Positions 1-64,000 of a stretch of 64,000 nt of DNA are shown piece by piece. The notes under the pieces are model-generated. The model did not search any database, was not told where the DNA came from, and was given only the letters and a program-made list of their open reading frames with translations. The position numbers and the translations under genes are program-made. Numbering within the stretch: the first letter of the stretch is position 1; each line of letters opens with the position of its first letter. The stretch covers positions 1,211,501 through 1,275,500 of the forward strand of contig NZ_CP076723.1 in assembly GCF_018986915.1 (NCBI RefSeq). Reading direction: 5' to 3'. The DNA is from Geomonas oryzisoli (lineage in GTDB: Bacteria > Desulfobacterota > Desulfuromonadia > Geobacterales > Geobacteraceae).

Positions 1-2
1 CC

Positions 3-197
3 GCCAAGCACGGCACCTCCATCGAAGGGGCAACCCTGTACTGCAACACCATGCCTTGCATCATCTGCTCGAAGATGGTGATCAACTCGGGCATCAAGCG
101 GGTGGTCTACCTCTCCGGCTATCCGGACCAACTGGCGGAGGAGATGATCCGCGAGTCCGGCATCACCGTCGAGAAGTACGAGGAGCCGCAGCCATGA
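3..197 (+). CDS. dCMP/cytidine deaminase-family protein, C-terminal fragment
   Basis: The reading frame is open from the window edge to a TGA at 195-197, giving about 64 residues of the C-terminal part. It contains [15 protein letters not shown], whose PCIIC is the second zinc-binding motif (PCxxC) of the cytidine/deoxycytidylate deaminase fold. The catalytic HAE motif would lie upstream of the window. The family deaminates dCMP to dUMP (ComEB-like). The stop overlaps the nrdR start as ATGA, so the two are translationally coupled. The family assignment is good; substrate preference cannot be judged from this fragment. Confidence 0.85.
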
Positions 198-646
198 AAT
201 GTCCCTTCTGCAGTTTCAGCGACAGCAAGGTGGTCGATTCCCGCCCCGACAAGGGGGGCGCGGCCATCCGTCGCCGGCGCGAGTGCGAGTCCTGCGGCAA
301 GCGTTTCACCACCCACGAGCGGATCGAGGAAGTGCTCCCGCTGGTGACCAAGCGTGACGGCCGGCGCGAGCCCTTCGACCGCCTGAAACTGGTGGCCGGT
401 CTGCAGAAGGCGTGCGAGAAACGGCCGGTTTCGGTGGAGACCATCGAGAAACTGGTGGACCGCCTGGAGACGCGCATGCAGGAAAGCGGCGAGCGCGAGA
501 TCCCGACCACCACCCTGGGCGAATGGATCATGAACGAGCTGCACGGCATCGACCAGGTCGCCTACGTCCGTTTCGCCTCCGTGTACCGCTCCTTCAAGGA
601 CATCAACGAATTCATGGTGGAACTGCAGGACCTCCTCAAGAAATAG
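194..646 (+). CDS. nrdR: Transcriptional repressor NrdR
   Basis: This 150-residue protein has the family's normal length. The N-terminal zinc ribbon has CPFC (Cys3, Cys6) and CESC (Cys31, Cys34), followed by the basic stretch IRRRREC and then FTTHERIE. The rest is an ATP-cone domain (about 49-139) that senses ATP/dATP. NrdR represses ribonucleotide reductase genes by binding NrdR boxes. ATG 194 is preferred over the longer open frame from 56 because MKCPFC is the canonical NrdR N-terminus and it overlaps the deaminase stop. It heads the riboflavin gene run, a common arrangement in Geobacter relatives. Confidence 0.97.
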
Positions 647-654
647 GAGCGGGA

Positions 655-1767
655 ATGTCTGCGGACCTCAAAATGATGCGGCTGGCGCTGGCCGAGGCCA
701 GGAAGGGCGTCGGCAAGACCGCACCAAACCCCGCGGTCGGCTGCGTCATCGTGAAAGACGGCGTCGTCATCGGCAAGGGGTGGCACCGGAAAGCGGGGAC
801 TCCGCACGCCGAGGTGCATGCATTGAGGGAAGCGGGCGCGCTGGCGCAGGGCGCCGACGTCTACGTGACGCTCGAGCCCTGCTCCCATTTCGGCAAGACC
901 CCTCCCTGCGCCAAGGCCCTCGTCGAGGCGCGCGTCGGGCGCGTCTTCGTCGCCATGGTCGACCCGAATCCCCTGGTATCCGGTCGCGGCATCGGCATGC
1001 TGCGGGAGGCCGGCATCGAAGTCGAAGTGGGGCTTTTGGAGGCGCAGAGCCGGGAGCTGAACCGCCCCTTCATCAAGTGGATCCAGACCAGGCGCCCGTA
1101 CGTGGTGCTGAAGAGCGCTCTCACCCTGGACGGCATGAGCGCCACGGCCGGCGGCGATTCCAAGTGGGTGACCAGCGACGCCGCGCGGCGCGAGGTGCAC
1201 CGGTTGCGCGGCAGGCTGGATGCCATCATGGTCGGCGTCGGCACCGTGATCAAGGACGATCCGCTCCTGACCTGCCGGGTCCCCGGCGGGAAGGACCCGC
1301 TGCGCGTCGTCGTCGATTCGACGCTCAGGATTCCGCGGCACGCCGCACTGTTCAGCCTGAAGTCGCATGCGCAGACCGTCGTCGCCACCTGCTGCACCGA
1401 TGCCGCGCAGATCGAAGCGCTGACGGCGCACGGCGTCGAAGTGCTGGTCTGTAAGGAACGGGAAGGGCGCGTCGATCTCGACGACCTGCTGGTTAAGCTG
1501 GGCGAGCGGGGCGTGCAGTCCGTCCTGCTGGAAGGCGGGAGTCATTTGGCCGGCGCCTTCCTGCGTGGGGGGCTCATCGACCACTGCATGCTGTTCCTGG
1601 CCCCCAAGCTCGTCGGCGGTGCCGGCATGGGGCTCTTCGCCGGCGAAGGCGTCCGTCTCATGGCCGACGCCATCCGGCTGGAAGAAGTAAAGGTAAAGCG
1701 GATCGGCGTTGATCTGCTGGTGGAAGGCACACCCACAGACCGTTCAACGTTCAACGTTCAACGTTAG
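655..1767 (+). CDS. ribD: Bifunctional diaminohydroxyphosphoribosylaminopyrimidine deaminase / 5-amino-6-(5-phosphoribosylamino)uracil reductase RibD
   Basis: The protein has 370 residues and catalyses the second and third steps of riboflavin synthesis. The N-terminal deaminase (about 1-145) has HAEVHAL and PCSHFGKTPPC as its zinc-binding motifs. The C-terminal reductase (about 150-360) has VLKSALTLDG and LLEGGSHLAGAF. The start at 655 follows a GGAG-type ribosome-binding site 9 bp after nrdR. The final residues STFNVQR are encoded by an intergenic-type heptamer repeat (1741-1765) that supplies the stop region. The native C-terminus may therefore have been rewritten by repeat insertion. Confidence 0.95.
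   Translation: MSADLKMMRLALAEARKGVGKTAPNPAVGCVIVKDGVVIGKGWHRKAGTPHAEVHALREAGALAQGADVYVTLEPCSHFGKTPPCAKALVEARVGRVFVAMVDPNPLVSGRGIGMLREAGIEVEVGLLEAQSRELNRPFIKWIQTRRPYVVLKSALTLDGMSATAGGDSKWVTSDAARREVHRLRGRLDAIMVGVGTVIKDDPLLTCRVPGGKDPLRVVVDSTLRIPRHAALFSLKSHAQTVVATCCTDAAQIEALTAHGVEVLVCKEREGRVDLDDLLVKLGERGVQSVLLEGGSHLAGAFLRGGLIDHCMLFLAPKLVGGAGMGLFAGEGVRLMADAIRLEEVKVKRIGVDLLVEGTPTDRSTFNVQR
1741..1765. repeat. GTTCAAC heptamer repeat, forming the 3' end of ribD
   Basis: About three and a half tandem copies of the heptamer GTTCAAC lie in frame at the end of ribD and encode TFNVQR. The complementary orientation (GAACGTT units) appears at 1882-1910, so the two can pair across a loop of about 115 nt in the ribD-ribE transcript. 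The same units occur beside ssrA and smpB near 44360-44690. Confidence 0.85.
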
Positions 1768-1881
1768 GACCTTGGTTTTCTTTCAGCCTACAGTTACGCG
1801 ACGGCTCGTGCATTCTGGTCCCCTATTTACTTCTGTGCAGGTGCCGCACCAGTACCGTCGCTAGGTAAAGATTCAGCCGCT

Positions 1882-1910
1882 CGAACGTTGAACGTTGAAC
1901 GTTGAACGTC
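1882..1910. repeat. GAACGTT heptamer repeat, inverted partner of 1741-1765
   Basis: Four tandem GAACGTT-type units lie just before the ribE ribosome-binding site. They are the reverse complement of the units that end ribD. The intervening 1768-1881 sequence has no gene. The pair could form a hairpin in the polycistronic mRNA. Confidence 0.85.
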
Positions 1911-1924
1911 TTTTTTGAGGTGTT

Positions 1925-2569
1925 ATGTTCACAGGTCTCATTGAAACAGTAGGCGAGCTGGTTTCCATCGAGCGCCGCGGCGCGTCGGGGAGCCTCACCG
2001 TGAAGACCTCGCTCCCCCTGGACGAGATCCGGATCGGCGACTCCATCGCCATCAACGGCGCCTGCCTCACCGTGGTGCGCAAAGGCGGCGGCGCCGTCAC
2101 CTTCGACGTCTCCCCCGAGACCATCGACCGCACCGCCTTCAAGAACCTGAAAGGCGGGGCGCCGCTCAACATGGAGCGCGCCATGCGCCTGTCCGACCGC
2201 CTGGACGGCCACCTGGTTTCCGGCCACGTCGACTGCGTCGCCACCATCACGGAGCGGCGCGAGGTGGCCAACAACATCGTCTTCTCCTTCAGGTTCCCGG
2301 CGGAGTTCGCGAAATACATCGCGGCCAAGGGTTCCGTGGCCATCGACGGCATCAGCCTCACCGTGAACGAGGTGGAACCGGACAGCTTCAGCGTCAACAT
2401 CATCCCGCACACGGCAGCGAAGACGACCCTTCTCTCCAAGCGGGTGGGGGACGAGGTCAACATCGAAACCGACCTCCTCTGCCGCTATCTCGAGCGTCTG
2501 CTGGCGGGGAAAGGGCAGAAAGAAGGCGGGGTCACCATGGACCTGCTGGCTAAAAACGGCTTTATCTAG
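1925..2569 (+). CDS. ribE: Riboflavin synthase, alpha subunit
   Basis: The 214-residue enzyme dismutates two 6,7-dimethyl-8-ribityllumazine molecules to riboflavin. It begins with the canonical MFTGLIE and consists of two tandem lumazine-binding barrel repeats (about 1-97 and 98-195). The conserved pieces are INGACLTV in the first and GHVDCV then IDGISLTVNEV in the second. A GAGGTG ribosome-binding site precedes ATG 1925. It lies between ribD and ribBA in the riboflavin operon. Confidence 0.96.
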   Translation: MFTGLIETVGELVSIERRGASGSLTVKTSLPLDEIRIGDSIAINGACLTVVRKGGGAVTFDVSPETIDRTAFKNLKGGAPLNMERAMRLSDRLDGHLVSGHVDCVATITERREVANNIVFSFRFPAEFAKYIAAKGSVAIDGISLTVNEVEPDSFSVNIIPHTAAKTTLLSKRVGDEVNIETDLLCRYLERLLAGKGQKEGGVTMDLLAKNGFI

Positions 2570-2704
2570 CTGCTTTTGCTTCCACTACGACGAAAATTTT
2601 GTTATGGTCAACGCCCTAAGGTTTGTTGTCCAACCAAATTTGGCCGCGGGAGTGGGACAACCTCACATCCCGGCGACCGATACTGAACGAGGAGAGGTTA
2701 CGTA

Positions 2705-3907
2705 ATGTCAGTAGCAAGCATAGAGGAAGCCATTGAGGAAATCAGGGCCGGGAGGATGGTGATCCTGGTTGACGACGAGGACCGCGAGAACGAAGGCGAC
2801 CTCACCATGGCGGCCCAGTGTGTCACGCCGGAGGCGATCAACTTCATGGCCCGTTTCGGCCGCGGCCTGATCTGCCTCACCATGACCGCGGAGCGCTGCG
2901 ACCGCCTCGACCTGCCCCCCATGGTGCAGGACAACACCTCCTCCTTCGGCACCGCCTTCACCGTCTCCATCGAGGCGAAGAAGGGCGTCACCACCGGCAT
3001 CTCCGCCGCGGACCGTGCCCACACCATCCTGACCGCGGTGGCGCCCAACGCACAGGCCGCCGACCTGGCGCGCCCGGGGCATATCTTCCCGCTGCGCGCG
3101 AGAAACGGCGGCGTCCTGGTCCGCTCCGGTCAGACCGAGGGCTCCGTCGACCTGGCGCGCCTGGCCGGTCTTGAGCCCGCCGGCGTCATCTGCGAGATCA
3201 TGAACGAAGACGGCACCATGTCGCGCATGCCGGAGCTGAAGAAGTTCGCCAAGGAGCACGGCGTCAAGGTCTGCACCATCGCCGACCTGGTCGCCTACCG
3301 CCTGAAGCACGAGTCGCTGGTGCGCCGCTCCGTCGAGGTCGCGCTCCCGAGCTCCTTCGGCAGCTTCCGGGCCGTCGCCTTCGAAAACGACATCGACAAG
3401 CTCGAGCACCTGGCCCTGGTCAAGGGGGACGTCAAGGGAGACGAATCGGTCCTGGTGCGTGTGCACTCCGAGTGCCTGACCGGCGACGTGTTCGGTTCGG
3501 TGCGCTGCGACTGCGCGGAGCAACTGCACGCCGCCATGGCGCAGATCGAGAAGGAAGGAAAGGGGATCATCCTCTACATGCGCCAGGAAGGGCGCGGCAT
3601 CGGCCTCACCAACAAGCTCAAGGCCTACGCGCTGCAGGATCAGGGGCACGACACCGTCGAGGCGAACCTGGCCCTGGGCTTCAAGGCCGACCTGCGTGAT
3701 TACGGTATCGGGGCGCAGATCCTGGTCAACCTGGGCGTGAAGAACATCCGTCTGATGACCAACAACCCGAAGAAGCTGATCGGCCTGCAAGGCTACGGCA
3801 TCAACATCGTCGAGCGGGTGCCCATCGAGATGAAGCCGTCCAAGGCCAACGAAAAGTACCTGAAGACCAAGCGGGAGAAGATGGGACACCTGCTGGAAAA
3901 TATCTGA
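2705..3907 (+). CDS. ribBA: Bifunctional 3,4-dihydroxy-2-butanone-4-phosphate synthase / GTP cyclohydrolase II
   Basis: The 400-residue fusion makes both precursors of lumazine. The N-terminal RibB domain (about 1-200) has the acidic loop [10 protein letters not shown] and GHIFPLRAR. The C-terminal RibA domain (about 205-400) has [19 protein letters not shown] with the zinc-binding cysteines, and [16 protein letters not shown] ribosome-binding site lies upstream. The 135-bp gap before it was checked for an FMN riboswitch, and no recognisable aptamer core was seen. Confidence 0.97.
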
Positions 3908-3923
3908 TTTTACTGGAGTGATT

Positions 3924-4391
<468 letters not shown>

Positions 4392-4829
4392 TTGACCACA
4401 CGCAGAGAAGGTAGAGAACTGGCGCTGCAGGCGCTCTACTCCAAGGACCTGGTGACCCAGGACCCGAGCACCACGTTGAAACGCATCGTCGAGAGTTTCG
4501 GTGAAGGCGAGGAACCGACCCTTTCCGCCAACTCCAAGGCCTACGCCTTTGCATCCGAGCTGGTTGCCGGCGTTGTCGGCCATCTGCAGGAGATCGACGG
4601 CCGCATCGCCGAGAAATCGAAGCACTGGAGCATGGCCCGCATGGCGCGTGTGGACCTGAACATCTTGCGTCTGGCCGTGTTCGAGCTGTTGTATCGTCCG
4701 GACATTCCGAAGAACGTCACCATGAACGAGGCCATCGAAGTCGCCAAGAAGTTTGGTGCCGACGATTCCGCGTCCTTCGTGAACGGCATCCTCGACGAAA
4801 TCGCCTCCACGGTTACGGATAAGGAATAA
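4392..4829 (+). CDS. nusB: Transcription antitermination factor NusB
   Basis: The 145-residue all-helical RNA-binding protein starts at TTG 4392, directly after the ribH stop. No better start exists, and the family hallmark [13 protein letters not shown] follows at once. The C-terminal motif [25 protein letters not shown] is split here as AIEVAKKFG and FVNGILD, both typical of the family. NusB binds boxA with NusE (S10) during rRNA antitermination. The rare start and zero spacing suggest tight coupling to ribH. Confidence 0.95.
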
Positions 4830-4907
4830 AACCATAAACAGGATTCCCCTTCATCCCTGTGAAGCGCCTTTTGTTTTTAAAATCTGAAATTCGATCAAAG
4901 AGGGAAT

Positions 4908-6215
4908 ATGGAAGAGATTAAGGTAGGCCTGCTTGGTTTCGGCACCATCGGTGCCGGTGTCGTGAAGCTGCTCAAGGAAAACTCCACCCTCCTCACCGAG
5001 AAGACCGGCGCGCGGATCTCTCTCAAAACCATCGTCGACCTGGACATCACCACCGACCGCGGCGTCAGTACCGAAGGGATCACCCTTTCGCGCAACGCCG
5101 ACGACGTGCTGACCGACCCGGAGATCTCCGTGGTCATCGAACTGATCGGCGGCTACGAGCCGGCGCGCAGCTTCGCCCTCAAGGCGATCGGCAACGGCAA
5201 GCACGTGGTCACCGCCAACAAGGCGCTGCTGGCGGTGCACGGCGAGGAGATCTACGCCGCGGCCAAGAAACACGGCGTCGAGGTCCTGTTCGAGGCGGCG
5301 GTGGGTGGGGGCATTCCCGTCCTCTCCGCCATCAAGGGGAACATGGCCGGCAACCGCTTCTCCACCGTGCTCGGCATCGTGAACGGCACCTGCAACTACA
5401 TCCTCACCCGGATGACCCAGGAAGGCGCCGATTTTTCCGAGGTTCTGAAGAGCGCCCAGGAACTGGGCTACGCCGAGGCCGATCCCACCTTCGACATCGA
5501 AGGGGTCGACACCGCGCACAAACTCTGCCTGCTCCTGTCGCTTTGCTTCGGCACCAAGATCGATCTGAAGGACGTCTATTCCGAGGGGATCACCTCGATC
5601 ACCTCCGAGGACGTCGACTTCGCCCAGACCTTCGGCTACCGCATCAAGCTTTTGGCCATCGGCAAGATGGATGGCGGCCAGATCGAGGCGCGCGTTCATC
5701 CGACCATGATTCCCAGCGACTACCCGCTGGCCGACGTGCATGGCGTCTTCAACGCCATCAGGCTCACCGGCGATTTCGTTGGCCCGGTCATGTTCTACGG
5801 CCGCGGTGCCGGCATGGACGCCACCGCCAGCGCCGTTGTAGGTGACGTGGTCGATCTCGCCCGCAACATGAGCGCCGGCATCACCCGTCGCTGTGCGCCG
5901 CTGGGCTTCCTGGACGACAAGGTCACCACCCTGCCGATCAAGCCCATCGGCGAGATCGTCAGCAAGTACTACATCCGTTTCCAGGCCCTGGACCGTCCGG
6001 GCGTTTTGGCCCGCATCGCCGGTGCCCTGGGTGCGCGTGGCATCAGCATCGCATCCATGCTGCAGAGTGCGAGGAGCGCCGACGAAGTGCCCATCGTGAT
6101 CATGACCCACGATGCGCGCGAGGAGGACGTGAGAAAGGCCCTGGCCGAGATCGACACTTTCGAAGTGATCCGCGCCAAGAGCACCTTCATTAGGATCGAG
6201 GACAACCTCGAATAA
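4908..6215 (+). CDS. hom: Homoserine dehydrogenase
   Basis: The 435-residue enzyme reduces aspartate semialdehyde to homoserine in threonine and methionine synthesis. The N-terminal NAD(P) Rossmann region has GLLGFGTIGAGVVKLL, then VVTANKALLA, AAVGGGIPVL and NGTCNYILT of the catalytic domain. The C-terminal ACT domain (about 355-430) begins RFQALDRPGVLARIAGALG and probably mediates threonine feedback. It has a GAGGG ribosome-binding site and is closed by a strong terminator. Confidence 0.96.
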   Translation: MEEIKVGLLGFGTIGAGVVKLLKENSTLLTEKTGARISLKTIVDLDITTDRGVSTEGITLSRNADDVLTDPEISVVIELIGGYEPARSFALKAIGNGKHVVTANKALLAVHGEEIYAAAKKHGVEVLFEAAVGGGIPVLSAIKGNMAGNRFSTVLGIVNGTCNYILTRMTQEGADFSEVLKSAQELGYAEADPTFDIEGVDTAHKLCLLLSLCFGTKIDLKDVYSEGITSITSEDVDFAQTFGYRIKLLAIGKMDGGQIEARVHPTMIPSDYPLADVHGVFNAIRLTGDFVGPVMFYGRGAGMDATASAVVGDVVDLARNMSAGITRRCAPLGFLDDKVTTLPIKPIGEIVSKYYIRFQALDRPGVLARIAGALGARGISIASMLQSARSADEVPIVIMTHDAREEDVRKALAEIDTFEVIRAKSTFIRIEDNLE

Positions 6216-6240
6216 CGCCGCGGCGACAGCCAAGACGCAG

Positions 6241-6276
6241 AAAGGGCGGGGATATCGAATCCCCGCCCTTTCTTTT
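6241..6276 (+). terminator. Rho-independent terminator after hom
   Basis: The stem AAAGGGCGGGGAT pairs with ATCCCCGCCCTTT around a short loop and is followed by CTTTTTATA. It lies 25 bp past the hom stop. Confidence 0.93.
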
Positions 6277-6292
6277 TATAAGCATTACCACA

Positions 6293-7260
6293 GAGGGCAC
6301 CGAGGTCCACAGAGAGCACAGAGGAAAGGCGAGAAGGGACAGGCTCCGGTAGGTGCCTGTCCCTCTAGCGGAACGCTCCTTTCAACTCAGCCACCTCCCC
6401 CAACAAGCACAAAGAACGCAGAGTGCGCGCGATGGCCGCAAAGAGAATCGGATTGGGTTTTGTTTTTCCGTTCAAATTTTTTCTTCGTGTCTCAGCGGAT
6501 ACTTCGTGCACTTTGCGTAACCGCTTTAAAGGTTTGAAGCATAAAACACAGAGGGCACCGAGGTCCACAGAGAGCACAGAGGAAAGGCAAATTCAGAAGC
6601 GGTTACGCAAAGAACGCAGAGTACGCGCGATGGCCGCAAAGAGAATCGGATTGGGTTTTGTTTTTCCGTTCAAAATTTTTCTTCGTGTCTCAGCGGATAC
6701 TTCGTGCACTTTGCGTAACCGCTTTAAAGGTTTGAAGCATAAAACACAGAGGCACCGAGGTCCACAGAGAGCACAGAGGACAGGCAAATTCAGAAGCGGT
6801 TACGCAAAGAACGCAAAGTACGCGCGATGGCCGCAAAGAGAATCGGATTGGGTTTTGTTTTTCCGTTCAAAGTTTTTCTTCGTGTCTCAGCGGATACTTC
6901 GTGCACTTTGCGTAACCGCTTTAAAGGTTTAAAGCATAAAACACAGAGGGCACCGAGGTCCACAGAGAGCACAGAGGACAGGCAAATTCAGAAGCGGTTA
7001 CGCAAAGAACGCAGAGTACGCGCGATGGCCGCAAAGAGAATCGGATTGGGTTTTGTTTTTCCGTTCAAAGTTTTTCTTCGTGTCTCAGCGGATACTTCGT
7101 GCACTTTGCGTAACCGCTTTAAAGATTTGAAGCATAAAACACAGAGGACACGGAGGTTCACAGAGAACACAGAGGAAAGGCCGCTTCGGGGGGAAACAAA
7201 ACCTGTTCTTTCTCAGTGTGCTCTGTGGCCTTTCTCCGTGTCCTCCGTGTTCCGCTTCCA
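6293..7260. repeat. Tandem array of about 198-bp repeats
   Basis: Near-identical units begin at about 6293 (with an inserted about 57-bp segment), 6546, 6744, 6941 and 7139 (partial). Each holds a CACAGAGG-rich segment, then GAAGCGGTTACGCAAAG and its inverted partner CTTTGCGTAACCGCTT about 110 bp later. The array closes with an inverted copy of the CACAGAGG segment (7210-7255). Open frames across it on both strands follow the repeat and do not look like genes. Related half-elements occur at 9471-9566 and 12774-12903. Confidence 0.9.
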
Positions 7261-7273
7261 GGTTTTGCAGTTA

Positions 7274-7297
7274 ACGTAGAACGTAGAACGTAGAACT
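7274..7297. repeat. GAACGTA heptamer repeat
   Basis: Three tandem GTAGAAC units lie between the 198-bp array and the hemerythrin stop codon. They are a sequence variant of the GAACGTT heptamers seen at ribD and ssrA. Confidence 0.7.
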
Positions 7298-7301
7298 TCC
7301 C

Positions 7302-7850
7302 TTAGCCTCTCTCGTACTTCTCCACGACCTGCCGGTAGTGCTCCTCGAAACCCGCCGCGGACTTCTCCTCGGCTTTGCCGTACCCGGCGACGATGCCGTG
7401 GCGCACCCCTTCGGGCAGGATCCGCTCGGCCAGCGGGTAGAGGATGTCATCCTCCTTGGCGATATGATCGCGCAGCAGATCGAGGTATCCCCTCGCGTTG
7501 GCGACGATCGCCTCTTCCTGCCCCGCCTCGCCGTTGAGCGCCCTGGTCGCCGCCTCTTCCATCGCCTTCACGTAGGAGCGCCCCAGGTCATGCTCCATCA
7601 GCATGGCGGCCACCGGGCTGTTCTCCCGGGGCATGCCGTTTGCCACCAGCGCTTCGAACAGGACATCCTCCTCCTTGGCGTGATGGAAACGGTCGGCGTA
7701 GTTCCTGATGAAGTCCACACCGTCCAGGTAGAACTGGTAATCCTTGAAGCTTCCTTCCTCGGTGAGCCGCGCGTTTTTCTCCAAAAGGGCGAGCATTCTC
7801 AGGATCAACTGGTGCTCGTCCTTGAGCCTCTGGGTGATGTCCTGTTTCAT
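7302..7850 (-). CDS. Hemerythrin HHE-domain protein
   Basis: The 182-residue protein is a four-helix hemerythrin-like domain that probably binds a di-iron centre. Candidate ligands are His13 in KDEHQLI, the HHAKEEDVLFE segment, EHDLGRSYV and HIAKEDDILYPLAE. Relatives sense or scavenge oxygen or nitric oxide, or help repair iron centres. It is the last gene of a leftward run with the cysteine-containing protein and the DUF1858-like protein. That company suggests a nitrosative/redox-stress role, which is an inference. Confidence 0.9.
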   Translation of the reverse strand: MKQDITQRLKDEHQLILRMLALLEKNARLTEEGSFKDYQFYLDGVDFIRNYADRFHHAKEEDVLFEALVANGMPRENSPVAAMLMEHDLGRSYVKAMEEAATRALNGEAGQEEAIVANARGYLDLLRDHIAKEDDILYPLAERILPEGVRHGIVAGYGKAEEKSAAGFEEHYRQVVEKYERG

Positions 7851-7853
7851 GAC

Positions 7854-8312
7854 CTAGTTTCTCCTCTCACCGTTGATGCCGATGATCGCCGTCTCCAGCG
7901 GGATCTCCTTGCCGGACTGTGCCAGCGCCTGGCGCACCATCATGTCGAGGCCGCGGCAGCAGGGGACTTCCATGATGGCCACGGTGATGCTCTTCACGTT
8001 GTTCTCGCTGAAGATCCGGGCCAGCTTCTCGACGTACGGGGTGCTGTCGTCCAGTTTCGGGCAGGCGATCGCCAGCGCCTTTCCTTTCAGCAGGTCGCTG
8101 TGGAAGCTCCCCAGGGCGAAGGCCACGCAGTCCGCGGCGATCAGAATCTCGCTGTCCTGGAACCACGGGGCGGTCGGCGGGACCAGGTGCAGCTGTACCG
8201 GCCATTGCCTCAGCTCAGAAGCCGCCTTCACGGTGTTCTCCTGCTCGGTTGCCTCGTTCCTCTCGATTACCCTTGCCATGCTGCCGGGGCAGCCGCATCC
8301 TGCATGTGCCAT
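7854..8312 (-). CDS. Cysteine-motif redox-associated protein of unknown function
   Basis: The protein has 152 residues from ATG 8312. An upstream in-frame GTG at 8318 is too close to the GGGAG site. The N-terminus has AHAGCGCPGS, and later come WPVQLHLVPPTAPWF, ADCVAFALG, ACPKLDD and VPCCRGLD. The core resembles the C-terminal part of small ferredoxin-linked proteins of anaerobes, but no CxxCxxCxxxC ferredoxin motif is present, so the cluster domain is missing or replaced by the CGC segment. It lies between the hemerythrin and DUF1858-like genes. Function unknown. Confidence 0.75.
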   Translation of the reverse strand: MAHAGCGCPGSMARVIERNEATEQENTVKAASELRQWPVQLHLVPPTAPWFQDSEILIAADCVAFALGSFHSDLLKGKALAIACPKLDDSTPYVEKLARIFSENNVKSITVAIMEVPCCRGLDMMVRQALAQSGKEIPLETAIIGINGERRN

Positions 8313-8378
8313 GTTCACTTCTCCCTTTTTATATGGTTGTTTTCGTTGTTGGTTGTGGCGTGTGCCGTTTCGATTTTT

Positions 8379-8615
8379 CTAGGCGACCCTGCGATTTTCC
8401 GCTTTTGCGTCCAAATAGTCATTTATTTCTTTTTCCACCGCCGCCTCCTGCTCCTGCGACAGCCCGTGGATGGATACCACATCCTTGAGGAGGCAGATGC
8501 CGACCTTGCAGGTGACGCATCCGATCTCGTAGCGGTTCAGGATCTCCCCGATCTCCGGGTTGCTCGCTATCACATTTTGAATCGCCGTATCGCCCAAGCC
8601 GTTTTTGAATTCCAT
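8379..8615 (-). CDS. DUF1858-like small protein with CxxCxxxxC motif
   Basis: The protein has 78 residues from ATG 8615, which follows GGGAGGAAGCAG. A longer frame back to 8696 covers the promoter region and is not used. The sequence IASNPEIGEILNRYEIGCVTCKVGICLLKD matches the DUF1858 pattern, in two pieces here: NPEIGEILNRYEIGC and TCKVGICLLKD. DUF1858 domains accompany hybrid-cluster and other redox proteins in anaerobes. It is probably the first gene of the run that continues to the hemerythrin. Confidence 0.8.
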   Translation of the reverse strand: MEFKNGLGDTAIQNVIASNPEIGEILNRYEIGCVTCKVGICLLKDVVSIHGLSQEQEAAVEKEINDYLDAKAENRRVA

Positions 8616-8673
8616 CTGCTTCCTCCCGTGTTCTTGATGATCTGACAATACCCCTCCCGCTCCAAATTGTTTA

Positions 8674-8685
8674 TGACCTGGGTCA
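8674..8685. promoter_or_regulatory. Palindrome TGACCTGGGTCA, candidate CRP/FNR-family operator
   Basis: TGACC-TG-GGTCA lies about 60 bp upstream of the DUF1858-like start, inside AT-rich DNA. The two-fold symmetric TGAC/GTCA half-sites resemble operators of CRP/FNR-family regulators such as HcpR or DNR, which control nitrosative-stress genes. Which regulator binds is an inference. Confidence 0.45.
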
Positions 8686-8825
8686 AAAATATACAATTGT
8701 CTGAATCTGTGCCGCGCAGGCGGAATTGCATAGAAACATTGACGTTTTAACGATTAAGCGTAGAATGAAACGCTGGCGCGGCGGCAGGAAAGCGGCGCTC
8801 GCGGTGAAAAAATCGGAGGTGCGTC

Positions 8826-9464
8826 ATGGAACAGGACCTGAGATCTCAGATCGAACGGTTGGAACAGGGCAAGGCACTCGCCCCGGAGGTGAAGGCGCAA
8901 CTGGAGCGCGCCTATGCAGAGATCGGGCAAAAAGTGATCACCGCCAGGGTGCCCAAGGCGGGCGACGCAGCTCCCGGTTTCGTCCTGCCCAACGCCGTGG
9001 GGATTCCGGTGGCACTCGCCGACGCGCTGGCGCACGGTCCCGCCGTGGTGACCTTTTACCGGGGCATCTGGTGACCCTACTGCAGCCTTCAGTTGAGGGC
9101 CTACCAGAAGATACTTCCCGAGATACTGGAGCGTGGCGCATCGCTGATGGCGATTTCGCCGCAGAGTCCGGACAAGTCGCAGGCGACGCTTTTGAAGAAC
9201 TTCCTGCAGTACGAAGTGCTGAGTGATCTGGGCAACGTGGTGGCGCGCAGTTACGGGTTGGTGTACCGGCTTCCCGGCTGGGTCCAGGGGCTTTATAAGG
9301 AATGGGGGGTGAACCTTCCCGAGTTCAACGCCGATGAGTCATGGGAGCTCCCCATGCCCGGCACCTTCGTTGTGGGGCGGGATGGCAGGATCATCACCAG
9401 TTATGCCGACAGCGATCCCAGGAACCGCCTGGAGCCCCAGGCCATCCTCGACGCGCTGCAGTAA
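8826..9464 (+). CDS. Peroxiredoxin-like (AhpC/TSA) selenoprotein, UGA at 9072-9074 read as selenocysteine
   Basis: The 212-codon frame is broken only by TGA at codon 83. Before it stands AVVTFYRGIW, after it PYCSLQLRAYQK, so the site reads W-U-P-Y-C where thiol homologues have WCPYC. The frame is unchanged on both sides, and the downstream part is a normal thioredoxin-fold C-terminus ending PGTFVVGRDGRIITSYAD. The N-terminal helix (about 1-40) is typical of this peroxiredoxin-like subfamily. GGAGG precedes ATG 8826. A SECIS-like hairpin starts 11 nt after the TGA. Deltaproteobacterial Prx-like selenoproteins are known. A nonsense mutation is the alternative, but it would be a coincidence at exactly the catalytic cysteine. 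Confidence 0.85.
9085..9100 (+). promoter_or_regulatory. Candidate bacterial SECIS hairpin
   Basis: GCCTTC pairs with GAGGGC (one G-U pair) around the loop AGTT. The loop begins 16 nt after the TGA and has G as its second base. Bacterial SECIS elements have a small apical loop with a guanine in the first two positions, about 16-37 nt after UGA, so the fit is good. Confidence 0.65.
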
Positions 9465-9470
9465 AATCGC

Positions 9471-9566
9471 CTCACGCAAAGCCGCAAAGGTGCAAAGCAA
9501 ACACGAAGCTTTTTTGACGTAAATAGATTTTGCTTCGCTTGGCGACTTTGCGGCTTTGCGTGAGCA
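9471..9566. repeat. Imperfect inverted repeat around an AT-rich loop
   Basis: CCTCACGCAAAGCCGCAAAG at the left end pairs with CTTTGCGGCTTTGCGTGAG at the right end, with further partial pairing inside. It lies 6 bp after the selenoprotein stop and may serve as its terminator or processing hairpin. Its sequence style matches the 198-bp repeats. Confidence 0.8.
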
Positions 9567-9585
9567 ATCTTTAGGGGGGACAGCA

Positions 9586-10665
9586 ATGAAGATAGGCATA
9601 TTGACCGGCGGCGGGGACTGCCCCGGCTTGAACGCGGTGATCAGGGGCGTGGTGAAGGCGGCGATCGGACGCGGCTGGGAGGTGGTCGGCATCGAGGACG
9701 GCTTCGACGGTTTCCTCCATCCCGAAAAATGCCGCCCCTTAGGCCTCGAGGAGGTGCGCGGCATCCTGCCGCGCGGCGGCACCATCCTCGGCACCTCCAA
9801 CCGCGGCAACCCCTTCGCCTTTCCCATCATGCGCGAGGGGAAGGTGGAACTGGTCGACGTCTCCGAGGAGGTCCGCTCCCGGATCGTGAAACTGGGCCTG
9901 GACGCGCTCATCGTGGTGGGCGGCGACGGCTCGCTCAAGATCGCCCAGGAGATGATGAGGCGCGGCGTCCCCATCGTGGGCGTCCCCAAGACCATCGACA
10001 ACGACCTCCTGGAAACCGACGTCACCTTCGGCTACAACACGGCGCTCGAGACCGCGACCGATGCCCTGGACAAGCTTCATTCCACCGCGGAAAGCCATCA
10101 CCGGGTCATGGTGCTCGAGGTGATGGGACGCTACGCCGGGTGGATCGCCCTCGAGTCCGGCATCGCCGGCGGTGCCGACGTCATCCTCATCCCGGAAATC
10201 CCCTACGACATCGACCGCATCCGCGACGCCATCATCGCGCGCTGCAGACGCGGCCGGCGCTTCAGCGTGGTCGTGGTCGCGGAAGGGGCCTTCCCCAAGG
10301 GAGGCAACCGCGTGCTCAGGGAGGCGGCCGGCGGGAAATCCGTGGTGGAAAGGCTTGGCGGGGTAGGGGAGGCGCTGTCGCGCGAGTTGGGCGGCGTCCT
10401 GGAGATGGACATCCGGGTCACCGTGCTCGGACATCTGCAGCGCGGCGGCTCTCCGTCAACCTTCGACCGCTGCGTCGGCAGCAGGTTCGGCGTAAAAGCC
10501 GTGGAGCTCGTCGAGTCCGGTTCCTTCGGCCAGATGGTCTGCCTGAAGGGAAGACACATCACCTCGGTTCCCATCGAAGACGCCGTGCGCAGCCTCAAAC
10601 TGATCGATCCCGACGGGGAGATGGTGCGGCACGCGGAGGCACTGGGGATCATGCTCGGCCGGTAG
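9586..10665 (+). CDS. pfkA: 6-phosphofructokinase, G104/K124-type (possible ATP/PPi mixed type)
   Basis: The protein has 359 residues from ATG 9586 (AGGGGGGA ribosome-binding site), phosphorylating fructose 6-phosphate in glycolysis. Motifs are GILTGGGDCPGLNAVIRG, the nucleotide site VVGGDGSLKIA, the catalytic PKTIDNDLLETD, and MGRYAGW for substrate. The glycine in GGDGS is typical of ATP enzymes, whereas the lysine in PKTIDND is found in PPi-dependent and group-III enzymes, unlike E. coli PGTIDND. The phosphoryl donor is therefore uncertain. Confidence 0.93.
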   Translation: MKIGILTGGGDCPGLNAVIRGVVKAAIGRGWEVVGIEDGFDGFLHPEKCRPLGLEEVRGILPRGGTILGTSNRGNPFAFPIMREGKVELVDVSEEVRSRIVKLGLDALIVVGGDGSLKIAQEMMRRGVPIVGVPKTIDNDLLETDVTFGYNTALETATDALDKLHSTAESHHRVMVLEVMGRYAGWIALESGIAGGADVILIPEIPYDIDRIRDAIIARCRRGRRFSVVVVAEGAFPKGGNRVLREAAGGKSVVERLGGVGEALSRELGGVLEMDIRVTVLGHLQRGGSPSTFDRCVGSRFGVKAVELVESGSFGQMVCLKGRHITSVPIEDAVRSLKLIDPDGEMVRHAEALGIMLGR

Positions 10666-10764
10666 ATTAAGGATATGGTTGACTTTGCCTAATCTCTGAA
10701 CTAGACTGCGGAAAATTTCTCCGGCCGCACCCAGCGGCAAAGAACGCAACGAGGTGGTTTAGAT

Positions 10765-12756
10765 ATGAAGAACCCGATTGCCGGAGCCAACAGGAGCCAG
10801 CTCTACGCGCTTGCCGGCTTTTTTCTAGGGTCCATGGCCCCGCTGGGGTGGATCGTCCTGCGTCTTTTGCTGTTCTCGGATCCCAACCTCCCCATCTCCG
10901 CACAGCTCTTCTCCGAAATGACCCACAGCGCCCAGGGGATGGCCCTCTACGTCTACATGGGCGGGGGGACCGCGGTGGTGCTGGCCGTGGTCGGCTTCTT
11001 CATCGGCAAAGCGATCGACGAACTTCATCAGAAGGGTGAAAAGCTGGACCAGCTGGTCCAGGAGGTGGACGGCCAGAAGAAGCTCTTCGAGAACCGCTAC
11101 AAGGTCCTCGACAACAACATCAAGAACTTCCACAAGATCAACAGCCGGATCCAGAAGGCGGTGCGCAGCGAGGACGTGATGGACCTCTGCGTGGAGGGGC
11201 TGCACGAGGTGCTGGGCTACGAGCGGGTCAACGTCCTCATGGTCGACGACGAGCGCAAGAACCTCTACTTCGCCGCCAGCGCCGGCAACGACAGCGCTGT
11301 GGGCCCCGAGGTCACCGTTCCGCTCGATGCCCGTTCCGGCGTCATCTACAAGAGCTTCCTGGAGCGGCAGGTCTTCTTCATCGAAGACATCTCCAAGTAC
11401 CCCGCCGACTACCTGCTCCAGTCCCCCTTTGACACCATCGAGCCGCTGCGCTCCTCCACTTTCATCCTCTGCCCCATCATCCTCAAGGGTGAGACCATCG
11501 GGGTCTTCGGCCTGGACAACAAAAAGAGCCACCGCGCCCTCAACGATACCGACGTCGACACCATCCGGCTGTTTGCCGACCAGGCCGCGGCGGCCCTCAT
11601 GCGCATCAGCCTGTTGCAGTCCATCGACCGGCTCACCCTGGAGCTGGGGAGGACCTTCTCGGATCTTTCCCAGCGCAGGGATAACTTCTCCTCCAATCTC
11701 TACCGCCTGGTGACTGCCGCCGAGTCCCTTTCCGGTGGCGCCATCAAGATCGACGCCGCCAGCCACGGCGTCATGGAATCGGTCGACAGCGCCAGCGCTT
11801 CCGCCGCCCAGATCTCCGTTGCCACCGACCAGATCACCCACAACATGGATGCGTTGTCCGACTCGGTGTACAAGTCGGTTTCCGCCATGGAACAGATCAC
11901 CTCGACCCTGAGGCAGGTGGAGAAGAGCACGGGGCATTCCCACAGCCTCTCCAGCCGTGTCAAGGAACACGCCGAGCAGGGGACCCGCATCGTGCAGGAA
12001 ACCGTGGGCGCCCTGGCCGAGATCCAGCGTTCCGTCGATCTCTCCTACGAGGGGATCAAGCGCCTGAGCGCCAACAGCGGCCGGATCGAAGGGTTCGTCA
12101 GCGTCATCAACGACATCACCAAGCGGACCAATCTCCTGGCGCTCAACGCCTCCATCATCGCCGCTCAAGCCGGCGAGTACGGCAAGAGCTTCGGCGTGGT
12201 CGCCGACGAGATCAGGAACCTCTCGTTGCAGACCGGTCTCTCCACCGGCGAGATCACCGGCATCATCGAGGAGATCATGTCCGAGTCCCGCATCGCGGCG
12301 GACAGCGTGACCACCACCAAGGAACTGGTCAAGAAGGGGGTGAAGCTCGGGCAGCAGACCGGCGCATCGCTCGGGAGCATCCTGGAGAGTTCCCAGAAGG
12401 CGTTGGACATGACCGAGCAGATCAAGCTCGCCACCGAAGAGCAGGCGACCAGCGTGCAGCTGGTGACCCGTTCCATCGAAGACGTGAGCTCCATGACCAT
12501 GCAGGTCTTCAAGGCGTCCAAAGAGCAGGGGCAGGCGACCAAGGCCGTGGCGCGCGCCCTGGAGGACGTAAAAGAGATGACCCACGACATGGTCACCGCC
12601 GCCGGGCGCCAGAGCGCCGACAGTGGCGAGATCAAGGGCAGCATCGACTACGTCGCCAGGATGGCCGAGGCGATCTTCGACGGTATCGAACAGCGCCAGC
12701 ACGAGAGCGGCCAGGTGGTCAAGGAGCTCGAGCAGATCAGGGCGAGCGCGGAGTAA
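10765..12756 (+). CDS. Methyl-accepting chemotaxis protein with two N-terminal membrane segments and a GAF domain
   Basis: The 663-residue receptor has membrane helices at about 13-35 and 53-78, separated by a short outside loop. A coiled segment and a GAF domain (about 125-290) follow, then a long methyl-accepting signalling domain. The hairpin tip [18 protein letters not shown], which binds CheA/CheW, is near residue 460. Sensing is likely cytoplasmic via GAF because the external loop is too short for a ligand domain. No che genes are adjacent. The ligand is unknown. Confidence 0.92.
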
Positions 12757-12773
12757 TAAAGGCACAACAAGGA

Positions 12774-12903
12774 CGAAGCGGTTACGCAAAGAACGCCGAG
12801 CATGCGGATGACCGCAAAGCGGATTTTCGATTTAGATTTTCCCTGTCAAGCGCTTCTCTTCATGTTCTTCGCGGATACTCCGTGTACTTTGCGTAACTGC
12901 TTT
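12774..12903. repeat. Single divergent copy of the 198-bp array element
   Basis: GAAGCGGTTACGCAAAGAAC at the left end and ACTTTGCGTAACTGCTTTT at the right end form an inverted repeat around a middle that matches the array at 6293-7260 (CGCGGATACTCCGTG versus CAGCGGATACTTCGTG). It lies just downstream of the chemotaxis gene. Confidence 0.8.
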
Positions 12904-13113
12904 TCCTTTTGCTCTTGGTTTTGAGAAAAAGTCTGGACTTTGTCGCAACGGTTGTGTTAGTTTCTAACGGCGTTTGGCCCGCTATAGATAAGTGGAGCCG
13001 CCAAGAGCGCCGACAGCACGTACATACCGCCTGGATTTCGCAAGGAACCGGTACGGGAAGCGATAAGCTGAGCAGAACTGCGCCATGACTGTGTGCGCAT
13101 TCTTCTTTATACA

Positions 13114-13143
13114 GCGTCTTCCTCACCGGAGACGTTTTTTTTT
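13114..13143 (+). terminator. Rho-independent terminator without an obvious gene before it
   Basis: GCGTCTTCC pairs with GGAGACG (one bulged T) around TCACC and is followed by nine T residues. The nearest plus-strand gene ends 358 bp upstream, so it may end a small non-coding RNA or a leader. Confidence 0.75.
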
Positions 13144-13232
13144 GTCCAAAAGGCGGGTGGGGAGCCCCGGGGCGCCCATAGCTCCGAAGTGCTAGCACCC
13201 CGTTTTGCTAACTTGTATACGCAAATGCTGTA

Positions 13233-13254
13233 GGGGCGAATAATCATTCGCCCG
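13233..13254. repeat. Short palindrome of REP type
   Basis: GGGGCGAAT and ATTCGCCC surround AATC. Such GGGGCGAATAATCATTCGCC palindromes recur in many bacterial genomes. It lies 40 bp before panB. Confidence 0.65.
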
Positions 13255-13293
13255 ACTCTTGCCACCATCACTGACACAGGAGCCGAAGACACG

Positions 13294-14097
13294 ATGACCA
13301 AAGCCAAAACCGTTCTCGACTTTCACAGGATGAAAGCGGAAGGGGAAAAGATAACGGTCCTGACCAGCTACGACTTCCCCCTGACCGGTCTCATCGACGC
13401 CGCCGGCATCGACATGATCCTCGTCGGCGATTCCGTCGGTGTCGTGGTGGCCGGATTCGACAACACGCTCCCGGTCACCATGGAAGACATGATCTACCAC
13501 ACCAGGGCCGTGATGCGGGCGCGCCCCAAGGCGTTCGTGGTGGCCGACATGCCCTTTCTCTCCTATCAGACCGATCTCACGAGCGCGCGCCTCAACGCGG
13601 GACTTCTGGTGAAGGACGGCGGCGCCGCCGCGGTCAAGATCGAGGGGGGCGTCAACGTCGCCGAGACCATCGCCGCCATCACCGCCATGGATATCCCGGT
13701 CATGGGGCACATCGGCCTCACCCCGCAGTCGCTGCACCGCATGGGGGGCTACAAGGTTCAGGGAAAGGGTGACGCCCAGGCCGAGAAGCTGATCGAGGAC
13801 GCCCGCGCGGTCGAGGCGGCCGGCGCCTTCGCCGTCGTGCTGGAAGGGATCCCCATGGGCCTTGCCCAGCGCATCACCGAGGAGCTCACCATCCCGACCA
13901 TCGGCATCGGAGCCGGTCCGCATTGCGACGGGCAGGTGCTGGTGATCCACGACATCCTGGGGCTGTGCAGCAAGTACTCCCCGAAGTTCGTCAAGCGTTA
14001 CGCCGAGCTCGCGCCGATCATCGGCGAGGCCGTCGCCAACTACATCGCCGACGTCAAGGGCGGCGCATTTCCCGAAGAAAGGCATTGTTTCAAATGA
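13294..14097 (+). CDS. panB: 3-methyl-2-oxobutanoate hydroxymethyltransferase
   Basis: The 267-residue TIM-barrel enzyme makes ketopantoate from 2-oxoisovalerate and methylene-THF, the first step to pantothenate. Motifs are [46 protein letters not shown]-like [20 protein letters not shown] and [18 protein letters not shown]. Its stop overlaps panC as ATGA, so panBCD is a compact operon. Confidence 0.97.
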
Positions 14098-14933
14098 TAA
14101 TCATCGAATCCGTCGCCGAGATGCAGCAGTTCGCGCGGCAGAGGCGGGGCGAGATCGCCCTGGTGCCCACCATGGGCTACCTGCACGAGGGGCACGCCTC
14201 CCTCATGGTGGAGGCGCGCAAGCGCGCCAAGACCGTCGTGGTCAGCATCTTCGTCAACCCGACCCAGTTCGGCGTCAACGAGGACCTGGACAGCTATCCC
14301 CGCGATTTCGAGCGCGACCGGAAGGTTGCCTCCGCGGCCGGTGTGGACGTGATCTTCGCCCCCAAGGCCGCCGACATGTACCCGGCGGGGTACCAGAGCT
14401 ACCTCAACGTGGAAGGTCTCACCACCGAGCTGTGCGGCGCGAGCCGTCCCGGTCATTTCCGCGGCGTCACCACCGTGGTCGCCAAGCTCTTCAACATCGT
14501 GATGCCCGCCGTCGCCCTTTTCGGCAAGAAGGACTTCCAGCAGCTCGCCGTGATCCGGCGCATGGTGCGGGACTTCAACTTCGACGTCGAGATCGTCGGC
14601 ATGCCCATCGTGCGCGAGGCCGACGGGCTGGCGCTCAGTTCCCGCAACGCCCGGCTCACCCCGGAAGAGCGCGAGCCTGCCCTGTGCCTTTCCCGCGCCA
14701 TCGCCGCCGCCCGTGACGCCTTCCGGGCCGGTGAGAGGAGCGTCGCCGAGTTGAGGCGAAAGGCGCTTGCGCTGATCGAGGCCGAGAGCGTCGCGGAGCT
14801 CGACTACCTGGAGTTCAGGGATCAGGACACCCTGCTCCCGTTGCAGATAGCGGATGAGAGAACGCTGCTCGCACTGGCCGTGCGGGTCGGCTCGGTAAGA
14901 TTAATCGACAACTGTGTACTAGGGGAGGAATAA
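14094..14933 (+). CDS. panC: Pantothenate synthetase
   Basis: The 279-residue enzyme ligates pantoate to beta-alanine with ATP. Motifs are [14 protein letters not shown] (HIGH-like nucleotide site), [17 protein letters not shown] and the KMSKS-like segment [10 protein letters not shown]. The start at 14094 overlaps the panB stop; the longer open frame from 13923 lies inside panB and is rejected. panD follows 4 bp later. Confidence 0.97.
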
Positions 14934-14937
14934 GAAT

Positions 14938-15342
14938 ATGGACAGGAAGATGCTGAAGAGCAAGATTCATCGTGCCACCGTCACCGGTGCCGACCTGCAC
15001 TACGAGGGGAGCATCACCATCGATCTCGATCTCATGGAAGCGGCCGACATCATTCCGTACGAGGCCGTCTGCATCTGGGACGTCACCAACGGCAGTCGTT
15101 TCGAGACCTACGCCATCGAGGGTGAGCGTGGTTCCGGCGTGATCTGCATCAACGGCGCCGCCGCGCGCCTGGTGGCGCCGCAGGATCTCGTCATCATCGC
15201 GAGCTTCGTGAACATGGAAAACGCCGAGGCCATCGCCCACGAGCCCAAGCTGGTCTTCGTCGACGAGAAGAACAAGATGCTCCCCACCCGCAAGGAAGCC
15301 GCCGGCCAGGCGACTCTGAAGAGCGTGCACTGGAAGAACTAG
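14938..15342 (+). CDS. panD: Aspartate 1-decarboxylase
   Basis: The 134-residue pyruvoyl enzyme makes beta-alanine from aspartate. The proenzyme cleaves itself between Gly and Ser in [10 protein letters not shown] (about residues 21-30), leaving the serine-derived pyruvoyl group. The usual [13 protein letters not shown]-terminus is present, as is [16 protein letters not shown] precedes the start. Last gene of panBCD, followed by a terminator. Confidence 0.97.
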
Positions 15343-15364
15343 CCGCGCGCTGACAGGTAAAAAG

Positions 15365-15406
15365 AGGACGCTGATGGAAAGAAAAATTCGTCAGCGTCCT
15401 TTTTTA
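15365..15406 (+). terminator. Rho-independent terminator of panBCD
   Basis: AGGACGCTGA pairs with TCAGCGTCCT around a 16-nt loop and is followed by TTTTTAT. Confidence 0.95.
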
Positions 15407-15653
15407 TATTGATTGGGAAAATGGGCAACATGCAACGTCTTGCCACGAGGCGCCGCAGATGAACGTAGGTCCCCCCTTGATAAAGGGGGGACAGGGGGGA
15501 TTTGCCTTTGCTTCGCCTCGCGTCCCTCTCGCCTTACCTTCCACTACCTGTTACACTGCATCTGTTGACAGCAGGGATGCATGTCCCTCCGTGTTCCTCT
15601 GTGTCCTCTGTGGTTAATGCTTTTGGTGGTTAAAGCTTTTGGGGGTTAAAGCA
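15407..15653. repeat. Intergenic stretch with REP-like palindrome and CACAGAGG-type segment
   Basis: There is no gene. GTCCCCCCTT pairs with AAGGGGGGAC at about 15469-15492 and is followed by AGGGGGGATTTG. A related copy in the other orientation lies at 62385-62418. At 15583-15617 there is TCCGTGTTCCTCTGTG, a segment shared with the 198-bp repeats. GGTTAAAGC is repeated just before the amidohydrolase. Confidence 0.75.
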
Positions 15654-16895
15654 ATGAAGATCTACGCCGCATCCTACCTGCTGCCCATTTCCTCTCCGCC
15701 CATAGCCGGCGGCGCCCTGGCCGTCAAAGACGGGCGCATCGTCGCGGTCGGCAAGGTCCACGAGCTGCGGGCGCAGTTTTCCGCTCCGGTCATCGACCTG
15801 CACGAGTCGGTGATCGTGCCGGGCATGGTGAACGCGCACACCCATCTCGAGCTCACCCACTTCCCCGCCTGGAAAGTCCGCAAGGACCTCGACTATCTCC
15901 CCAAGCGCTACGTGGAATGGATTCAGCAGGTGGTGAAGATAAAACGCGCCCTGGCGCCGGGAGAGCTGGAGCACTCGGCGCGGGAAGGGATGCGGCTTTG
16001 CCTGGAATCCGGCACCACCGCGGTGGGTGACATCCTCTCCGACCTCTCCCTGGTTCCCCTGTACCGCGACACGGCGCTTACCGGCAGGCTTTTCCTGGAG
16101 GCGATCGGCCACGACCCCTTGTTGTGCGACACGTTGGTGGCGCGCATGGAAGAGACGCTCGCGAACCTGCAGGGAGGGTTGCTGCCCGGTCTTTCCCCGC
16201 ACACGCCCCACACCGTTTCCGCGAAACTGTTCCGCTGCCTGCAGGATCTTTCCGGGAAGCTCGGCGCGCCCAAGGCGGTGCATCTTTCCGAGACGGCGGC
16301 CGAAGCCGCCTTCATGCACGACAGCACCGGCGACATCGCCGAACTGCTCTACCCCATGGCACACTGGGAGCAGTACCTGCCGCACCCGATGCGCACCACC
16401 TCGACACGCTACCTGGACGATCTCGGCGTGCTCGATGCCGCCACCCTGGCGGTGCACGCGGTCCATGTCACCCCCAACGACGTCGCCATCCTCAAACAGC
16501 GCGGCGTGAGCGTCGTGCTCTGCCCGCGCAGCAACGACCGTCTCTTCGTCGGCTGCGCTCCCCACAAGCTGTTGAAGGAAGCGGGGCTGCCGCTGGCCGT
16601 CGGCACCGATTCGCTGGCCAGCAACGATTCCCTTTCCCTGTGGGACGAGATCCGTTTCCTCCAGCAGACGGCCCCCAACGTCTTCAGCAGCCGGGAGCTC
16701 CTCGCCATGGCCACCCTGGGCGGCGCCCTAGCCCTGCGTATCGACGCCGACACCGGATCGCTGCAACCCGGCAAGCGCGCCGACTTCCAGGTGCTCGGCG
16801 GCTGCAGCTTCGACGCCGGCGCAGGCATCGAGGCGACCGTTTTGGCCCGGGGGCGCCTGGAGCGGGTGTATCTCGCCGGAGTCCCGCTGCAGTAA
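15654..16895 (+). CDS. Amidohydrolase family protein (chlorohydrolase/deaminase type)
   Basis: The protein has 413 residues from ATG 15654; a TTG at 15639 is in frame but less likely. It has the subtype-III amidohydrolase metal site, NAHTHLELTH, then SPHTPHTVS, HLSETAAEAAF, AVHAVHVTP and GTDSLASNDSLSLWDE. Relatives deaminate or dechlorinate ring compounds; in some anaerobes a relative deaminates aminodeoxyfutalosine in menaquinone synthesis. That substrate is only a possibility here. It converges with the sensor kinase, 14 bp away. Confidence 0.85.
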   Translation: MKIYAASYLLPISSPPIAGGALAVKDGRIVAVGKVHELRAQFSAPVIDLHESVIVPGMVNAHTHLELTHFPAWKVRKDLDYLPKRYVEWIQQVVKIKRALAPGELEHSAREGMRLCLESGTTAVGDILSDLSLVPLYRDTALTGRLFLEAIGHDPLLCDTLVARMEETLANLQGGLLPGLSPHTPHTVSAKLFRCLQDLSGKLGAPKAVHLSETAAEAAFMHDSTGDIAELLYPMAHWEQYLPHPMRTTSTRYLDDLGVLDAATLAVHAVHVTPNDVAILKQRGVSVVLCPRSNDRLFVGCAPHKLLKEAGLPLAVGTDSLASNDSLSLWDEIRFLQQTAPNVFSSRELLAMATLGGALALRIDADTGSLQPGKRADFQVLGGCSFDAGAGIEATVLARGRLERVYLAGVPLQ

Positions 16896-16909
16896 AGGCC
16901 TTTTGCCTG

Positions 16910-19309
16910 TTACGCGTCCAGCATCTCCCGTACCGTCCGCAGCAGTTCCATCGGCTGGATCGGCTTCATGATCAGGTCGATTCCCTCCTCGGTCACCCCG
17001 CGCTTCTGGATGAAATCCGCCGTGTAGCCGCTGGCGTACAACACCTTCGCTCCGGGGTTGACGCCGGCGATCTCGTCGTAGGCTTCCTTGCCGTTTTTGC
17101 GCGGCATGATCAGGTCCATCAGGATCATGTCGATCTCGTCCCGGTGCGCGAGGTACTTCTCCACCGCGTCCTGGCCGTCCACCGCCTGGATCACGCGGTA
17201 GCCGAAGCGGGTCAAAACGGAGAGGATCAGGTTGCGCACCCCGTCATCGTCCTCCGCGAGCAGTATCGTCTCGCTGCCTCCCCGCGGCGGCACGGCCTCC
17301 TTACCGTCGTCGCGGTCCCGGACCAAATCGGAACGGTAGATGGGAAGGTAGATCCTGAAGGTGGTGCCGTGGCCTTGCTCGCTGTAGACGTTGATGAACC
17401 CGTTGTGCTGCTTGACGATGCCGTAGACGATTGCCATCCCCAGTCCCGTTCCCTTGCTCACCTCCTTGGTCGTGTAGAACGGCTCGAAGATCCTCTTGGA
17501 GGTCTCCGCATCCATGCCGCAACCGGTGTCAGCCACGGTCAGCACCGCGTACTGCCCCGGCTTGTGCTCTCCCGATTCCTGGTCCAGCGGGGATTCCACC
17601 TCCTGGCTACCCGTTTCGATGGCGAGCACGCCCCCCCTGGGCATGGCGTCCCTGGCGTTGGTCGCGAGGTTGATGAGGACCTGCTCCATCTGCCCCAGGT
17701 CGGCCATGATATAGAGCGTTCCCGCGCTCGGCGTCGTCTGCAGCTGGATGTCCTCGCCGATGATCCGCACCAGGAACTTCCGGACGCTTTCCACCACGTC
17801 GTTGAGATTCACCGGCGCCAGGGTGATCACCTGCTTGCGGCTGAAAGCGAGCAGTCCCCGGGTCAGTTGCGCCGCCCGCTCTGCCGCCGACAGGATCTGG
17901 TCGATTTCCTGTTTATGCCGCTCGTCGAGCCTTTCATCGAGTTTCAGGATGCTGCCGTAGCCGCTGATCACCTGCAGGACGTTGTTGAAGTCGTGGGCGA
18001 CTCCCCCGGCCAGCTGTCCCACGGCCTCCATTTTCTGTGCCTGGCGCAGTTGCGTCTCGAGCGCGATGCGCTCGGTGAGATCGACGAAGCTCACTACGGC
18101 GCCCTCGATGACGCCGTGGTTCATGATGGGATACGAAGAGTATTCAACCGGGAACGAGGTGCCGTCCTTGCGCCAGAACACCTCGTCGCGCACCGTGCAC
18201 CCTTTCCCTTCGCTGAAGGCCCGGAAGATGTTGCAGTGCGGCACCGGTGCGGGAATGCCGTTGGGGAGGGTGTGGTGGATGATGTCGTGCATGTTCTTGC
18301 CGAGCAGCTCGTCCTGGCTCTGGTACCCGGTCAGTTCCAGGCAGGTCCTGTTGGCGAAGATGCATCTCCCGGAGGTGTCTATGCCGTACATGGCGGCATG
18401 GGTGGAATCCATGATCAGTTCCAGCCTTCGCTGGTTCGCCACCGCCTCCTCCTGGGCCGCCTGGCGTTCCGCGACTTCCTCCTCCAAGAGGACGGCGTGC
18501 TCCCTGAGTTGTTCCTGGGCGATCTCGCGTTCGGTCACCTCGTTCACCAGTTCCGCGTTGGTCTCTTCCAGGCGTCGTGAGCTTTCCGAGAGTTTTCTCG
18601 CCCCGGCAAGGATCAGGATGACCCCCACGATGCCGATCAGCAGCAACGCGGCCGCGGTACTGGCGAGCTCGCGGCTGGAGCCCGCCGAGAAAACCGCCAG
18701 CGGCACCGTCACGCTGATGCCGCCGCGGATGTCCCCCTTTTTGTAGCCCTGGGCGGCGTGGCACTTAAGGCAGGTGGTCTCGACCTTGAAGGGGCGCATG
18801 AGCCGCACGAAGCGGCGCCCGTCGACGGTGACCACCTCGCTCACCTCCTGTACCCCTTTCTCAAACGCCTCCAGCGCCTTTCGCTCCCAGGGGTCGGGTC
18901 CGTTTTCACCCCTGATCGGATTGAGGCTGGTGATGTGTCCGGTGGCGATCTGTTTCTCGGTTTGTGCCAGTTCGAACACCTGGCGGGTCATGTAGGCGGG
19001 GTTGATGAGGGTGAGTTCCCTTCCCGAGGGGGTCTTCAGGTCCCGTTCCGGGATGTGGGCCAGGTAGGGGTTGGGCTGGGTCTTGGGGGTGACGGGGGCG
19101 TAGACGCCGCCGTGCTGGGAAGCCCACTCGCGGTACAGCAGGTCCTTTTCGAAGGCGATGCGGGCCTGCGCTTTGGCAAGCTCGTTCAGGTTGTTTCGGT
19201 GCTGCACGAAGAACCATACGAGCGATATGGCGATGAGCAGCACCCAGATGAAGCATATGGTAAGGGCGTACCGTCGGGTCGTGAAGAGTCGGGAGAACAT
19301 CTGTGTCAC
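16910..19309 (-). CDS. Hybrid histidine kinase with DUF3365 (c-type haem) sensor, PAS and receiver domains
   Basis: This 799-residue protein has membrane segments at about 12-35 and 215-237. Between them is a periplasmic DUF3365/Tll0287-like domain with a haem-c attachment motif, CLKCHAAQGYKKGDIRGG. A PAS domain follows (RLELIMDSTHAAMYGID onward), then HisKA with AHDFNNVLQVISGYG, an ATPase domain with GTGLGMAIVYGIVK, and a C-terminal receiver with LLAEDDDGVRN and phospho-acceptor LMDLIMPRKNG. It probably senses redox state or a haem ligand such as NO. No output regulator is adjacent. Confidence 0.92.
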   Translation of the reverse strand: MTQMFSRLFTTRRYALTICFIWVLLIAISLVWFFVQHRNNLNELAKAQARIAFEKDLLYREWASQHGGVYAPVTPKTQPNPYLAHIPERDLKTPSGRELTLINPAYMTRQVFELAQTEKQIATGHITSLNPIRGENGPDPWERKALEAFEKGVQEVSEVVTVDGRRFVRLMRPFKVETTCLKCHAAQGYKKGDIRGGISVTVPLAVFSAGSSRELASTAAALLLIGIVGVILILAGARKLSESSRRLEETNAELVNEVTEREIAQEQLREHAVLLEEEVAERQAAQEEAVANQRRLELIMDSTHAAMYGIDTSGRCIFANRTCLELTGYQSQDELLGKNMHDIIHHTLPNGIPAPVPHCNIFRAFSEGKGCTVRDEVFWRKDGTSFPVEYSSYPIMNHGVIEGAVVSFVDLTERIALETQLRQAQKMEAVGQLAGGVAHDFNNVLQVISGYGSILKLDERLDERHKQEIDQILSAAERAAQLTRGLLAFSRKQVITLAPVNLNDVVESVRKFLVRIIGEDIQLQTTPSAGTLYIMADLGQMEQVLINLATNARDAMPRGGVLAIETGSQEVESPLDQESGEHKPGQYAVLTVADTGCGMDAETSKRIFEPFYTTKEVSKGTGLGMAIVYGIVKQHNGFINVYSEQGHGTTFRIYLPIYRSDLVRDRDDGKEAVPPRGGSETILLAEDDDGVRNLILSVLTRFGYRVIQAVDGQDAVEKYLAHRDEIDMILMDLIMPRKNGKEAYDEIAGVNPGAKVLYASGYTADFIQKRGVTEEGIDLIMKPIQPMELLRTVREMLDA

Positions 19310-19386
19310 CGCCTGGGCTGAGTCGGTCCTGGTGTTCGAAGCATCATCACTGTTTGAGATCTATTCGGCAGACAGCTCAGGTAGGT

Positions 19387-20652
19387 TTAGTGGGAATTGG
19401 TGCAGTCTTTGTGTGAGAGGGCGACCTCGCGAAAGAGCCGCTGCTGTTCGTCGGCACAATCGGGGCATATGCCGTGACTGAACATGGCGTCGGAGTGTTC
19501 GCTCAAGTACTTTTCCAGTTGTTCCCATGACTGCTGCTCGGTGCGGATCTTCTTGCAGTAGGAACAGATCGAGATGATCCCTTCCAGTCGTTTGATCCTT
19601 GCCAGCGCCGCGTTGAGTTCCTCGTTTTGCTGCCTCATCTCGTCGCCGTAGCGTTGCGCCTCCGCGTGGAGCAGGGCGCTCGCCTTGCTCTTGTACAGAA
19701 AACGTGCGGAAGCCGCCGTCATGGCGGAGAACAGCAGCAACAGCACCACCCCGACCAGCGCCTCCTTGCGCCAGGAGGTCATGTAATCGACCGGCGAGAT
19801 GGTGGCGAAGATGTAATAAGGGTACTTGGCCGCCTTGCGGAAGGTGACCATCCGTTCCTTGTTGTCGCGTGCGAAGACGGTCTTGTAGCTGGCGGTCACC
19901 GGGTTGGCCTGGATCATGGCGCGTGTCTTCTGCGACACCACGTCGGAGCCGATCCTGCTTGCCGGCTCCTTTCCTTTCGGGTGCAGGGCGACCAGCTTGA
20001 AATCCGCGTCCCGAACGCCGACCGCGCCGTACTTGCCGATGTCGAGGTGAGAAAGGAGCTTGTCGAAGTAGGCGACGTCGATGGTCCCGATCACCACCCC
20101 CGCGAAGGAACCGTCGGCGTTGTCGTAGCGTCTGGCGGCGATAACCTTCCACTGCCCGGTGACCTTCCCCTTCAGCAACGGGGACACCACCAACTGCCGG
20201 TCGGCGTTGTCGCGCAGTCTGCTGAAATAGGGGCGATCGCTGATGTTCACCGCTTCGGTCGTGCTGTCGCTGCCGCAGAGCACGTTGCCGGCCCGGTCGG
20301 TGATGGCGATCTTGTCCGCTTCCGGCAGTATCTGGACCTGCTGTTTGGCGTATGCGCTCAGCGAGCCCCTGTCGATACCGTGCGCAGCCAGTTGTCTTTC
20401 CGCCTCTTCCCCTACCGAGAAGAGTACGATGTTCAGCTTGTCCAGGATGTCGGAGAAGTTTCCTTCCAGGGATTTGGCGAGGTTCTGCGTGGAGACTTCA
20501 GCCAGCTTGTCATAGTGCTTGCGGCTGTTGTAGAGGGAATTGCCGACCATGAGGTAGGCGAACAGGTTGACCAGTATGACTCCTACGACGAGGCTGGTGC
20601 AGAAACTGTCTTTGCATCGTAGACGACCATGGGCTGGTAGTGTGTTGTTCAT
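19387..20652 (-). CDS. Cache-domain membrane protein with C-terminal zinc-finger-like segment, no output domain
   Basis: The 421-residue protein has a membrane helix at about 22-42, a periplasmic double-Cache sensor (about 45-295) with SDRPYFSRLRD and a second helix near 300-322. It then has a short coiled region and the C-terminal segment IISICSYCKKIRTEQQSW with HGICPDC. That segment is common after PAS, receiver and Cache domains in Geobacter-like genomes and may bind zinc. No GGDEF, kinase or methyl-accepting domain follows, so it may signal through a partner. It lies 77 bp downstream of nothing co-directional but is transcribed toward the hybrid kinase gene. Confidence 0.8.
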   Translation of the reverse strand: MNNTLPAHGRLRCKDSFCTSLVVGVILVNLFAYLMVGNSLYNSRKHYDKLAEVSTQNLAKSLEGNFSDILDKLNIVLFSVGEEAERQLAAHGIDRGSLSAYAKQQVQILPEADKIAITDRAGNVLCGSDSTTEAVNISDRPYFSRLRDNADRQLVVSPLLKGKVTGQWKVIAARRYDNADGSFAGVVIGTIDVAYFDKLLSHLDIGKYGAVGVRDADFKLVALHPKGKEPASRIGSDVVSQKTRAMIQANPVTASYKTVFARDNKERMVTFRKAAKYPYYIFATISPVDYMTSWRKEALVGVVLLLLFSAMTAASARFLYKSKASALLHAEAQRYGDEMRQQNEELNAALARIKRLEGIISICSYCKKIRTEQQSWEQLEKYLSEHSDAMFSHGICPDCADEQQRLFREVALSHKDCTNSH

Positions 20653-20765
20653 TCCCGGCTTGCCTCAGAGAGTGATGTTAATCCGTGCGAAGGAGATTAG
20701 CCTCAGATTATACAGTACTTTCTGTCGCTGTCACTGCGATGTGCCATAGAACAATTCGCAGCGAA

Positions 20766-22139
20766 CTAGTTCAGAGGGAGGATCAACTCCACCTCCAGAC
20801 CGCCTCCGTCGGCGTTGCGGGCGGAGATGCCGCCGCCGTGCATGACCACGGTTTCGCTGGCGATGGCAAGTCCGATGCCGCTGCCGCCGCTTTCCCGGTC
20901 CCGCGCCTCACCCACCCGGTAGAAGGGACGAAAGATCGCTTCCAACTGCGCGTCGGGGACGCCGGGGCCGTGATCGCGCACCCTGATGACGGCGCGCTCC
21001 GGCCCGGAGGGCTCGAGCCTCACCTCGACGCTGCTCTCCTCCTCGGTGTAACGCACCGCATTTCGTACCACGTTCTCCAGCGCCCGCCTCAGCATCTCCC
21101 GGTTGCCGTGCAGCATCACCGCCTGCATGCAGGCCGACTGGACGCTGCGCCGGGACGCGTTCGCCTCGAAATCGGCATCGCGCACCACCTCCTGCACCAG
21201 TTCCGCAAGGTCCACCCTCCCGAAAGACGTCGTGCCGCTCCCCCCCTCGATCTGGCTCAGGGTCAACAGTTCCCCGATCAGCAGGTTGAGCCGGTCCGCC
21301 TCCTGTTCGATGCGGTCGAGCGAGGCGACCGCCGGCGCGCTCTTGCGGGCCAGCCCCAGCGCGACGCCGAGCCTCGCCAGCGGTGAGCGAAGCTCGTGCG
21401 AGACGTCGCGCAAAAGCTGCCGGTGCGAGTTCACCAGCTTTTCGATGCGTTCGGCCATCCGGTTGAAGTCGCGCCCCAGGTCGGCCAGTTCGTCCCCGGC
21501 CGCGGCGTTGCCCAACTCGACCCGGGCGCCCAGGTCGCCGCCGGCGAAACTCTGCGTCGCTGCGCGCAGCCTGCGGATCGGGGTGGTGAGTCCCCAGGCG
21601 AGTCCGTAGCATGCGCAGCCGCTGACCAGCAGCGTTATCAGCATGTTGAGCCAGAAGTCGGGGGGCAGAGGGAACCCTCCCAGCGGCCCCGGCGGGACGT
21701 GGGTCACCTTCTCTGCGGCGGCGAGGAAGGTGGTGCCGGAAGGGGAGGCCACCCGCACCACGACGATGTCGTCCCGGCGCGGGGCGACGTCTCCGCCATC
21801 ACTTTTGGCCGTTTCCCTGACCGCGTCGACCAGACGAGGCGAAGGGCCCGGCGAGATCGGGGTGCCGTCGGCGGCGAAGAGGTAGGCCCTCATTCCGTCG
21901 CCGTCGAAACCCTCGGCACCTTCGATCGCAACCCCCCTGTCGCGCAGCGCGGCGGCGTTGCGGCCGTACATGGTGAGAGCCTGGCTCGCGAAGCGCCGGC
22001 GCTCCTCGTCGAAGTGGTGTATGCGCCGCGCCTGCATCGGCGAAAGCCTCAGGTTGAAGGCGAGGATGAAGCAGATGCCGCCGGAGAGGACGGTGATGAG
22101 CCAGAACCAGAAAAAGAGTTTCATGAACATGCTGCGCAT
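20766..22139 (-). CDS. Sensor histidine kinase, CpxA-like
   Basis: The 457-residue kinase has membrane helices at about 6-28 and 165-187 flanking a periplasmic domain. HAMP (about 188-240), HisKA with LLRDVSHELRSPLARLG and an ATPase domain with VRNAVRYT, RDHGPGVP and GSGIGLAIA follow. Architecture and partner suggest an envelope-stress system like CpxA. It lies 18 bp downstream of its response regulator in the same leftward operon. Confidence 0.92.
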   Translation of the reverse strand: MRSMFMKLFFWFWLITVLSGGICFILAFNLRLSPMQARRIHHFDEERRRFASQALTMYGRNAAALRDRGVAIEGAEGFDGDGMRAYLFAADGTPISPGPSPRLVDAVRETAKSDGGDVAPRRDDIVVVRVASPSGTTFLAAAEKVTHVPPGPLGGFPLPPDFWLNMLITLLVSGCACYGLAWGLTTPIRRLRAATQSFAGGDLGARVELGNAAAGDELADLGRDFNRMAERIEKLVNSHRQLLRDVSHELRSPLARLGVALGLARKSAPAVASLDRIEQEADRLNLLIGELLTLSQIEGGSGTTSFGRVDLAELVQEVVRDADFEANASRRSVQSACMQAVMLHGNREMLRRALENVVRNAVRYTEEESSVEVRLEPSGPERAVIRVRDHGPGVPDAQLEAIFRPFYRVGEARDRESGGSGIGLAIASETVVMHGGGISARNADGGGLEVELILPLN

Positions 22140-22157
22140 GCCGGATCTCCTCGACCA

Positions 22158-22865
22158 TCAATGGGGTTGGGCTGAGTGGCTGTACAGGTAGCCGATGCCG
22201 CGCACCGATTTTATCCGTTCCATGCCGCCCGGCAGCGGGCCGAGTTTTTTCCGGATGCTGCTCACGTGGACGTCGATGCTGCGGTCGAAAGCGTTGAAGG
22301 GACGCCCGAGCGCCTGCCTGGTCAGTTCCTCCCGGCTCAGCACCCTCCCTGCCGAACGGGCCAGCGCTTCCAGCACCGAGAACTCCAGCGAAGTCAGTTC
22401 CACCGGCTCCCCCGACGCGCGCACCGTCCGCGTGCCGAAATCCAGTTCCACGTCCCCGACGCAAAGCCGGGCCGGTGCGGCGTCGCCCCCTTGCGGCTCC
22501 TGCTGCATGCGGCGCTGGACGGCGCGCAGCCGGGCCACCAGCTCGCGCGGGTTGAACGGCTTGGGGAGGTAGTCGTCCGCCCCCATCTCGAGGCCGACGA
22601 TGCGGTCTACCTCTTCCCCGCGCGCCGTAAGCATGACCACCGCCACGTTCGAGCTGCGCCGGATCCGGGAGAGGACCTCGAAACCGTTCAGTCCGGGCAG
22701 CATCACGTCCAGCACCACGAAACTGTAATCCTCCGTCATCGCCCGCTCGGCTCCCCGCGCGCCGTCCTGAACCGTATCCACCAGGAATCCCTCTGAGACA
22801 AGGTACTCGCTGAGCAGTTCACAAAGGCCTATGTCGTCGTCGATGATCAGTATCTTTTTCTGCAT
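22158..22865 (-). CDS. OmpR/CpxR-family response regulator
   Basis: The 235-residue protein has a receiver domain (IIDDDIGLCELL, phospho-acceptor in VVLDVMLPGLNGFEV, then PKPFNPRELVARL) and a winged-helix DNA-binding domain (ELTSLEFSVLEALARSAGR, VDVHVSSIRKKL-like region). It is the first gene of the leftward pair with the CpxA-like kinase. Its promoter region is shared with the divergent efflux operon and has two CpxR-type boxes, so it probably regulates both directions. Confidence 0.93.
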   Translation of the reverse strand: MQKKILIIDDDIGLCELLSEYLVSEGFLVDTVQDGARGAERAMTEDYSFVVLDVMLPGLNGFEVLSRIRRSSNVAVVMLTARGEEVDRIVGLEMGADDYLPKPFNPRELVARLRAVQRRMQQEPQGGDAAPARLCVGDVELDFGTRTVRASGEPVELTSLEFSVLEALARSAGRVLSREELTRQALGRPFNAFDRSIDVHVSSIRKKLGPLPGGMERIKSVRGIGYLYSHSAQPH

Positions 22866-22931
22866 ATTGCGGGACCCTTCCTCACCAGGTGATGTCGCGG
22901 GCAGTATAGCTCCAAGCCCCGCGTAACTGCT

Positions 22932-22946
22932 GTTAAGAATTGTAAA
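22932..22946 (+). promoter_or_regulatory. CpxR-like box 1 (GTTAA-N5-GTAAA)
   Basis: GTTAAGAATTGTAAA matches the direct-repeat CpxR consensus GTAAA-N5-GTAAA with one substitution. It is nearer the response-regulator gene, 67 bp from its start. Confidence 0.6.
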
Positions 22947-22983
22947 GCGGCGAGCGACGAATCTTCACGAATATAGACAGCTC

Positions 22984-22998
22984 TTAACCCACCTTTAC
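22984..22998 (-). promoter_or_regulatory. CpxR-like box 2 (GTAAA-N5-GTTAA, opposite strand)
   Basis: On the minus strand this reads GTAAAGGTGGGTTAA, with the same spacing and inverted relative to box 1. A TAGAAT at 23011 could be the -10 for the rightward efflux operon. Confidence 0.6.
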
Positions 22999-23127
22999 CC
23001 GGGCATGTCCTAGAATCGCCTCAGAAACGACGGCGCTCCTCGACGCTTGCCGCGCCGCCCACAATACGCCTTATGTCTCCCTTTGCAAAGCGTGCAGAAG
23101 AAGGGGAGCCAACAGAAAGGACCAGAT

Positions 23128-23472
23128 ATGACACCCCACAGTGCAACAGGATCAGGCTGCGAGGTTAAAAGCGCATGCCTCACCATCCTCGGTATGCAGC
23201 TCAGCGAGATCGAGCTGGAGCCGGAAACCCGGAGGAAGCTGTCGAGAAAGCGGGGTATCGTCGTGACGCAGGTCGTTTCCGGCTCGGAGTCCCAGCGCGG
23301 CGGCATCCGCAGCGGCGACGTGATTGCCGAGATCAACAACCGCGAAGTCGCCTCGCTCTCCGAGCTAAGATCGCTGCTGTCCCGGCAGGATCCGCTCGAC
23401 CCCCTGCTCATCTTCGTGTTCAGCGACAACATCTGGCGCTTCATAAACCTCTCGTTCATCAGCGGCAGGTAA
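23128..23472 (+). CDS. Small PDZ-domain protein
   Basis: The protein has 114 residues from ATG 23128, after AGAAAGGA; the longer frame from 23047 lacks a ribosome-binding site. A single PDZ fold covers about 40-110, with KRGIVVTQVVSGSESQRGGI and GDVIAEINNREV. No signal peptide is evident. It opens the operon with macA 16 bp downstream, so it may act as an adaptor or regulator of the efflux pump. No role of this kind is established that I know. Confidence 0.8.
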   Translation: MTPHSATGSGCEVKSACLTILGMQLSEIELEPETRRKLSRKRGIVVTQVVSGSESQRGGIRSGDVIAEINNREVASLSELRSLLSRQDPLDPLLIFVFSDNIWRFINLSFISGR

Positions 23473-23488
23473 GGCCACAGGAAAACAA

Positions 23489-24676
23489 ATGACCCGCAAA
23501 CGCAAAATCATCTTCGCGGCGCTCGCCCTCCTCGCCCTTCTCGGCTCAGGCGTGGCGGCGCAACGCACCATCCTGAACAAACCAAAAGGGAGCTTCATCA
23601 CCGCCGACGCCGCGCGAATGGATCTGGAAGAGAGCGTCCTCGCGACCGGAACGCTGAAGGCCTTCCAGACGGTCACCGTAGGAGCGCAGGTTTCCGGGCA
23701 ATTGAAGGTCCTCCATGTGGCGCTGGGGGACAAGGTGAAAAAGGGGCAGCTCCTGGCGGAGATCGATCCGGTGCTCCAGGAAAACAACCTGAAGGACGCC
23801 GAGGCCCAGGTGGAGTACCTGCGGGCCCAGAAGCAGTCCAAGGAGGCGCTCCTTAGGCAGTACACGCTGGCCCTGCAGCGCCAGAAGGAGATGAGGGCGC
23901 AGGACGCGTCCCCGGTCGCCGACCTGGAGAGCGCCCAGGCCCAGGTGGAGAGCACGCGGCATGACGTCACCGCGTTCAACGCGCAGATCAAGAAGGCGCT
24001 CATCGCAGTCGACACCGCGCGGGCCAACCTGGGGTACACCCGGATCAGCGCGCCCATGGACGGCGTCGTCATCTCCATTGACACCGAGCAGGGGCAGACC
24101 GTGGTGTCGACCCAGTCGGCGACCACCATCCTCACCCTTGCCGACCTCGATACCATGACGGTGAAGGCGAAGATATCGGAAGCCGACGTGGTCCGGGTAA
24201 AGCCGGGGTTGCCGACCTACTTCACCCTGCTCGGCGACGCCGACACGCGTTACTGCGGCAGACTGCGCGCCATCGAGCCGGGGCCGGCAGCGAGCAGCAG
24301 CTCGGGTTCCAGCTCCAGCAGCAGCTCGAGCTCGGCGGTCTATTACTACGGCCTGTTCGAGGTCCCCAATCCCGGCGCAAAGCTCAAGGTATCGATGACG
24401 GCGCAGGTGGCCGTCGTCCTGAACCAGGCGCGACAGGCGCTCTGCATTCCCGTCGCGGCACTGGGAGAGAAACTCAAAGATGGCCGCTGCACGGTGCAGG
24501 TGCTGTCGGGCGACAAGGCCCTGCGGCGGGTCATCCGGACCGGCATCTCCAACAACGTGCAGGTGCAGGTCCTCGAGGGGCTGCGTGACGGGGAGAAGGT
24601 AGTGCTGGGTGATGCATCCTCGCTCCCCGCGGCGAGCTCCGGGACCATGCCGCCCCCGCCGGGGGGAAGGCACTGA
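23489..24676 (+). CDS. macA: MacA-like periplasmic adaptor subunit (HlyD family)
   Basis: The 395-residue membrane-fusion protein joins an inner-membrane ABC pump to an outer-membrane channel. It has an N-terminal membrane anchor (about 7-24), a lipoyl half-motif VGAQVSGQLKVLHVALGD, a long helical hairpin (about 90-170), the returning lipoyl half GYTRISAPMDGVVISI and a beta-barrel region. A serine-rich insert (SSSSGSSSSSSSSS-type, about 270-285) stands where MacA proteins have a variable loop. macB starts 2 bp after its stop. Confidence 0.9.
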   Translation: MTRKRKIIFAALALLALLGSGVAAQRTILNKPKGSFITADAARMDLEESVLATGTLKAFQTVTVGAQVSGQLKVLHVALGDKVKKGQLLAEIDPVLQENNLKDAEAQVEYLRAQKQSKEALLRQYTLALQRQKEMRAQDASPVADLESAQAQVESTRHDVTAFNAQIKKALIAVDTARANLGYTRISAPMDGVVISIDTEQGQTVVSTQSATTILTLADLDTMTVKAKISEADVVRVKPGLPTYFTLLGDADTRYCGRLRAIEPGPAASSSSGSSSSSSSSSAVYYYGLFEVPNPGAKLKVSMTAQVAVVLNQARQALCIPVAALGEKLKDGRCTVQVLSGDKALRRVIRTGISNNVQVQVLEGLRDGEKVVLGDASSLPAASSGTMPPPPGGRH

Positions 24677-24678
24677 CC

Positions 24679-26688
24679 ATGGAAAGACCGTTACTCGAAC
24701 TTTCCGGGGTGGGACGCCGTTTCCCCGCGGGGGGGCAGGAAATCCCGGTTCTCAAAGGGATCGACCTGGTCATAACCAGAGGCGAGATGGTCGCGATCGT
24801 GGGCGCATCGGGATCGGGGAAATCGACGCTCATGAACATCCTCGGCTGCCTCGATCGCCCCAGCGAGGGGAGTTACCGGATCAACGGCAGGGATATCGGC
24901 GAGCTCTCAGGCGACGAACTGGCGCGGCTGCGCAGGGAACACTTCGGCTTCATCTTCCAGCGCTACCACCTGCTGCCGCACCTGGACGCCGTCCGCAACG
25001 CCGAGATCCCAGCGGTGTACGCCGGCTGGGACAAGGAGAAAAGGCGCACGCGGGCGAGGGAACTGCTGGCGCGCCTTGGGCTCGGCGACCGGCTCGATCA
25101 CCGCCCGAATCAGCTCTCCGGCGGGCAGCAGCAGCGGGTCAGCATCGCGCGTGCGCTCATGAACGGCGGCGATGTCATCCTTGCCGACGAGCCCACCGGC
25201 GCCCTCGACAGCAAAAGCGGCCAGGAGATGTTGGACATCCTCCACGAGCTGCACGGCCGCGGGCATACCGTCATCCTGGTTACCCACGACATGGAGGTGG
25301 CCGGCCACGCAGCGAGGATCATCGAGATCCGGGACGGCGAGATCGTCCGTGACCAGGCAAATCCTGCGGCACCAAGGGGAGCGCAAGGTGAGGACGCAGG
25401 CGAGGCGTTCGGCGATGCGGACGGCGATGCGGACGGCGACGCGGACGGGGCAAGGGAAAGCGGGAAGGCCGCCGGCAGCCCCCTTGCCGCCCCGTGGGGG
25501 CGCTTCGTCGAAGCCTTCAAGATGGCGCTCATCGCGATGGCGTCGCACCGCATGCGGACGCTCCTGACCATGCTCGGCATCGTCATCGGCATCACCTCCG
25601 TCGTTTCCGTGGTGGCGCTGGGGCAGGGGGCGCGGCAGAAGGTGATCAACGATATCAGCGCCATGGGGACCAACGTGATCGACATCAACCCGGGCAAGGA
25701 CTGGGGCGACGAGGACGCATCGGGCGTTCATACCCTGGTCGCTTCCGACCTGGAGGCGCTCAAGGGGCAGGGGTACATCGACAGCGCCACCCCCTCGACA
25801 GGCGGGACGCAGCTGCTTCGTTACCGCAACGTCACCGCCAACGCCTCGGTGAACGGCGTGGGCGATCAGTACTTCCGCGTCCGGGGGTACCAGATGGCAC
25901 GAGGGATCTCCTTCGATGCCGGCGACGTGAAGCGGCAGGCGCAGGTGGTGGTGATAGATCCCAACAGCGCCAAGAAGTTCTTCGGCAGCGAGGACCCCAT
26001 CGGCAAGGTGATGTTGCTCGGCACGCTGCCGTGCCGCGTCATAGGCGTAACCCAGGCCAAGGACGGCCCTTTCGGCAACAGCCAGAACCTCGAGGTGTGG
26101 ATTCCGTACAGCGCGGCCATGGGGAGGCTGCTCGGGCAGCAGCATTTCAACTCGATAACCGTGCGCATCCGCGAGGGGATCTCGAATCAGGTCGCCGAGC
26201 AGAGCATCACCAAGCTCCTCACGCAGCGCCACGGCCGCAAGGACTTCTACACCAACAGCAGCGACAGCATCATGAAGACGGTCAACAAGACCACCACGAC
26301 CCTCGCCCTGATGATCTCCGCCATCGCCGTGATCTCCCTCGTGGTCGGCGGCATCGGCGTCATGAACATCATGCTGGTGTCGGTGACCGAGCGGACCCAC
26401 GAGATCGGCATCAGGATGGCGGTTGGTGCGCGGCAGGACGACATCATGCAGCAGTTCCTGATCGAGTCGGTGCTGGTGTGCCTGATCGGCGGCATGATCG
26501 GTGTCGTTTTATCCTACGGCGTCGGCGTCATCTTCCGGCTCTTCGTGACGAGCTTTGCCATGGAGTTTTCCCTGGTATCGATCGTCTCCGCCTTCGCCTG
26601 TTCCACCTTCATAGGCGTCGTGTTCGGGTTCCTCCCCGCGCGCAACGCGGCACGTCTGGACCCGATAGAAGCCTTGGCAAGGGAGTAA
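24679..26688 (+). CDS. macB: MacB-like ABC transporter, fused ATPase and permease
   Basis: The 669-residue protein is close to MacB length. The N-terminal ATPase (about 1-225) has Walker A GASGSGKST, signature LSGGQQQRVSIARAL and Walker B VILADEPTGALDS. An acidic low-complexity linker with repeated DADGDADG (about 235-260) precedes the first membrane helix (about 290). A large periplasmic domain and three C-terminal helices (from about 535, VVGGIGVMNIMLVSVTERT) follow. Substrates could be macrolides, lipoproteins or peptides; none is indicated. The linker is unusually long and Asp-rich. Confidence 0.93.
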   Translation: MERPLLELSGVGRRFPAGGQEIPVLKGIDLVITRGEMVAIVGASGSGKSTLMNILGCLDRPSEGSYRINGRDIGELSGDELARLRREHFGFIFQRYHLLPHLDAVRNAEIPAVYAGWDKEKRRTRARELLARLGLGDRLDHRPNQLSGGQQQRVSIARALMNGGDVILADEPTGALDSKSGQEMLDILHELHGRGHTVILVTHDMEVAGHAARIIEIRDGEIVRDQANPAAPRGAQGEDAGEAFGDADGDADGDADGARESGKAAGSPLAAPWGRFVEAFKMALIAMASHRMRTLLTMLGIVIGITSVVSVVALGQGARQKVINDISAMGTNVIDINPGKDWGDEDASGVHTLVASDLEALKGQGYIDSATPSTGGTQLLRYRNVTANASVNGVGDQYFRVRGYQMARGISFDAGDVKRQAQVVVIDPNSAKKFFGSEDPIGKVMLLGTLPCRVIGVTQAKDGPFGNSQNLEVWIPYSAAMGRLLGQQHFNSITVRIREGISNQVAEQSITKLLTQRHGRKDFYTNSSDSIMKTVNKTTTTLALMISAIAVISLVVGGIGVMNIMLVSVTERTHEIGIRMAVGARQDDIMQQFLIESVLVCLIGGMIGVVLSYGVGVIFRLFVTSFAMEFSLVSIVSAFACSTFIGVVFGFLPARNAARLDPIEALARE

Positions 26689-26804
26689 AGAGGAGCGGGG
26701 GCAGGGGGGAGCCGCGGTAGCCGCAGCATCCTGAGCTGCAACGCGAAGGGTGGAAGCTGGATGGAGCTGAGAAGAAGGCTATCTTCAGGACGGTGAAGGA
26801 CAAA

Positions 26805-28214
26805 ATGGAACAGCCATGCATAGTGAAAAAAGTGGGGCTCGTCGGCGTCGCCATGGCGGCGACGCTGTTCCTTGGCGGGTGCGGTGGCCTTCTGCCGCGC
26901 AGCAACTACACGACTCCCGCCGTGGAGCTTCCCGGCAACTGGCGGGAGCAGACCACGACTGGGACGACGGTTGCCAACGGGCAAAAATGGTGGAGTGGGT
27001 TCAACGACGCGGTGCTGAGCGGGCTCATCGAGCGGGCGCTCAAGAGCAACAACGACCTGGCCGCGGCCGCGATCAGGGTGCGCCGGGCGCAGCTCAACGC
27101 GAAGCTGACCGGCACCAACCTGGCCCCGTCGGCAGGCGTGTCGGCCACCAGCAGCTATTCGCGGTACTTCGCCGGGGGGAGGAGCACCAAGTCCGGCGGT
27201 GTCACCGGCACCGTGAGTTATGAGGTGGACCTCTGGGGCAAACTCGCCGCCGCCCGTGACGTGAGCAGTTTCGAAGCCGAGGCGACGGAAGCTGATCGCC
27301 AGAGCACGGCGCTCGCGCTGATCGGCACGGCTGCCACCGATTACTGGCAGATCGCCTATCTGAACGAGCGTATCTCCAGCGCCCAGGCGAGCATCGCCTA
27401 CGCGGAAAAGATCCTCGATCTGGTGCACGCGAAGTATCGCGCCGGCGCCGTATCGGCGCTGGACCAGGTGCAGGCGCGGCAGACGGTGGCATCGCAGAAG
27501 GCCGAGCTGACCCAGCTCCTGCAGCAGCGGACCGAGGCGCGCAACGCCCTCGCCATCCTTTTCGATCAGGCCCCCGAAGAGGCCGTCCCCGAGCCGCAGC
27601 GCCTGCCGGACGGACCGGTTCCTGCCGTGGCCGCGGGGCTACCGGCCGATATCCTCGCGCAGCGTCCCGACCTGCGCGCGGCGGAACAGCGGCTCAGGAA
27701 ATATCTCGCCGCCGTGGACTATACCCGGGCCAGCTACTACCCGACCTTCACCCTCACCGGAACCCTCGGCACCAGCAGCACCAGCCTCATCGAGATACTG
27801 AAGAATCCCGTTGCCGCTCTTGGCGTCGGCGCCACGCTTCCCTTCATCCAGGCGAACACGATGAAACTGAATGTGGCGCTAGCGAAGACCGACTACGAGG
27901 AGGCGGTAGCCAACTTCCGCCAGAAACTCTACTCGGCGCTCAGCGACGTCGAGAACGCGCTGTCGGCCCGGAGCCGGTACGCGGACGAGAACCGGCTGCT
28001 GGAGGAGTCCCTCGCCCTGTCGGAAAAGGCCGCATCGCTGGCAGAGGCCCGGTATCGCGCGGGGGCGACGGCGTTACAGGCCTGGCTTGATGCGCAGGAG
28101 AGCCGCCGCAGCGCGGAGAAGGCGTTGTCCGAGAACCGGCTCAACCGTCTCAAGAACTCCGTCGCCCTCTACCAGGCGATTGGCGGCGCAATGGAAGCGA
28201 AAACAGCGCAGTAA
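26805..28214 (+). CDS. NodT/OprM-type outer-membrane efflux lipoprotein
   Basis: The protein has 469 residues from ATG 26805, preceded by AAGGA; GTG 26793 sits on the upstream AGGA and is not preferred. A lipoprotein signal peptide ends LFLGGCGG, with the lipid-bearing cysteine in the GGC. Two outer-membrane-efflux repeats follow, recognisable by KWWSGFNDAVLSGLIERAL, the DLRAAEQRL region and ASYYPTFTLTG. It completes the MacA-MacB tripartite pump, 116 bp downstream of macB. Confidence 0.92.
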   Translation: MEQPCIVKKVGLVGVAMAATLFLGGCGGLLPRSNYTTPAVELPGNWREQTTTGTTVANGQKWWSGFNDAVLSGLIERALKSNNDLAAAAIRVRRAQLNAKLTGTNLAPSAGVSATSSYSRYFAGGRSTKSGGVTGTVSYEVDLWGKLAAARDVSSFEAEATEADRQSTALALIGTAATDYWQIAYLNERISSAQASIAYAEKILDLVHAKYRAGAVSALDQVQARQTVASQKAELTQLLQQRTEARNALAILFDQAPEEAVPEPQRLPDGPVPAVAAGLPADILAQRPDLRAAEQRLRKYLAAVDYTRASYYPTFTLTGTLGTSSTSLIEILKNPVAALGVGATLPFIQANTMKLNVALAKTDYEEAVANFRQKLYSALSDVENALSARSRYADENRLLEESLALSEKAASLAEARYRAGATALQAWLDAQESRRSAEKALSENRLNRLKNSVALYQAIGGAMEAKTAQ

Positions 28215-28296
28215 GCGCCGATATGGCGGTTTCGGCTAGATTCACCCCAGGTACGGCAGCGGCCGACGCTGGATTACGGAAAAGGAGGATGCGGCG

Positions 28297-28644
28297 ATGA
28301 AGAAAGGTGCCATGAAGGGATTGGCGACAGCAGTGATGGCAACGGCGTTACTGGCGGCACAGGCGTACGCCTCTACCGGTTCGGACACGGTGGAGCAGGG
28401 GAGGCGTCCCCCGCAGGAGGCCTTTGACGCCTGCCGGGGGAAGAGTGCAGGAGCGACCGTGACAATGACCACGCCCCGCGGCGACGCGATCGAGGCCGTA
28501 TGCAGGGAGATCGGCGGTGCAATGGTCGCAGTTCCCGAGCGTGGTCCCGCCGGCCCGCCCCCCGGCGACTGCGGCGACGGACATGCTCCGCCCCCGCCGG
28601 ATTGTGGTCCCGGCCCGATGCCCGGAGACGACCGTCAGCAGTGA
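28297..28644 (+). CDS. Small secreted protein, proline/glycine-rich C-terminus
   Basis: The 115-residue protein has a signal peptide of about 25 residues (GLATAVMATALLAAQAYAS) and a strong AAAGGAGG ribosome-binding site. The mature part has two cysteines in a region RPPQEAFDACRGK ... EAVCREIG, then a Pro/Gly/Asp-rich tail with PPPGDCGDG. It is co-directional with the efflux operon, 82 bp after it. Function unknown. Confidence 0.75.
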   Translation: MKKGAMKGLATAVMATALLAAQAYASTGSDTVEQGRRPPQEAFDACRGKSAGATVTMTTPRGDAIEAVCREIGGAMVAVPERGPAGPPPGDCGDGHAPPPPDCGPGPMPGDDRQQ

Positions 28645-28715
28645 CCACGTCAGCGGTATGGTTGATTGGAGTTTGTGGCCCGCCTTCGCTAAAGCTACGG
28701 CGGGGACAGCCTCCG

Positions 28716-28769
28716 CCGAAAACACAAAGGCTCCGGTTGGCGGCCTAATGGCGCGCCAGCCGGAGCCTT
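28716..28769 (-). terminator. Leftward terminator, probably the original ssrA terminator
   Basis: On the minus strand AAGGCTCCGGCTGGCG pairs with CGCCAACCGGAGCCTT and is followed by TGTGTTTT. It lies 10 bp beyond the attL copy of the ssrA 3' end, which is where the ssrA terminator would stand before insertion of the element. It can also stop rightward transcription only poorly, since no T-run follows on the plus strand. Confidence 0.75.
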
Positions 28770-28778
28770 GGCGGAGGT

Positions 28779-28798
28779 TGGTGGAGGTGGCGGGAATC
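28779..28798. repeat. attL, copy of the ssrA 3' end
   Basis: TGGTGGAGGTGGCGGGAATC is identical to 43994-44013. Beyond it the sequence diverges from tmRNA (ACATTC instead of GAACCC), marking the crossover. Confidence 0.9.
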
Positions 28799-28854
28799 AC
28801 ATTCTACACCATTGAGTTGAAATCATTGAAGAATAATCAAAAAGATGCCAAAAT

Positions 28855-28874
28855 TTGTACCCCCAGATACCCCC
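28855..28874. repeat. TTGTACCCCCAGATACCCCC, possible integrase arm site
   Basis: The same 20-mer, with one change, occurs at 43873-43892 near the other end, upstream of the integrase. Such repeats just inside both att sites are typical of tyrosine-recombinase arm-binding sites. The rest of 28799-29109 has no gene; it contains a direct repeat CGCTGCAATC at about 28881-28900. Confidence 0.55.
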
Positions 28875-29109
28875 AATTTTCGCCGCTGCAATCCGCTGCA
28901 ATCTGGGAACCTAATTCTGATCCGGAGATCATTTTCGAACTTTTTTTTCGCACCATATGCTGTGGTTCGAAGGATTTCCCCACCGGATGCAGGCAAGCCG
29001 ATTGAAATGAGCCTTAACTCATGTGGCGCAACGACATCAGGCTGACCAAAGGAACAGATCGGAAGATACCACGTTTGGGTGACCAAATATCGCATCACTT
29101 GATCTTTTT

Positions 29110-31071
29110 CTAAACGGAACTCTCTACGATTTCGAGAAGCTCCTTAGACTCACCATTAATCCGGAAACGTGCTGCTTTGCCTTTTGCACTTTCAGTCAAA
29201 GTATGGAGGCCCGCTCCGTTCAATTGCATAATGAACGGACCATACTTCAAATCGATCAGTTTTTGTCCACCGCTGCAATTTACAGCTTCGACAATGCCGA
29301 TATAGTCACCATCCAGCAGGGCAATTACTCGTGCCTTTGCTGGGGAAGGAGCCGCTTCTTGCGGTTGCGCTTGACGAGAGGCCTCTTGCTGCGCTTCATG
29401 AAGTTTGCGGATAAGTAACTTCGTGATTTCTGGGTTTCGATTCTGGTTACGATCCAACCTGAGACTTTTAATAACCTTAACTGCGTTGATGCATGCTCTA
29501 TCAAAGCCAGTCTCAAGCGTGGACAGGCTCTCAAGGAATTTCGAATCCTTTTGAATACCTGTTTTCTTGATCCAAGGTGCAATCTGCTTTTTTATCAATA
29601 GCCCTAGATGAAAAATCCAGTTTTTCATTTGTTGATCGCGAGAAAAACGTATTTTAAGTTCACTGATAATATGGCCGCACACAAAGTACAAACCAGGATA
29701 ATCGGTTTCAGAAAAAATTTCACTTGTTTCGTTCTGATTGTACTCTTGAAGAAGGTTGCCGTAGTAATAGTGAACTTTATGAGGTTCCTCCATAGCAACG
29801 GATATGAAACACTTTATGAGTTGCGGTGCGGATATTACCGATCTTTGTGGAATGTCATCGTCGTAGTCAAATTGATGAGGTCGTCTCTCATAGTAGTAGG
29901 AGAATCCTGACGATCTCATAGCATTATAAAAGTCTTCAAGAACTTTGTGATAGGGTCTAATAGTAGCAAATGCTTCTTTTGTTACATGGGATTGACTGTT
30001 GGTAGTGGCTATTATTCTCCCATATAGATCGATGTTGGTAGTTTCTATCAGCTTTACCGTTATATACATCGCATCGCTAAGATCATTTTTTCTTTCATAA
30101 AGAACATGACTTGTTTGACAGCCGTTGACTATCTGGAATCTTGAAAGTTCGAAAGTGTCACCCGATGGGATCACTTTTCCCGCAACGACTGTAACCCCAT
30201 TGTTTAGCACTGCAAATCTGTCACGCTCGTTTGGATCAAGGACTGTTTTCTGTATAGCTGAGTTCACCGGGTTAGATACACCAAGAAAATCTCTAACGTT
30301 CTCAGTGAAAAGTGCTTTATTGAGTTCTCCATTCGGTTTACAAAGCAACCTCACGTAGTCAGAACATCTCGCAACACCTAAATAGGCTGCAGTAGCACCA
30401 GGGATTTGTGGAATTGCAGTATGCCTTTGAAAAGAAAGTTTGCCGTTAATATCATTTTTTGTTGCCCTATACAAAGCAGCGATTCCGTCGCCATCATGTA
30501 TTTCTAAGCCAACATCAGAGAATTTGTACTTTTCAGCCGCGAGCGCAACTCGTTCGTTCTCGATCGCAGCCAGAATATTGCTATCAGTTAGCCGGTTTTG
30601 ACCTGCGTAAGCATAATGCAGATGGACGGACGGCAATTCACGAAGTTTTGCCGACCTCTGATACACCTCTTCCTTGATATCAAAGGCGTTAGCCAATTCA
30701 CCCGGAATTCCAGCCCGCTGATCGGTAAAAAAGGCTCGAACTGTGGCAGTGAATTTTAGATATTCACCTAAGTCAAATGAAGTAGAAGTCTTCGTTTGGA
30801 TGAAATGGAATTCGGCGTTAAATTGCTGACGTGTCAAGGATTTAGCGTCGTCAATTTCATTAACAATTACGCCACCAATGACAACAGCAACACCATCAAC
30901 ACCTGTAGCCTGACCGGTAGCTACTTTATCAAAGTCAAACGAGTCGTAGTAGTCTGTTTTCAAAATACAGTAGTTTACAAACTTCTCAAATCTGTACTCT
31001 TCGGTCTCATCTACCAAATCGAAACGACCTGAAAACTCATTCAGCATTCCCTTAAGGATGATGTTATCCAC
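29110..31071 (-). CDS. AIPR-family (abortive phage infection) protein
   Basis: The protein has 653 residues from GTG 31071, with AGGAGGAGCA in front. The central region carries the AIPR-domain pattern RDRFAVLNNGVTVVAGKV followed by FQIVNGCQTSHVLYE and ATTNSQSHVT. The N-terminus has DGVAVVIGG and FHFIQTKTS, reminiscent of a restriction-like fold. AIPR proteins are found in phage-resistance loci, some beside nucleases; the mechanism is poorly known. It is AT-richer than the chromosome and is the first cargo gene inside attL, a common place for defence genes. Confidence 0.85.
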   Translation of the reverse strand: MDNIILKGMLNEFSGRFDLVDETEEYRFEKFVNYCILKTDYYDSFDFDKVATGQATGVDGVAVVIGGVIVNEIDDAKSLTRQQFNAEFHFIQTKTSTSFDLGEYLKFTATVRAFFTDQRAGIPGELANAFDIKEEVYQRSAKLRELPSVHLHYAYAGQNRLTDSNILAAIENERVALAAEKYKFSDVGLEIHDGDGIAALYRATKNDINGKLSFQRHTAIPQIPGATAAYLGVARCSDYVRLLCKPNGELNKALFTENVRDFLGVSNPVNSAIQKTVLDPNERDRFAVLNNGVTVVAGKVIPSGDTFELSRFQIVNGCQTSHVLYERKNDLSDAMYITVKLIETTNIDLYGRIIATTNSQSHVTKEAFATIRPYHKVLEDFYNAMRSSGFSYYYERRPHQFDYDDDIPQRSVISAPQLIKCFISVAMEEPHKVHYYYGNLLQEYNQNETSEIFSETDYPGLYFVCGHIISELKIRFSRDQQMKNWIFHLGLLIKKQIAPWIKKTGIQKDSKFLESLSTLETGFDRACINAVKVIKSLRLDRNQNRNPEITKLLIRKLHEAQQEASRQAQPQEAAPSPAKARVIALLDGDYIGIVEAVNCSGGQKLIDLKYGPFIMQLNGAGLHTLTESAKGKAARFRINGESKELLEIVESSV

Positions 31072-31462
31072 TGCTCCTCCTAGTTTTAATTGAAGTCACA
31101 ACCTTGGTAATTCTAGCTCCCCCCCCTTCTGCACCGCGCAGATTGCCATATTCGAATTGGCTAGCGCGGTTAGAGGGCGCGTAGGTTAACATGTCTACTT
31201 AGCGATGTTCAATTTAATTTTTATCACCGTTTCAATTTTCAAATTACTCAAAGGACACATTAGTTGCTTTCACCTATGACAGAGGAAATAGCAGGAGGCA
31301 ATTTTTTCTAGACATCGAATGCAGGTTGAGCTTGAGACACTTGTTTAAAGAAGATCATCGGCACTTGGGGTCCGACCTTAGGATCCCATTGATTTGGACC
31401 ATAAACCACCAACCATGTAACAGCCTACAGAACCAGCGTCGGCGTCTTAACATCTTCTTTCG
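31072..31462. other. AT-rich intergenic stretch upstream of the AIPR gene
   Basis: No credible gene is visible. It presumably holds the leftward AIPR promoter. A run of C residues at 31117-31124 separates it from the AIPR ribosome-binding site. Confidence 0.4.
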
Positions 31463-32668
31463 TCAGGGAATAATCCTTATTCCTTTGGCATTTGAAGAAT
31501 ATCCGGCCTCAAGGTGAAATATTCCGTCGTATTCCCCTGTTATGTAATTTTCATCATTTTTCAACTTTTTAGCACTTACTAAATGATCTTTTATTGCTTT
31601 TAAAATTTTATGTTCTTCAGGTGTGTGTGTATTCTCAGAAACTTTTTTATGAGTGGCGAGCATATAAGCTTCTACAGTTTCAAATTTTTTGTTATCGAGG
31701 GCCGTCATGGAGCTGGTGACGTTAAACCCCTGTACTAGACCAGACAAATAAGTAGCCGCTCTAATGTTCTCACAGTATCTACGGTAAGGAGGTAAAGCAT
31801 TAGATTGGGCAAGGAACATGGTTGCCCCCGCAGCTTTAACATAATTTGGTGGTCTTCCCGTCGAAGCTTCGATAGCCACAGTTCTGCATTCGTCTAGAAA
31901 TGGCAGCGTTGAAAGTCTTTCTATATTTTTCAAGTTCAAGGCCACAGTATTAATGATAATCATAACTGTCACTGAAATACCTAAAGCACGGACAAGGGGG
32001 ACTGCGTTAGAAACATCAATGCACATGCTCAGCCATACAGTTCGTGCCCACCAAAAATACAGGAACGCTTTGCATGCAAATATCCATAACAATGAATAAC
32101 TAAATTGATTCTCATCGCCAAAATAGTTAAATATGTTGCCGAAGAAAACATGGTCTATAACAATATTTAAAACTTCTATTGGTACGAATAAGAAACTGGC
32201 ATACGCTACAGATTTGAGTATAAGCTCATAGCTTACATCTTTACCGGTCGAATTTATCATATGCTTTACCAAAATGCAGAAAATTATTGTCCCGCACACA
32301 ATTCCAAACATTGTTAAAATTGTATCGTCAACTTTTGTGTCTTTAGATATCACGAGGTTCACGATTTTAGTACTAAACCCATACAGATTTCCAAAACTTC
32401 GAATGACTGCCGTCAATAAAAGATTTATACAAAAAAATAAAAGGGGAGATATTGTTTCTGAAGACTTTGATACACACAAGGTTCTTTTTGGAAAAAAACA
32501 AAAACCGATCAGATTTTTGCTGTAATTTATCAACACGGCATCAACAAACTTTATCAGGCTAAAGACTTTATTTTCTATTTCGCTTTTTGACCACACTTTA
32601 TTTCCCCATAATGTACTTCCAATTAAGACCTTACGCCTTCCCGACAAACTTCTTTCTCTGCAGCACAT
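31463..32668 (-). CDS. AT-rich polytopic membrane protein of unknown function
   Basis: The frame has 401 codons; the start is uncertain because no clear ribosome-binding site precedes 32668. It has about five hydrophobic segments between residues 75 and 255 (LLFFCINLLLTAVI, MFGIVCGTIIFCILV, SFLFVPIEVLNIVI, LLWIFACKAFLYFWW, VTVMIIINTVALNL). A soluble C-terminal part of about 140 residues follows. Base composition is far lower in GC than the host. It lies 391 bp upstream of the AIPR gene on the same strand. I recognise no family. Confidence 0.65.
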   Translation of the reverse strand: MCCRERSLSGRRKVLIGSTLWGNKVWSKSEIENKVFSLIKFVDAVLINYSKNLIGFCFFPKRTLCVSKSSETISPLLFFCINLLLTAVIRSFGNLYGFSTKIVNLVISKDTKVDDTILTMFGIVCGTIIFCILVKHMINSTGKDVSYELILKSVAYASFLFVPIEVLNIVIDHVFFGNIFNYFGDENQFSYSLLWIFACKAFLYFWWARTVWLSMCIDVSNAVPLVRALGISVTVMIIINTVALNLKNIERLSTLPFLDECRTVAIEASTGRPPNYVKAAGATMFLAQSNALPPYRRYCENIRAATYLSGLVQGFNVTSSMTALDNKKFETVEAYMLATHKKVSENTHTPEEHKILKAIKDHLVSAKKLKNDENYITGEYDGIFHLEAGYSSNAKGIRIIP

Positions 32669-32939
32669 TGAGTTCGTGCAGGGGCATATTATTTAAGATT
32701 TTCCCTTTGTTCTGCCCGAAATTTCGAACCTGTAGCTCATCGCGTCCAATCTGCTTTTGGTTCTTGAACTCGGGCGCGATTTCAATCGTCTCCTAGGCAT
32801 GCGCAGCATACCATGTAACGTTAATGAACAACAATAATAAATTGCTCCTGTGGCTGACATTGGAATGCTGATATTTTTTGTTAAATTGCGCCAATGCACC
32901 ACGTTGGATCACACACCATAGCCTTTCGCTGACCGGAGG

Positions 32940-33168
32940 GATGGCAATGATGTCTGTTTCACCGGGGATGGCCGCAGGGCAAGCTGGCGGGTACTTCTCA
33001 GGGAAGATTACTACCTGGGCGGCATCGAGGAGGGGAGCAGCCACTGGTACGGCCGTGGAGCGAAGGTGCTGGGGCTCGACGGTCCGGTCGCGAAGGAGGA
33101 GTTCCGCACGCTCTGCCGTGGGGAGGACCCGGAGGGGAACCGGATCGTCGCCCCCATGTCAGCGATGA
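32940..33168 (+). pseudogene. MobF (TrwC/TraI) relaxase, 5' fragment, cut by IS21
   Basis: In the frame after a start-proximal shift the sequence reads REDYYLGGIEEGSSHWYGRG, then AKVLGLDGPVAKEEF and GEDPEGNRIVAPMS. This is the opening of a TrwC-type relaxase (YYLGG, WYGRGA, LGL-G-V, EF). It is broken by the IS21 element at 33169, and the reading continues in altered form at 35365. A second decayed copy lies at 38196-39897. Confidence 0.75.
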
Positions 33169-33229
33169 TGTAAAAATACCCCCCTGTGGTAATTGAAAAG
33201 TACCCCCCTCACATCACAGGGAGGGGAAA

Positions 33230-34525
33230 ATGATTCACCCAGGAGAGCTTCAGGTGCAAGATGCCCTTCAGCAGACTGTCATGCTGGAGGGGACCATGGT
33301 CGACAGAAACAAGTACGGAGCGATCCGAGAGCTTGCCCGGCTTGGAACCGCTAAGAAGGAGATCGCCAGGCAGTTGGAGGTGACCGTCAAAACGGTACGT
33401 CGTGCCCTCAAGAAGCCGCAGTGGGAGCCGTACCAGCGACCGAAGCCAACAGACACTGTGCTTTCGCAATTCGATGAATGGGCCACCTCCCGTGCTGAGG
33501 AGGTTAATTTCAACGCTGCCATCTTGTTCCGCGAACTCAAGGAGAAGGGCTACACCGGCGGATACGAGATGGTAAAGCTGTTGGTGCGCCCCCTGCGCGA
33601 GGAGTTCCAGCAGCGAGTGGATGCCGTAATGCGGTTTGAGACCGGTCCCGGAAAGCAGGGGCAGGTGGATTGGGGCAGCGCCCAAGTCTGGCTCGGCGAC
33701 CAAAGAGTCCGCATCCACTTCTTTGCCATGGTCCTCGGCTACTCTCGCAGGCTCTTCGCTCGCGCATACCTTGATGAGCGCCTGCCGACTCTTCTGGCAG
33801 CCCACCAGGAGGCTTTCGCATGGTTTGGTGGCCGCCCTTCAGAACTGCTCTATGACAATCCAAAGACCATCGTTACCGACCATACGGCCAGCGTACTCAC
33901 CCTCAACACAAAGTTCGCCGACTTTGCCGGCCACTTCGGTTTCGATCCACGGCTTTGTCGGCCTCACCGCCCCCAGACCAAGGGGAAAATCGAGTCGGGC
34001 GTGAAGTACATCAAGGGAAACTTCCTGCCCGGGCGCCGTTTCATCGACCTCGACCACCTGAACCGGGAACTGGAAAAGTGGATTGTCGAAGTCGCCGATG
34101 TCCGCATCCATGGGACCACCGGATGCCGTCCCGCCGAGAGATTCTCGGAGGAGAAGCTCATCGACGTCAATTCTGTGCCGCCTTACCGACTGGAGACGGC
34201 CCTCACGCGCAAGGTGGCCAGAGACTGCATGATAACCTTCGGCGCCAACCGTTATTCAGTGCCGTGGCGGTTCGCTGGGCAAACGGTTCAGATTGAGCTG
34301 TGGGGTGACGAGATCCGAATCCTGCAGGGCGAGGAGGTCATCGCCACGCATCAAAAGCTCGTCGGGACCGGCAAACAGCGCATCAATCCGGCTCACTTCC
34401 AGGGACTCTTCACCGACCGGCTGGAAAAGAAAAAAGAAGAGCCGCCGCGCTTCGATCCGTGGTGGAAGGATGAGGAGGTCATGATCCGCGACCTCGACAT
34501 CTACGACCACGTAGCGAACATGTGA
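33230..34525 (+). CDS. istA: IS21-family transposase IstA
   Basis: The 431-residue protein has an N-terminal helix-turn-helix (KYGAIRELARLGTAKKEIAR) and a DDE integrase core. The acidic residues lie in QGQVDWG, LYDNPKTIV and the later RPQTKGKIESGVKYIKG (E). A mu-type beta-barrel follows near the C-terminus. It appears intact. AGGGAGGGG precedes the start. istB follows 11 bp later. Confidence 0.95.
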   Translation: MIHPGELQVQDALQQTVMLEGTMVDRNKYGAIRELARLGTAKKEIARQLEVTVKTVRRALKKPQWEPYQRPKPTDTVLSQFDEWATSRAEEVNFNAAILFRELKEKGYTGGYEMVKLLVRPLREEFQQRVDAVMRFETGPGKQGQVDWGSAQVWLGDQRVRIHFFAMVLGYSRRLFARAYLDERLPTLLAAHQEAFAWFGGRPSELLYDNPKTIVTDHTASVLTLNTKFADFAGHFGFDPRLCRPHRPQTKGKIESGVKYIKGNFLPGRRFIDLDHLNRELEKWIVEVADVRIHGTTGCRPAERFSEEKLIDVNSVPPYRLETALTRKVARDCMITFGANRYSVPWRFAGQTVQIELWGDEIRILQGEEVIATHQKLVGTGKQRINPAHFQGLFTDRLEKKKEEPPRFDPWWKDEEVMIRDLDIYDHVANM

Positions 34526-34536
34526 GGGGGTGACCA

Positions 34537-35307
34537 ATGGAACAGATCACCGACCTCGCTGCATCGCTTCGCCACTTGAAACTCTCCCGCCTCGCCGACC
34601 ACCTGGATAGCTGGCTCCAGGATGCCGCCAAGGGCGAGTGGGGCTATCACGAATTTCTCCAGCGCCTGGTCGAAGAAGAGGTGGCCGCGAAGAAGGACAA
34701 GCGCACCGAGATGGGGACCCGCATGGCACGGCTCCCCTTCATCAAGACGCTCGACTCATTCGACTACACTTATCAGCCGTCGCTCGATCCTAAGCGGATC
34801 AAGGAGCTCTCAGCCTGCCGCTGGGTCGAAAACGGCGAAAATGTAATCTTCCTTGGCCCTCCTGGCGTCGGCAAGACCCACCTCTCGGTCGGCCTTGGAG
34901 TCGAGGCGATCCGCCGTGGCTACCGGACCCTCTTCATCACCGCCCAGGGGCTGATTACCGCACTTGCACGGGCGCACGCGGAGAACCGGCTGGATGACAA
35001 GCTCAAGTTTTACTGCCAGCCTAAACTTTTGATCGTCGACGAGATAGGCTACATCCCCATTGACCGGTTGGGCGCAAATCTTTTCTTCCAGCTCATCTCG
35101 CGCCGGTACGAGAAAGGGGCGATGATCATGACCTCTAACCAGCCCTTTTCAAACTGGGGCGAGGTCTTCGGCGACCAGGTCATCGCCAGCGCCATTCTGG
35201 ACCGGGTGCTGCACCACGCGATCTCTGTCAGCATCAAGGGCGAAAGCTACCGCCTCAAGGAGAAGCTCAAGGCCGGACTGCTGGCTAAACACATCGAGCA
35301 GTCATAA
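34537..35307 (+). CDS. istB: IS21-family transposition helper ATPase IstB
   Basis: The 256-residue AAA+ ATPase has Walker A FLGPPGVGKTHL, Walker B LLIVDEIGYIPID and sensor MTSNQPFSNWGEVFGD. It assists IstA in target selection. GAGGGGG precedes the start. Full length for the family. Confidence 0.96.
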   Translation: MEQITDLAASLRHLKLSRLADHLDSWLQDAAKGEWGYHEFLQRLVEEEVAAKKDKRTEMGTRMARLPFIKTLDSFDYTYQPSLDPKRIKELSACRWVENGENVIFLGPPGVGKTHLSVGLGVEAIRRGYRTLFITAQGLITALARAHAENRLDDKLKFYCQPKLLIVDEIGYIPIDRLGANLFFQLISRRYEKGAMIMTSNQPFSNWGEVFGDQVIASAILDRVLHHAISVSIKGESYRLKEKLKAGLLAKHIEQS

Positions 35308-35364
35308 CCACGGGGGGGTACTTTTCGATTACCGAAAAGGGGTACTTTTCAATTACCGTTGACA

Positions 35365-35900
35365 CCCAAGCTGACGCGTGACCCGGAGAGTGGTTTGCCC
35401 GTCGAGACGCACCGCGCCGGCAACGACTGCACCTTCTCCGCTCCCCAAGTCGGTATCCATCGCCTATGCCGCAGGGGTGGGCCAGGTCCGGGAGGCACAC
35501 GACGCGGCGGTGCGCTCGGTCCTGTCGCACATGGAGGAGCATTATTGCCATTACCGCAGCCCCGAAGGGATCAGGTGCGGTGGCATGGCAAGTTCGACCA
35601 CGCCAGCTGCCCATTGCAACTGGACGCCAGCAGTGCCCGTCGACAGGTTCGAAAACCGGAATCCGGCTTCTAAATTTGCCCTGCAGAGGGTGAACGGCGA
35701 GCCACCCAGGGTAGTGGTTGCGGGCGAAAAGATTCGCATCAAAAAAAAGAGGGGGGCGCAGGTGGTACTCCCAGGGGACGAGGCGACTTCGGGCCCGAGG
35801 CAGGCGGAACGTCTTCTTGACGTGGCAGAGGAGCTGCGGCACAGGGGGCCTCCAGGTGAAGGCTGGCCCTGTTGGAGGTGTCGAAACAGGCGGTGTATTT
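35365..35900 (+). pseudogene. MobF relaxase remnant, collapsed downstream part
   Basis: After the IS21 end the sequence reads KLTRDPESGLPVETHRAGND then CTFSAP, the TrwC relaxase motif, followed by frame changes (AYAAGVGQVREAHDAAV in another frame). From about 35648 it jumps to helicase-region pieces, NPASKFALQRVNGEPP and RQAERLLDVAEELRHRG, that match 39512-39720 in the second copy. The active gene is clearly lost, with internal deletion and several frameshifts. Confidence 0.75.
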
Positions 35901-35931
35901 AGGAGAACACCCTGTTCTCAACGGTGAGGAG

Positions 35932-37395
35932 TTAACCAGCTTTCTTCAGCATAATTTCCTTATTTATTTTTGCTACATTGCAAAAAAAATCATTGACTAC
36001 TAATGGATTTCCGGAAGGATGTTCGTTTGCATTCCTAACCATACACATAGTACAGTACTCCTTTTCAGAGCATTCCATACATTTAGGGAAATCTCTTTTT
36101 CGCAATCCTCTTAGATATTGTACATTTCTCGAATTGTTCCAAATATCTTTAAGGGATTCTTTATCTACATTTCCGACAACATAGCCCTGCCAACCAGCAC
36201 ATGGGTATACGTTTCCGTTGTCTGATATACAAATTGAGGAATGACATACGCTACAAACAATATCATTAGGCGTAATATTCTTTTTATCTTCGGCTTCCTT
36301 TTCCAGTAGTTCCAAATATCCTGGTTCATCCGCAATTTTGCCGTTAATCACCTGCTCGATATCATTAAATGACAGACGACTCCTAAGGTTATCGGTCGTA
36401 TTGTCACATCCAGCTATTAATACATAATCGTATGTGACATGAAAATTATGCTCTTTGGCCCATTTCAATACATCTTTATAACTGTTCTTATTTTCTTCAA
36501 TTATTGGACAGCTGATTTGCAGCGGGATATCATTTTCTTTAAGCCTCAAAATGGCATTTATAGTTAGATCCAAACTTCCTTTTGTCTGTGTTATTGCATC
36601 ATGAATTTCGGGGTCCATAGAGTATAAAGACACTTGAACCCCCAGAAGTGAATTACTTTTCATCTCTTCCACGATTTCATCTGTTAACAATGTTAGGTTA
36701 CTAAGAACGTTCACAGACAAGTTATATTCTTTGCATTTTTTTAAAAAATCAACAAAGTTATGGTGCAGCATTGGTTCGCCACCTGTTAGCGTTAAATGCA
36801 ACACCTTCATTTCTTTGCACTGTTCTAAAATATTAAAAAACAAGTCAGTCTTGATATGACCTAATTTGTCATCATGTGGAATGTAGCAATGCACGCATCT
36901 TTCATTGCACATGCTAGTGATTTCTATTTGCAAATTTGTCAATCGAGGTTCGTCTTTGAAATATTCATTCAAAAAATCTTGTGTGGATTTACTAACATCT
37001 TTGGTAGCAGGGTAACAAGAGGCGATATCGTTTATTGGTGACAAGTTTTTATAGGAAAATCTAAAGTCATTTTTATCACATTCTTGCAATATATCTCCAG
37101 ACACAATAAAACCATCTTGTTCGAGTATGCTAAAAAACTCTACTGTATCACTCTTTATTGTTTCAATATCAACGTCACTAAACTGCTTGTGTATTTTATT
37201 TACAATTGAGTCGAGCTTTTGTGCTTTTTCACCTAAAGCTGACAGAAAAATTGCCCCACTCTGAGAGACAATCTTATCTCCAATGTCACTCCCCTGGTTG
37301 TCAGCTTTTGTATACCCAAAATTCCTATTGTCGGTAATATAACCAAAAGCCCCATAATTTCTGAATATGACGTTTGATTTTCGTTTAAAATACAT
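35932..37395 (-). CDS. Radical SAM/SPASM peptide maturase with N-terminal PqqD-like domain
   Basis: The protein has 487 residues from ATG 37395 (GGAG 10 nt before); the frame open to 37548 runs over the precursor gene. Residues about 1-105 look like a PqqD/RRE leader-binding domain (YGAFGYITDN, then IVSQSGAIFLSALGEKA and a helical tail ending LEQDGFIVSG). The radical SAM core has C163-x3-C167-x2-C170 (CNERCVHCY) and LTLTGGEP. The C-terminal SPASM region has CSVCHSSICIS, YPCAGWQG and CMECSEKEYCTMC for auxiliary clusters. It is AT-rich and the precursor gene lies just upstream. Reaction unknown; thioether or C-C crosslinking are options. Confidence 0.88.
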   Translation of the reverse strand: MYFKRKSNVIFRNYGAFGYITDNRNFGYTKADNQGSDIGDKIVSQSGAIFLSALGEKAQKLDSIVNKIHKQFSDVDIETIKSDTVEFFSILEQDGFIVSGDILQECDKNDFRFSYKNLSPINDIASCYPATKDVSKSTQDFLNEYFKDEPRLTNLQIEITSMCNERCVHCYIPHDDKLGHIKTDLFFNILEQCKEMKVLHLTLTGGEPMLHHNFVDFLKKCKEYNLSVNVLSNLTLLTDEIVEEMKSNSLLGVQVSLYSMDPEIHDAITQTKGSLDLTINAILRLKENDIPLQISCPIIEENKNSYKDVLKWAKEHNFHVTYDYVLIAGCDNTTDNLRSRLSFNDIEQVINGKIADEPGYLELLEKEAEDKKNITPNDIVCSVCHSSICISDNGNVYPCAGWQGYVVGNVDKESLKDIWNNSRNVQYLRGLRKRDFPKCMECSEKEYCTMCMVRNANEHPSGNPLVVNDFFCNVAKINKEIMLKKAG

Positions 37396-37418
37396 TGAAA
37401 TTTTCTCCGCAAAACATG

Positions 37419-37451
37419 GGCGACGATGCCATAGTGTATGGCACCGTCGCC
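37419..37451 (-). promoter_or_regulatory. 15-bp hairpin between precursor and maturase genes
   Basis: In the transcript GGCGACGGTGCCATA pairs with TATGGCATCGTCGCC around CAC, with a single G-U pair. It is 17 bp after the precursor stop and 24 bp before the maturase start. With a weak T-run (GTTTT) after it, it may act as a partial terminator or mRNA-stabilising hairpin that makes more precursor than enzyme. Confidence 0.75.
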
Positions 37452-37468
37452 TTTGGCCAAACTTTGAA

Positions 37469-37585
37469 TTAGCGGCCGCCGGGCCCCGGTTTGTTACAAG
37501 GTCTTCCACTCGGCTTACTGTTCGGCCTGCATTCTGCCATTCGCACAATATCTTGTGCTAAGATTTCAGGTCTTTGATATCCCAT
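37469..37585 (-). CDS. Candidate RiPP precursor peptide, 38 residues, two cysteines
   Basis: The small gene has a perfect AAGGAGGTGG ribosome-binding site 5 nt before ATG 37585. The leader-like N-terminal half is MGYQRPEILAQDIVRMAE and the core-like half holds Cys19 and Cys30 in CRPNSKPSGRPC, then NKPGPGGR to the end. Two related halves are visible, each starting at a cysteine and ending in Gly-Arg, rich in Pro, Lys and Asn. It stands just upstream of the radical SAM/SPASM gene on the same strand, as precursor genes do. The role is an inference from position, composition and the strong ribosome-binding site. Confidence 0.8.
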   Translation of the reverse strand: MGYQRPEILAQDIVRMAECRPNSKPSGRPCNKPGPGGR

Positions 37586-37614
37586 TTTTTCCACCTCCTT
37601 CCATGGTTATTATT

Positions 37615-37654
37615 ACTTTTGCTGTAAAATAGCAAAAGTTCGCATGATGCCCAA
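37615..37654 (-). promoter_or_regulatory. Candidate promoter and operator of the precursor-maturase operon
   Basis: On the minus strand TTGGGC, a 17-bp spacer and TATTTT form a sigma70-like promoter. A perfect inverted repeat, ACTTTTGCT and AGCAAAAGT around 7 bp (37615-37639), overlaps the -10 and could be a repressor operator. Confidence 0.45.
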
Positions 37655-37659
37655 TTGCC

Positions 37660-38190
37660 ACGATTCCGATGCCGATTCCCCTACTCTGAATAACTTAGGC
37701 ACTGCATTGCCAGGAATTCTGGCGGTGCATCGTCGTGTCGGTTCTCAGTTCTCGAAGATGCTCATTTAGAGCTAATTAGTCAAGGGTCGCCCCGAGGCAC
37801 ATTAATTTCCGTACTAATGGAAAGTTTTTTTATTTCCCATTTTTAAGTTATATGGCGTAGTGAGTGGGTTAAATGGATTGGAAAAATTAAGCCTTTTATA
37901 GGTGGATTTAGTGTCAGCGGCTCAATAATCGAGTCCCCTTACTCCGCCAATTAACAGGCAGCCCCTTGCCCAATATTAGCCGAAAATAATAGCAACCAGA
38001 GCGCGGTACGGCTTGAACCAGGACCTGAAGGGGGTGTTTAAGGAATTTGGAATCGTATAATCACGAGCCAGCCCCAGATCGATTAAAATGGCCTCTCTGC
38101 CGTACTCGACAAGGCCCAGCCGCAGGGTCCTAGACAGCACCTAGGGTAAGCACAGGCCCCCCCTTCACGAAGCTATGCCGAAAGTGGAGA
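37660..38190. other. Stretch without a recognisable gene, between the peptide system and relaxase remnant
   Basis: No open frame with codon bias or ribosome-binding site is visible on either strand. Base composition is mixed, AT-rich near 37800-37880 and GC-richer beyond 38000. Confidence 0.5.
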
Positions 38191-38195
38191 TAATC

Positions 38196-39897
38196 ATGAT
38201 GACCCTACGCCGAGGGATGACTGCTGTACACGCGAGACGTTATTTCTCCAGGGAGGACTACTACCTCGGGGGGCCGATGAGCCGGGATGCAGCCTGTGGT
38301 ACGGGAAAGGGTCAAGGTGCTGGGACTCACCGGTCCGGTTGGATACGAAGAATTCCGCGCCCTGTGCAAAGGGCGACGCGCCTGACGGTGGACAGCTGGT
38401 TGCGGCGGGGCATGGTCGTGATCCGAAGACATCGGAGTTCATGGAGGTACGGCGGGCGGGGAACGATACCACGTTCTCGGCCCCCAAGTCGATTTCCATC
38501 GCCTACGTCGCCGCGGTCGAGGGGGTGAAGGAAGCCCACGACGCGGCGGTGCTTTCGGTGCTCGATCATATGGAGCGACACTACTGCCACTACCGGCACG
38601 CAAAGAGAACCCATCCGGGGGGGATGGTGGCGGCCACATTCGACCACGCCGCCTTGCGCAGCATACACCTGCAACTCCTCTCGAACATCTTCCTGGCGAA
38701 CGCGGTTAAGACCCCACGGGAGCTTCAGAACCAACGCAACCGACCTGCTGTTCGAGGACCAGAAACTGCTCGGCCGTCTGTAGCGGCAGGCGCTCTCACA
38801 TGAACTCACGGAGCGCGGGTTCCAGGTGACGGTGAAGGACCGCTCGGAGATGTACATCGAGCTGAAGGAAATCGACCCCGCGCGCTGATAGACCATTTCT
38901 GCAACAGGCGAAAGCCGATCGACGATCAGGTGGAGAAATGGCAGGCAAAAGGGCTCTTTGCCGGGTTTCCCCATGCCCGGCTATACGAGATGTCGGCGTT
39001 GGAGACCAGGGACCCGAAGGGCTCAATCACGAAGGAGGAGTTAACCCGTTACTTTGAGAGGGGCTTCGAGGCCTGCGGCACCTAGTTTGTTCAGGTGAGG
39101 CGGGATCTGGAACGGTGCAGGGAACTTTCCATCTCCCGCACCTCTCCCGATACCCCGCACGTGGTAGAGCTTGCGGTCCGGGATATCACCGAGGACGAGG
39201 CGGCTCGCGCGCGCCCCCCCGAGGTCGACGCGTACCTGGAGCGTTGGCAGGAGAGAGAGGGCGTCCGGCTGACGGCCGGACAGAAAGCCGAGGTTCACCT
39301 GGAACTGACCGGGAGCCGGGGCGTCGCCCTCACCATCGGGGACCCGGGAACCGCCAAGACATCCACCCTGGAGATCGTGGAAAGGTTCAACGAGGAGGTA
39401 TTGCGTCCCGAGGGGAGGGAACATCTTTCCGTCAACCTCTCCTATACCGGAAAGGCGGCCCGTGAGTTGTCCCTTGCCACCGGGAGGCCCCTCACCCTCA
39501 ACAGTTTCGAAAACGGGAATCCGGCTTCCAAATTTGCCCTGCAGAGGGCGAACCGCGAGCCGCCCATGCTAATGGTCGCGGTGAAAAGATTCTCATCCCA
39601 GAGGGGCGGAAAGCACAGGTAGTGCTCCGGGTGGACGAGGCGGGCTTTCTCGGGGCGAGGCAGGCGGAGCGTCTGCTCGATGTTGCCGATGAGCTGCGGC
39701 AAAGGGGCGTCCGGGTAAAGCTGCACCTCCTGGGAGACTCGAAGCAGATGCAGGGTATCCAGGCGGGAAACCTCGCGCCACTCTGCAAAGGCCTGGACCC
39801 ACGGGAAGGTCGACAGGGCGCACCAGTTCCGACGTCCTACAGCACAGAACCACGGGGGCTCCTAAAGATCACACGCGAGTTGACCGTGGTGACCTAG
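38196..39897 (+). pseudogene. MobF (TrwC/TraI) relaxase-helicase, second decayed copy
   Basis: Pieces in different frames follow the TrwC order: MTAVHARRYFSREDYYLGG, KVLGLTGPVGYEEFRALCKG, RAGNDTTFSAPKSISIAYVA and HDAAVLSVLDHMERHYCHYR. Next come VTVKDRSEMYIELKEIDP, DQVEKWQAKGLFAGF, then the helicase Walker A region VALTIGDPGTAKTSTLEIVE. Finally RVDEAGFLGARQAERLLDVA gives Walker B. Stops at 38801, 38886 and 39082 and several frameshifts break it. The stretch is host-like in GC. Confidence 0.82.
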
Positions 39898-39961
39898 GTG
39901 AGACGTCGTTCCCAAATGTCAAAGCTAACACGGGCCTCGCTTCACTCGGCTCTATTTTTTC

Positions 39962-40003
39962 CTTATACACCTGACGCAGCCCTTCGGCGCAGCATCAGGT
40001 GTA
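39962..40003. repeat. Inverted repeat downstream of the relaxase remnant
   Basis: TACACCTGACGC and an imperfect partner GCATCAGGTGTA surround a GC-rich loop. Its place beside a relaxase remnant makes an origin-of-transfer relic conceivable, but nothing further supports that. Confidence 0.4.
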
Positions 40004-40112
40004 AGTCCTTGAAAAAGGCCGAAAACCCTGCCGCCAGAACGGCGCCTAACGTACGTTAAGTCGCTGATATCACAACCGGGCCAGGTGGTCCAGCTGTTGT
40101 GAGGGATCAGAG

Positions 40113-40454
40113 ATGGCAAAAAGTAAGATGAATCAGAGATTACCTGTCGAGGTTTTCGAGCGGTTGATGCAACTGCAGGAGTCCCAAAAGCTCTCCATGG
40201 GAGACCTCATTTCCAGCGCCCTGGATGCTCTGGAACGGGAAGTATATCTCCCAGAGACGCTTCTGGAGCGCGTCGAAAATCTGGAGGTTTTGGCCCTCTC
40301 CATCATAGAAAAAGTGGAGCTTCTGGATCAGAAAACACTGGGCGCCGACAAGACAAAATACTTTTTCCAAGTCTTGGAAAAACAGCTGGTCGCGCACGAT
40401 CAAGCCGAGCATGCACGCTTCCAACGGATCGCTGGTCCGCACGCTTTCGATTGA
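40113..40454 (+). CDS. Small helical protein, possible ribbon-helix-helix accessory protein
   Basis: The 113-residue protein starts after GAGGGATCAG. The N-terminus MNQRLPVEVFERLMQLQ with SMGDLISSALDAL looks like a ribbon-helix-helix DNA-binding module. The middle ERVENLEVLALSIIEKVELL is a heptad-like coiled segment. In mobile elements such proteins are often mobilisation accessories or regulators. It appears intact although the neighbouring relaxase is broken. Confidence 0.6.
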   Translation: MAKSKMNQRLPVEVFERLMQLQESQKLSMGDLISSALDALEREVYLPETLLERVENLEVLALSIIEKVELLDQKTLGADKTKYFFQVLEKQLVAHDQAEHARFQRIAGPHAFD

Positions 40455-40649
40455 CAGGGGGGCTCCAGCCGCCGCCTAGGAAGGAGCAAAAGGCCCTATG
40501 CTTTGGACCGAAGCAGCCGGCGCTGACCCGCCGGCAGCTTCAGGCGGTCCCGGCCCGTTCTCCGGGGTACGGCTCCGCTCGCGCTGCACCGTCCCCCTCC
40601 GAACCGACCCTTGTTGAGGCGGGGAGCGCCCCGCACCGACTCCGCTTTT
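40455..40649. other. GC-rich intergenic stretch, nothing recognised
   Basis: Convergent intergenic DNA between the small helical protein gene and the leftward pair. No gene and no clear terminator were seen. Confidence 0.4.
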
Positions 40650-41321
40650 TTACTGTTCCAAAAGCTTCCGGGCCAGCGCGTGCAGTTCCGCGTTGGCAAG
40701 GGCCAGCACCTTCTTTTTGACCGACCGGGAGTAGTACTCCTGCTCCGTTTTGGTCATGGGAAGCCCCTCCAGTTTCCGCCTGAAGAGGTCTGTCTGTTTA
40801 GGCGAGAATACTTGGGAGAGCGCGAATGCGAGGGAGAATTCGTCGTACCTTTCCTTCCTGCGCCGGGTGCGTTCCGCATTCTGTTCCACGTACAGTTCGA
40901 AATTTTTCTTCAGGCGCTCCGGCGAAAATTCCGCTCCCTCCCAGGTGACCGGCTGGCCCGATTCGAGGTCTTTGCGCCACGCTTTAACCTGCTCTTTCTC
41001 TTTCGGGGGCAGTTCCTTTTTGTACTTCGCGGCCCACGTGAACTCCAGGTGGTAAAGCGCGTAGAGGGAGAGCGACAGGAGGCAGAGCCGGTTCAGATTG
41101 TGGCGGTCCCGCTCTTCCGGCAGGCGCTGCCGGACCTTTTCGAAGCTGAAGCGGTAGTCTTCGGAGGCATTCGCCAAAAGCACCGGGAACAGTTCCCAGA
41201 GCCGTCCGTCGCCGTTTTTCACCACCTCGGCCACCGTTTCGTTCACGTCCAGCGCCTCGTCCGGCTCGAACATCGGCAGGCCGAGCCTGGACAGGCTTTT
41301 CATCAGTTCCCGGTTATCCAT
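40650..41321 (-). CDS. Helical protein of unknown function paired with a nucleotidyltransferase
   Basis: The 223-residue protein is rich in Lys, Glu and Arg with long helices (for example KKNFELYVEQNAERTRRRKE). Its ATG overlaps the nucleotidyltransferase stop (ATGGATAA arrangement), so the two are translationally coupled. I recognise no domain. Two-gene units with an AbiEii-like nucleotidyltransferase are often toxin-antitoxin or phage-defence modules, which is the likely setting. Confidence 0.7.
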   Translation of the reverse strand: MDNRELMKSLSRLGLPMFEPDEALDVNETVAEVVKNGDGRLWELFPVLLANASEDYRFSFEKVRQRLPEERDRHNLNRLCLLSLSLYALYHLEFTWAAKYKKELPPKEKEQVKAWRKDLESGQPVTWEGAEFSPERLKKNFELYVEQNAERTRRRKERYDEFSLAFALSQVFSPKQTDLFRRKLEGLPMTKTEQEYYSRSVKKKVLALANAELHALARKLLEQ

Positions 41322-41901
41322 GAAGTCCCTTTTCCCTGAGCAGATCCACGAAATGCTCGATGTGCGGTCTAAGCCTTGCCTCGGAGATGTCGTACAGGAT
41401 CATCTCCTGAAAATGCGCCACCAAATGGTCGACGTCGATCTCCGAGATCTTCGCTTCGGCAAGCATCAGGCAGTCGTCGAAGTCCACCCTGGTGCCCCGC
41501 ATCAGCTTGCTGCAGATGAGGTCGTAGTAGTTGAGGATGCCGAGGTACAGGTGCGAATACTCGCGCAGGAGGTAATGCCTTCCTTCCTCCAGCGGCGAGG
41601 CGAGGAGCCCCGTGGTGTGGATGTTCGTTCCCGGGAAGAGGTCGAACTGGAAGATCTCTCCCTGGCGCTGCCACCCCGATTGGGTTACCCTCTGGTACCC
41701 CATCTGCTCCAGGTTCCGGGTGAGGTAGGCGTGCTCCTTCAAGACTGGCACCACGAAGTCGACGTCCTTGGTCGAGGCCTTGATGTCTAAAAGCGTGAGG
41801 GCGGTGCCGCCGCAGGCGATCAGGTGCACCCGGCGCTTCAGGCGCCGGTTCCACTCTTCCAGAACCTCAAAGAGCTGCTCTTTTCCGAGTCGATATTCCA
41901 T
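41314..41901 (-). CDS. AbiEii/DUF6036-like nucleotidyltransferase
   Basis: The protein has 195 residues from ATG 41901 (AAAGGA ribosome-binding site). The nucleotidyltransferase signature is HLIACGGTALTLLDIKASTK followed by DVDFVV, that is GG-x9-x-K-xT-x-DVDF, typical of the AbiEii/DUF6036 group. Then FQFDLFPG supplies the third acidic residue. These proteins are enzymes or antitoxin/toxin parts of two-gene modules in mobile DNA. Upstream ATACAA/TTGTAT boxes suggest self-regulation. Confidence 0.8.
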   Translation of the reverse strand: MEYRLGKEQLFEVLEEWNRRLKRRVHLIACGGTALTLLDIKASTKDVDFVVPVLKEHAYLTRNLEQMGYQRVTQSGWQRQGEIFQFDLFPGTNIHTTGLLASPLEEGRHYLLREYSHLYLGILNYYDLICSKLMRGTRVDFDDCLMLAEAKISEIDVDHLVAHFQEMILYDISEARLRPHIEHFVDLLREKGLHG

Positions 41902-41904
41902 ATT

Positions 41905-41980
41905 GTATCCTTTGATACAAAATCTTGTACACATCAATACAAGATAATGTACATATTAATACAAATAATTTACATGTTCA
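41905..41980 (-). promoter_or_regulatory. Repeated TTGTAT / TGTACA boxes upstream of the nucleotidyltransferase
   Basis: The 75 bp before the gene contain at least four copies of (A)TACAA or its complement TTGTAT, and two TGTACA-like palindromes (TTGTACACA, TGTACAT), spaced roughly 12-20 bp apart. The region is very AT-rich. It looks like an operator with several half-sites plus promoter. Confidence 0.5.
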
Positions 41981-42227
41981 ACCATTTGGTTTCCAGCGTG
42001 GTCACTTCTGTTGCAGGTGCACCGAAATCTTACCCCGGTTTTGAGGATGCGGAGCGCTTTTCCTCATCATTTGGAGCACGGGCGGGAATACTGTGGTTAA
42101 ATGTTTCCAAGCTTTGTGTTGGCCCCTCTGCGCCAGGTACTGCCTGACCGGCAGAACCGGCCGATTGGCGCCGACATGAGTTGACCGGTAGGACCTAACG
42201 TACAGAGAAGCGACAGGGAGGTTGCAC

Positions 42228-42509
42228 ATGAACGACACGAACGTGCTGCCCGGCGACGGGTACGTGAGGCTGCCCCAGATCATCGGGCAAAGGGAAGTTA
42301 CCAGCGAACAGGCGGCGGCGAACAGGAAATCAGGCAGAGGACCGAAGACGCCGAGGCCCGCAATCACCCCGCTTTTCCCGGTGAGTCGGGCGGGATGGTA
42401 TGCCGGGATCAAGAAGGGGATTTATCCGCCGCCGGTCAAACTCTCGGATCGGGTTTCCGCCTGGACGGTCCAGTCGATCCGGGCTCTGCTTGAGAAAGGC
42501 TCATCATAA
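42228..42509 (+). CDS. AlpA-like excisionase/regulator
   Basis: The protein has 93 residues from ATG 42228 (CAGGGAGG site); an in-frame TTG at 42222 is too close. DGYVRLPQIIG begins a MerR-like helix-turn-helix interrupted by a basic insert of about 25 residues (KSGRGPKTPRPAI). It resumes with FPVSRAGWYAGIKKGIYPP and VKLSDRVSAWTVQSIRALL, the AlpA pattern. AlpA proteins activate integrase genes or act as excisionases. It is convergent with the integrase across a terminator. Confidence 0.8.
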   Translation: MNDTNVLPGDGYVRLPQIIGQREVTSEQAAANRKSGRGPKTPRPAITPLFPVSRAGWYAGIKKGIYPPPVKLSDRVSAWTVQSIRALLEKGSS

Positions 42510-42559
42510 GAAGGCGGCACAAGTGGCGCGTATCGGAAGCAGTGCAGTGATGGCAAAGA

Positions 42560-42592
42560 AGGCCCCTTGTCTTCCGGCAAGGGGCCTCTTGT
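42560..42592. terminator. Bidirectional terminator between AlpA-like gene and integrase
   Basis: AGGCCCCTTG pairs with CAAGGGGCCT around TCTTCCGG, followed by CTTGTAAT. It serves the converging genes. Confidence 0.75.
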
Positions 42593-42602
42593 AATCTCTG
42601 TC

Positions 42603-43820
42603 CTAGGCCTCTCTTTTGAACGGAAGCACCTTCGCTCCCGCCTTAAGGCCGTCTAGGTAATCCGCCCAGGTCTGCATCATTTTGCGCCGCTCGGCTAGGT
42701 GGGCCGTGCGGTTGTAGGCGCGACCGTTGGGGTCGCGCAGCGCGTGGGCCAGTTGCTGCTCGATGTAATCCGCCCGGATCTGCAGCACCTCGTCCAGGAT
42801 GGTCCGCGCCATGGCCCTGAAGCCGTGGCCGGTCATCACGTCCCCGTCATACCCCATTCTTCTCAGGGCGGCGTTGACGGTGTTCTCGGACATACAGCGG
42901 TCGAAGGATCTCCCGGAGGGGAACAGGTAGCGGCTGGTGCCGGAGTAAGGCTGCAGTTCCTTCAGGATGTCCAGCGCCTGGGTGGCGAGCGGGACGATGT
43001 GGGGTGCCTTGGTCTTCATGCGCTGCGCCGGGATGTTCCACTGTTCCGCTTCAAAATCGATCTCGGACCATTCCGCCTGTCTCAACTCGCCGGGGCGCAC
43101 GAAGACGAGCGGCGCGAGTCGCAGGGCGCACCTCACCACGAAACCGCCCTGGTAGGCGTCGAGGTCGCGCAATAGCGGTGCCACTTCCTTGGGTTCGGTG
43201 ATGGCGGCATGGTTGCGCCCCTTGGCCGGGGGGATGGCCCCTTTAAGGTCGGCGGCGACGTCGCGCTTCGCCCTCCCCGTGGCGATGGCGTACCGAAACA
43301 CTTGGCCGCAGATCGTCTTGACCCGGTGCGTCGTTTCCAGGGCACCCCGCGCCTCGATCCGGCGCAGCACCGCCAGGAGTTCCGGTGCCTCGATCTCCCC
43401 GATGGGGGTTCCACCGAGCCAGGGAAATACGTTTTGTTCCAGGCGGGCCAGGATGGTCTGCGCGTGCCCCTCGGTCCAGGTCGGCTTGAACCGCTCCCAC
43501 CACTCCCGGGCCACGATCTCGAAGCTGTTCGCCGCCCGCTGTTCCCGGGCAGACTTCTGCGCCCGGCGGGCCGCTCCGGGATCAACGCCGTTCCGCAACT
43601 CCTTGCGCGCCGCCCGCATCAGGTCGCGCGCCTCGGCGAGCGGTACCTGCGGGTAGGTCCCGAGGGCCAGCACCTTTTCCTTCCCTTCGAAGCGGTATTT
43701 GAGCCGCCAGTATTTCCCGCCGCCGGGATTGATCAGGAGGTACATCCCCTCGCTGTCCGAAAGCTTGATCGGCTTCGCTCCCGGCTTGGTATTTCGTATC
43801 TTTACGTCCGTCAGTGCCAC
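42603..43820 (-). CDS. P4-type tyrosine recombinase (integrase)
   Basis: The protein has 405 residues from GTG 43820, which has GGAGG at proper spacing; GTG 43832 overlaps that site. The N-terminal DUF4102 arm-binding domain begins MALTDVKIRNTKPGAKPIKL with GMYLLINPGGGKYWRLKY. Catalytic motifs are the arginine in RPGELRQAEW, HGFR in MTGHGFRAMART, and the QLAHALRDPNGRAYNR segment with the tyrosine. It lies beside ssrA at the attR end, so it should catalyse integration and excision of this element. It looks intact. Confidence 0.95.
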   Translation of the reverse strand: MALTDVKIRNTKPGAKPIKLSDSEGMYLLINPGGGKYWRLKYRFEGKEKVLALGTYPQVPLAEARDLMRAARKELRNGVDPGAARRAQKSAREQRAANSFEIVAREWWERFKPTWTEGHAQTILARLEQNVFPWLGGTPIGEIEAPELLAVLRRIEARGALETTHRVKTICGQVFRYAIATGRAKRDVAADLKGAIPPAKGRNHAAITEPKEVAPLLRDLDAYQGGFVVRCALRLAPLVFVRPGELRQAEWSEIDFEAEQWNIPAQRMKTKAPHIVPLATQALDILKELQPYSGTSRYLFPSGRSFDRCMSENTVNAALRRMGYDGDVMTGHGFRAMARTILDEVLQIRADYIEQQLAHALRDPNGRAYNRTAHLAERRKMMQTWADYLDGLKAGAKVLPFKREA

Positions 43821-43872
43821 GGCAACCTCCACGTGGGGGTATCAGATTTGTTTTGGGGGTACATTTCGCTTC

Positions 43873-43892
43873 TTGTACCCCCAAATACCCCC
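43873..43892. repeat. TTGTACCCCCAAATACCCCC, partner of 28855-28874
   Basis: This lies between the integrase start and attR. GGGGGTAT and GGGGGTAC at about 43835-43862 are inverted half-copies nearby. Candidate integrase arm-binding sites. Confidence 0.55.
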
Positions 43893-43933
43893 GCTGTCAA
43901 TGGTTACCACCATACTACACTGGACGCTGATAA

Positions 43934-43968
43934 AAGAAAAAGCCCTGATTTCTCAGGGCTTTTTCTTT
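43934..43968. terminator. Terminator for tmRNA in the inserted configuration
   Basis: AAAGAAAAAGCCCTGA pairs with TCAGGGCTTTTTCTTT around TTTC, with T-runs on both strands. It is inside the element, 26 bp beyond the ssrA 3' end, and would replace the displaced original terminator. Confidence 0.9.
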
Positions 43969-43993
43969 ATTTGGATCTTTTAAGACCCCCTAA

Positions 43994-44013
43994 TGGTGGA
44001 GGTGGCGGGAATC
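43994..44013. repeat. attR, 3' end of ssrA
   Basis: Identical to 28779-28798. Here it continues into the T-arm-like part of tmRNA (GAACCCGCGTCC on the plus strand). Confidence 0.9.
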
Positions 44014-44345
44014 GAACCCGCGTCCGAGAATCGTACACATAAGGCGTCTACATGCTTGTACCTGTTTTTAAGTTTAGCCCCTCAAGGCTCCACAGGGCGG
44101 GATACTTGAGTCGCGATTCCGCTTGATTTCGCCGCAGGGCCACGGACTCTCCCTGAAACTATCCCACTGAATGACGTTCTATCCTTCCACGTGGGAGATG
44201 GTAGGTAGAACGTTAGCAGGTTATTAAGCTGCTAAAGCGTATTCGTAGTTGTCGGCGCTTAATGCGTCCCGGATTGTTTAACGAGCCACCCGGACCTCGG
44301 CATGCAACCTTAGCTTCTTACCCCCGTCGAAACCTTTACACCCCC
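43994..44345 (-). ncRNA. ssrA: Transfer-messenger RNA (tmRNA)
   Basis: About 352 nt. The 5' end reads GGGGGTGTAAAGGTTTCGAC and the 3' end TTCGATTCCCGCCACCTCCA then CCA, pairing as the alanyl acceptor arm. The tag reading frame gives ADNYEYALAA then TAA, a typical proteolysis tag. It rescues stalled ribosomes with SmpB, encoded about 340 bp upstream on the same strand. Its 3' end is the att site of the element to the left. Confidence 0.97.
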
Positions 44346-44359
44346 TTAAAATCTGAAAA

Positions 44360-44686
44360 AACGTTCAACGTTCAACGTTCCATGTTAACTGCGATCATCT
44401 GCTAAAGGTTCAAACTTTACGTCTGTTTTAGCAGCCTTACCGTGCTGTCACGCTGCCGGTGCCATTCAGGGGCGAGCTCCATCGAACGTTGAACGTCGAA
44501 CGTTGAACGGCCGTTTACCGGCTTTGCCGTGCTGTCACGTTGCCAGTGCCATTCAGGTCGAGCTCCATCGAACGTTGAACGGCGAACGTTGAACGGCCGT
44601 TTACCGGCCTTGCCGTGCTGTCACGCTGCCCGTGCCATTCAGGGTCGAGCTCCATCGAACGTTGAACGTTGAACGTTGAACGGCCG
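44360..44686. repeat. Heptamer repeats and three 87-bp tandem units between smpB and ssrA
   Basis: GTTCAAC-type heptamers at about 44364-44382 face three tandem units of about 87 bp (about 44437-44686). Each unit carries GTGCTGTCACG, GTGCCATTCAGG, GAGCTCCATC and a block of GAACGTT-type heptamers, and ends GAACGGCCGTT. No gene. The last unit abuts the smpB stop codon. Inverted heptamers on both sides could fold in a long smpB-ssrA transcript. Confidence 0.88.
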
Positions 44687-45160
44687 TTAATCCCTGTCCC
44701 TTGAGCCGCGGTTTCTTTCCTTCATGGCGACCACGACATCGCGCTGCATGTCCTTCGCCTTCATGACTTCGCGCTTGTCGTAGTTCTTCTTCCCCTTGGC
44801 GAGTCCCAGCTCGGTCTTGACCTTGCCGTCCTTGAAGTACACCCGAAGCGGGATCAGCGTGTAACCCTGCTCCCTGATCTTGGAGAAGAGCTTCACGATT
44901 TCCTTCTTGTGCAACAACAGCTTCCTCATCCGGTCGGGATCGTGATTCTCTCGATTGCCGAAATCGTACGGGTTGATGTGGAAGTTGTGCAGGAAGGCTT
45001 CGCCGTTCTTCACCATGGCGAAAGAGTCGTTCAGGTTGGCCTTGCCGTTGCGCAGGGACTTTACCTCGGTCCCCTGCAGCACCATGCCCGCCTCGTAACG
45101 CTCCTCGATGAAGTAGTCGTGAAAGGCCTTCTTGTTGTTGCAGATCAGCTTCTCGCCCAT
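44687..45160 (-). CDS. smpB: SsrA-binding protein SmpB
   Basis: The protein has 157 residues from ATG 45160, with the canonical start [20 protein letters not shown]. Further hallmarks are [32 protein letters not shown] and [11 protein letters not shown], and the C-terminal basic tail [10 protein letters not shown]. It binds tmRNA and delivers it to stalled ribosomes. The longer open frame to 45853 reads through an unrelated region and is rejected. No strong ribosome-binding site precedes it. Confidence 0.95.
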
Positions 45161-45340
45161 AACGATCCATAGTAACAGAATCGCCTGCAAAAGGACAGGG
45201 GGAAAAACATAAGGATCTTTTGCCAGCGATTCCAGACGGGCAAGCTGTCCTTCCGGTCCTCTTGACTTTCGGGGGAAAAGCAGGGACACTAGCCGGCCGC
45301 GATGACGTCGCGCGGCACCATATATTAAATAAGGAACAGC

Positions 45341-46258
45341 ATGCAGTCCAAAACCATCAAGTCCGATCTTCTCCTTCTTCTGATCGCCGCCATCTGGGGC
45401 GGCGGTTTCGTCGCGCAGCGCAAGGGACTCGATTTTCTCGGCCCGTTTTCCTACAACGGTGTCCGCTTCGCGCTCGGGAGCCTTTCCCTGCTCCCCCTGG
45501 TGTATCTGAATCGGCGCCGGCAGGGGCCTTATCACGGCAGCCTGCCGCAAGCAGGGAACCGCGCGCTGCTGTACGGCGGCCTGATGGCCGGGGGCGCGCT
45601 CTTCATGGGTGCTTCGCTGCAGCAGGTCGGCATCGCCTACACCACGGCGGGGAACGCCGGTTTCATCACGGGACTTTACGTCGTCCTCGTGCCGCTTCTG
45701 GGCATGTTCTGGGGACAGCGCCCCCGCATCGGCACCTGCCTCGGCGCCGTGTTGGCCGCCGTCGGCCTTTTCTTTTTGAGCGTCACCGACCGGTTCACCA
45801 TCGGCATCGGCGACCTGTTGGAACTGATCGGCGCCGTATTCTGGGCGGGACACGTGCTCCTGATCGGCTGGCTCTCCCCGCGCCTGGACCCCTTCAAGCT
45901 TTCCGCGCTGCAGTTCGCCGTCTGCTCGGTGTTAAGCCTGATCACCGCGTTCGTCTTCGAGTCCATGACCCTTGCCGCGGTCTTTGCCGCCTGGCGTCCC
46001 ATTCTCTACGGCGGCCTTATCTCCGTGGGCTTTGCCTACACCATGCAGGTGGTGGCGCAGCGCGACGCCCATCCCGCGCACACCGCGGTGATTTTGAGCG
46101 CGGAAGGCGTCTTCGCCGCCATCTGGGGATGGTTCTTCCTCGGTGAAGTGCTGGGAGCCCGGGGACTCCTGGGCTGCACCCTCATGCTCGCCGGCATCCT
46201 CTGCTCCGAGCTCTGCAACCTGGTCATCCAACTGCGGAGCAGCGCCAAGGCGGTGTGA
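45341..46258 (+). CDS. DMT-superfamily (EamA) transporter
   Basis: The 305-residue inner-membrane protein has ten predicted helices and two EamA repeats. The first repeat starts [20 protein letters not shown] and contains [20 protein letters not shown]; the second begins near [19 protein letters not shown] and has [17 protein letters not shown]. Members export metabolites or amino acids; no substrate is indicated. Start has AAGGA upstream. It is divergent from smpB. Confidence 0.92.
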
Positions 46259-46349
46259 AACCGGTGTCGCACAAGTTGCACGAAGCCGTGACGGCTGGTA
46301 TCGTGGGATGGCCCGCCGCTTTTAATCCTGCAATGAGAAGGTTTTTACG

Positions 46350-47687
46350 ATGAACGAAGAAGAACAAAATGGGGGAGGGGAGCAAGAACCCCTCGATACA
46401 TCGAAAGGCTACCAGCGCTACCTCAGGAAGCTGCGCGAGAAAAGCTACATGCAGGTCACGATCTGGACGGCGGCACTTCTTGTCGGATGCGCCGCCGTTC
46501 TCTTCGCACGTCTCATCTCCGCTTGCCAGGCCGTGTTCTTCGGACTGTTTCACGCCCATTCCTATCTCATGACCGCGGCCACACCGCTGCTTTTCGTCGC
46601 CGCAACCTTGATCGTTCAAAGATTCGGCCCCGAAGCTCGAGGCAGCGGTATTCCCCAGGTGCTCGAAGCGATAGACAGGGCCCACGGCAATAAGCACGAG
46701 CCACCGTGGCATAGCCCCCTGGTCTCGCTACGCACCGCAGTGGTAAAGGTGATATCGAGTTGCGTAGGCATAATCGCCGGCGCTTCCATCGGGCGCGAGG
46801 GCCCCACCGTCCAGATTTCAGCCTCGGTCTTTGCCTTTTTCGGGCGGATGACACGAAAGGTCCTTCCCCAGGTCGATTTTCAAACCTTCCTGACCGCAGG
46901 TGCCGCGGCGGGCGTCGCGGCGGCGTTCAACGCCCCCCTCGCCGGGATTGCTTTTGCGCTGGAGGAAGTGACCGAGGGGGCATTCGGGCGTTTCAGGGAA
47001 ATGGTGATGCTCGCCGTCATCCTTTCCGGTATCGCGGCGATGGCCTTAGCCGGCAACTACCTCTACTTCGGTCATCCCGCCGTCACGCTTACGCCGAACC
47101 TGCTGGTCCCTGAAACGCTTATTTTCGGCGTCGTCGGCGGGATCATGGGGGGTGCATTCGCCCGGCTGCTTGCCTTTCCGGAACTGTTCGGCCTCCCTCC
47201 TCAGCCGTGGAAGAGAGCGCTCTACTGCGGCATCGTCTGCGCTGCCATCGGCCTGTTGACCGACGGAGCCTCTGCCGGATCGGGGTACGAAGTCACCCGC
47301 AGTTTCCTCGAGAGTTCCTCCATCGAACAGTGGCCGGCGGGACTGGGGATAGCGAAGTTCGCGACCACCGTCCTTTCCTACCTTTCCGGGATGGCCGGCG
47401 GCATTTTTTCTCCCTGTCTTTCCATCGGGGCCGGCTTCGGCTTCACCGTCGCCAAACTACTGCACCTGCAGAATTTCAAGGTGTGCGGGCTCCTCGGCAT
47501 GGTCGGCTTCTTTTCCGGCGCCATCCAGGCGCCCTTGACCGCGGTGATCATCATCATGGAGATGACCGACGAGCACACCCTCATTATTCCCTTCCTGCTG
47601 GCGGCATATCTTTCCCGGAGAATCGGGAAGGTTTTCATGCCGGTTCCGCTGTACCGCTTCCTTGCCAGTAAAAATCAGAAGGGGTAA
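46350..47687 (+). CDS. ClC-family chloride channel or H+/Cl- exchanger
   Basis: The 445-residue membrane protein has the three ClC selectivity motifs GSGIPQV, GREGPTVQ and GGIFSPCLSIGAG. The gating glutamate in GREGP is present, and an acidic residue in FALEEVTEG stands near the proton-glutamate position of exchangers, so antiport is plausible. There is no CBS domain. Start at 46350 follows GAGAAGG. Confidence 0.93.
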   Translation: MNEEEQNGGGEQEPLDTSKGYQRYLRKLREKSYMQVTIWTAALLVGCAAVLFARLISACQAVFFGLFHAHSYLMTAATPLLFVAATLIVQRFGPEARGSGIPQVLEAIDRAHGNKHEPPWHSPLVSLRTAVVKVISSCVGIIAGASIGREGPTVQISASVFAFFGRMTRKVLPQVDFQTFLTAGAAAGVAAAFNAPLAGIAFALEEVTEGAFGRFREMVMLAVILSGIAAMALAGNYLYFGHPAVTLTPNLLVPETLIFGVVGGIMGGAFARLLAFPELFGLPPQPWKRALYCGIVCAAIGLLTDGASAGSGYEVTRSFLESSSIEQWPAGLGIAKFATTVLSYLSGMAGGIFSPCLSIGAGFGFTVAKLLHLQNFKVCGLLGMVGFFSGAIQAPLTAVIIIMEMTDEHTLIIPFLLAAYLSRRIGKVFMPVPLYRFLASKNQKG

Positions 47688-47800
47688 CCGCCGGTTGCCC
47701 CAATGTTTCATTGCTGCTCGCACGAGCGGCTCTACCACTTCTACCTTCCCCACCACCATTCCGCTTTACGCAAAACACAGTGAAGTCCTCGCGTTTTCCC

Positions 47801-47844
47801 GTGACATAAGTGGTTGCTCGTGAATTAGAAATCTGATAGATTTC
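47801..47844. repeat. 44-bp direct repeat, left copy
   Basis: Contains ACATAAGTGGTTGCTCGTG and ATTAGAAATCTGATAGATTTC-type sequence. The copy at 49227-49270 differs at two positions. AGAAATCTGATAGATTTC is itself an imperfect palindrome. It lies upstream of the HEPN/MNT pair. Confidence 0.88.
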
Positions 47845-47917
47845 GGTGCAACTCACGCTGCAGAAATAGGAAATTTTCGCAGACGTGACTTCAGGTAAGC
47901 TTTTCATGAGGGACGAA

Positions 47918-48331
47918 ATGGAGACTTCAGACATTCGCTGGCAGCAGCGCCTTGCCAACTACAAAAAGGCCTTGTCTCAGCTGACAAAATTCATTGCCAA
48001 AGGAGAACTCAACGAGCTTGAGGAACAAGGTCTTATCAAGGCTTTCGAGTATACCTATGAATTGGCTTGGAACGTAATTAAGGATTTTCTCGCCAGCAGG
48101 GGGAGCAACTCTATTTACGGTTCGAGGGATGCGATCAGGGAAGCCTTCAGTACCGGCCTCATCATTGACGGCGATGGGTGGATGGAAATGTACGCCGACC
48201 GTAACAAGACCTCCCATACCTACAATGAGGAGACTGCAGACGAGATCATGCGTAACATCCTTGCGCGGTACTATCCGCTGTTTGTCGCACTAAGAGAAAA
48301 AATGGAGTCTCTGGTTGAGGAGGGGCGTTAA
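47918..48331 (+). CDS. HEPN-type (HI0074 family) nucleotidyltransferase partner
   Basis: The protein has 137 residues from ATG 47918 (GAGGG site; 47906 is an alternative). It matches the HI0074 substrate-binding family: WQQRLANYKKALSQLTKFI, GLIKAFEYTYELAWNVIKDF and then REAFSTGLI, with MYADRNKTSHTYNE providing the RxxxxH-like catalytic motif (RNKTSH). With the MNT gene it forms a HEPN/MNT toxin-antitoxin module in which the MNT enzyme modifies the HEPN RNase. Confidence 0.9.
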   Translation: METSDIRWQQRLANYKKALSQLTKFIAKGELNELEEQGLIKAFEYTYELAWNVIKDFLASRGSNSIYGSRDAIREAFSTGLIIDGDGWMEMYADRNKTSHTYNEETADEIMRNILARYYPLFVALREKMESLVEEGR

Positions 48332-48334
48332 GCG

Positions 48335-48646
48335 GTGCTGGCTGACTCCGGGCTGAAAGAGGCCACTATTGAAAAGATCCGTTCCGTCTTCTCCCGATAT
48401 CCCGAGATAGAAGAAGTGATACTGTATGGTTCCCGAGCAATGGGAAGGCACAGAAACGGTTCAGATATTGACCTGACGATGGTGGGGGAGGGGGTGACTC
48501 ACGCCCTGCAACTTAAGATCGAAAACGAGCTCGATGATCTGCTTTTACCGTACAAGATAGACCTTTCCGTGCTGACCGGTATAGATAACGCCGAACTACT
48601 CGCCCATATTCAGCGGGTCGGCATGGTCTTCTACCGCAGGGCCTGA
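48335..48646 (+). CDS. MNT-type minimal nucleotidyltransferase (antitoxin)
   Basis: The 103-residue protein starts at GTG 48335, 3 bp after the HEPN stop. The signature VILYGSRAMGRHRNGSDIDL gives GS and DxD, with KIDLSVL as the third acidic position. It is the expected partner of the preceding HEPN gene and probably neutralises it by adding nucleotides. Confidence 0.9.
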   Translation: MLADSGLKEATIEKIRSVFSRYPEIEEVILYGSRAMGRHRNGSDIDLTMVGEGVTHALQLKIENELDDLLLPYKIDLSVLTGIDNAELLAHIQRVGMVFYRRA

Positions 48647-48683
48647 TTCCAAATGCCGTGACTTTCCTTGAGCCCACATCACT

Positions 48684-49118
48684 ATGAGCCCTGCCTTTCA
48701 TCGTTACATCGGCATCGACTATTCCGGTGCTCACCACCTCGCCCAAGCTAAAGCCGTGAAGACACCGGTTGACCACGCCTTTGGCATGCTGAAAGACGTG
48801 GTTCAAGGGGACAGGACGAAGTGGAGTATCGTGTACGACATCAACAACCTGAAAGCCTTTTACCGTACCGCAACCAATGCGAAGACACGGGTGGTTGATC
48901 TGAAGGATACGGATTTTTCTTGCACCGCGCCGGTCCAGATGGTCGATATCGATGCCGGCAGCGGGAATGTAAGCAAGAGCTTTCAAGCTTATACGCAGCA
49001 GGCGAACCGCAAGCTCCTGGGAGACGCTTTCGGCAAAACCGACTTTCTCAAAACCATTCCCACCCAGACTATTGATGCCATAGCTGCATATCCGGACTCT
49101 TTTAAATGTGAGCAGTAG
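48684..49118 (+). pseudogene. Chimeric remnant: DUF429-like start joined to a choloylglycine-hydrolase-family C-terminus
   Basis: The 144-codon frame opens with FHRYIGIDYSGA, which looks like the start of a DUF429-type protein, but changes at about codon 17 to HHLAQAKAVKTPVDHAFGML. The rest (GDRTKWSIVYDINNLKAFYR, then VDLKDTDFS) resembles the C-terminal part of linear-amide/choloylglycine hydrolases, whose catalytic Cys2 end is missing. It probably arose by deletion joining two gene pieces. It may be transcribed but is unlikely to be active. Confidence 0.6.
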
Positions 49119-49226
49119 AAGTCAACGTTTCCCGCCTCGTCCCCCTCGTGCGCCAGCCGCCGAGGGGGAACCTGTCCCGTCTTTTACGATCCCGTCTTAC
49201 TACACTCAAACGTCCCCCCTCACTCT

Positions 49227-49270
49227 GTCACATAAGTGGTTGCTCGTGGATTAGAAATCTGATAGATTTC
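49227..49270. repeat. 44-bp direct repeat, right copy
   Basis: Matches 47801-47844 with two differences. The two copies bracket the HEPN/MNT pair and the chimeric remnant (1.43 kb apart). The rest of 49119-49432 shows no gene. Confidence 0.88.
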
Positions 49271-49432
49271 CCCATGGTTAAATATTTCTGTTTAAAGCAC
49301 ATAAAGTAGACGAACTAGATGCAACCGGACAGGTCATCTGACAGTAAGCGGCCACAAAAGAGAGCGGAAAGAGCTCCCCGAGGCCTCGCTAACAGCACGA
49401 TGATCTCGCCTTGGCCCCAGAGGTAGTGATAA

Positions 49433-49864
49433 ATGGGAAAGCTTTCGCAGTTTCTGTCGACCGTCTTCAGCGGTAGCCCAACGTCCAGCGATGTGAACAG
49501 TGAGCGGTTGAAGTCATTGCCGAATCACTATTCGCAGTTCGACATGGCTTTGGCCTGGGAGATCAAGCAGGCGGGAATGGAAGCGGTCGTGGAGGGAGTG
49601 GGGAAGAATCTCCGCTACGCCTTCATGGAAGGGATCGAGATCTGGATCGCAGCAGTCGATGCCGCAGGCAAAACAACAGCCCGCAATGTCTGCTTCGTCA
49701 TCCCGCGCCAGGTGAAACAGGACGAGATCTTTCCCTTCAGCGTCAAGCTTCCGATTGCCGTGGAACCAGGCATGCTGCTGAAGTTCACCTACAAGTACAA
49801 CGGCTCCGACGGCGGTGACGGTGGCGTGGACTGGATGCAGAGTTTTGAGTGGGGTGTGTCCTGA
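49433..49864 (+). CDS. Hypothetical protein, probable beta-rich domain
   Basis: The 143-residue protein has no signal peptide. From about residue 60 it alternates short hydrophobic strands (IEIWIAAVDAAGKTTARNV, FPFSVKLPIAVEPGMLLKF) and ends with WMQSFEWGVS, suggesting a beta-sandwich. The region around it is accessory DNA. No family recognised. Confidence 0.6.
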   Translation: MGKLSQFLSTVFSGSPTSSDVNSERLKSLPNHYSQFDMALAWEIKQAGMEAVVEGVGKNLRYAFMEGIEIWIAAVDAAGKTTARNVCFVIPRQVKQDEIFPFSVKLPIAVEPGMLLKFTYKYNGSDGGDGGVDWMQSFEWGVS

Positions 49865-49908
49865 CTTTTGGGGTGGGATGGTTATTGGGTGGCAGAGGGC
49901 GCAATTGA

Positions 49909-51885
49909 ATGAGGCGGGGGGGAAGTTTGAGTCGTTACATTTATGTGGTGGTGGTCTTGTGTTGTGCCCTGACTGTGGCTCTCTCCGGGTGCGGCGGGGG
50001 CGGGGGAGGAACCCCGTCGGTAACGCTGGGTACTACCACCTGGCAGCAGGTGAACGGGCCTGAGGGGGGAGCCGTAAATGCTCTAGCCGTGGACCCCTCT
50101 TCACATCTCACTGTTTATGCAGCCACCAACAACGGCGGGGTGTTCAGGTCCACCAATGGTGGCGCCTCCTGGACCAGAGTGAACACCGGGTTGCCAGAGT
50201 TGCAGGTATACTGCATCGCCATTGATCCGACCGACAGTCGGACGGTCTATGCCGGCACCTCTGCCGGGCTCTATAAGTCCACCAACGCGGCCTCGTCGTG
50301 GTTCGCAGCTAATTCCGGCCTGTCACAGTACACTTTCCCAGGATCGATCGTTTCCATTGCCATCGACAGCGCCGATCGCCGCAACGTCTTCGTCGGTAGC
50401 GGCAGCGGTATCTACAAGTCCTCGAATGCCGGTGCGAGCTGGAGTTGCGTATATAGCGGCCTTTCCTTTCCGGCTTTGACAGTCGATCCCACCAACAGTC
50501 AGGTTATCTATGCGGGGACAGCCAACTTATATGGATCCGAGTCAGGTGCAACTGCAGCCGATATCGGGGTCTTGAAGTCGAGCGACGGCGGCCTCACCTG
50601 GCAGACCGTGAAGATTGCCACGGGATACGTTCGGTCAATAGTGATCGACGCCCGCAACAACAGCGTCGTTTACGCCTGCACCGGTGGAGGGGTCTTCAAA
50701 TCCACTGACGGTGGCGGTACCTGGGGAAGCGTGTCCGGAGCAGTTGTTTTGGCCGCGGCATTCAGCAACAACGGCCAGACCCTGTACGCTGCCACTGGCG
50801 ACAAACTCACCAGCTCCACCGACGGCGGTGTTCACTGGAATGTCCTCGGGACACCCCTTGCTGGAGTGGAGACGCGCGCGCTTGCTGTCGATCCCGCCGA
50901 CAGCCAGACGATGTATGTGGGGACCAGCGCCGGCGTTTTCAAATCCATCGATGGCGGAGTATCGTGGACCGCCGCCAATACCGGCTTTGCTGCCGCCGTC
51001 ATCAAGGCGGCAGTCATTTCCGGGGCTGCCGGCACGCAGCGCATTTTTGTCGGGACATGGGACGGCGTATTCAGTTCAACCGACGGCGGAGGGTCGTGGA
51101 GCTTGGCTAACGGTGGACAGACAGGCTCTGTAAACAACCTTGCACTTGATCCGCGCAATGCGCAGACCTTGTATGCAGGGATACTTTTCGGGGGAGTCTT
51201 CAAGTCCGTCGATGGCGGCGACTCGTGGAGCGCCGCTAACGACGGACTGGGCATCACTTATCCAGGTATCCCCACCACCTATTATCCCAACACCGCGTCT
51301 TTGGCCGTTGATCCGGCAGATGGGGCGATATATGTGGGATCGAGTAATGGCGTCTTCAAATCCTCCGACGGTGGCGGTTCCTGGGCGACAGCCGGAGGCC
51401 TGACTGGTTATGTTTATGCCCTCGCCGTCGATCCTGCACACAGCGGTGTTGTATATGCGGGCTCCTACGACGGGGTGTTCAAGTCGACCGATGGTGGCGC
51501 CACTTGGGTCGCTAAGAACTCAGGCATGCCGTTTTCCAAGATGGTCTATTCCCTGGCGATAGATCCCGCCAACACGCAATGCGTTTATGCCGGAGGTTAC
51601 GGCGGAGTGTACGCCTCCACCGACGGAGGGGACTCTTGGACCTTCAAAGGTCCCAGTTCCATGGTATATCCCGTGACTTCGCTAGCGATAGATCCCGACA
51701 TGCATGCCATCTATGCAGGTACACGCGGCGCTCTCTACAAAACCTTGAATCGAGGCAGTTCTTGGAGTTTGGTGAATATTCCGGCCACTCACACCGGGGA
51801 CTTCACGTCCATCGCCATTAACGGATCGACTCTTGTTGCCGTGACTGACGGCGGAGCGGTTTTTAAGGGGAGTACGGTTTGGTAA
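49909..51885 (+). CDS. Lipoprotein with sortilin/BNR-type beta-propeller repeats
   Basis: The 658-residue protein has a lipoprotein signal (VLCCALTVALSGCGGG) followed by a glycine run. About twelve repeats of roughly 45 residues follow, each with the pattern AVDP-x-YAGT-x-GVFKSTDGGASW. These are Asp-box (S-T-D-G-G-x-W) blades and would fold as one or two beta-propellers at the cell surface or in the periplasm. TTG 49927, after a G-rich tract, is an alternative start. Binding partner unknown. Confidence 0.85.
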   Translation: MRRGGSLSRYIYVVVVLCCALTVALSGCGGGGGGTPSVTLGTTTWQQVNGPEGGAVNALAVDPSSHLTVYAATNNGGVFRSTNGGASWTRVNTGLPELQVYCIAIDPTDSRTVYAGTSAGLYKSTNAASSWFAANSGLSQYTFPGSIVSIAIDSADRRNVFVGSGSGIYKSSNAGASWSCVYSGLSFPALTVDPTNSQVIYAGTANLYGSESGATAADIGVLKSSDGGLTWQTVKIATGYVRSIVIDARNNSVVYACTGGGVFKSTDGGGTWGSVSGAVVLAAAFSNNGQTLYAATGDKLTSSTDGGVHWNVLGTPLAGVETRALAVDPADSQTMYVGTSAGVFKSIDGGVSWTAANTGFAAAVIKAAVISGAAGTQRIFVGTWDGVFSSTDGGGSWSLANGGQTGSVNNLALDPRNAQTLYAGILFGGVFKSVDGGDSWSAANDGLGITYPGIPTTYYPNTASLAVDPADGAIYVGSSNGVFKSSDGGGSWATAGGLTGYVYALAVDPAHSGVVYAGSYDGVFKSTDGGATWVAKNSGMPFSKMVYSLAIDPANTQCVYAGGYGGVYASTDGGDSWTFKGPSSMVYPVTSLAIDPDMHAIYAGTRGALYKTLNRGSSWSLVNIPATHTGDFTSIAINGSTLVAVTDGGAVFKGSTVW

Positions 51886-51951
51886 AAGGGCAGAGGGACG
51901 TCCCCCTAACACACTTTAGCCCGTGTAACCTTTAACCCGGAGATAGATTCA

Positions 51952-52818
51952 ATGAAACTAGGCAATCAGTACCATTTGGACGACCCATTCAAGGCGGCAG
52001 CACGACTGCATCAATCGCGATACCGGGCAGAAGTGCTAAAGGTGGCAGATGACGAATATGGTAACCGGTTGAATGAGCATGATGCCCGGGAACTGCTGAA
52101 CTATTATGCCCATTTAAACTCGCGTGAGGTTCTTCGGAGAAAATATCCAGGCTATTCCAAAAAGCGAGATGCGGACATGCTGCGAAGCGAGCATATCCCC
52201 TTCAACATGCTGGCTCCGCTCGATTGTGACCGGTTGGCAGCGGCCGGTATTATCTTCGATGCGTTTGGAATAGCATGTGACACTGTGTCGAACATTCACA
52301 TCGAGTTCGCTCCGGATAAATCGGTTCGCCCCTATCTGGGTGACGGGACCGCATTTGATGCATACCTTGAAGTGATGAAGCCAGGTGGGGCGAAGTGTGG
52401 GATCGGCATCGAGGTCAAGTATACCGAACAGTCGTATCGGATCGGGATAACTGAGAAGGTCAATGTCGAGAACAAAGATTCTCTTTACTGGGAGACTGCG
52501 CGTTGGTCAGGTGAATTCATTGATCCCGACGATGACATCTTCGGGACCGATGAACTGCGCCAGATATGGAGAACCCATTTACTTGGCCTGTCCATGGTGA
52601 AGCATGGCGATCTTGACGAGTTCTATTCCATCACGCTGTTTCCCGACGGCAATGAGCATTTTCACAACGCGCTGGGTAAGTACAGATCCCTGCTGAGCAC
52701 AAACGGGAGGGAGCACGTCTTTGGTTGCACGTTTGAAAAATTCATCTCCTCGATACATGGCAATGCGGAGTTTGATGCCTGGAAGTTGTGGCTTGAGCGC
52801 AGATATCTGGTCAAATAA
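51952..52818 (+). CDS. PD-(D/E)XK nuclease-like protein (PGN_0703 type)
   Basis: The 288-residue protein has DADMLRSEHIPFNMLAPL and, later, GIGIEVKYTEQSYRIG, in which an acidic stretch followed by E-V-K is the ExK motif of the restriction-like fold. The D would be in DGTAFDAYLEV. GGAGAT precedes the start. It overlaps the next gene by one base. Another member of apparently the same group lies at 55496-56467. Likely role is DNA cleavage in defence or element maintenance, an inference. Confidence 0.72.
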   Translation: MKLGNQYHLDDPFKAAARLHQSRYRAEVLKVADDEYGNRLNEHDARELLNYYAHLNSREVLRRKYPGYSKKRDADMLRSEHIPFNMLAPLDCDRLAAAGIIFDAFGIACDTVSNIHIEFAPDKSVRPYLGDGTAFDAYLEVMKPGGAKCGIGIEVKYTEQSYRIGITEKVNVENKDSLYWETARWSGEFIDPDDDIFGTDELRQIWRTHLLGLSMVKHGDLDEFYSITLFPDGNEHFHNALGKYRSLLSTNGREHVFGCTFEKFISSIHGNAEFDAWKLWLERRYLVK

Positions 52819-53210
52819 TGATCTCGGTACCGAAGGGGTATAGGTGCCCTCTATGTCCTGAGCATCAGGATGATGAGGACGATTTTTGTTGGAGTGATCT
52901 GTTACAGGCTCCCGTCTGCCATTCGTGCACCTACGAAATCGTCAACGGATTCGAGGGATGGAGTGAGGCGCCGACACCTGATCAATACAACCATACCGAA
53001 AGCATCACGCGGATCATGGAACTTACCGGACTCACCTTTCAGCAGGCCAAGTTCAAATTTATGAGGCGCCATGTCAGCGATTGGGCAGGCACTGTCCCCG
53101 AAGAAATGCAAGCAGCCGACCTGTCACTTTTGACGGACGATCAATTGAAGGAATGGAACGCCATACTTGATGCAGCAATGCTTCAGCTGCGGAGCCAGGC
53201 CGATCCTTAG
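52818..53210 (+). CDS. Zinc-ribbon-like partner of the nuclease gene
   Basis: The 130-residue protein has CPLCPEH near the N-terminus and CHSCTYE at about 33-39, a four-cysteine zinc ribbon. The C-terminal half is helical and acidic (DLSLLTDDQLKEWNAILDAA). TAATG overlap couples it to the upstream nuclease-like gene, so the two probably act together. No family recognised. Confidence 0.7.
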   Translation: MISVPKGYRCPLCPEHQDDEDDFCWSDLLQAPVCHSCTYEIVNGFEGWSEAPTPDQYNHTESITRIMELTGLTFQQAKFKFMRRHVSDWAGTVPEEMQAADLSLLTDDQLKEWNAILDAAMLQLRSQADP

Positions 53211-53231
53211 CAGGAGTAAGAGAAAGGCAAG

Positions 53232-53401
53232 GGGACGCACATAAGATCATAAGATTCTCGCTGTGACGTGGGCAGTTATGCCGAGACGGGCTCGTATCAG
53301 CAGTCACTCAATCTGTTGAGCGCGGTGAGCGTTTGGCAGAGGGAAAAGGATGGCAATTACAGAACCTGGTGGAAGGAAACTTATGATCTTATGTGCGTCC
53401 C
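53232..53401. repeat. MITE-like element with perfect 22-bp terminal inverted repeats
   Basis: The left end GGGACGCACATAAGATCATA and the right end TATGATCTTATGTGCGTCCC are exact reverse complements over 22 bp, 170 bp overall. The interior has no gene. REP-like ends of this GGGACG(T/C) style are often mobilised by IS200/REP-type transposases. The right end stops 17 bp before the next gene's ribosome-binding site and may supply its promoter. Confidence 0.85.
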
Positions 53402-53427
53402 GTTGGGTCCGTTGGCCGAGGATACGA

Positions 53428-53895
53428 ATGAATGCCATGCAGAAACTTATAGCCATATTTATTTTACTCGCCGGCGCTAATGCTTATGCTGACGGATACA
53501 TGTTTAAGGCAGGGAGATTCCCAGAGGGAAAAGTGACTGTCCTTACTCTTACAGCCGAACAGAAGAAGCAAATCGAGTTGTATTACCGATGCAGGGACAA
53601 CAGATATACACCGTACATTTTCAGATTAACTTCAGAACAGAGTAAACATCTTAAAAAAGAAGCTGGGAAAAGTCCAAAAAGGTATGCAATTTTTGAAAGT
53701 TATCGAGGCGAAGAAGGCATTGAGCTTGATTACAATGTCATAAATCGGTTCAGTGAACAATCTTTCGAGATTCCACACAAAACCCTTGTTTCCGACAGCA
53801 TGGTTCAGAAATATGAAAACGAGATCATGGGATGGAAGCCGAGTCCATTCGAGAAATTAGAAATATATAGGTTGCGTGCCGATAAGTGCCCGTAA
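53428..53895 (+). CDS. Small secreted protein of unknown function
   Basis: The protein has 155 residues from ATG 53428 (GAGG site); the longer frame from 53350 runs into the MITE-like element. A signal peptide ends LLAGANAYADG. The mature protein is Lys/Glu/Tyr-rich with a few cysteines (YYRCRDNRYTPYIF, DKCP at the end). It is AT-richer than host genes. No family recognised. Confidence 0.65.
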   Translation: MNAMQKLIAIFILLAGANAYADGYMFKAGRFPEGKVTVLTLTAEQKKQIELYYRCRDNRYTPYIFRLTSEQSKHLKKEAGKSPKRYAIFESYRGEEGIELDYNVINRFSEQSFEIPHKTLVSDSMVQKYENEIMGWKPSPFEKLEIYRLRADKCP

Positions 53896-53950
53896 TACGG
53901 AAGATACACTCCGCAATTTGTAGAAGTAGATAAAAAACTGACGGAACAGA

Positions 53951-54038
53951 GGGGGCCGTTGTTGATATTTTGACTTTCGCTGGCTAGCTGCTGCGTTCGA
54001 GAATTTGTTCAAAAATCAAAATACCAACAACGTCCCCC
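53951..54038. repeat. MITE-like inverted-repeat element, copy 1 (GTTGTTGATATTTTGA family)
   Basis: GGGGGCCGTTGTTGATATTT at the left and AAAATACCAACAACGTCCCC at the right form a long imperfect stem around a GC-rich middle with GGCTAGC. A second full copy is at 61113-61200 and a half copy near 59585-59612. Confidence 0.82.
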
Positions 54039-54181
54039 ATGACTATATTGCGTTTGAAATGCTGACGCGGAAGTGACGCACAACCAGACGGCTGGAGCGG
54101 ACTAAGCAGACGATTAGAGTTGGTGGAAGCCTATAAAAGCTTGCCCGCTCCGCCGCTCTGCCTGAAGGCGTTGGAGAAGAA

Positions 54182-55210
54182 ATGAAATATGTTCAAGCCA
54201 TTCATCAGCGTGCGATCCTTCTGAAGATAAAGGGAGTATTTTTCTCACTCTTGTTCTTGATGTTCCCCGTCCAAAGCTTTGGCGATGTCAATAGGTGGGA
54301 GGGCGTGTGCAAAAAGGTGGAAAAGATGCAGTTGCCCGTCAAAGATCGACCTGACGCGGAAGCCGCAAAATCTCTCGACAAATGCGAATCGGCGAACCTC
54401 TATTACGGCTTTGATATCACGCCTGATCCGACGAAAGCTCGCCACTGTGCCTACCTTGAGATAGACCGAGGAGACGACATCGTTTTTGGGGGATCGGCGA
54501 TCCTCATGATGATCTACGCAAACGGTAACGGAGTGAAGAAGAATCCCGATTTCGCCATAAAATTCGCTTGCAAACTCGACGGAGCCCCTGCCGAGATGGA
54601 GTATCGAATTCAGCACCTTCTGGACCTGAAAAAGACCAAGGGAGGCAAGGCGTTCGATCTCTGCGACGACATCACGAGCGGGTACATGCAGGGACACTGC
54701 GCCGGACGTGAGCAACGATTTGCGGACGCCAAACGCAAACGCAACCTTGACGGCATCCTAGCGAAGTGGGGCGAAAAGGATAAACAGGAGTTCGCCCTCT
54801 TAAAGCAGTCCTTCGATAAATTTTCAGAAGCGCACGTAAGAAACGAAGTGGATACAACCGGCACCGCCAGAGCTGCCCTCCAGATCGAGGAGGAATCTAC
54901 ACTTTCGAAGGAATTTGTCAACGCCGTTGTTCAGTTCGAAAAAGGGAAACTGCCGCGCTACACCCACGCCGAATTTATAAACACGGACCGGGAGCTGAAC
55001 ACGGTATACGGCAAGATTCAAAGCAAGAAAGACTTCGATTCGGGAAGCGTGATGCAGTCGGATATCAAACACACGCAGAGGGCCTGGTTAAAGTATCGGG
55101 AAGCCTGGGTCGCATTCGGTCGCCAGAAGTATCCGCAGGTTACCGAAGAGAGTTGGCGGACGTGGCTCACCAAGAAGCGTATAGCAATGCTCAAACAATT
55201 CCCGGATTAG
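54182..55210 (+). CDS. Secreted LprI-like (DUF1311) protein with a Sel1-like region
   Basis: The 342-residue protein has a signal peptide (GVFFSLLFLMFPVQSFGD). The middle has a Sel1-like stretch (AILMMIYANGNGVKKNPDFA). The C-terminus has the lysozyme-inhibitor LprI-like pattern TDRELNTVYGKI, then HTQRAWLKYREAWVAFG. Such proteins act in the periplasm; some inhibit lysozyme. The start at 54182 follows GGAGAAGAA. Function not certain. Confidence 0.78.
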   Translation: MKYVQAIHQRAILLKIKGVFFSLLFLMFPVQSFGDVNRWEGVCKKVEKMQLPVKDRPDAEAAKSLDKCESANLYYGFDITPDPTKARHCAYLEIDRGDDIVFGGSAILMMIYANGNGVKKNPDFAIKFACKLDGAPAEMEYRIQHLLDLKKTKGGKAFDLCDDITSGYMQGHCAGREQRFADAKRKRNLDGILAKWGEKDKQEFALLKQSFDKFSEAHVRNEVDTTGTARAALQIEEESTLSKEFVNAVVQFEKGKLPRYTHAEFINTDRELNTVYGKIQSKKDFDSGSVMQSDIKHTQRAWLKYREAWVAFGRQKYPQVTEESWRTWLTKKRIAMLKQFPD

Positions 55211-55302
55211 GAGCAGTGGGGACCGTTCATTTGATACCTGTTGAGCGAGAAACGGAAGTCCCAACCAGGCAGGTGCACCAGCCCCACAGATCGGGGAAAG
55301 CC

Positions 55303-55375
55303 GGGGTCAGGCTTGCATTGTTGCAAAGTTAGTGATCGAGAGTCAACCAGATTGCAACTTTGCAAGCCTGACCCC
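55303..55375. repeat. Short inverted-repeat element (GGGGTCAGGCTTGCA ends)
   Basis: GGGGTCAGGCTTGCA and TGCAAGCCTGACCCC are exact inverted ends; TTGCAAAGTT and AACTTTGCAA nest inside. About 73 bp. This GGGGTCAGGCTTGCAT-type end is a widespread REP/MITE signature. Confidence 0.82.
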
Positions 55376-55495
55376 AGATTCCCCCAACATTAATGTTAGC
55401 TGCGTCCCCTCATACACATGCATAGGGTAGATTTTCGGGATGACCGGTCTTGTTCCTGACGCCGGCACCACTTTGTTGTAAAAGGACGTTTTTAT

Positions 55496-56467
55496 ATGAC
55501 CAACGATCAAGAGAAAAACAGCAGGGCACGTTCCCGTACTTGGCCGTATCCACGGCATGCTGATTTCGAAAAATCACTTCGCGAGACGGCCAAAGCCTGG
55601 TTCACGTCGAAGGGGTATCCAAAGCATGATAAATATCCCTACTGCCTCGATACTTATGACAACTGGCACCACAACATTATTGATCAGAAGGTCGTCACTT
55701 TTATCAAGAGTGATCGACTAGAGCGCAAAGGTAACAAAGGCTTTCCCCTCCACAAATATGTCCACCACGGCCTGAGCAGTCAGGCTCTCCTTTTCAACCT
55801 ACTTGGACCTCTCGTTGTTGACAATAATCTTGACCCGCTGCGCAAGGTGCTGGAGTCTCATGGGGTCATCTGGCCGGGTGAAGATGCTGAAGGGAAATTC
55901 GAGTACGAGAACCGCGATATTTTCAATGAAGACAGCGGGCAGCCGACATCTATCGATTTCATGATTCAGGATTCGGCGGGAGAGCCAAAGATCTTCATCG
56001 AAAGTAAGCTGGTTGAGAAGGAGTTCGGCGCCTGCTCTGTCTTCAAGAATGGTGATTGCGAGGGACGAAGCCCTGTCGGCGATTTTCATCAATGTTATCT
56101 GCATCACATTGGTCGGAAATATTGGACTCTGTTGGAAAAGAATGGTTTCTTGGATGGCCCGCTCGGTAGCGAAAAAACATGCATATTCGCCAGTCACTAC
56201 CAGTTTTTTAGAGAAGTCCTTTTTGCCTTGGAAATGAGCGGGACATTTGTTTTGCTAAGCGACGAGCGCAGTCCCACCTTCTTCTGTACGAGCAAGGATG
56301 AAAAAATCAAAAGAGGGCTTATGCCCTTTCTTTGTGATCTGGTTCCTGAGAAGCTCCGGCACCGAATCGTGAGCATCACGATCCAAGAGGTGGTTCATGC
56401 GATAGAGGAGACAGGGACGTCTGAGTGGGTGAAAGATTTTAAGGTTAAATATGGCCTTAAGAGATAG
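55496..56467 (+). CDS. PD-(D/E)XK nuclease-like protein
   Basis: The 323-residue protein has the restriction-like core TSIDFMIQDSAGEPKIFIES followed by KLVEKEFGACS, giving D and ExK. FHQCYLHHIGRKYW and FASHYQFFREVLFALE follow as in PGN_0703-like proteins. No ATPase or methylase neighbour. It is flanked by palindromic elements and precedes the IS110 element. No strong ribosome-binding site was seen. It looks like a second member of the group at 51952. Confidence 0.68.
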   Translation: MTNDQEKNSRARSRTWPYPRHADFEKSLRETAKAWFTSKGYPKHDKYPYCLDTYDNWHHNIIDQKVVTFIKSDRLERKGNKGFPLHKYVHHGLSSQALLFNLLGPLVVDNNLDPLRKVLESHGVIWPGEDAEGKFEYENRDIFNEDSGQPTSIDFMIQDSAGEPKIFIESKLVEKEFGACSVFKNGDCEGRSPVGDFHQCYLHHIGRKYWTLLEKNGFLDGPLGSEKTCIFASHYQFFREVLFALEMSGTFVLLSDERSPTFFCTSKDEKIKRGLMPFLCDLVPEKLRHRIVSITIQEVVHAIEETGTSEWVKDFKVKYGLKR

Positions 56468-56558
56468 CGCTGCTTGATGTGGGGGTGGATTTGGGGGTAG
56501 AGCAGGGGGCGGGGAGGTGATCTATGTAACATATCATGCCTCTTAGGGGGACGAGGGG

Positions 56559-56612
56559 ACGTAGGTAGCTTATGAAGCTTATTAAGCAATATTGTACATA
56601 AACTACCTACGT
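56559..56612. repeat. Palindromic element (ACGTAGGTAG ends)
   Basis: ACGTAGGTAG and CTACCTACGT surround an AT-rich middle with AAGCTTATTAAGC. It is preceded by GGGGGACGAGGGG. No gene lies between 56468 and 56739; the IS110 left end is somewhere in the right half. Confidence 0.7.
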
Positions 56613-56739
56613 TATATAAGACCTATGGCCTTTGCTAACCCGCTGAAGTTACGCGGAAAGTCCTCGTCATACCAGTCTTGTTAATTTCCCCTCCGCCTGT
56701 TATTGGATATCCACACTATCTACTAACAGGAGGAACAAC

Positions 56740-58029
56740 ATGGACTGCGCTGTAGATCGCCTTGACCTCTTCAGGCATATAAAGTCATCAGTCAGAGGTT
56801 CCGAAAAATTCTTACTTGTTGGAATCGACGTTGCGAAAGACAAGCATCACGCCTTTTTCGGCACCCCAAATGGAAGAACTCTCTACAAGAACCTGGTCTT
56901 TGACAATAGCATAAAAGGCTTTGAGAACCTGAGAAGCCTTGCGAGACTCCTACTCGCGCAGAACGGACTGGGCGAAATTCTTTACGGACTTGAACCTACA
57001 GCCTCCTATCACAAGCCTCTGGCGGAATACCTAATCCGCAATCAAGAGCATGTAGTCTATGTCTCCAATGTCGCTGTCGCGAAAAACCGCGCGCTTCTCG
57101 ACGGCCGCTGGGACAAGAACGACAAAAAAGACGCCGCCAACGTTGCGGATCTTGTTGGGCAGAGTCGATGCCTGTTTTACGACATACCGCAAGAGCACCT
57201 GATGGAGCTGAGAAGCCTCATCTCCTTCCGATCCAGGCTGAAGAAAGAGGAGCACGCTCTACGAATGCGACTGAGGAACAACGTCTTCGCACAGTACTTC
57301 CCTGAACTGGACAAGCTCTACACCCATGCAGGACAGCCGGATGATCTTGTTCTATCTATAGCTCAACATTGCCTTGATCCGCGAGAGATCGCAAAGCTCG
57401 ATTTCGACGTATTCCTGAAGCGGATCACAAAGAAAGCCGTCAGCCCACTACAGGAAAAACGTCTACATGAGCTTTGGAAGATCGCGAACGAGTCTGCAGG
57501 ATGCCAAGTGCATGCTGCGGCCCGTTGGGAGGCCCAAAGCTTGGTGGCTAAGCTGAAAGCAGTCAGAACAATGGTCAAAGACAACGAACACCGGATGGAA
57601 ACGGTAGCGAAACAATTCCCTGAGTATCAAAGTCTTCTGTCCATTCCTGGCTTTGGCCCCATAGTCTCGACAATGGTTCTTGCTGCCATCGGTGATCCCT
57701 TCCGCTTTGAGAACCGCAAGCAGGTTTTGCGAACGGCAGGACTTGATCTAAGTGCCGAGCGTAGCGGCAAGAGTAGCGATACCGCCAAGCCGGTGATCTC
57801 CAAGCAAGGAAAAGCAGCGCTTCGGTACGCCCTGGTGCAGGCTGCCATGGTCGCCTCGACACTGAACCCTGACATCAGGAATTACTTCAGCCGTCTCCTC
57901 AAAGGTCGTGAGTTTGAACGAGGTATTAAACTCAAGATGAAGGTAAAACTGGCTGCGAAATTTCTGGTTGTGGCTTGGACCCTTATGAAGACCAAAGAAC
58001 AATTTAAAGCTTCCTGCTTCGAGGCATGA
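56740..58029 (+). CDS. IS110-family transposase
   Basis: The 429-residue protein has a RuvC-like DEDD N-terminal domain (LLVGIDVAKDKHHAFF, GLEPTASYHKPLAEYL and RWDKNDKKDAANVADLV) and a C-terminal Transposase_20 domain (LLSIPGFGPIVSTMVLAAIG) with the nucleophile-type serine region RTAGLDLSAERSGKSS. AACAGGAGG precedes ATG 56740. It looks intact. Members recombine DNA using an element-encoded RNA; a long non-coding end lies directly 3'. Confidence 0.95.
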   Translation: MDCAVDRLDLFRHIKSSVRGSEKFLLVGIDVAKDKHHAFFGTPNGRTLYKNLVFDNSIKGFENLRSLARLLLAQNGLGEILYGLEPTASYHKPLAEYLIRNQEHVVYVSNVAVAKNRALLDGRWDKNDKKDAANVADLVGQSRCLFYDIPQEHLMELRSLISFRSRLKKEEHALRMRLRNNVFAQYFPELDKLYTHAGQPDDLVLSIAQHCLDPREIAKLDFDVFLKRITKKAVSPLQEKRLHELWKIANESAGCQVHAAARWEAQSLVAKLKAVRTMVKDNEHRMETVAKQFPEYQSLLSIPGFGPIVSTMVLAAIGDPFRFENRKQVLRTAGLDLSAERSGKSSDTAKPVISKQGKAALRYALVQAAMVASTLNPDIRNYFSRLLKGREFERGIKLKMKVKLAAKFLVVAWTLMKTKEQFKASCFEA

Positions 58030-58335
58030 TACTAGGAGCAGGCAGTCGGCGAGAAGAGCCCTTTTACCAACGTTGAGGCTATGACCTCGGGAGGGACAAT
58101 ACCGGGCGTCTCACTGAATCTCGAAGCTTGGATAAGGAATGATGGACGCCCCCGTACCGCACGCGGGCGGGGTACGTCGGATATCAGTAACGATTAAGCT
58201 CGTGGTTCGCCGTAGTGAGACTCTCTCGCCAATTATGAAGCAGGGGAGACGTGCGTCCGCACTACGCGGTGAAGGATAAGTATCCAATTTTAAAAGAACA
58301 GCTTATTCAGTTGACAGGCGAATTATAGAATGTCC
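58030..58335 (+). ncRNA. Structured 3' non-coding end of the IS110 element, candidate guide (bridge/seek) RNA
   Basis: Roughly 300 bp with no gene. Visible stems include CGTACC with GGTACG (58153-58176) and CGTAGTG with CACTACG (58211-58266), plus smaller ones. IS1111-group members of this family keep their target-specifying RNA in the right end, downstream of the transposase. The exact RNA ends, loops and the element's right end cannot be fixed by eye. Confidence 0.5.
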
Positions 58336-58473
58336 CCCTATACGTGACACTTGCACTGGGGCTGAGTCCGCGGCGTAACCGCGAGACGGGAAAGTGGCCT
58401 GAAAGGTTACCCTCGTGCCGCTTTAGCCCCATGCTCCTGACAGGTCAGCGCCACGACCATAGTCGCTTCCTGC

Positions 58474-58908
58474 TCAACTTGCTGATTGCTCTAACTGAAT
58501 CCCACAGGATTCGCAGGTTAGGATATATTTGGAGTAGTCTTTGAAACAAGAGGGGCAGACGTTACGGTCTTTAAGACCACGAACCCTTTGTTTGCGCGCC
58601 TCAATTTCGTCTGCTTCCGCCACACTTGACATGGTGTCCACTGTAGACGGCACTTCTTGCAAATTTCGCAGCATGCTACGGATATCTTTTTGTATTGATA
58701 ATGACTGCTCCATCAATTCGATTCGTTGATTTATCTTCCAATACCAGCAGTTAACTTCTCTAATCAGCAGCATGAACAGTATAAACAACCCTGCAAATAT
58801 CAGCAGTGTAGCACCAAAATTTCCTGAATCATCGCCAAATCCAGCATAAGCAGGAACTGCAAACGTGAGAATCGAAGCTGACAACGACATTCTTTTCAAT
58901 ATCGACAT
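58474..58908 (-). CDS. Membrane protein with coiled segment and C-terminal zinc ribbon
   Basis: The 144-residue protein starts after GGAGGGCGTAGT. It has a signal-like N-terminus (LSASILTFAVPAYAG), a membrane helix at about 33-50 (ATLLIFAGLFILFMLLI), a helical region and C-terminal CPSCFKDYSKYILTCESCG. It lies 16 bp downstream of a 56-residue two-helix membrane protein gene, and the two are probably co-transcribed. Function unknown. Confidence 0.72.
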   Translation of the reverse strand: MSILKRMSLSASILTFAVPAYAGFGDDSGNFGATLLIFAGLFILFMLLIREVNCWYWKINQRIELMEQSLSIQKDIRSMLRNLQEVPSTVDTMSSVAEADEIEARKQRVRGLKDRNVCPSCFKDYSKYILTCESCGIQLEQSAS

Positions 58909-58924
58909 ACTACGCCCTCCTTAT

Positions 58925-59095
58925 TTATTTTGATGATATTCCAATAAAAACCATCAGCACGACTAGCAGAATGATCATTCCGAAGGCAATTTTGGCCAAA
59001 CTGCCTACGTTTGCTCTTGTCTTTTTGTCAACAAACTTATTAAAGGTAAAGAATGCCGCAACAATAAGTATCACACAAACAAGCAGTCCAAACAT
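58925..59095 (-). CDS. Small two-helix membrane protein, 56 residues
   Basis: ATG 59095 is preceded by AAGGAGGGGGGC. The first helix is FGLLVCVILIVAAFFTF and the second IAFGMIILLVVLMVFIGI, joined by a basic loop (NKFVDKKTRANVGSLAK). It ends 16 bp before the zinc-ribbon membrane protein gene. No family recognised. Strong ribosome-binding site and clean helices make it credible in spite of its size. Confidence 0.72.
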   Translation of the reverse strand: MFGLLVCVILIVAAFFTFNKFVDKKTRANVGSLAKIAFGMIILLVVLMVFIGISSK

Positions 59096-59360
59096 GCCCC
59101 CCTCCTTATGTGAAGCGACTCATCGCCAGGTATATTTTTATTATTGGTTTAATTAAATTAAAAATTTTACCAATTCCTTCACTAATACACACTCATACAC
59201 TTGGCGGCTTGCAGTGTCAAACTCTATCTTAAGTTGTGGTCAGTAGGTAACATTGCCACGAGACCAAGGGATAGAAGCAGAGATGGGTGTCCGTTGCTTA
59301 TATAACTTATTAATGTGGGAAGGACAGAGGGACGTCCCTGAAATCCTGCGCAGCAGCTGC

Positions 59361-59397
59361 AAAGGCTCCACCGGCAATACGCCGGCGGAGCCTTTTG
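59361..59397 (+). terminator. Rho-independent terminator in repeat copy 1
   Basis: GGCTCCACCGGC pairs with GCCGGCGGAGCC around AATAC, followed by TTTTGTTGTTT. Identical structure in copy 2 at 61270-61305. Confidence 0.85.
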
Positions 59398-59556
59398 TTG
59401 TTTCAATGTACACACCGTCCCACGGGTAGCGGGAGCGAGACTGGAAATAGATCGGTAAGGCTGCTCTCGTGTTGTAGCGACCGGTTGGCGCACACGGTGA
59501 TCAGGGGACGTTCTGGCTTCGGTTGGCTCGTTATGAGCCGATCGTAGCCTTTTTTC
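59361..59556. repeat. Duplicated segment, copy 1 (about 200 bp)
   Basis: After the terminator the shared sequence runs through CAATGTACACACCGTCCCAC, GGAGCGAGACTGGAAATAGA and GTAGCGACCGGTTGGCGC, then resumes at CTTCGGTTGGCTCGTTATGA. Copy 2 (61270-61498) differs at few positions but has a 30-40-bp replacement in the middle. Confidence 0.88.
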
Positions 59557-60068
59557 GTTTTGGGGAGGAAGATGAAGAGAGGTAGGGGGACGTTGTTGAT
59601 ATTCTGGGTTTCGGCCTGCTGCACCGGGAAAGGCTCGCTGCTCGTGAGGTTTCGAGCGGTCCTGGACATGGTTGTCATCGCACCGCACCTGAACACAAAG
59701 TGGGGGGAGGTACACTCATAAATATTCTTCGACTATGGGTGGACTTGGGGTCAGTTGTCAACAAGCTGTAGCGTTGACAGAACTGGCTTTATCTAGTATA
59801 CAGATGAAGTATTTTTTAATTTATGATTGCTAGGATATTGGGATGGCATTGTCAATTTGCTAGTTTTAGTAAGGGTTATGCTTTTCATTCAATGATAGAA
59901 GCTGCGCATTCGGCATTTTACCAAGTAGAACCGCTTTGACTATCATCTGATTATCGTATACACGCTTAACCACTTAAAACCTGCAACGAGTCAAAGCATT
60001 TGTTGATCACCTAATTTGCACAAGAACTGAGGAACCATGCCTGATTGTATTTAAATATGGAGGGTCAA

Positions 60069-61013
60069 ATGAAGAAATTGATTGTGGTTTTTGTGGCTGT
60101 TTTCACTTTGATGTCACTCGGATGCAGGATTGACACGTTGACGATGGATTCAAATCAGAACGTTACGGTGGAAAGAACGATTCCAAAATACGAAGAAGCA
60201 GGTCAAAAATGGGGAAAATCTTTCGCCGAAAAAAAATTGAAATCAGGGCAGTTGAACAATGACCTCAGCCGGGATTTTATTTTCGCCCTGTGTGATAAAA
60301 ATAAATTAGGATACTTTTATGTTCATTCAGAATTGAAAGAGGCTTTTAAACGTGGTTTCAGAGTGGGATATGAAGACAGAACAGCTGACTTGGTACTTGG
60401 TCCACACATAAAAGAGGCTGCGGGACTAGTAGGAGAAACCACCTCAAATAAAATTGTTAACAATATAGATGTCTTTGAACATCAGTGGGAAGATTTACTC
60501 AAACAAGGGATTGACGTATTCATCGTTTTGATTTCAGAAGGTTCTCAAGCAGATAGAGAAATATTCATCAATAAATTTTCGGATAAATATTCGGAAAAAT
60601 ATAACTTTATGACGCAAAAGTATAACAAGAACAACAGAAATCGGGGGATTCAGCTCACACAAGGCGGCACCTCCTACATACTGGACCCGATATTGAATGC
60701 AGTTCAAATGCCGGAGCCTGACGTAATCAAGACTAAATTTTATTCGCTGGCCTTCAGCGTCATGGGCGATGAATGGGGACGTAGATATGGTACAAACTTA
60801 GTAAAGCGAGACGAGTTAATCGACATCCTCAGGCGTTGTAAGCCTGCACTTGAGGAAGGTGAAGGTGCTGAATCAAACCTCAGATACATCTACACCTCCT
60901 TTGCAGAAAGTTATCGTGCGGACTCAGAAGATACCTTTAAGGGGATCATGAAAGAGGCCGGTATTAAAAGCGCATATATAGACAAAACCATCGCGAAATA
61001 TATTAAAAAGTAG
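60069..61013 (+). CDS. AT-rich predicted lipoprotein of unknown function
   Basis: The protein has 314 residues from ATG 60069 (ATGGAGGG site). A lipoprotein signal ends FTLMSLGCR. The mature part is charged and helical (KYEEAGQKWGKSFAEKKL; FKRGFRVGYEDRTAD) with two similar-looking segments, the second around AFSVMGDEWGRRYGTNLVKR. Both have a W/G-x-x-Y/F-x-G pattern, so an internal duplication is possible. Composition is much more AT-rich than the host. No family recognised. It lies between the two copies of the duplicated segment. Confidence 0.7.
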   Translation: MKKLIVVFVAVFTLMSLGCRIDTLTMDSNQNVTVERTIPKYEEAGQKWGKSFAEKKLKSGQLNNDLSRDFIFALCDKNKLGYFYVHSELKEAFKRGFRVGYEDRTADLVLGPHIKEAAGLVGETTSNKIVNNIDVFEHQWEDLLKQGIDVFIVLISEGSQADREIFINKFSDKYSEKYNFMTQKYNKNNRNRGIQLTQGGTSYILDPILNAVQMPEPDVIKTKFYSLAFSVMGDEWGRRYGTNLVKRDELIDILRRCKPALEEGEGAESNLRYIYTSFAESYRADSEDTFKGIMKEAGIKSAYIDKTIAKYIKK

Positions 61014-61112
61014 CCAATATACTTGGTTGGTCAGTTTAAAGAGGTGAAAGTTCGAAGACCTGAACCGGTCCTTACTTCACACGGGTACAGAGGGTACAGA
61101 GAGGGATACAGA

Positions 61113-61200
61113 GGGGGACGTTGTTGATATTTTGACTTTCGCAAGGCTAGCCGTTGCGAACTTTGTGTAGTTAAAAATCAAAATATTAACAACGTTCTTC
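61113..61200. repeat. MITE-like inverted-repeat element, copy 2 (GTTGTTGATATTTTGA family)
   Basis: Left arm GGGGGACGTTGTTGATATTT, right arm AAAATCAAAATATTAACAAC. Shares both arms and the GCTAGC centre with 53951-54038. Confidence 0.82.
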
Positions 61201-61245
61201 ATGATAATATTTCCTGAATGATTTCAAAATAATCATGTAGAGTGA

Positions 61246-61263
61246 GATTCCCGCCGCCTCCAC
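61246..61263 (+). repeat. ssrA/tRNA-3'-end-like fragment
   Basis: GATTCCCGCCGCCTCCAC differs by one base from the tmRNA 3' end (GATTCCCGCCACCTCCAC) and is followed, as at 28779, by an AAGGCTCC terminator stem. No tRNA body precedes it. It may be a leftover attachment site. Confidence 0.5.
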
Positions 61264-61269
61264 AACTTC

Positions 61270-61498
61270 AAAGGCTCCACCGGCAATACGCCGGCGGAGC
61301 CTTTTGTCGTTTCAATGTACACACCGTCCCACGGGTAGCAGGAGCGAGACTGGAAATAGATCGGTAAGGCTGCTCTCGCGTTGTAGCGACCGGTTGGCGC
61401 GCATACGGCGGCCTTTTCGCCGAAAGTAAGGGGGATACCCCCTGAAATCCTTCGGTTGGCTTGTTATGAGCTGATCGGAGCCTTTTTTTCGTTTTTGG
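61270..61498. repeat. Duplicated segment, copy 2, with terminator at 61270-61305
   Basis: Matches 59361-59556, with GGCGGCCTTTTCGCCGAAAG and GGGGGATACCCCC replacing the middle of copy 1. The remaining DNA up to 61601 holds no other gene. Confidence 0.88.
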
Positions 61499-61601
61499 GA
61501 GGAGGCGGGATAAGAGATTGCTCCAGGGCTTGACGGAATTTCAACCTCTGCTATATTGGGAAATGTTAAAACATTCCAATCTTTTTACGCGGGAGGCTAC
61601 T

Positions 61602-62279
61602 ATGTTAGTAGAGGAGTACGATTCGGTCGAAGTCAATCTCCGAAAGCAGACTTTCCCCCAGTTATTTATCACCGTTTCCGATCTTGCCGATGCCCTGGAT
61701 GCTAATGCACTCTACAATGAAAACCGTCCCAAACACGCCTGTACCGGGGATGTCTTGAGGGAGCATGTGGCAGTCATGAAACAGCTAAGCATCGGCGCCG
61801 ACCGGGGAGACGTCCTGCTCAGGGATCAGCGACAGCAAAGACGGGATTTTTGCGAGCTCGATGTGGTCGGCTCGGTTTGTTACATGAAGAGCATAGCGAT
61901 CAACAGGAGGGACCCGACCCTCCTCCATTCTTTGACACTACCGCCGAAGGAAACAGCCCACAAGAATTCCCGCAAGGCGAATTCCTCCCACCAAAACGTG
62001 CCGATTCGTCTCGAAGTGAAACATGTGAGAGGCGAATCGGGTTGGGTTGTCATCCAAGGGACCCATGTGCGGGGTGGCGGGCCGTACCTGATCAATCTCT
62101 GCAAAGGCGAACCGACTTCTGAAGCAAGCTGGTACAACCCTGGTGGTCACCACGCCAGTTGCGCAAAGATCATCCTCAAGAACCTCGAACCGGCCAACAG
62201 GTACTACGTCAGGATGAGAACCGATGGGCCGGAAGGGCCGGGGCCGTGGTCGCAGGCTGTTTCGATCATCGTGTTGTAA
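61602..62279 (+). CDS. Hypothetical protein with C-terminal fibronectin-III-like region
   Basis: The protein has 225 residues from ATG 61602 (GGGAGG site). The N-terminal helical part has FPQLFITVSDLADALDANAL. The C-terminal part VPIRLEVKHVRGESGWVVIQ, then AKIILKNLEPANRYYVRMRT and GPWSQAVSIIVL, has the spacing of a fibronectin type III domain. No signal peptide. Function unknown. Confidence 0.65.
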   Translation: MLVEEYDSVEVNLRKQTFPQLFITVSDLADALDANALYNENRPKHACTGDVLREHVAVMKQLSIGADRGDVLLRDQRQQRRDFCELDVVGSVCYMKSIAINRRDPTLLHSLTLPPKETAHKNSRKANSSHQNVPIRLEVKHVRGESGWVVIQGTHVRGGGPYLINLCKGEPTSEASWYNPGGHHASCAKIILKNLEPANRYYVRMRTDGPEGPGPWSQAVSIIVL

Positions 62280-62384
62280 ACACATTTCACTTTCCTTCGC
62301 TTCGGTCTGCCGGTTTTTGTGGCAGACCGGAGCTGCAGTCCCTTCTGAAAGGCAATCCCCTCCCAAAAGAGCCACCAAAAACAA

Positions 62385-62418
62385 ATCCCCCCTGCCCCCC
62401 CTTCGCAAAGGGGGGAAC
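62385..62418. repeat. REP-like palindrome, inverted relative to 15467-15506
   Basis: AATCCCCCCTGCCCCCCCTT is followed by CGCAAAGGGGGGAAC; the CCCCCCTT/AAGGGGGG stem matches the copy before the amidohydrolase in the opposite orientation. Confidence 0.75.
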
Positions 62419-62498
62419 TCGAGTTCTCCGGCATCACTTTGAGCTATCTTCACTTTTGAGGACACACCATATATCCTAACGAGCTAGGAGGGTGTGTC

Positions 62499-62798
62499 AT
62501 GAGATCGAATCGCAAGTACGATTCAGAGTTTAAACGAGAAGCGATCAAGTTAGTCATTGATGAAGGCCGTACCATCCGTGAGGTAGAGAGCAGCCTAGGG
62601 ATCACCCATGGGGTTCTCAAAGGGTGGGTCCAGAAACATCGGGACCAACAAGATCCTGTAAAAGTTAAGCATGCATCAGTTGAAGCCGAACTGAAGCACC
62701 TGCGTAAAGAGAACGAGAGGCTACTGCGCGAGCGTGAAATCCTAAAAAAAGCAGTGGCCATCTTCTCGACGGATCCGAATCGATATTCGGGTTCATAA
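62499..62798 (+). CDS. IS3-family OrfA
   Basis: The 99-residue protein has a helix-turn-helix (REAIKLVIDEGRTIREVESS) and a leucine-zipper tail (EAELKHLRKENERLLRERE). AAAAAAAG at 62744-62751 is a -1 slippage site that would join it to OrfB. Ribosome-binding site AGGAGGG. Confidence 0.93.
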   Translation: MRSNRKYDSEFKREAIKLVIDEGRTIREVESSLGITHGVLKGWVQKHRDQQDPVKVKHASVEAELKHLRKENERLLREREILKKAVAIFSTDPNRYSGS

Positions 62799-62830
62799 CC
62801 GAGCACCGCTCCGAATTCGGAGTTCAGGAG

Positions 62831-63649
62831 ATGTGCCGAGTTCTTGGAGTGACTCGGAGTTGGTACTACGCCCATGCAGCCGGCCGGGTAACCAAGCGGC
62901 AGCGTGAAGACCAGGCACTGCTACCAGCTATCAAAAAAGCCTTTCACGACAGCGACAAGACGTACGGTGCAGTACGAGTAGTCAAAGAGCTGCAAAAGCA
63001 ACAAAAGTACGTCGGAAAGAACCGCGTCTGGCGCCTGATGCGTGAAAATGATCTGCGAGTGAAGACTAAGCGGCGATTCAAAGTCACCACGAACTCGGAT
63101 CACAAACGTCCTGTCGCGCCAAACCTTTTACAGCGGAATTTCTCTGCTCCAGCCCCTAATCAGGTTTGGACTGGTGACATCACGTACATCGAGACTGCCC
63201 AGGGCTGGTTGTACCTGGCAGTCGTGCTGGATCTCTTCTCCCGCCGGATCGTTGGCTGGAGCATGAGCGACCGAATGACAGACGACCTGGTTGTAACGGC
63301 TTTTGCCAATGCAGCGGTGAAGCGTCGGCCAGGAGCTGGCTTCATCTTCCACAGCGATCGCGGTTCGCAGTACTGCAGTAAGCGCTTCGGTACCACGATC
63401 AGCAAAGCTGGCGGCGTACAAAGCATGAGCGGCACCGGATGCTGCTACGACAACGCTGTGACGGAGACATTCTTCTCGACACTGAAGAGAGAATTGGTTT
63501 ACCACTGCTCCTTCAAAACCCGGCAGGAGGCGCAAAGCCGGATCTTTTGCTACATCGAAGGTTTTTACAATCGCAAGAGGCTACACTCTGCCATCGGCTA
63601 TTGCTCCCCAGAAGAGTTCGAGCAGCAGGAGTTGAAGATGGCAGCATAA
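62831..63649 (+). CDS. IS3-family OrfB transposase
   Basis: The frame has 272 residues from ATG 62831, in the -1 frame relative to OrfA. In-frame coding continues upstream (FITEHRSEFGVQEMCRVLGV) to the A7G slippage site, so the active product is an OrfAB fusion. The DDE core is present: WTGDITYIET, FHSDRGSQYCS and the E in NAVTETFFSTLKRELVY. The HTH_21 domain precedes. It looks intact. Confidence 0.94.
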   Translation: MCRVLGVTRSWYYAHAAGRVTKRQREDQALLPAIKKAFHDSDKTYGAVRVVKELQKQQKYVGKNRVWRLMRENDLRVKTKRRFKVTTNSDHKRPVAPNLLQRNFSAPAPNQVWTGDITYIETAQGWLYLAVVLDLFSRRIVGWSMSDRMTDDLVVTAFANAAVKRRPGAGFIFHSDRGSQYCSKRFGTTISKAGGVQSMSGTGCCYDNAVTETFFSTLKRELVYHCSFKTRQEAQSRIFCYIEGFYNRKRLHSAIGYCSPEEFEQQELKMAA

Positions 63650-63698
63650 GGGTTTCTAACGTGTCCTCTATTGCGAAGATAGGCCACTTCGTGGCGAA

Positions 63699-64000
63699 AT
63701 CTCTCCGAGGCGACGGCTTAACTTCAAAGTCGCGCACAAGACATTAAAACCAAAAATTCTCGCACGGAAAAGGAGCGAGATCTCTTCGAGGCGACGTCTC
63801 AACTTCAAAAAGTCGCGCACACGACATTAAAACTAAAATTCTCGCACGGAAAAGGAGCGAGATCTCTCCGAGGCGACGTCTCAACTTCAAAAAGTCGCGC
63901 ATAAAACATTAAAACCAAAATTCTCGCACGAAAAAAGAGCGAGATCTCTCCGAGGCGACGTCTTAACTCTAAAACGTCGCGCACAAAACATTAAAACCAA
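63699..64000. repeat. 82-bp tandem repeat array running off the window
   Basis: The segment GAGGCGACG recurs at about 63707, 63788, 63870 and 63952, with period 81-82. Each unit carries TTCTCGCACGG-AAAAGGAGCGAGA, a hairpin, and CGACGTCT ... AGTCGCGC, a second complementary pair. There are no unique spacers, so it is not a CRISPR array. Units differ at a few bases. Confidence 0.88.

Follow-up and report, generated by a model that had tools for sequence, protein, structure and literature searches.

The locus examined here raises the question of why a gene of only 38 codons should stand directly in front of a gene for a radical SAM enzyme, and what the two might make together. The pair is real and conserved, and very probably consists of a RiPP precursor and its maturase. 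The best reading of the sequences is that they represent a new family of RRE-dependent radical-SAM RiPPs with cysteine-centred chemistry. The analysis goes beyond the preliminary description in finding a core that is near-invariant across phyla, a mobile cassette, a common hairpin and a wider family with other cores. In what follows, the window is the whole stretch of 64,000 nucleotides that was analysed, and the cassette is the two-gene pair.

The two genes and the hairpin between them

The precursor gene (37469..37585, minus strand), recognised as an open reading frame of 38 codons, encodes MGYQRPEILAQDIVRMAECRPNSKPSGRPCNKPGPGGR. Its Shine-Dalgarno sequence in the window, AAGGAGGTG (37592..37600, minus strand), is strong as read from the sequence, with the ATG six bases further on. 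Just 5' of this ribosome-binding site, at 37615-37639 on the minus strand, there is a 9-base inverted repeat, ACTTTTGCT...AGCAAAAGT. The maturase gene (35932..37395, minus strand) follows after 73 bases and encodes 487 amino acids. The open reading frames and the Pfam matches confirm the preliminary description of a tiny gene, with a Shine-Dalgarno sequence, directly upstream of a 487-residue radical SAM/SPASM gene.

The maturase has a PqqD-like (RRE) domain (residues 45-97; 37105..37263, minus strand), a radical SAM domain (residues 157-313; 36457..36927, minus strand; PF04055, 5.1e-23) containing CNERCVHC, in which the motif is C163-x3-C167-x2-C170, and a SPASM domain (residues 381-442; 36070..36255, minus strand; PF13186, 9.8e-10). 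The PqqD match (PF05402, 2.6e-5) scores 24.9 bits, the cut-off being 23.4, which bears out at the sequence level the suggestion that the N-terminus of the enzyme is of PqqD type. The same model is above its cut-off for the maturases of the window, L016 and L053, just below it for L019, and not listed for L014. In nine maturase sequences C381, C389, G394, C399, C439, C442, C448, C451 and C472 are invariant, C389 being an extra cysteine beside the SPASM cysteines C381, C399, C439, C442, C448, C451 and C472. The invariant SPASM cysteines fit two auxiliary clusters. Among NCBIfam models 67 match the window maturase, and the best 25 of these are all far under their curated cut-offs, the top match being heme b synthase with 109.3 bits of 500.

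Between the precursor and maturase genes lies a 15-bp, terminator-like hairpin (37419..37451, minus strand), whose T-run is poor in the window; the hairpins of E. coli and Photobacterium have a T-run behind them. The stretch singled out by the preliminary description begins at 37419 and also takes in this hairpin, which is absent from its text. All seven aligned loci have the same 3' arm, TCGTCGC; the 5' arm matches it and varies mostly through G-T pairs, and 94% of 84 alignment cells pair. The covariation score was reached by only 2 of 500 shuffles, and the number of pairs with changes on both sides was within that of the shuffles (63/500). Peptide and maturase genes stand 70-81 bases apart at 10 of the 11 loci measured, and 266 bases apart in L019. 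An Rfam search of 35800-38200 returned nothing at E 0.1, and a promoter scan of the window found none; a sigma-70-like site lies 5' of the peptide in the E. coli and Photobacterium loci, such matches being equally frequent in shuffled sequence. We infer that the hairpin is a partial terminator, to the advantage of the precursor.

Conservation of the peptide

The peptide can be divided into a probable leader half, residues 1-18 (37532..37585, minus strand), containing Y3-x-x-P6-x-I8, and a core half, residues 19-38 (37472..37531, minus strand), CRPNSKPSGRPCNKPGPGGR. A division into a leader-like half and a half with Cys19 and Cys30 had been suggested at the outset. Tyr3, Pro6 and Cys19 are invariant in all 24 distinct aligned peptides, and Cys30 is present in 23 of the 24, the exception in this alignment being L067. 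In a smaller, earlier alignment of 16 peptides all four residues are invariant. The last position of the leader motif [Y/W]xxPx[L/V/I/A/F/Y] fits 18 of the 24 peptides, and threonine occupies it in six sister peptides (L018, L057, L058, L059, L061 and L062). Throughout the cores of the 24 peptides only the two cysteines are kept (or nearly so), with N22, K24 and R28 fixed only inside the PNSKPSGRPC subfamily, and none of the eight tabulated cores has an acidic or aromatic residue or an isoleucine, leucine, valine or methionine. What the peptides conserve is a YxxP leader of RRE type and a pair of cysteines in the core.

No Pfam or NCBIfam model matches the peptides above cut-off. Ribosomal protein S17 and DUF1639 were considered as the family of the window's peptide, and DUF5972 as that of the L053 peptide, and were rejected as weak matches below cut-off. 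Literature searches by core strings or locus accessions found nothing on the cassette, and topical searches, in the portions of the papers that they returned, gave none that we recognised as dealing with this family of peptide and maturase. The peptide gene is absent from the gene lists of all seven plasmid records that carry it, the PLSDB gene table being incomplete.

The core CxPNSKPSGRPC is identical in Bacillota, Gammaproteobacteria and the window's host, with diverged synonymous sites. Between the E. coli (L010) and Photobacterium (L009) peptides there are 17 synonymous changes and no amino-acid change; the 20 core residues of L014 and L010 are the same throughout, at a pS of 0.84; and for the cores of the window and L010 pS is 0.92 and pN 0.09, all by simple Nei-Gojobori counts. 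Residue 20 of the peptide varies in this subfamily, being R, K or T. The 38-codon frame is thus kept as protein in independent loci while synonymous sites have changed, and therefore the open reading frame is more than a chance one; codon conservation, on which the preliminary description had made its reading depend, is present. The precursor gene is under purifying selection at the codon level.

RiPPs usually keep the leader and vary the core. In the PNSKPSGRPC subfamily the core is the fixed part, and the leader drifts, which suggests that the cassette makes one fixed modified peptide. Carried by mobile elements, the fixed core is seen in the window's host as well as in at least two named phyla (Bacillota and Pseudomonadota), and conservation of this kind is expected of a product that has a conserved partner in every host. 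If so, the target should be findable.

In a tree of 26 maturases, all loci with a GRPC-type core, the window among them, together with L051 fall into a single group of 13 rows, with support of 100/100. The PNSKPSGRPC loci do not make up a clade of their own (three changes on the maturase tree), and all core-type labels taken jointly need 5 changes, against a mean of 11.8 for shuffled labels. The nearest maturases by tree are from Bacillota records, namely Peptococcaceae L015 (74% identity) and Clostridiales L014.

Distribution and mobility

Full-length tblastn matches to the window maturase, at 50-51% identity, were found on seven plasmids, from Photobacterium damselae, Salmonella and five E. 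coli, with 20 further plasmid records matching more weakly. The full-length peptide is present in those seven of 72,556 records, the five other peptide matches having E of 2 or more. Genome and viral collections contributed L014-L019 and L053, and sampled genome searches contributed L029 (the same as L033 and L051), L030 (L034) and L031 (L035), as well as L055-L063, L065-L068, L077 and L078. The pair is rare: the sampled searches, seed genomes included, found it in 2/246, 3/398, 1/25, 1/199 and 3/340 genomes, and searches with a wider profile gave 3/250 and 11/149, the latter being genomes with maturase relatives in the phylum of L018. A single genome among 97 related ones has the maturase, as has a single one among 247 from the phylum; in each case it is the window's own. 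No near match to the E. coli cassette was found among 5,426 E. coli genomes. Phage records gave no peptide match at E 1 and only 7 partial matches to the maturase (22-35% identity). In IMG/VR a core-pattern search returned only the contig already known, the L017 maturase has no relative, and the L053 maturase finds only itself.

The preliminary description had proposed to look for a conserved short gene upstream of homologous maturases. Such a gene is intact at 27 of 31 loci (the window, L009-L019, L034, L053, L055-L063, L065, L067, L068 and L077), of which L010-L013 are near copies; this count leaves out the weak relatives L020 and L021, the other radical SAM genes of the window's own genome (L002-L008), and the weaker plasmid and phage matches. 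L034 has an intact peptide beside a maturase interrupted by a transposase gene. As to the exceptions, the upstream peptide of L066 is frameshifted over two frames; L051 has an intact maturase and no peptide in the 614 bases to the contig end, where there is an IS3-like remnant; L035 holds only the 3' part of the enzyme gene; and the enzyme of L078 is a distant one, encoded where its contig begins. Most upstream peptides were located by a pattern for a beginning with YxxP. For L055, L065 and L068, and for the frameshifted peptide of L066, short open reading frames with a ribosome-binding site were listed at a later stage and read through, so that the choice at these loci involved judgement.

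The cassettes are carried by a Tn3-family transposon, conjugative plasmids, an apparently circular contig, a contig from a viral collection and, in the window, a low-GC insert. The E. coli cassette (L010) is part of a 6.1-kb unit bounded by inverted repeats of 49 bases, which also contains a recombinase and an annotated transposase of the Tn3 family. On the 3' side of this cassette the recombinase gene recurs as a second, diverged fragment (L010 5289-5599 and 7609-7918, 75-83% alike), which hints at the way in which the passenger came into the transposon. In Photobacterium (L009), 55-base inverted repeats surround a resolvase-family gene and the cassette; no long inverted repeats were found around L011, L014, L015, L016, L019 and L051. 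The L015 contig (1-5520) has an exact end overlap of 162 bases, as for a circle of about 5.4 kb, and is possibly a small plasmid; besides the cassette it carries a PDC-S21/DUF4917 defence candidate. L053 adjoins two integrase-looking genes, read by eye, and L016 lies among apparently ordinary chromosomal genes of Pectobacterium.

In the window, the G+C content of the cassette is 37% as against 57% for the window. The cassette is flanked by relaxase-like gene fragments (35443-35847 and 38482-39707) that are diverged repeats, 74-86% alike, and look like the separated remains of a decayed conjugative element; the relaxase identity is our own reading, Pfam giving only a weak AAA_30 match there. 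An IS21-type pair lies at 33230-35307, and a tyrosine integrase (42603-43832) adjoins a tmRNA gene (43994-44345). We take the cassette of the window to have been acquired by horizontal transfer. The overall picture is of a rare and mobile pair, whose peptides finish in a nearly identical stretch of 20 residues even in distant bacteria. It is worth adding that at 40650-41937 (minus strand) a gene for a DUF6036 nucleotidyltransferase-like protein (41314-41937) overlaps a gene for a protein of 223 amino acids without a Pfam match, possibly a toxin-antitoxin-like pair.

The likely product, its rivals and known systems

The genes, their domains, the leader motif, the conserved cysteines, selection and mobility can all be read in the DNA, and on them the following scheme may be built. 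The 38-residue precursor would be made by the ribosome, and its YxxP leader held by the PqqD-like RRE domain at the N-terminus of the radical SAM/SPASM enzyme, which would then use two auxiliary clusters and a 5'-deoxyadenosyl radical to modify the 20-residue core. Most likely the Cys19 and Cys30 thiols would be joined to carbons of nearby residues as thioethers, as in sactipeptides or ranthipeptides. The hairpin probably ends most transcripts after the precursor, leaving more substrate than enzyme. The product would be one fixed, cationic peptide rich in proline and glycine, and because no exporter, protease or immunity gene is recognised in the cassette, it would act inside the cell or use the export and proteolysis of its host. 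Mobile elements would carry the pair as a passenger from one phylum to another. The cassette has just two genes in 1.7 kb and is found naturally on plasmids of E. coli, and laboratory strains of that species would serve at once to produce and test it.

Thioethers, which are suggested by the pattern of conservation, have about an even chance of being right. That the two cysteines are the only (nearly) constant core residues in the 24 aligned peptides argues for them, and against a cassette of the same RiPP type that carries out epimerisation, backbone cleavage or a crosslink through arginine, lysine or asparagine, with the cysteines serving as a disulfide or as metal ligands. This second possibility is the less probable of the two but deserves serious weight: SPASM enzymes perform varied chemistry, and the C-x(n)-C-x2-C layout of most sister cores could bind metal. 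Aryl crosslinks, as in aromatic cyclophane or streptide-like RiPPs, were rejected because the eight tabulated cores have no aromatic residue. A more radical departure would be to regard the short frame as a regulatory arrest peptide, and the hairpin as an attenuator controlling the maturase. Frame and hairpin do precede the enzyme gene at the spacing given above (70-81 nt in 10 of 11 loci), proline runs can stall ribosomes, and most members have an NPPxP stretch in the C-terminal half. Sister cores, however, differ in sequence and yet keep the leader motif and the cysteines, and the enzyme carries a domain of leader-binding type and belongs to a class that modifies peptides, which makes an arrest peptide very improbable.

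What a modified peptide might do is a separate matter. Many characterised radical-SAM sactipeptides are antibacterial, which favours an exported bacteriocin or signal; however, as had been remarked at the outset for transporters and proteases, neither these nor an immunity gene is recognised in the two-gene cassette, and the core is cationic, lacks isoleucine, leucine, valine and methionine, and is undiversified within the subfamily, so that we consider this role rather doubtful. An anti-phage or plasmid-competition effector of defence islands seems a little less probable still. At a threshold of 1e-40 or better, PADLOC matches lie near 6 of 10 cassette loci, on 8 of 110 proteins: AbiU in the window, NsnA (L014), PDC-S21 (L015), PDC-S42 (L019), PDC-S05 (L034) and SngABC (L051). 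None was found near L009, L010, L012 and L016, setting aside three DrmD matches that could not be assigned to a protein and were left out of the counts. Ten integrase islands from five host genomes served as control, and showed five defence families with one member each, on 3-5 of 147 proteins, some perhaps the same protein; the reading frames of both cassette loci and control islands were collected mechanically and include spurious ones. The difference between 8/110 and 3-5/147 is not significant (one-sided p 0.04-0.13, or 0.12-0.30 when Sng is counted once), and by locus 6/10 against an assumed 2-5/10 gives p 0.08-0.50; the defence neighbours are a lead and no more. The neighbour in the window is an AIPR/AbiU-like abortive-infection protein (29110-31071, minus strand; PADLOC AbiU 6.9e-105, Pfam AIPR 2.5e-41), at a distance of some 5 kb. 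Lanthipeptide clusters have been described as lying together with defence genes (PMC12715929). A specific form of such a role, which we put forward only as a long shot, is a mobile 'chemical defence' peptide, whose cationic, hydrophobe-free Pro/Gly/Arg core, stiffened by the enzyme, would bind intracellular DNA and hinder incoming phage or plasmid DNA. It is prompted by the fixed KPSGRP of the core, which we take to resemble the GRP centre of the AT-hooks that bind the DNA minor groove, and by the genome contigs L017 and L066, where the peptide with a shortened [SC]GRPC core belongs to an operon with the maturase, a UvrA-like ATPase and a second radical SAM enzyme, in that order (UvrA domains were tested in L017 only, the second locus being read by eye). 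Genes like uvrA have served as markers in mining for DNA-intercalating products (PMC10413001). The same gene order is seen in L017 (466-5528) and L069 (1938-6912), with a GRPC-like peptide, frameshifted in L069, before the maturase, the UvrA-like ATPase and the second radical SAM enzyme.

The preferred reading, a RiPP precursor with an RRE-dependent radical SAM maturase, can finally be set beside known systems. Like the sactipeptides made by enzymes of the AlbA, SkfB and StsB type, the cassette combines a radical SAM and SPASM enzyme with a short cysteine-bearing precursor, and the AlbA, StsB and SkfB models match the window maturase at 4.6e-22, 4.1e-21 and 7.3e-20, all below cut-off (78.1 of 850, 75.4 of 625 and 71.1 of 300 bits). 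Unlike them, it has no recognised exporter or immunity gene, and its core is invariant in the subfamily. The ranthipeptides (PapB type) likewise have a radical SAM/SPASM maturase of cysteine-bearing peptides, the PapB model matching at 3.1e-17 and below cut-off (62.8 of 340 bits). PapB joins cysteine to aspartate or glutamate (PMC9413430), whereas the core of the cassette has no acidic residue. The leader motif [Y/W]xxPx[L/V/I/A/F/Y] is bound by lasso-type RREs and present also in PQQ precursors (PMC13381572; PMC12710340), so that the precursor resembles those of lasso peptides, PQQ and LPP (PMC13381572). In contrast to those systems, the RRE of the cassette is fused to the radical SAM enzyme, and no macrolactam cyclase or leader peptidase is recognised beside it.

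A further comparison is with the sister peptides, from Synergistota and others, which share the YxxP leader, a homologous maturase and a cysteine core with that of the window, but have a core of the form C-x(n)-C-x2-C with a variable loop. In 8 of 12 such loci (L018, L055, L057 and L059-L063) there is a downstream gene that looks amidohydrolase-like by its sequence; L056 has only 90 bases of downstream sequence. What sets the cassette apart is that, with no recognised export or immunity genes, it carries a fixed core on mobile DNA.
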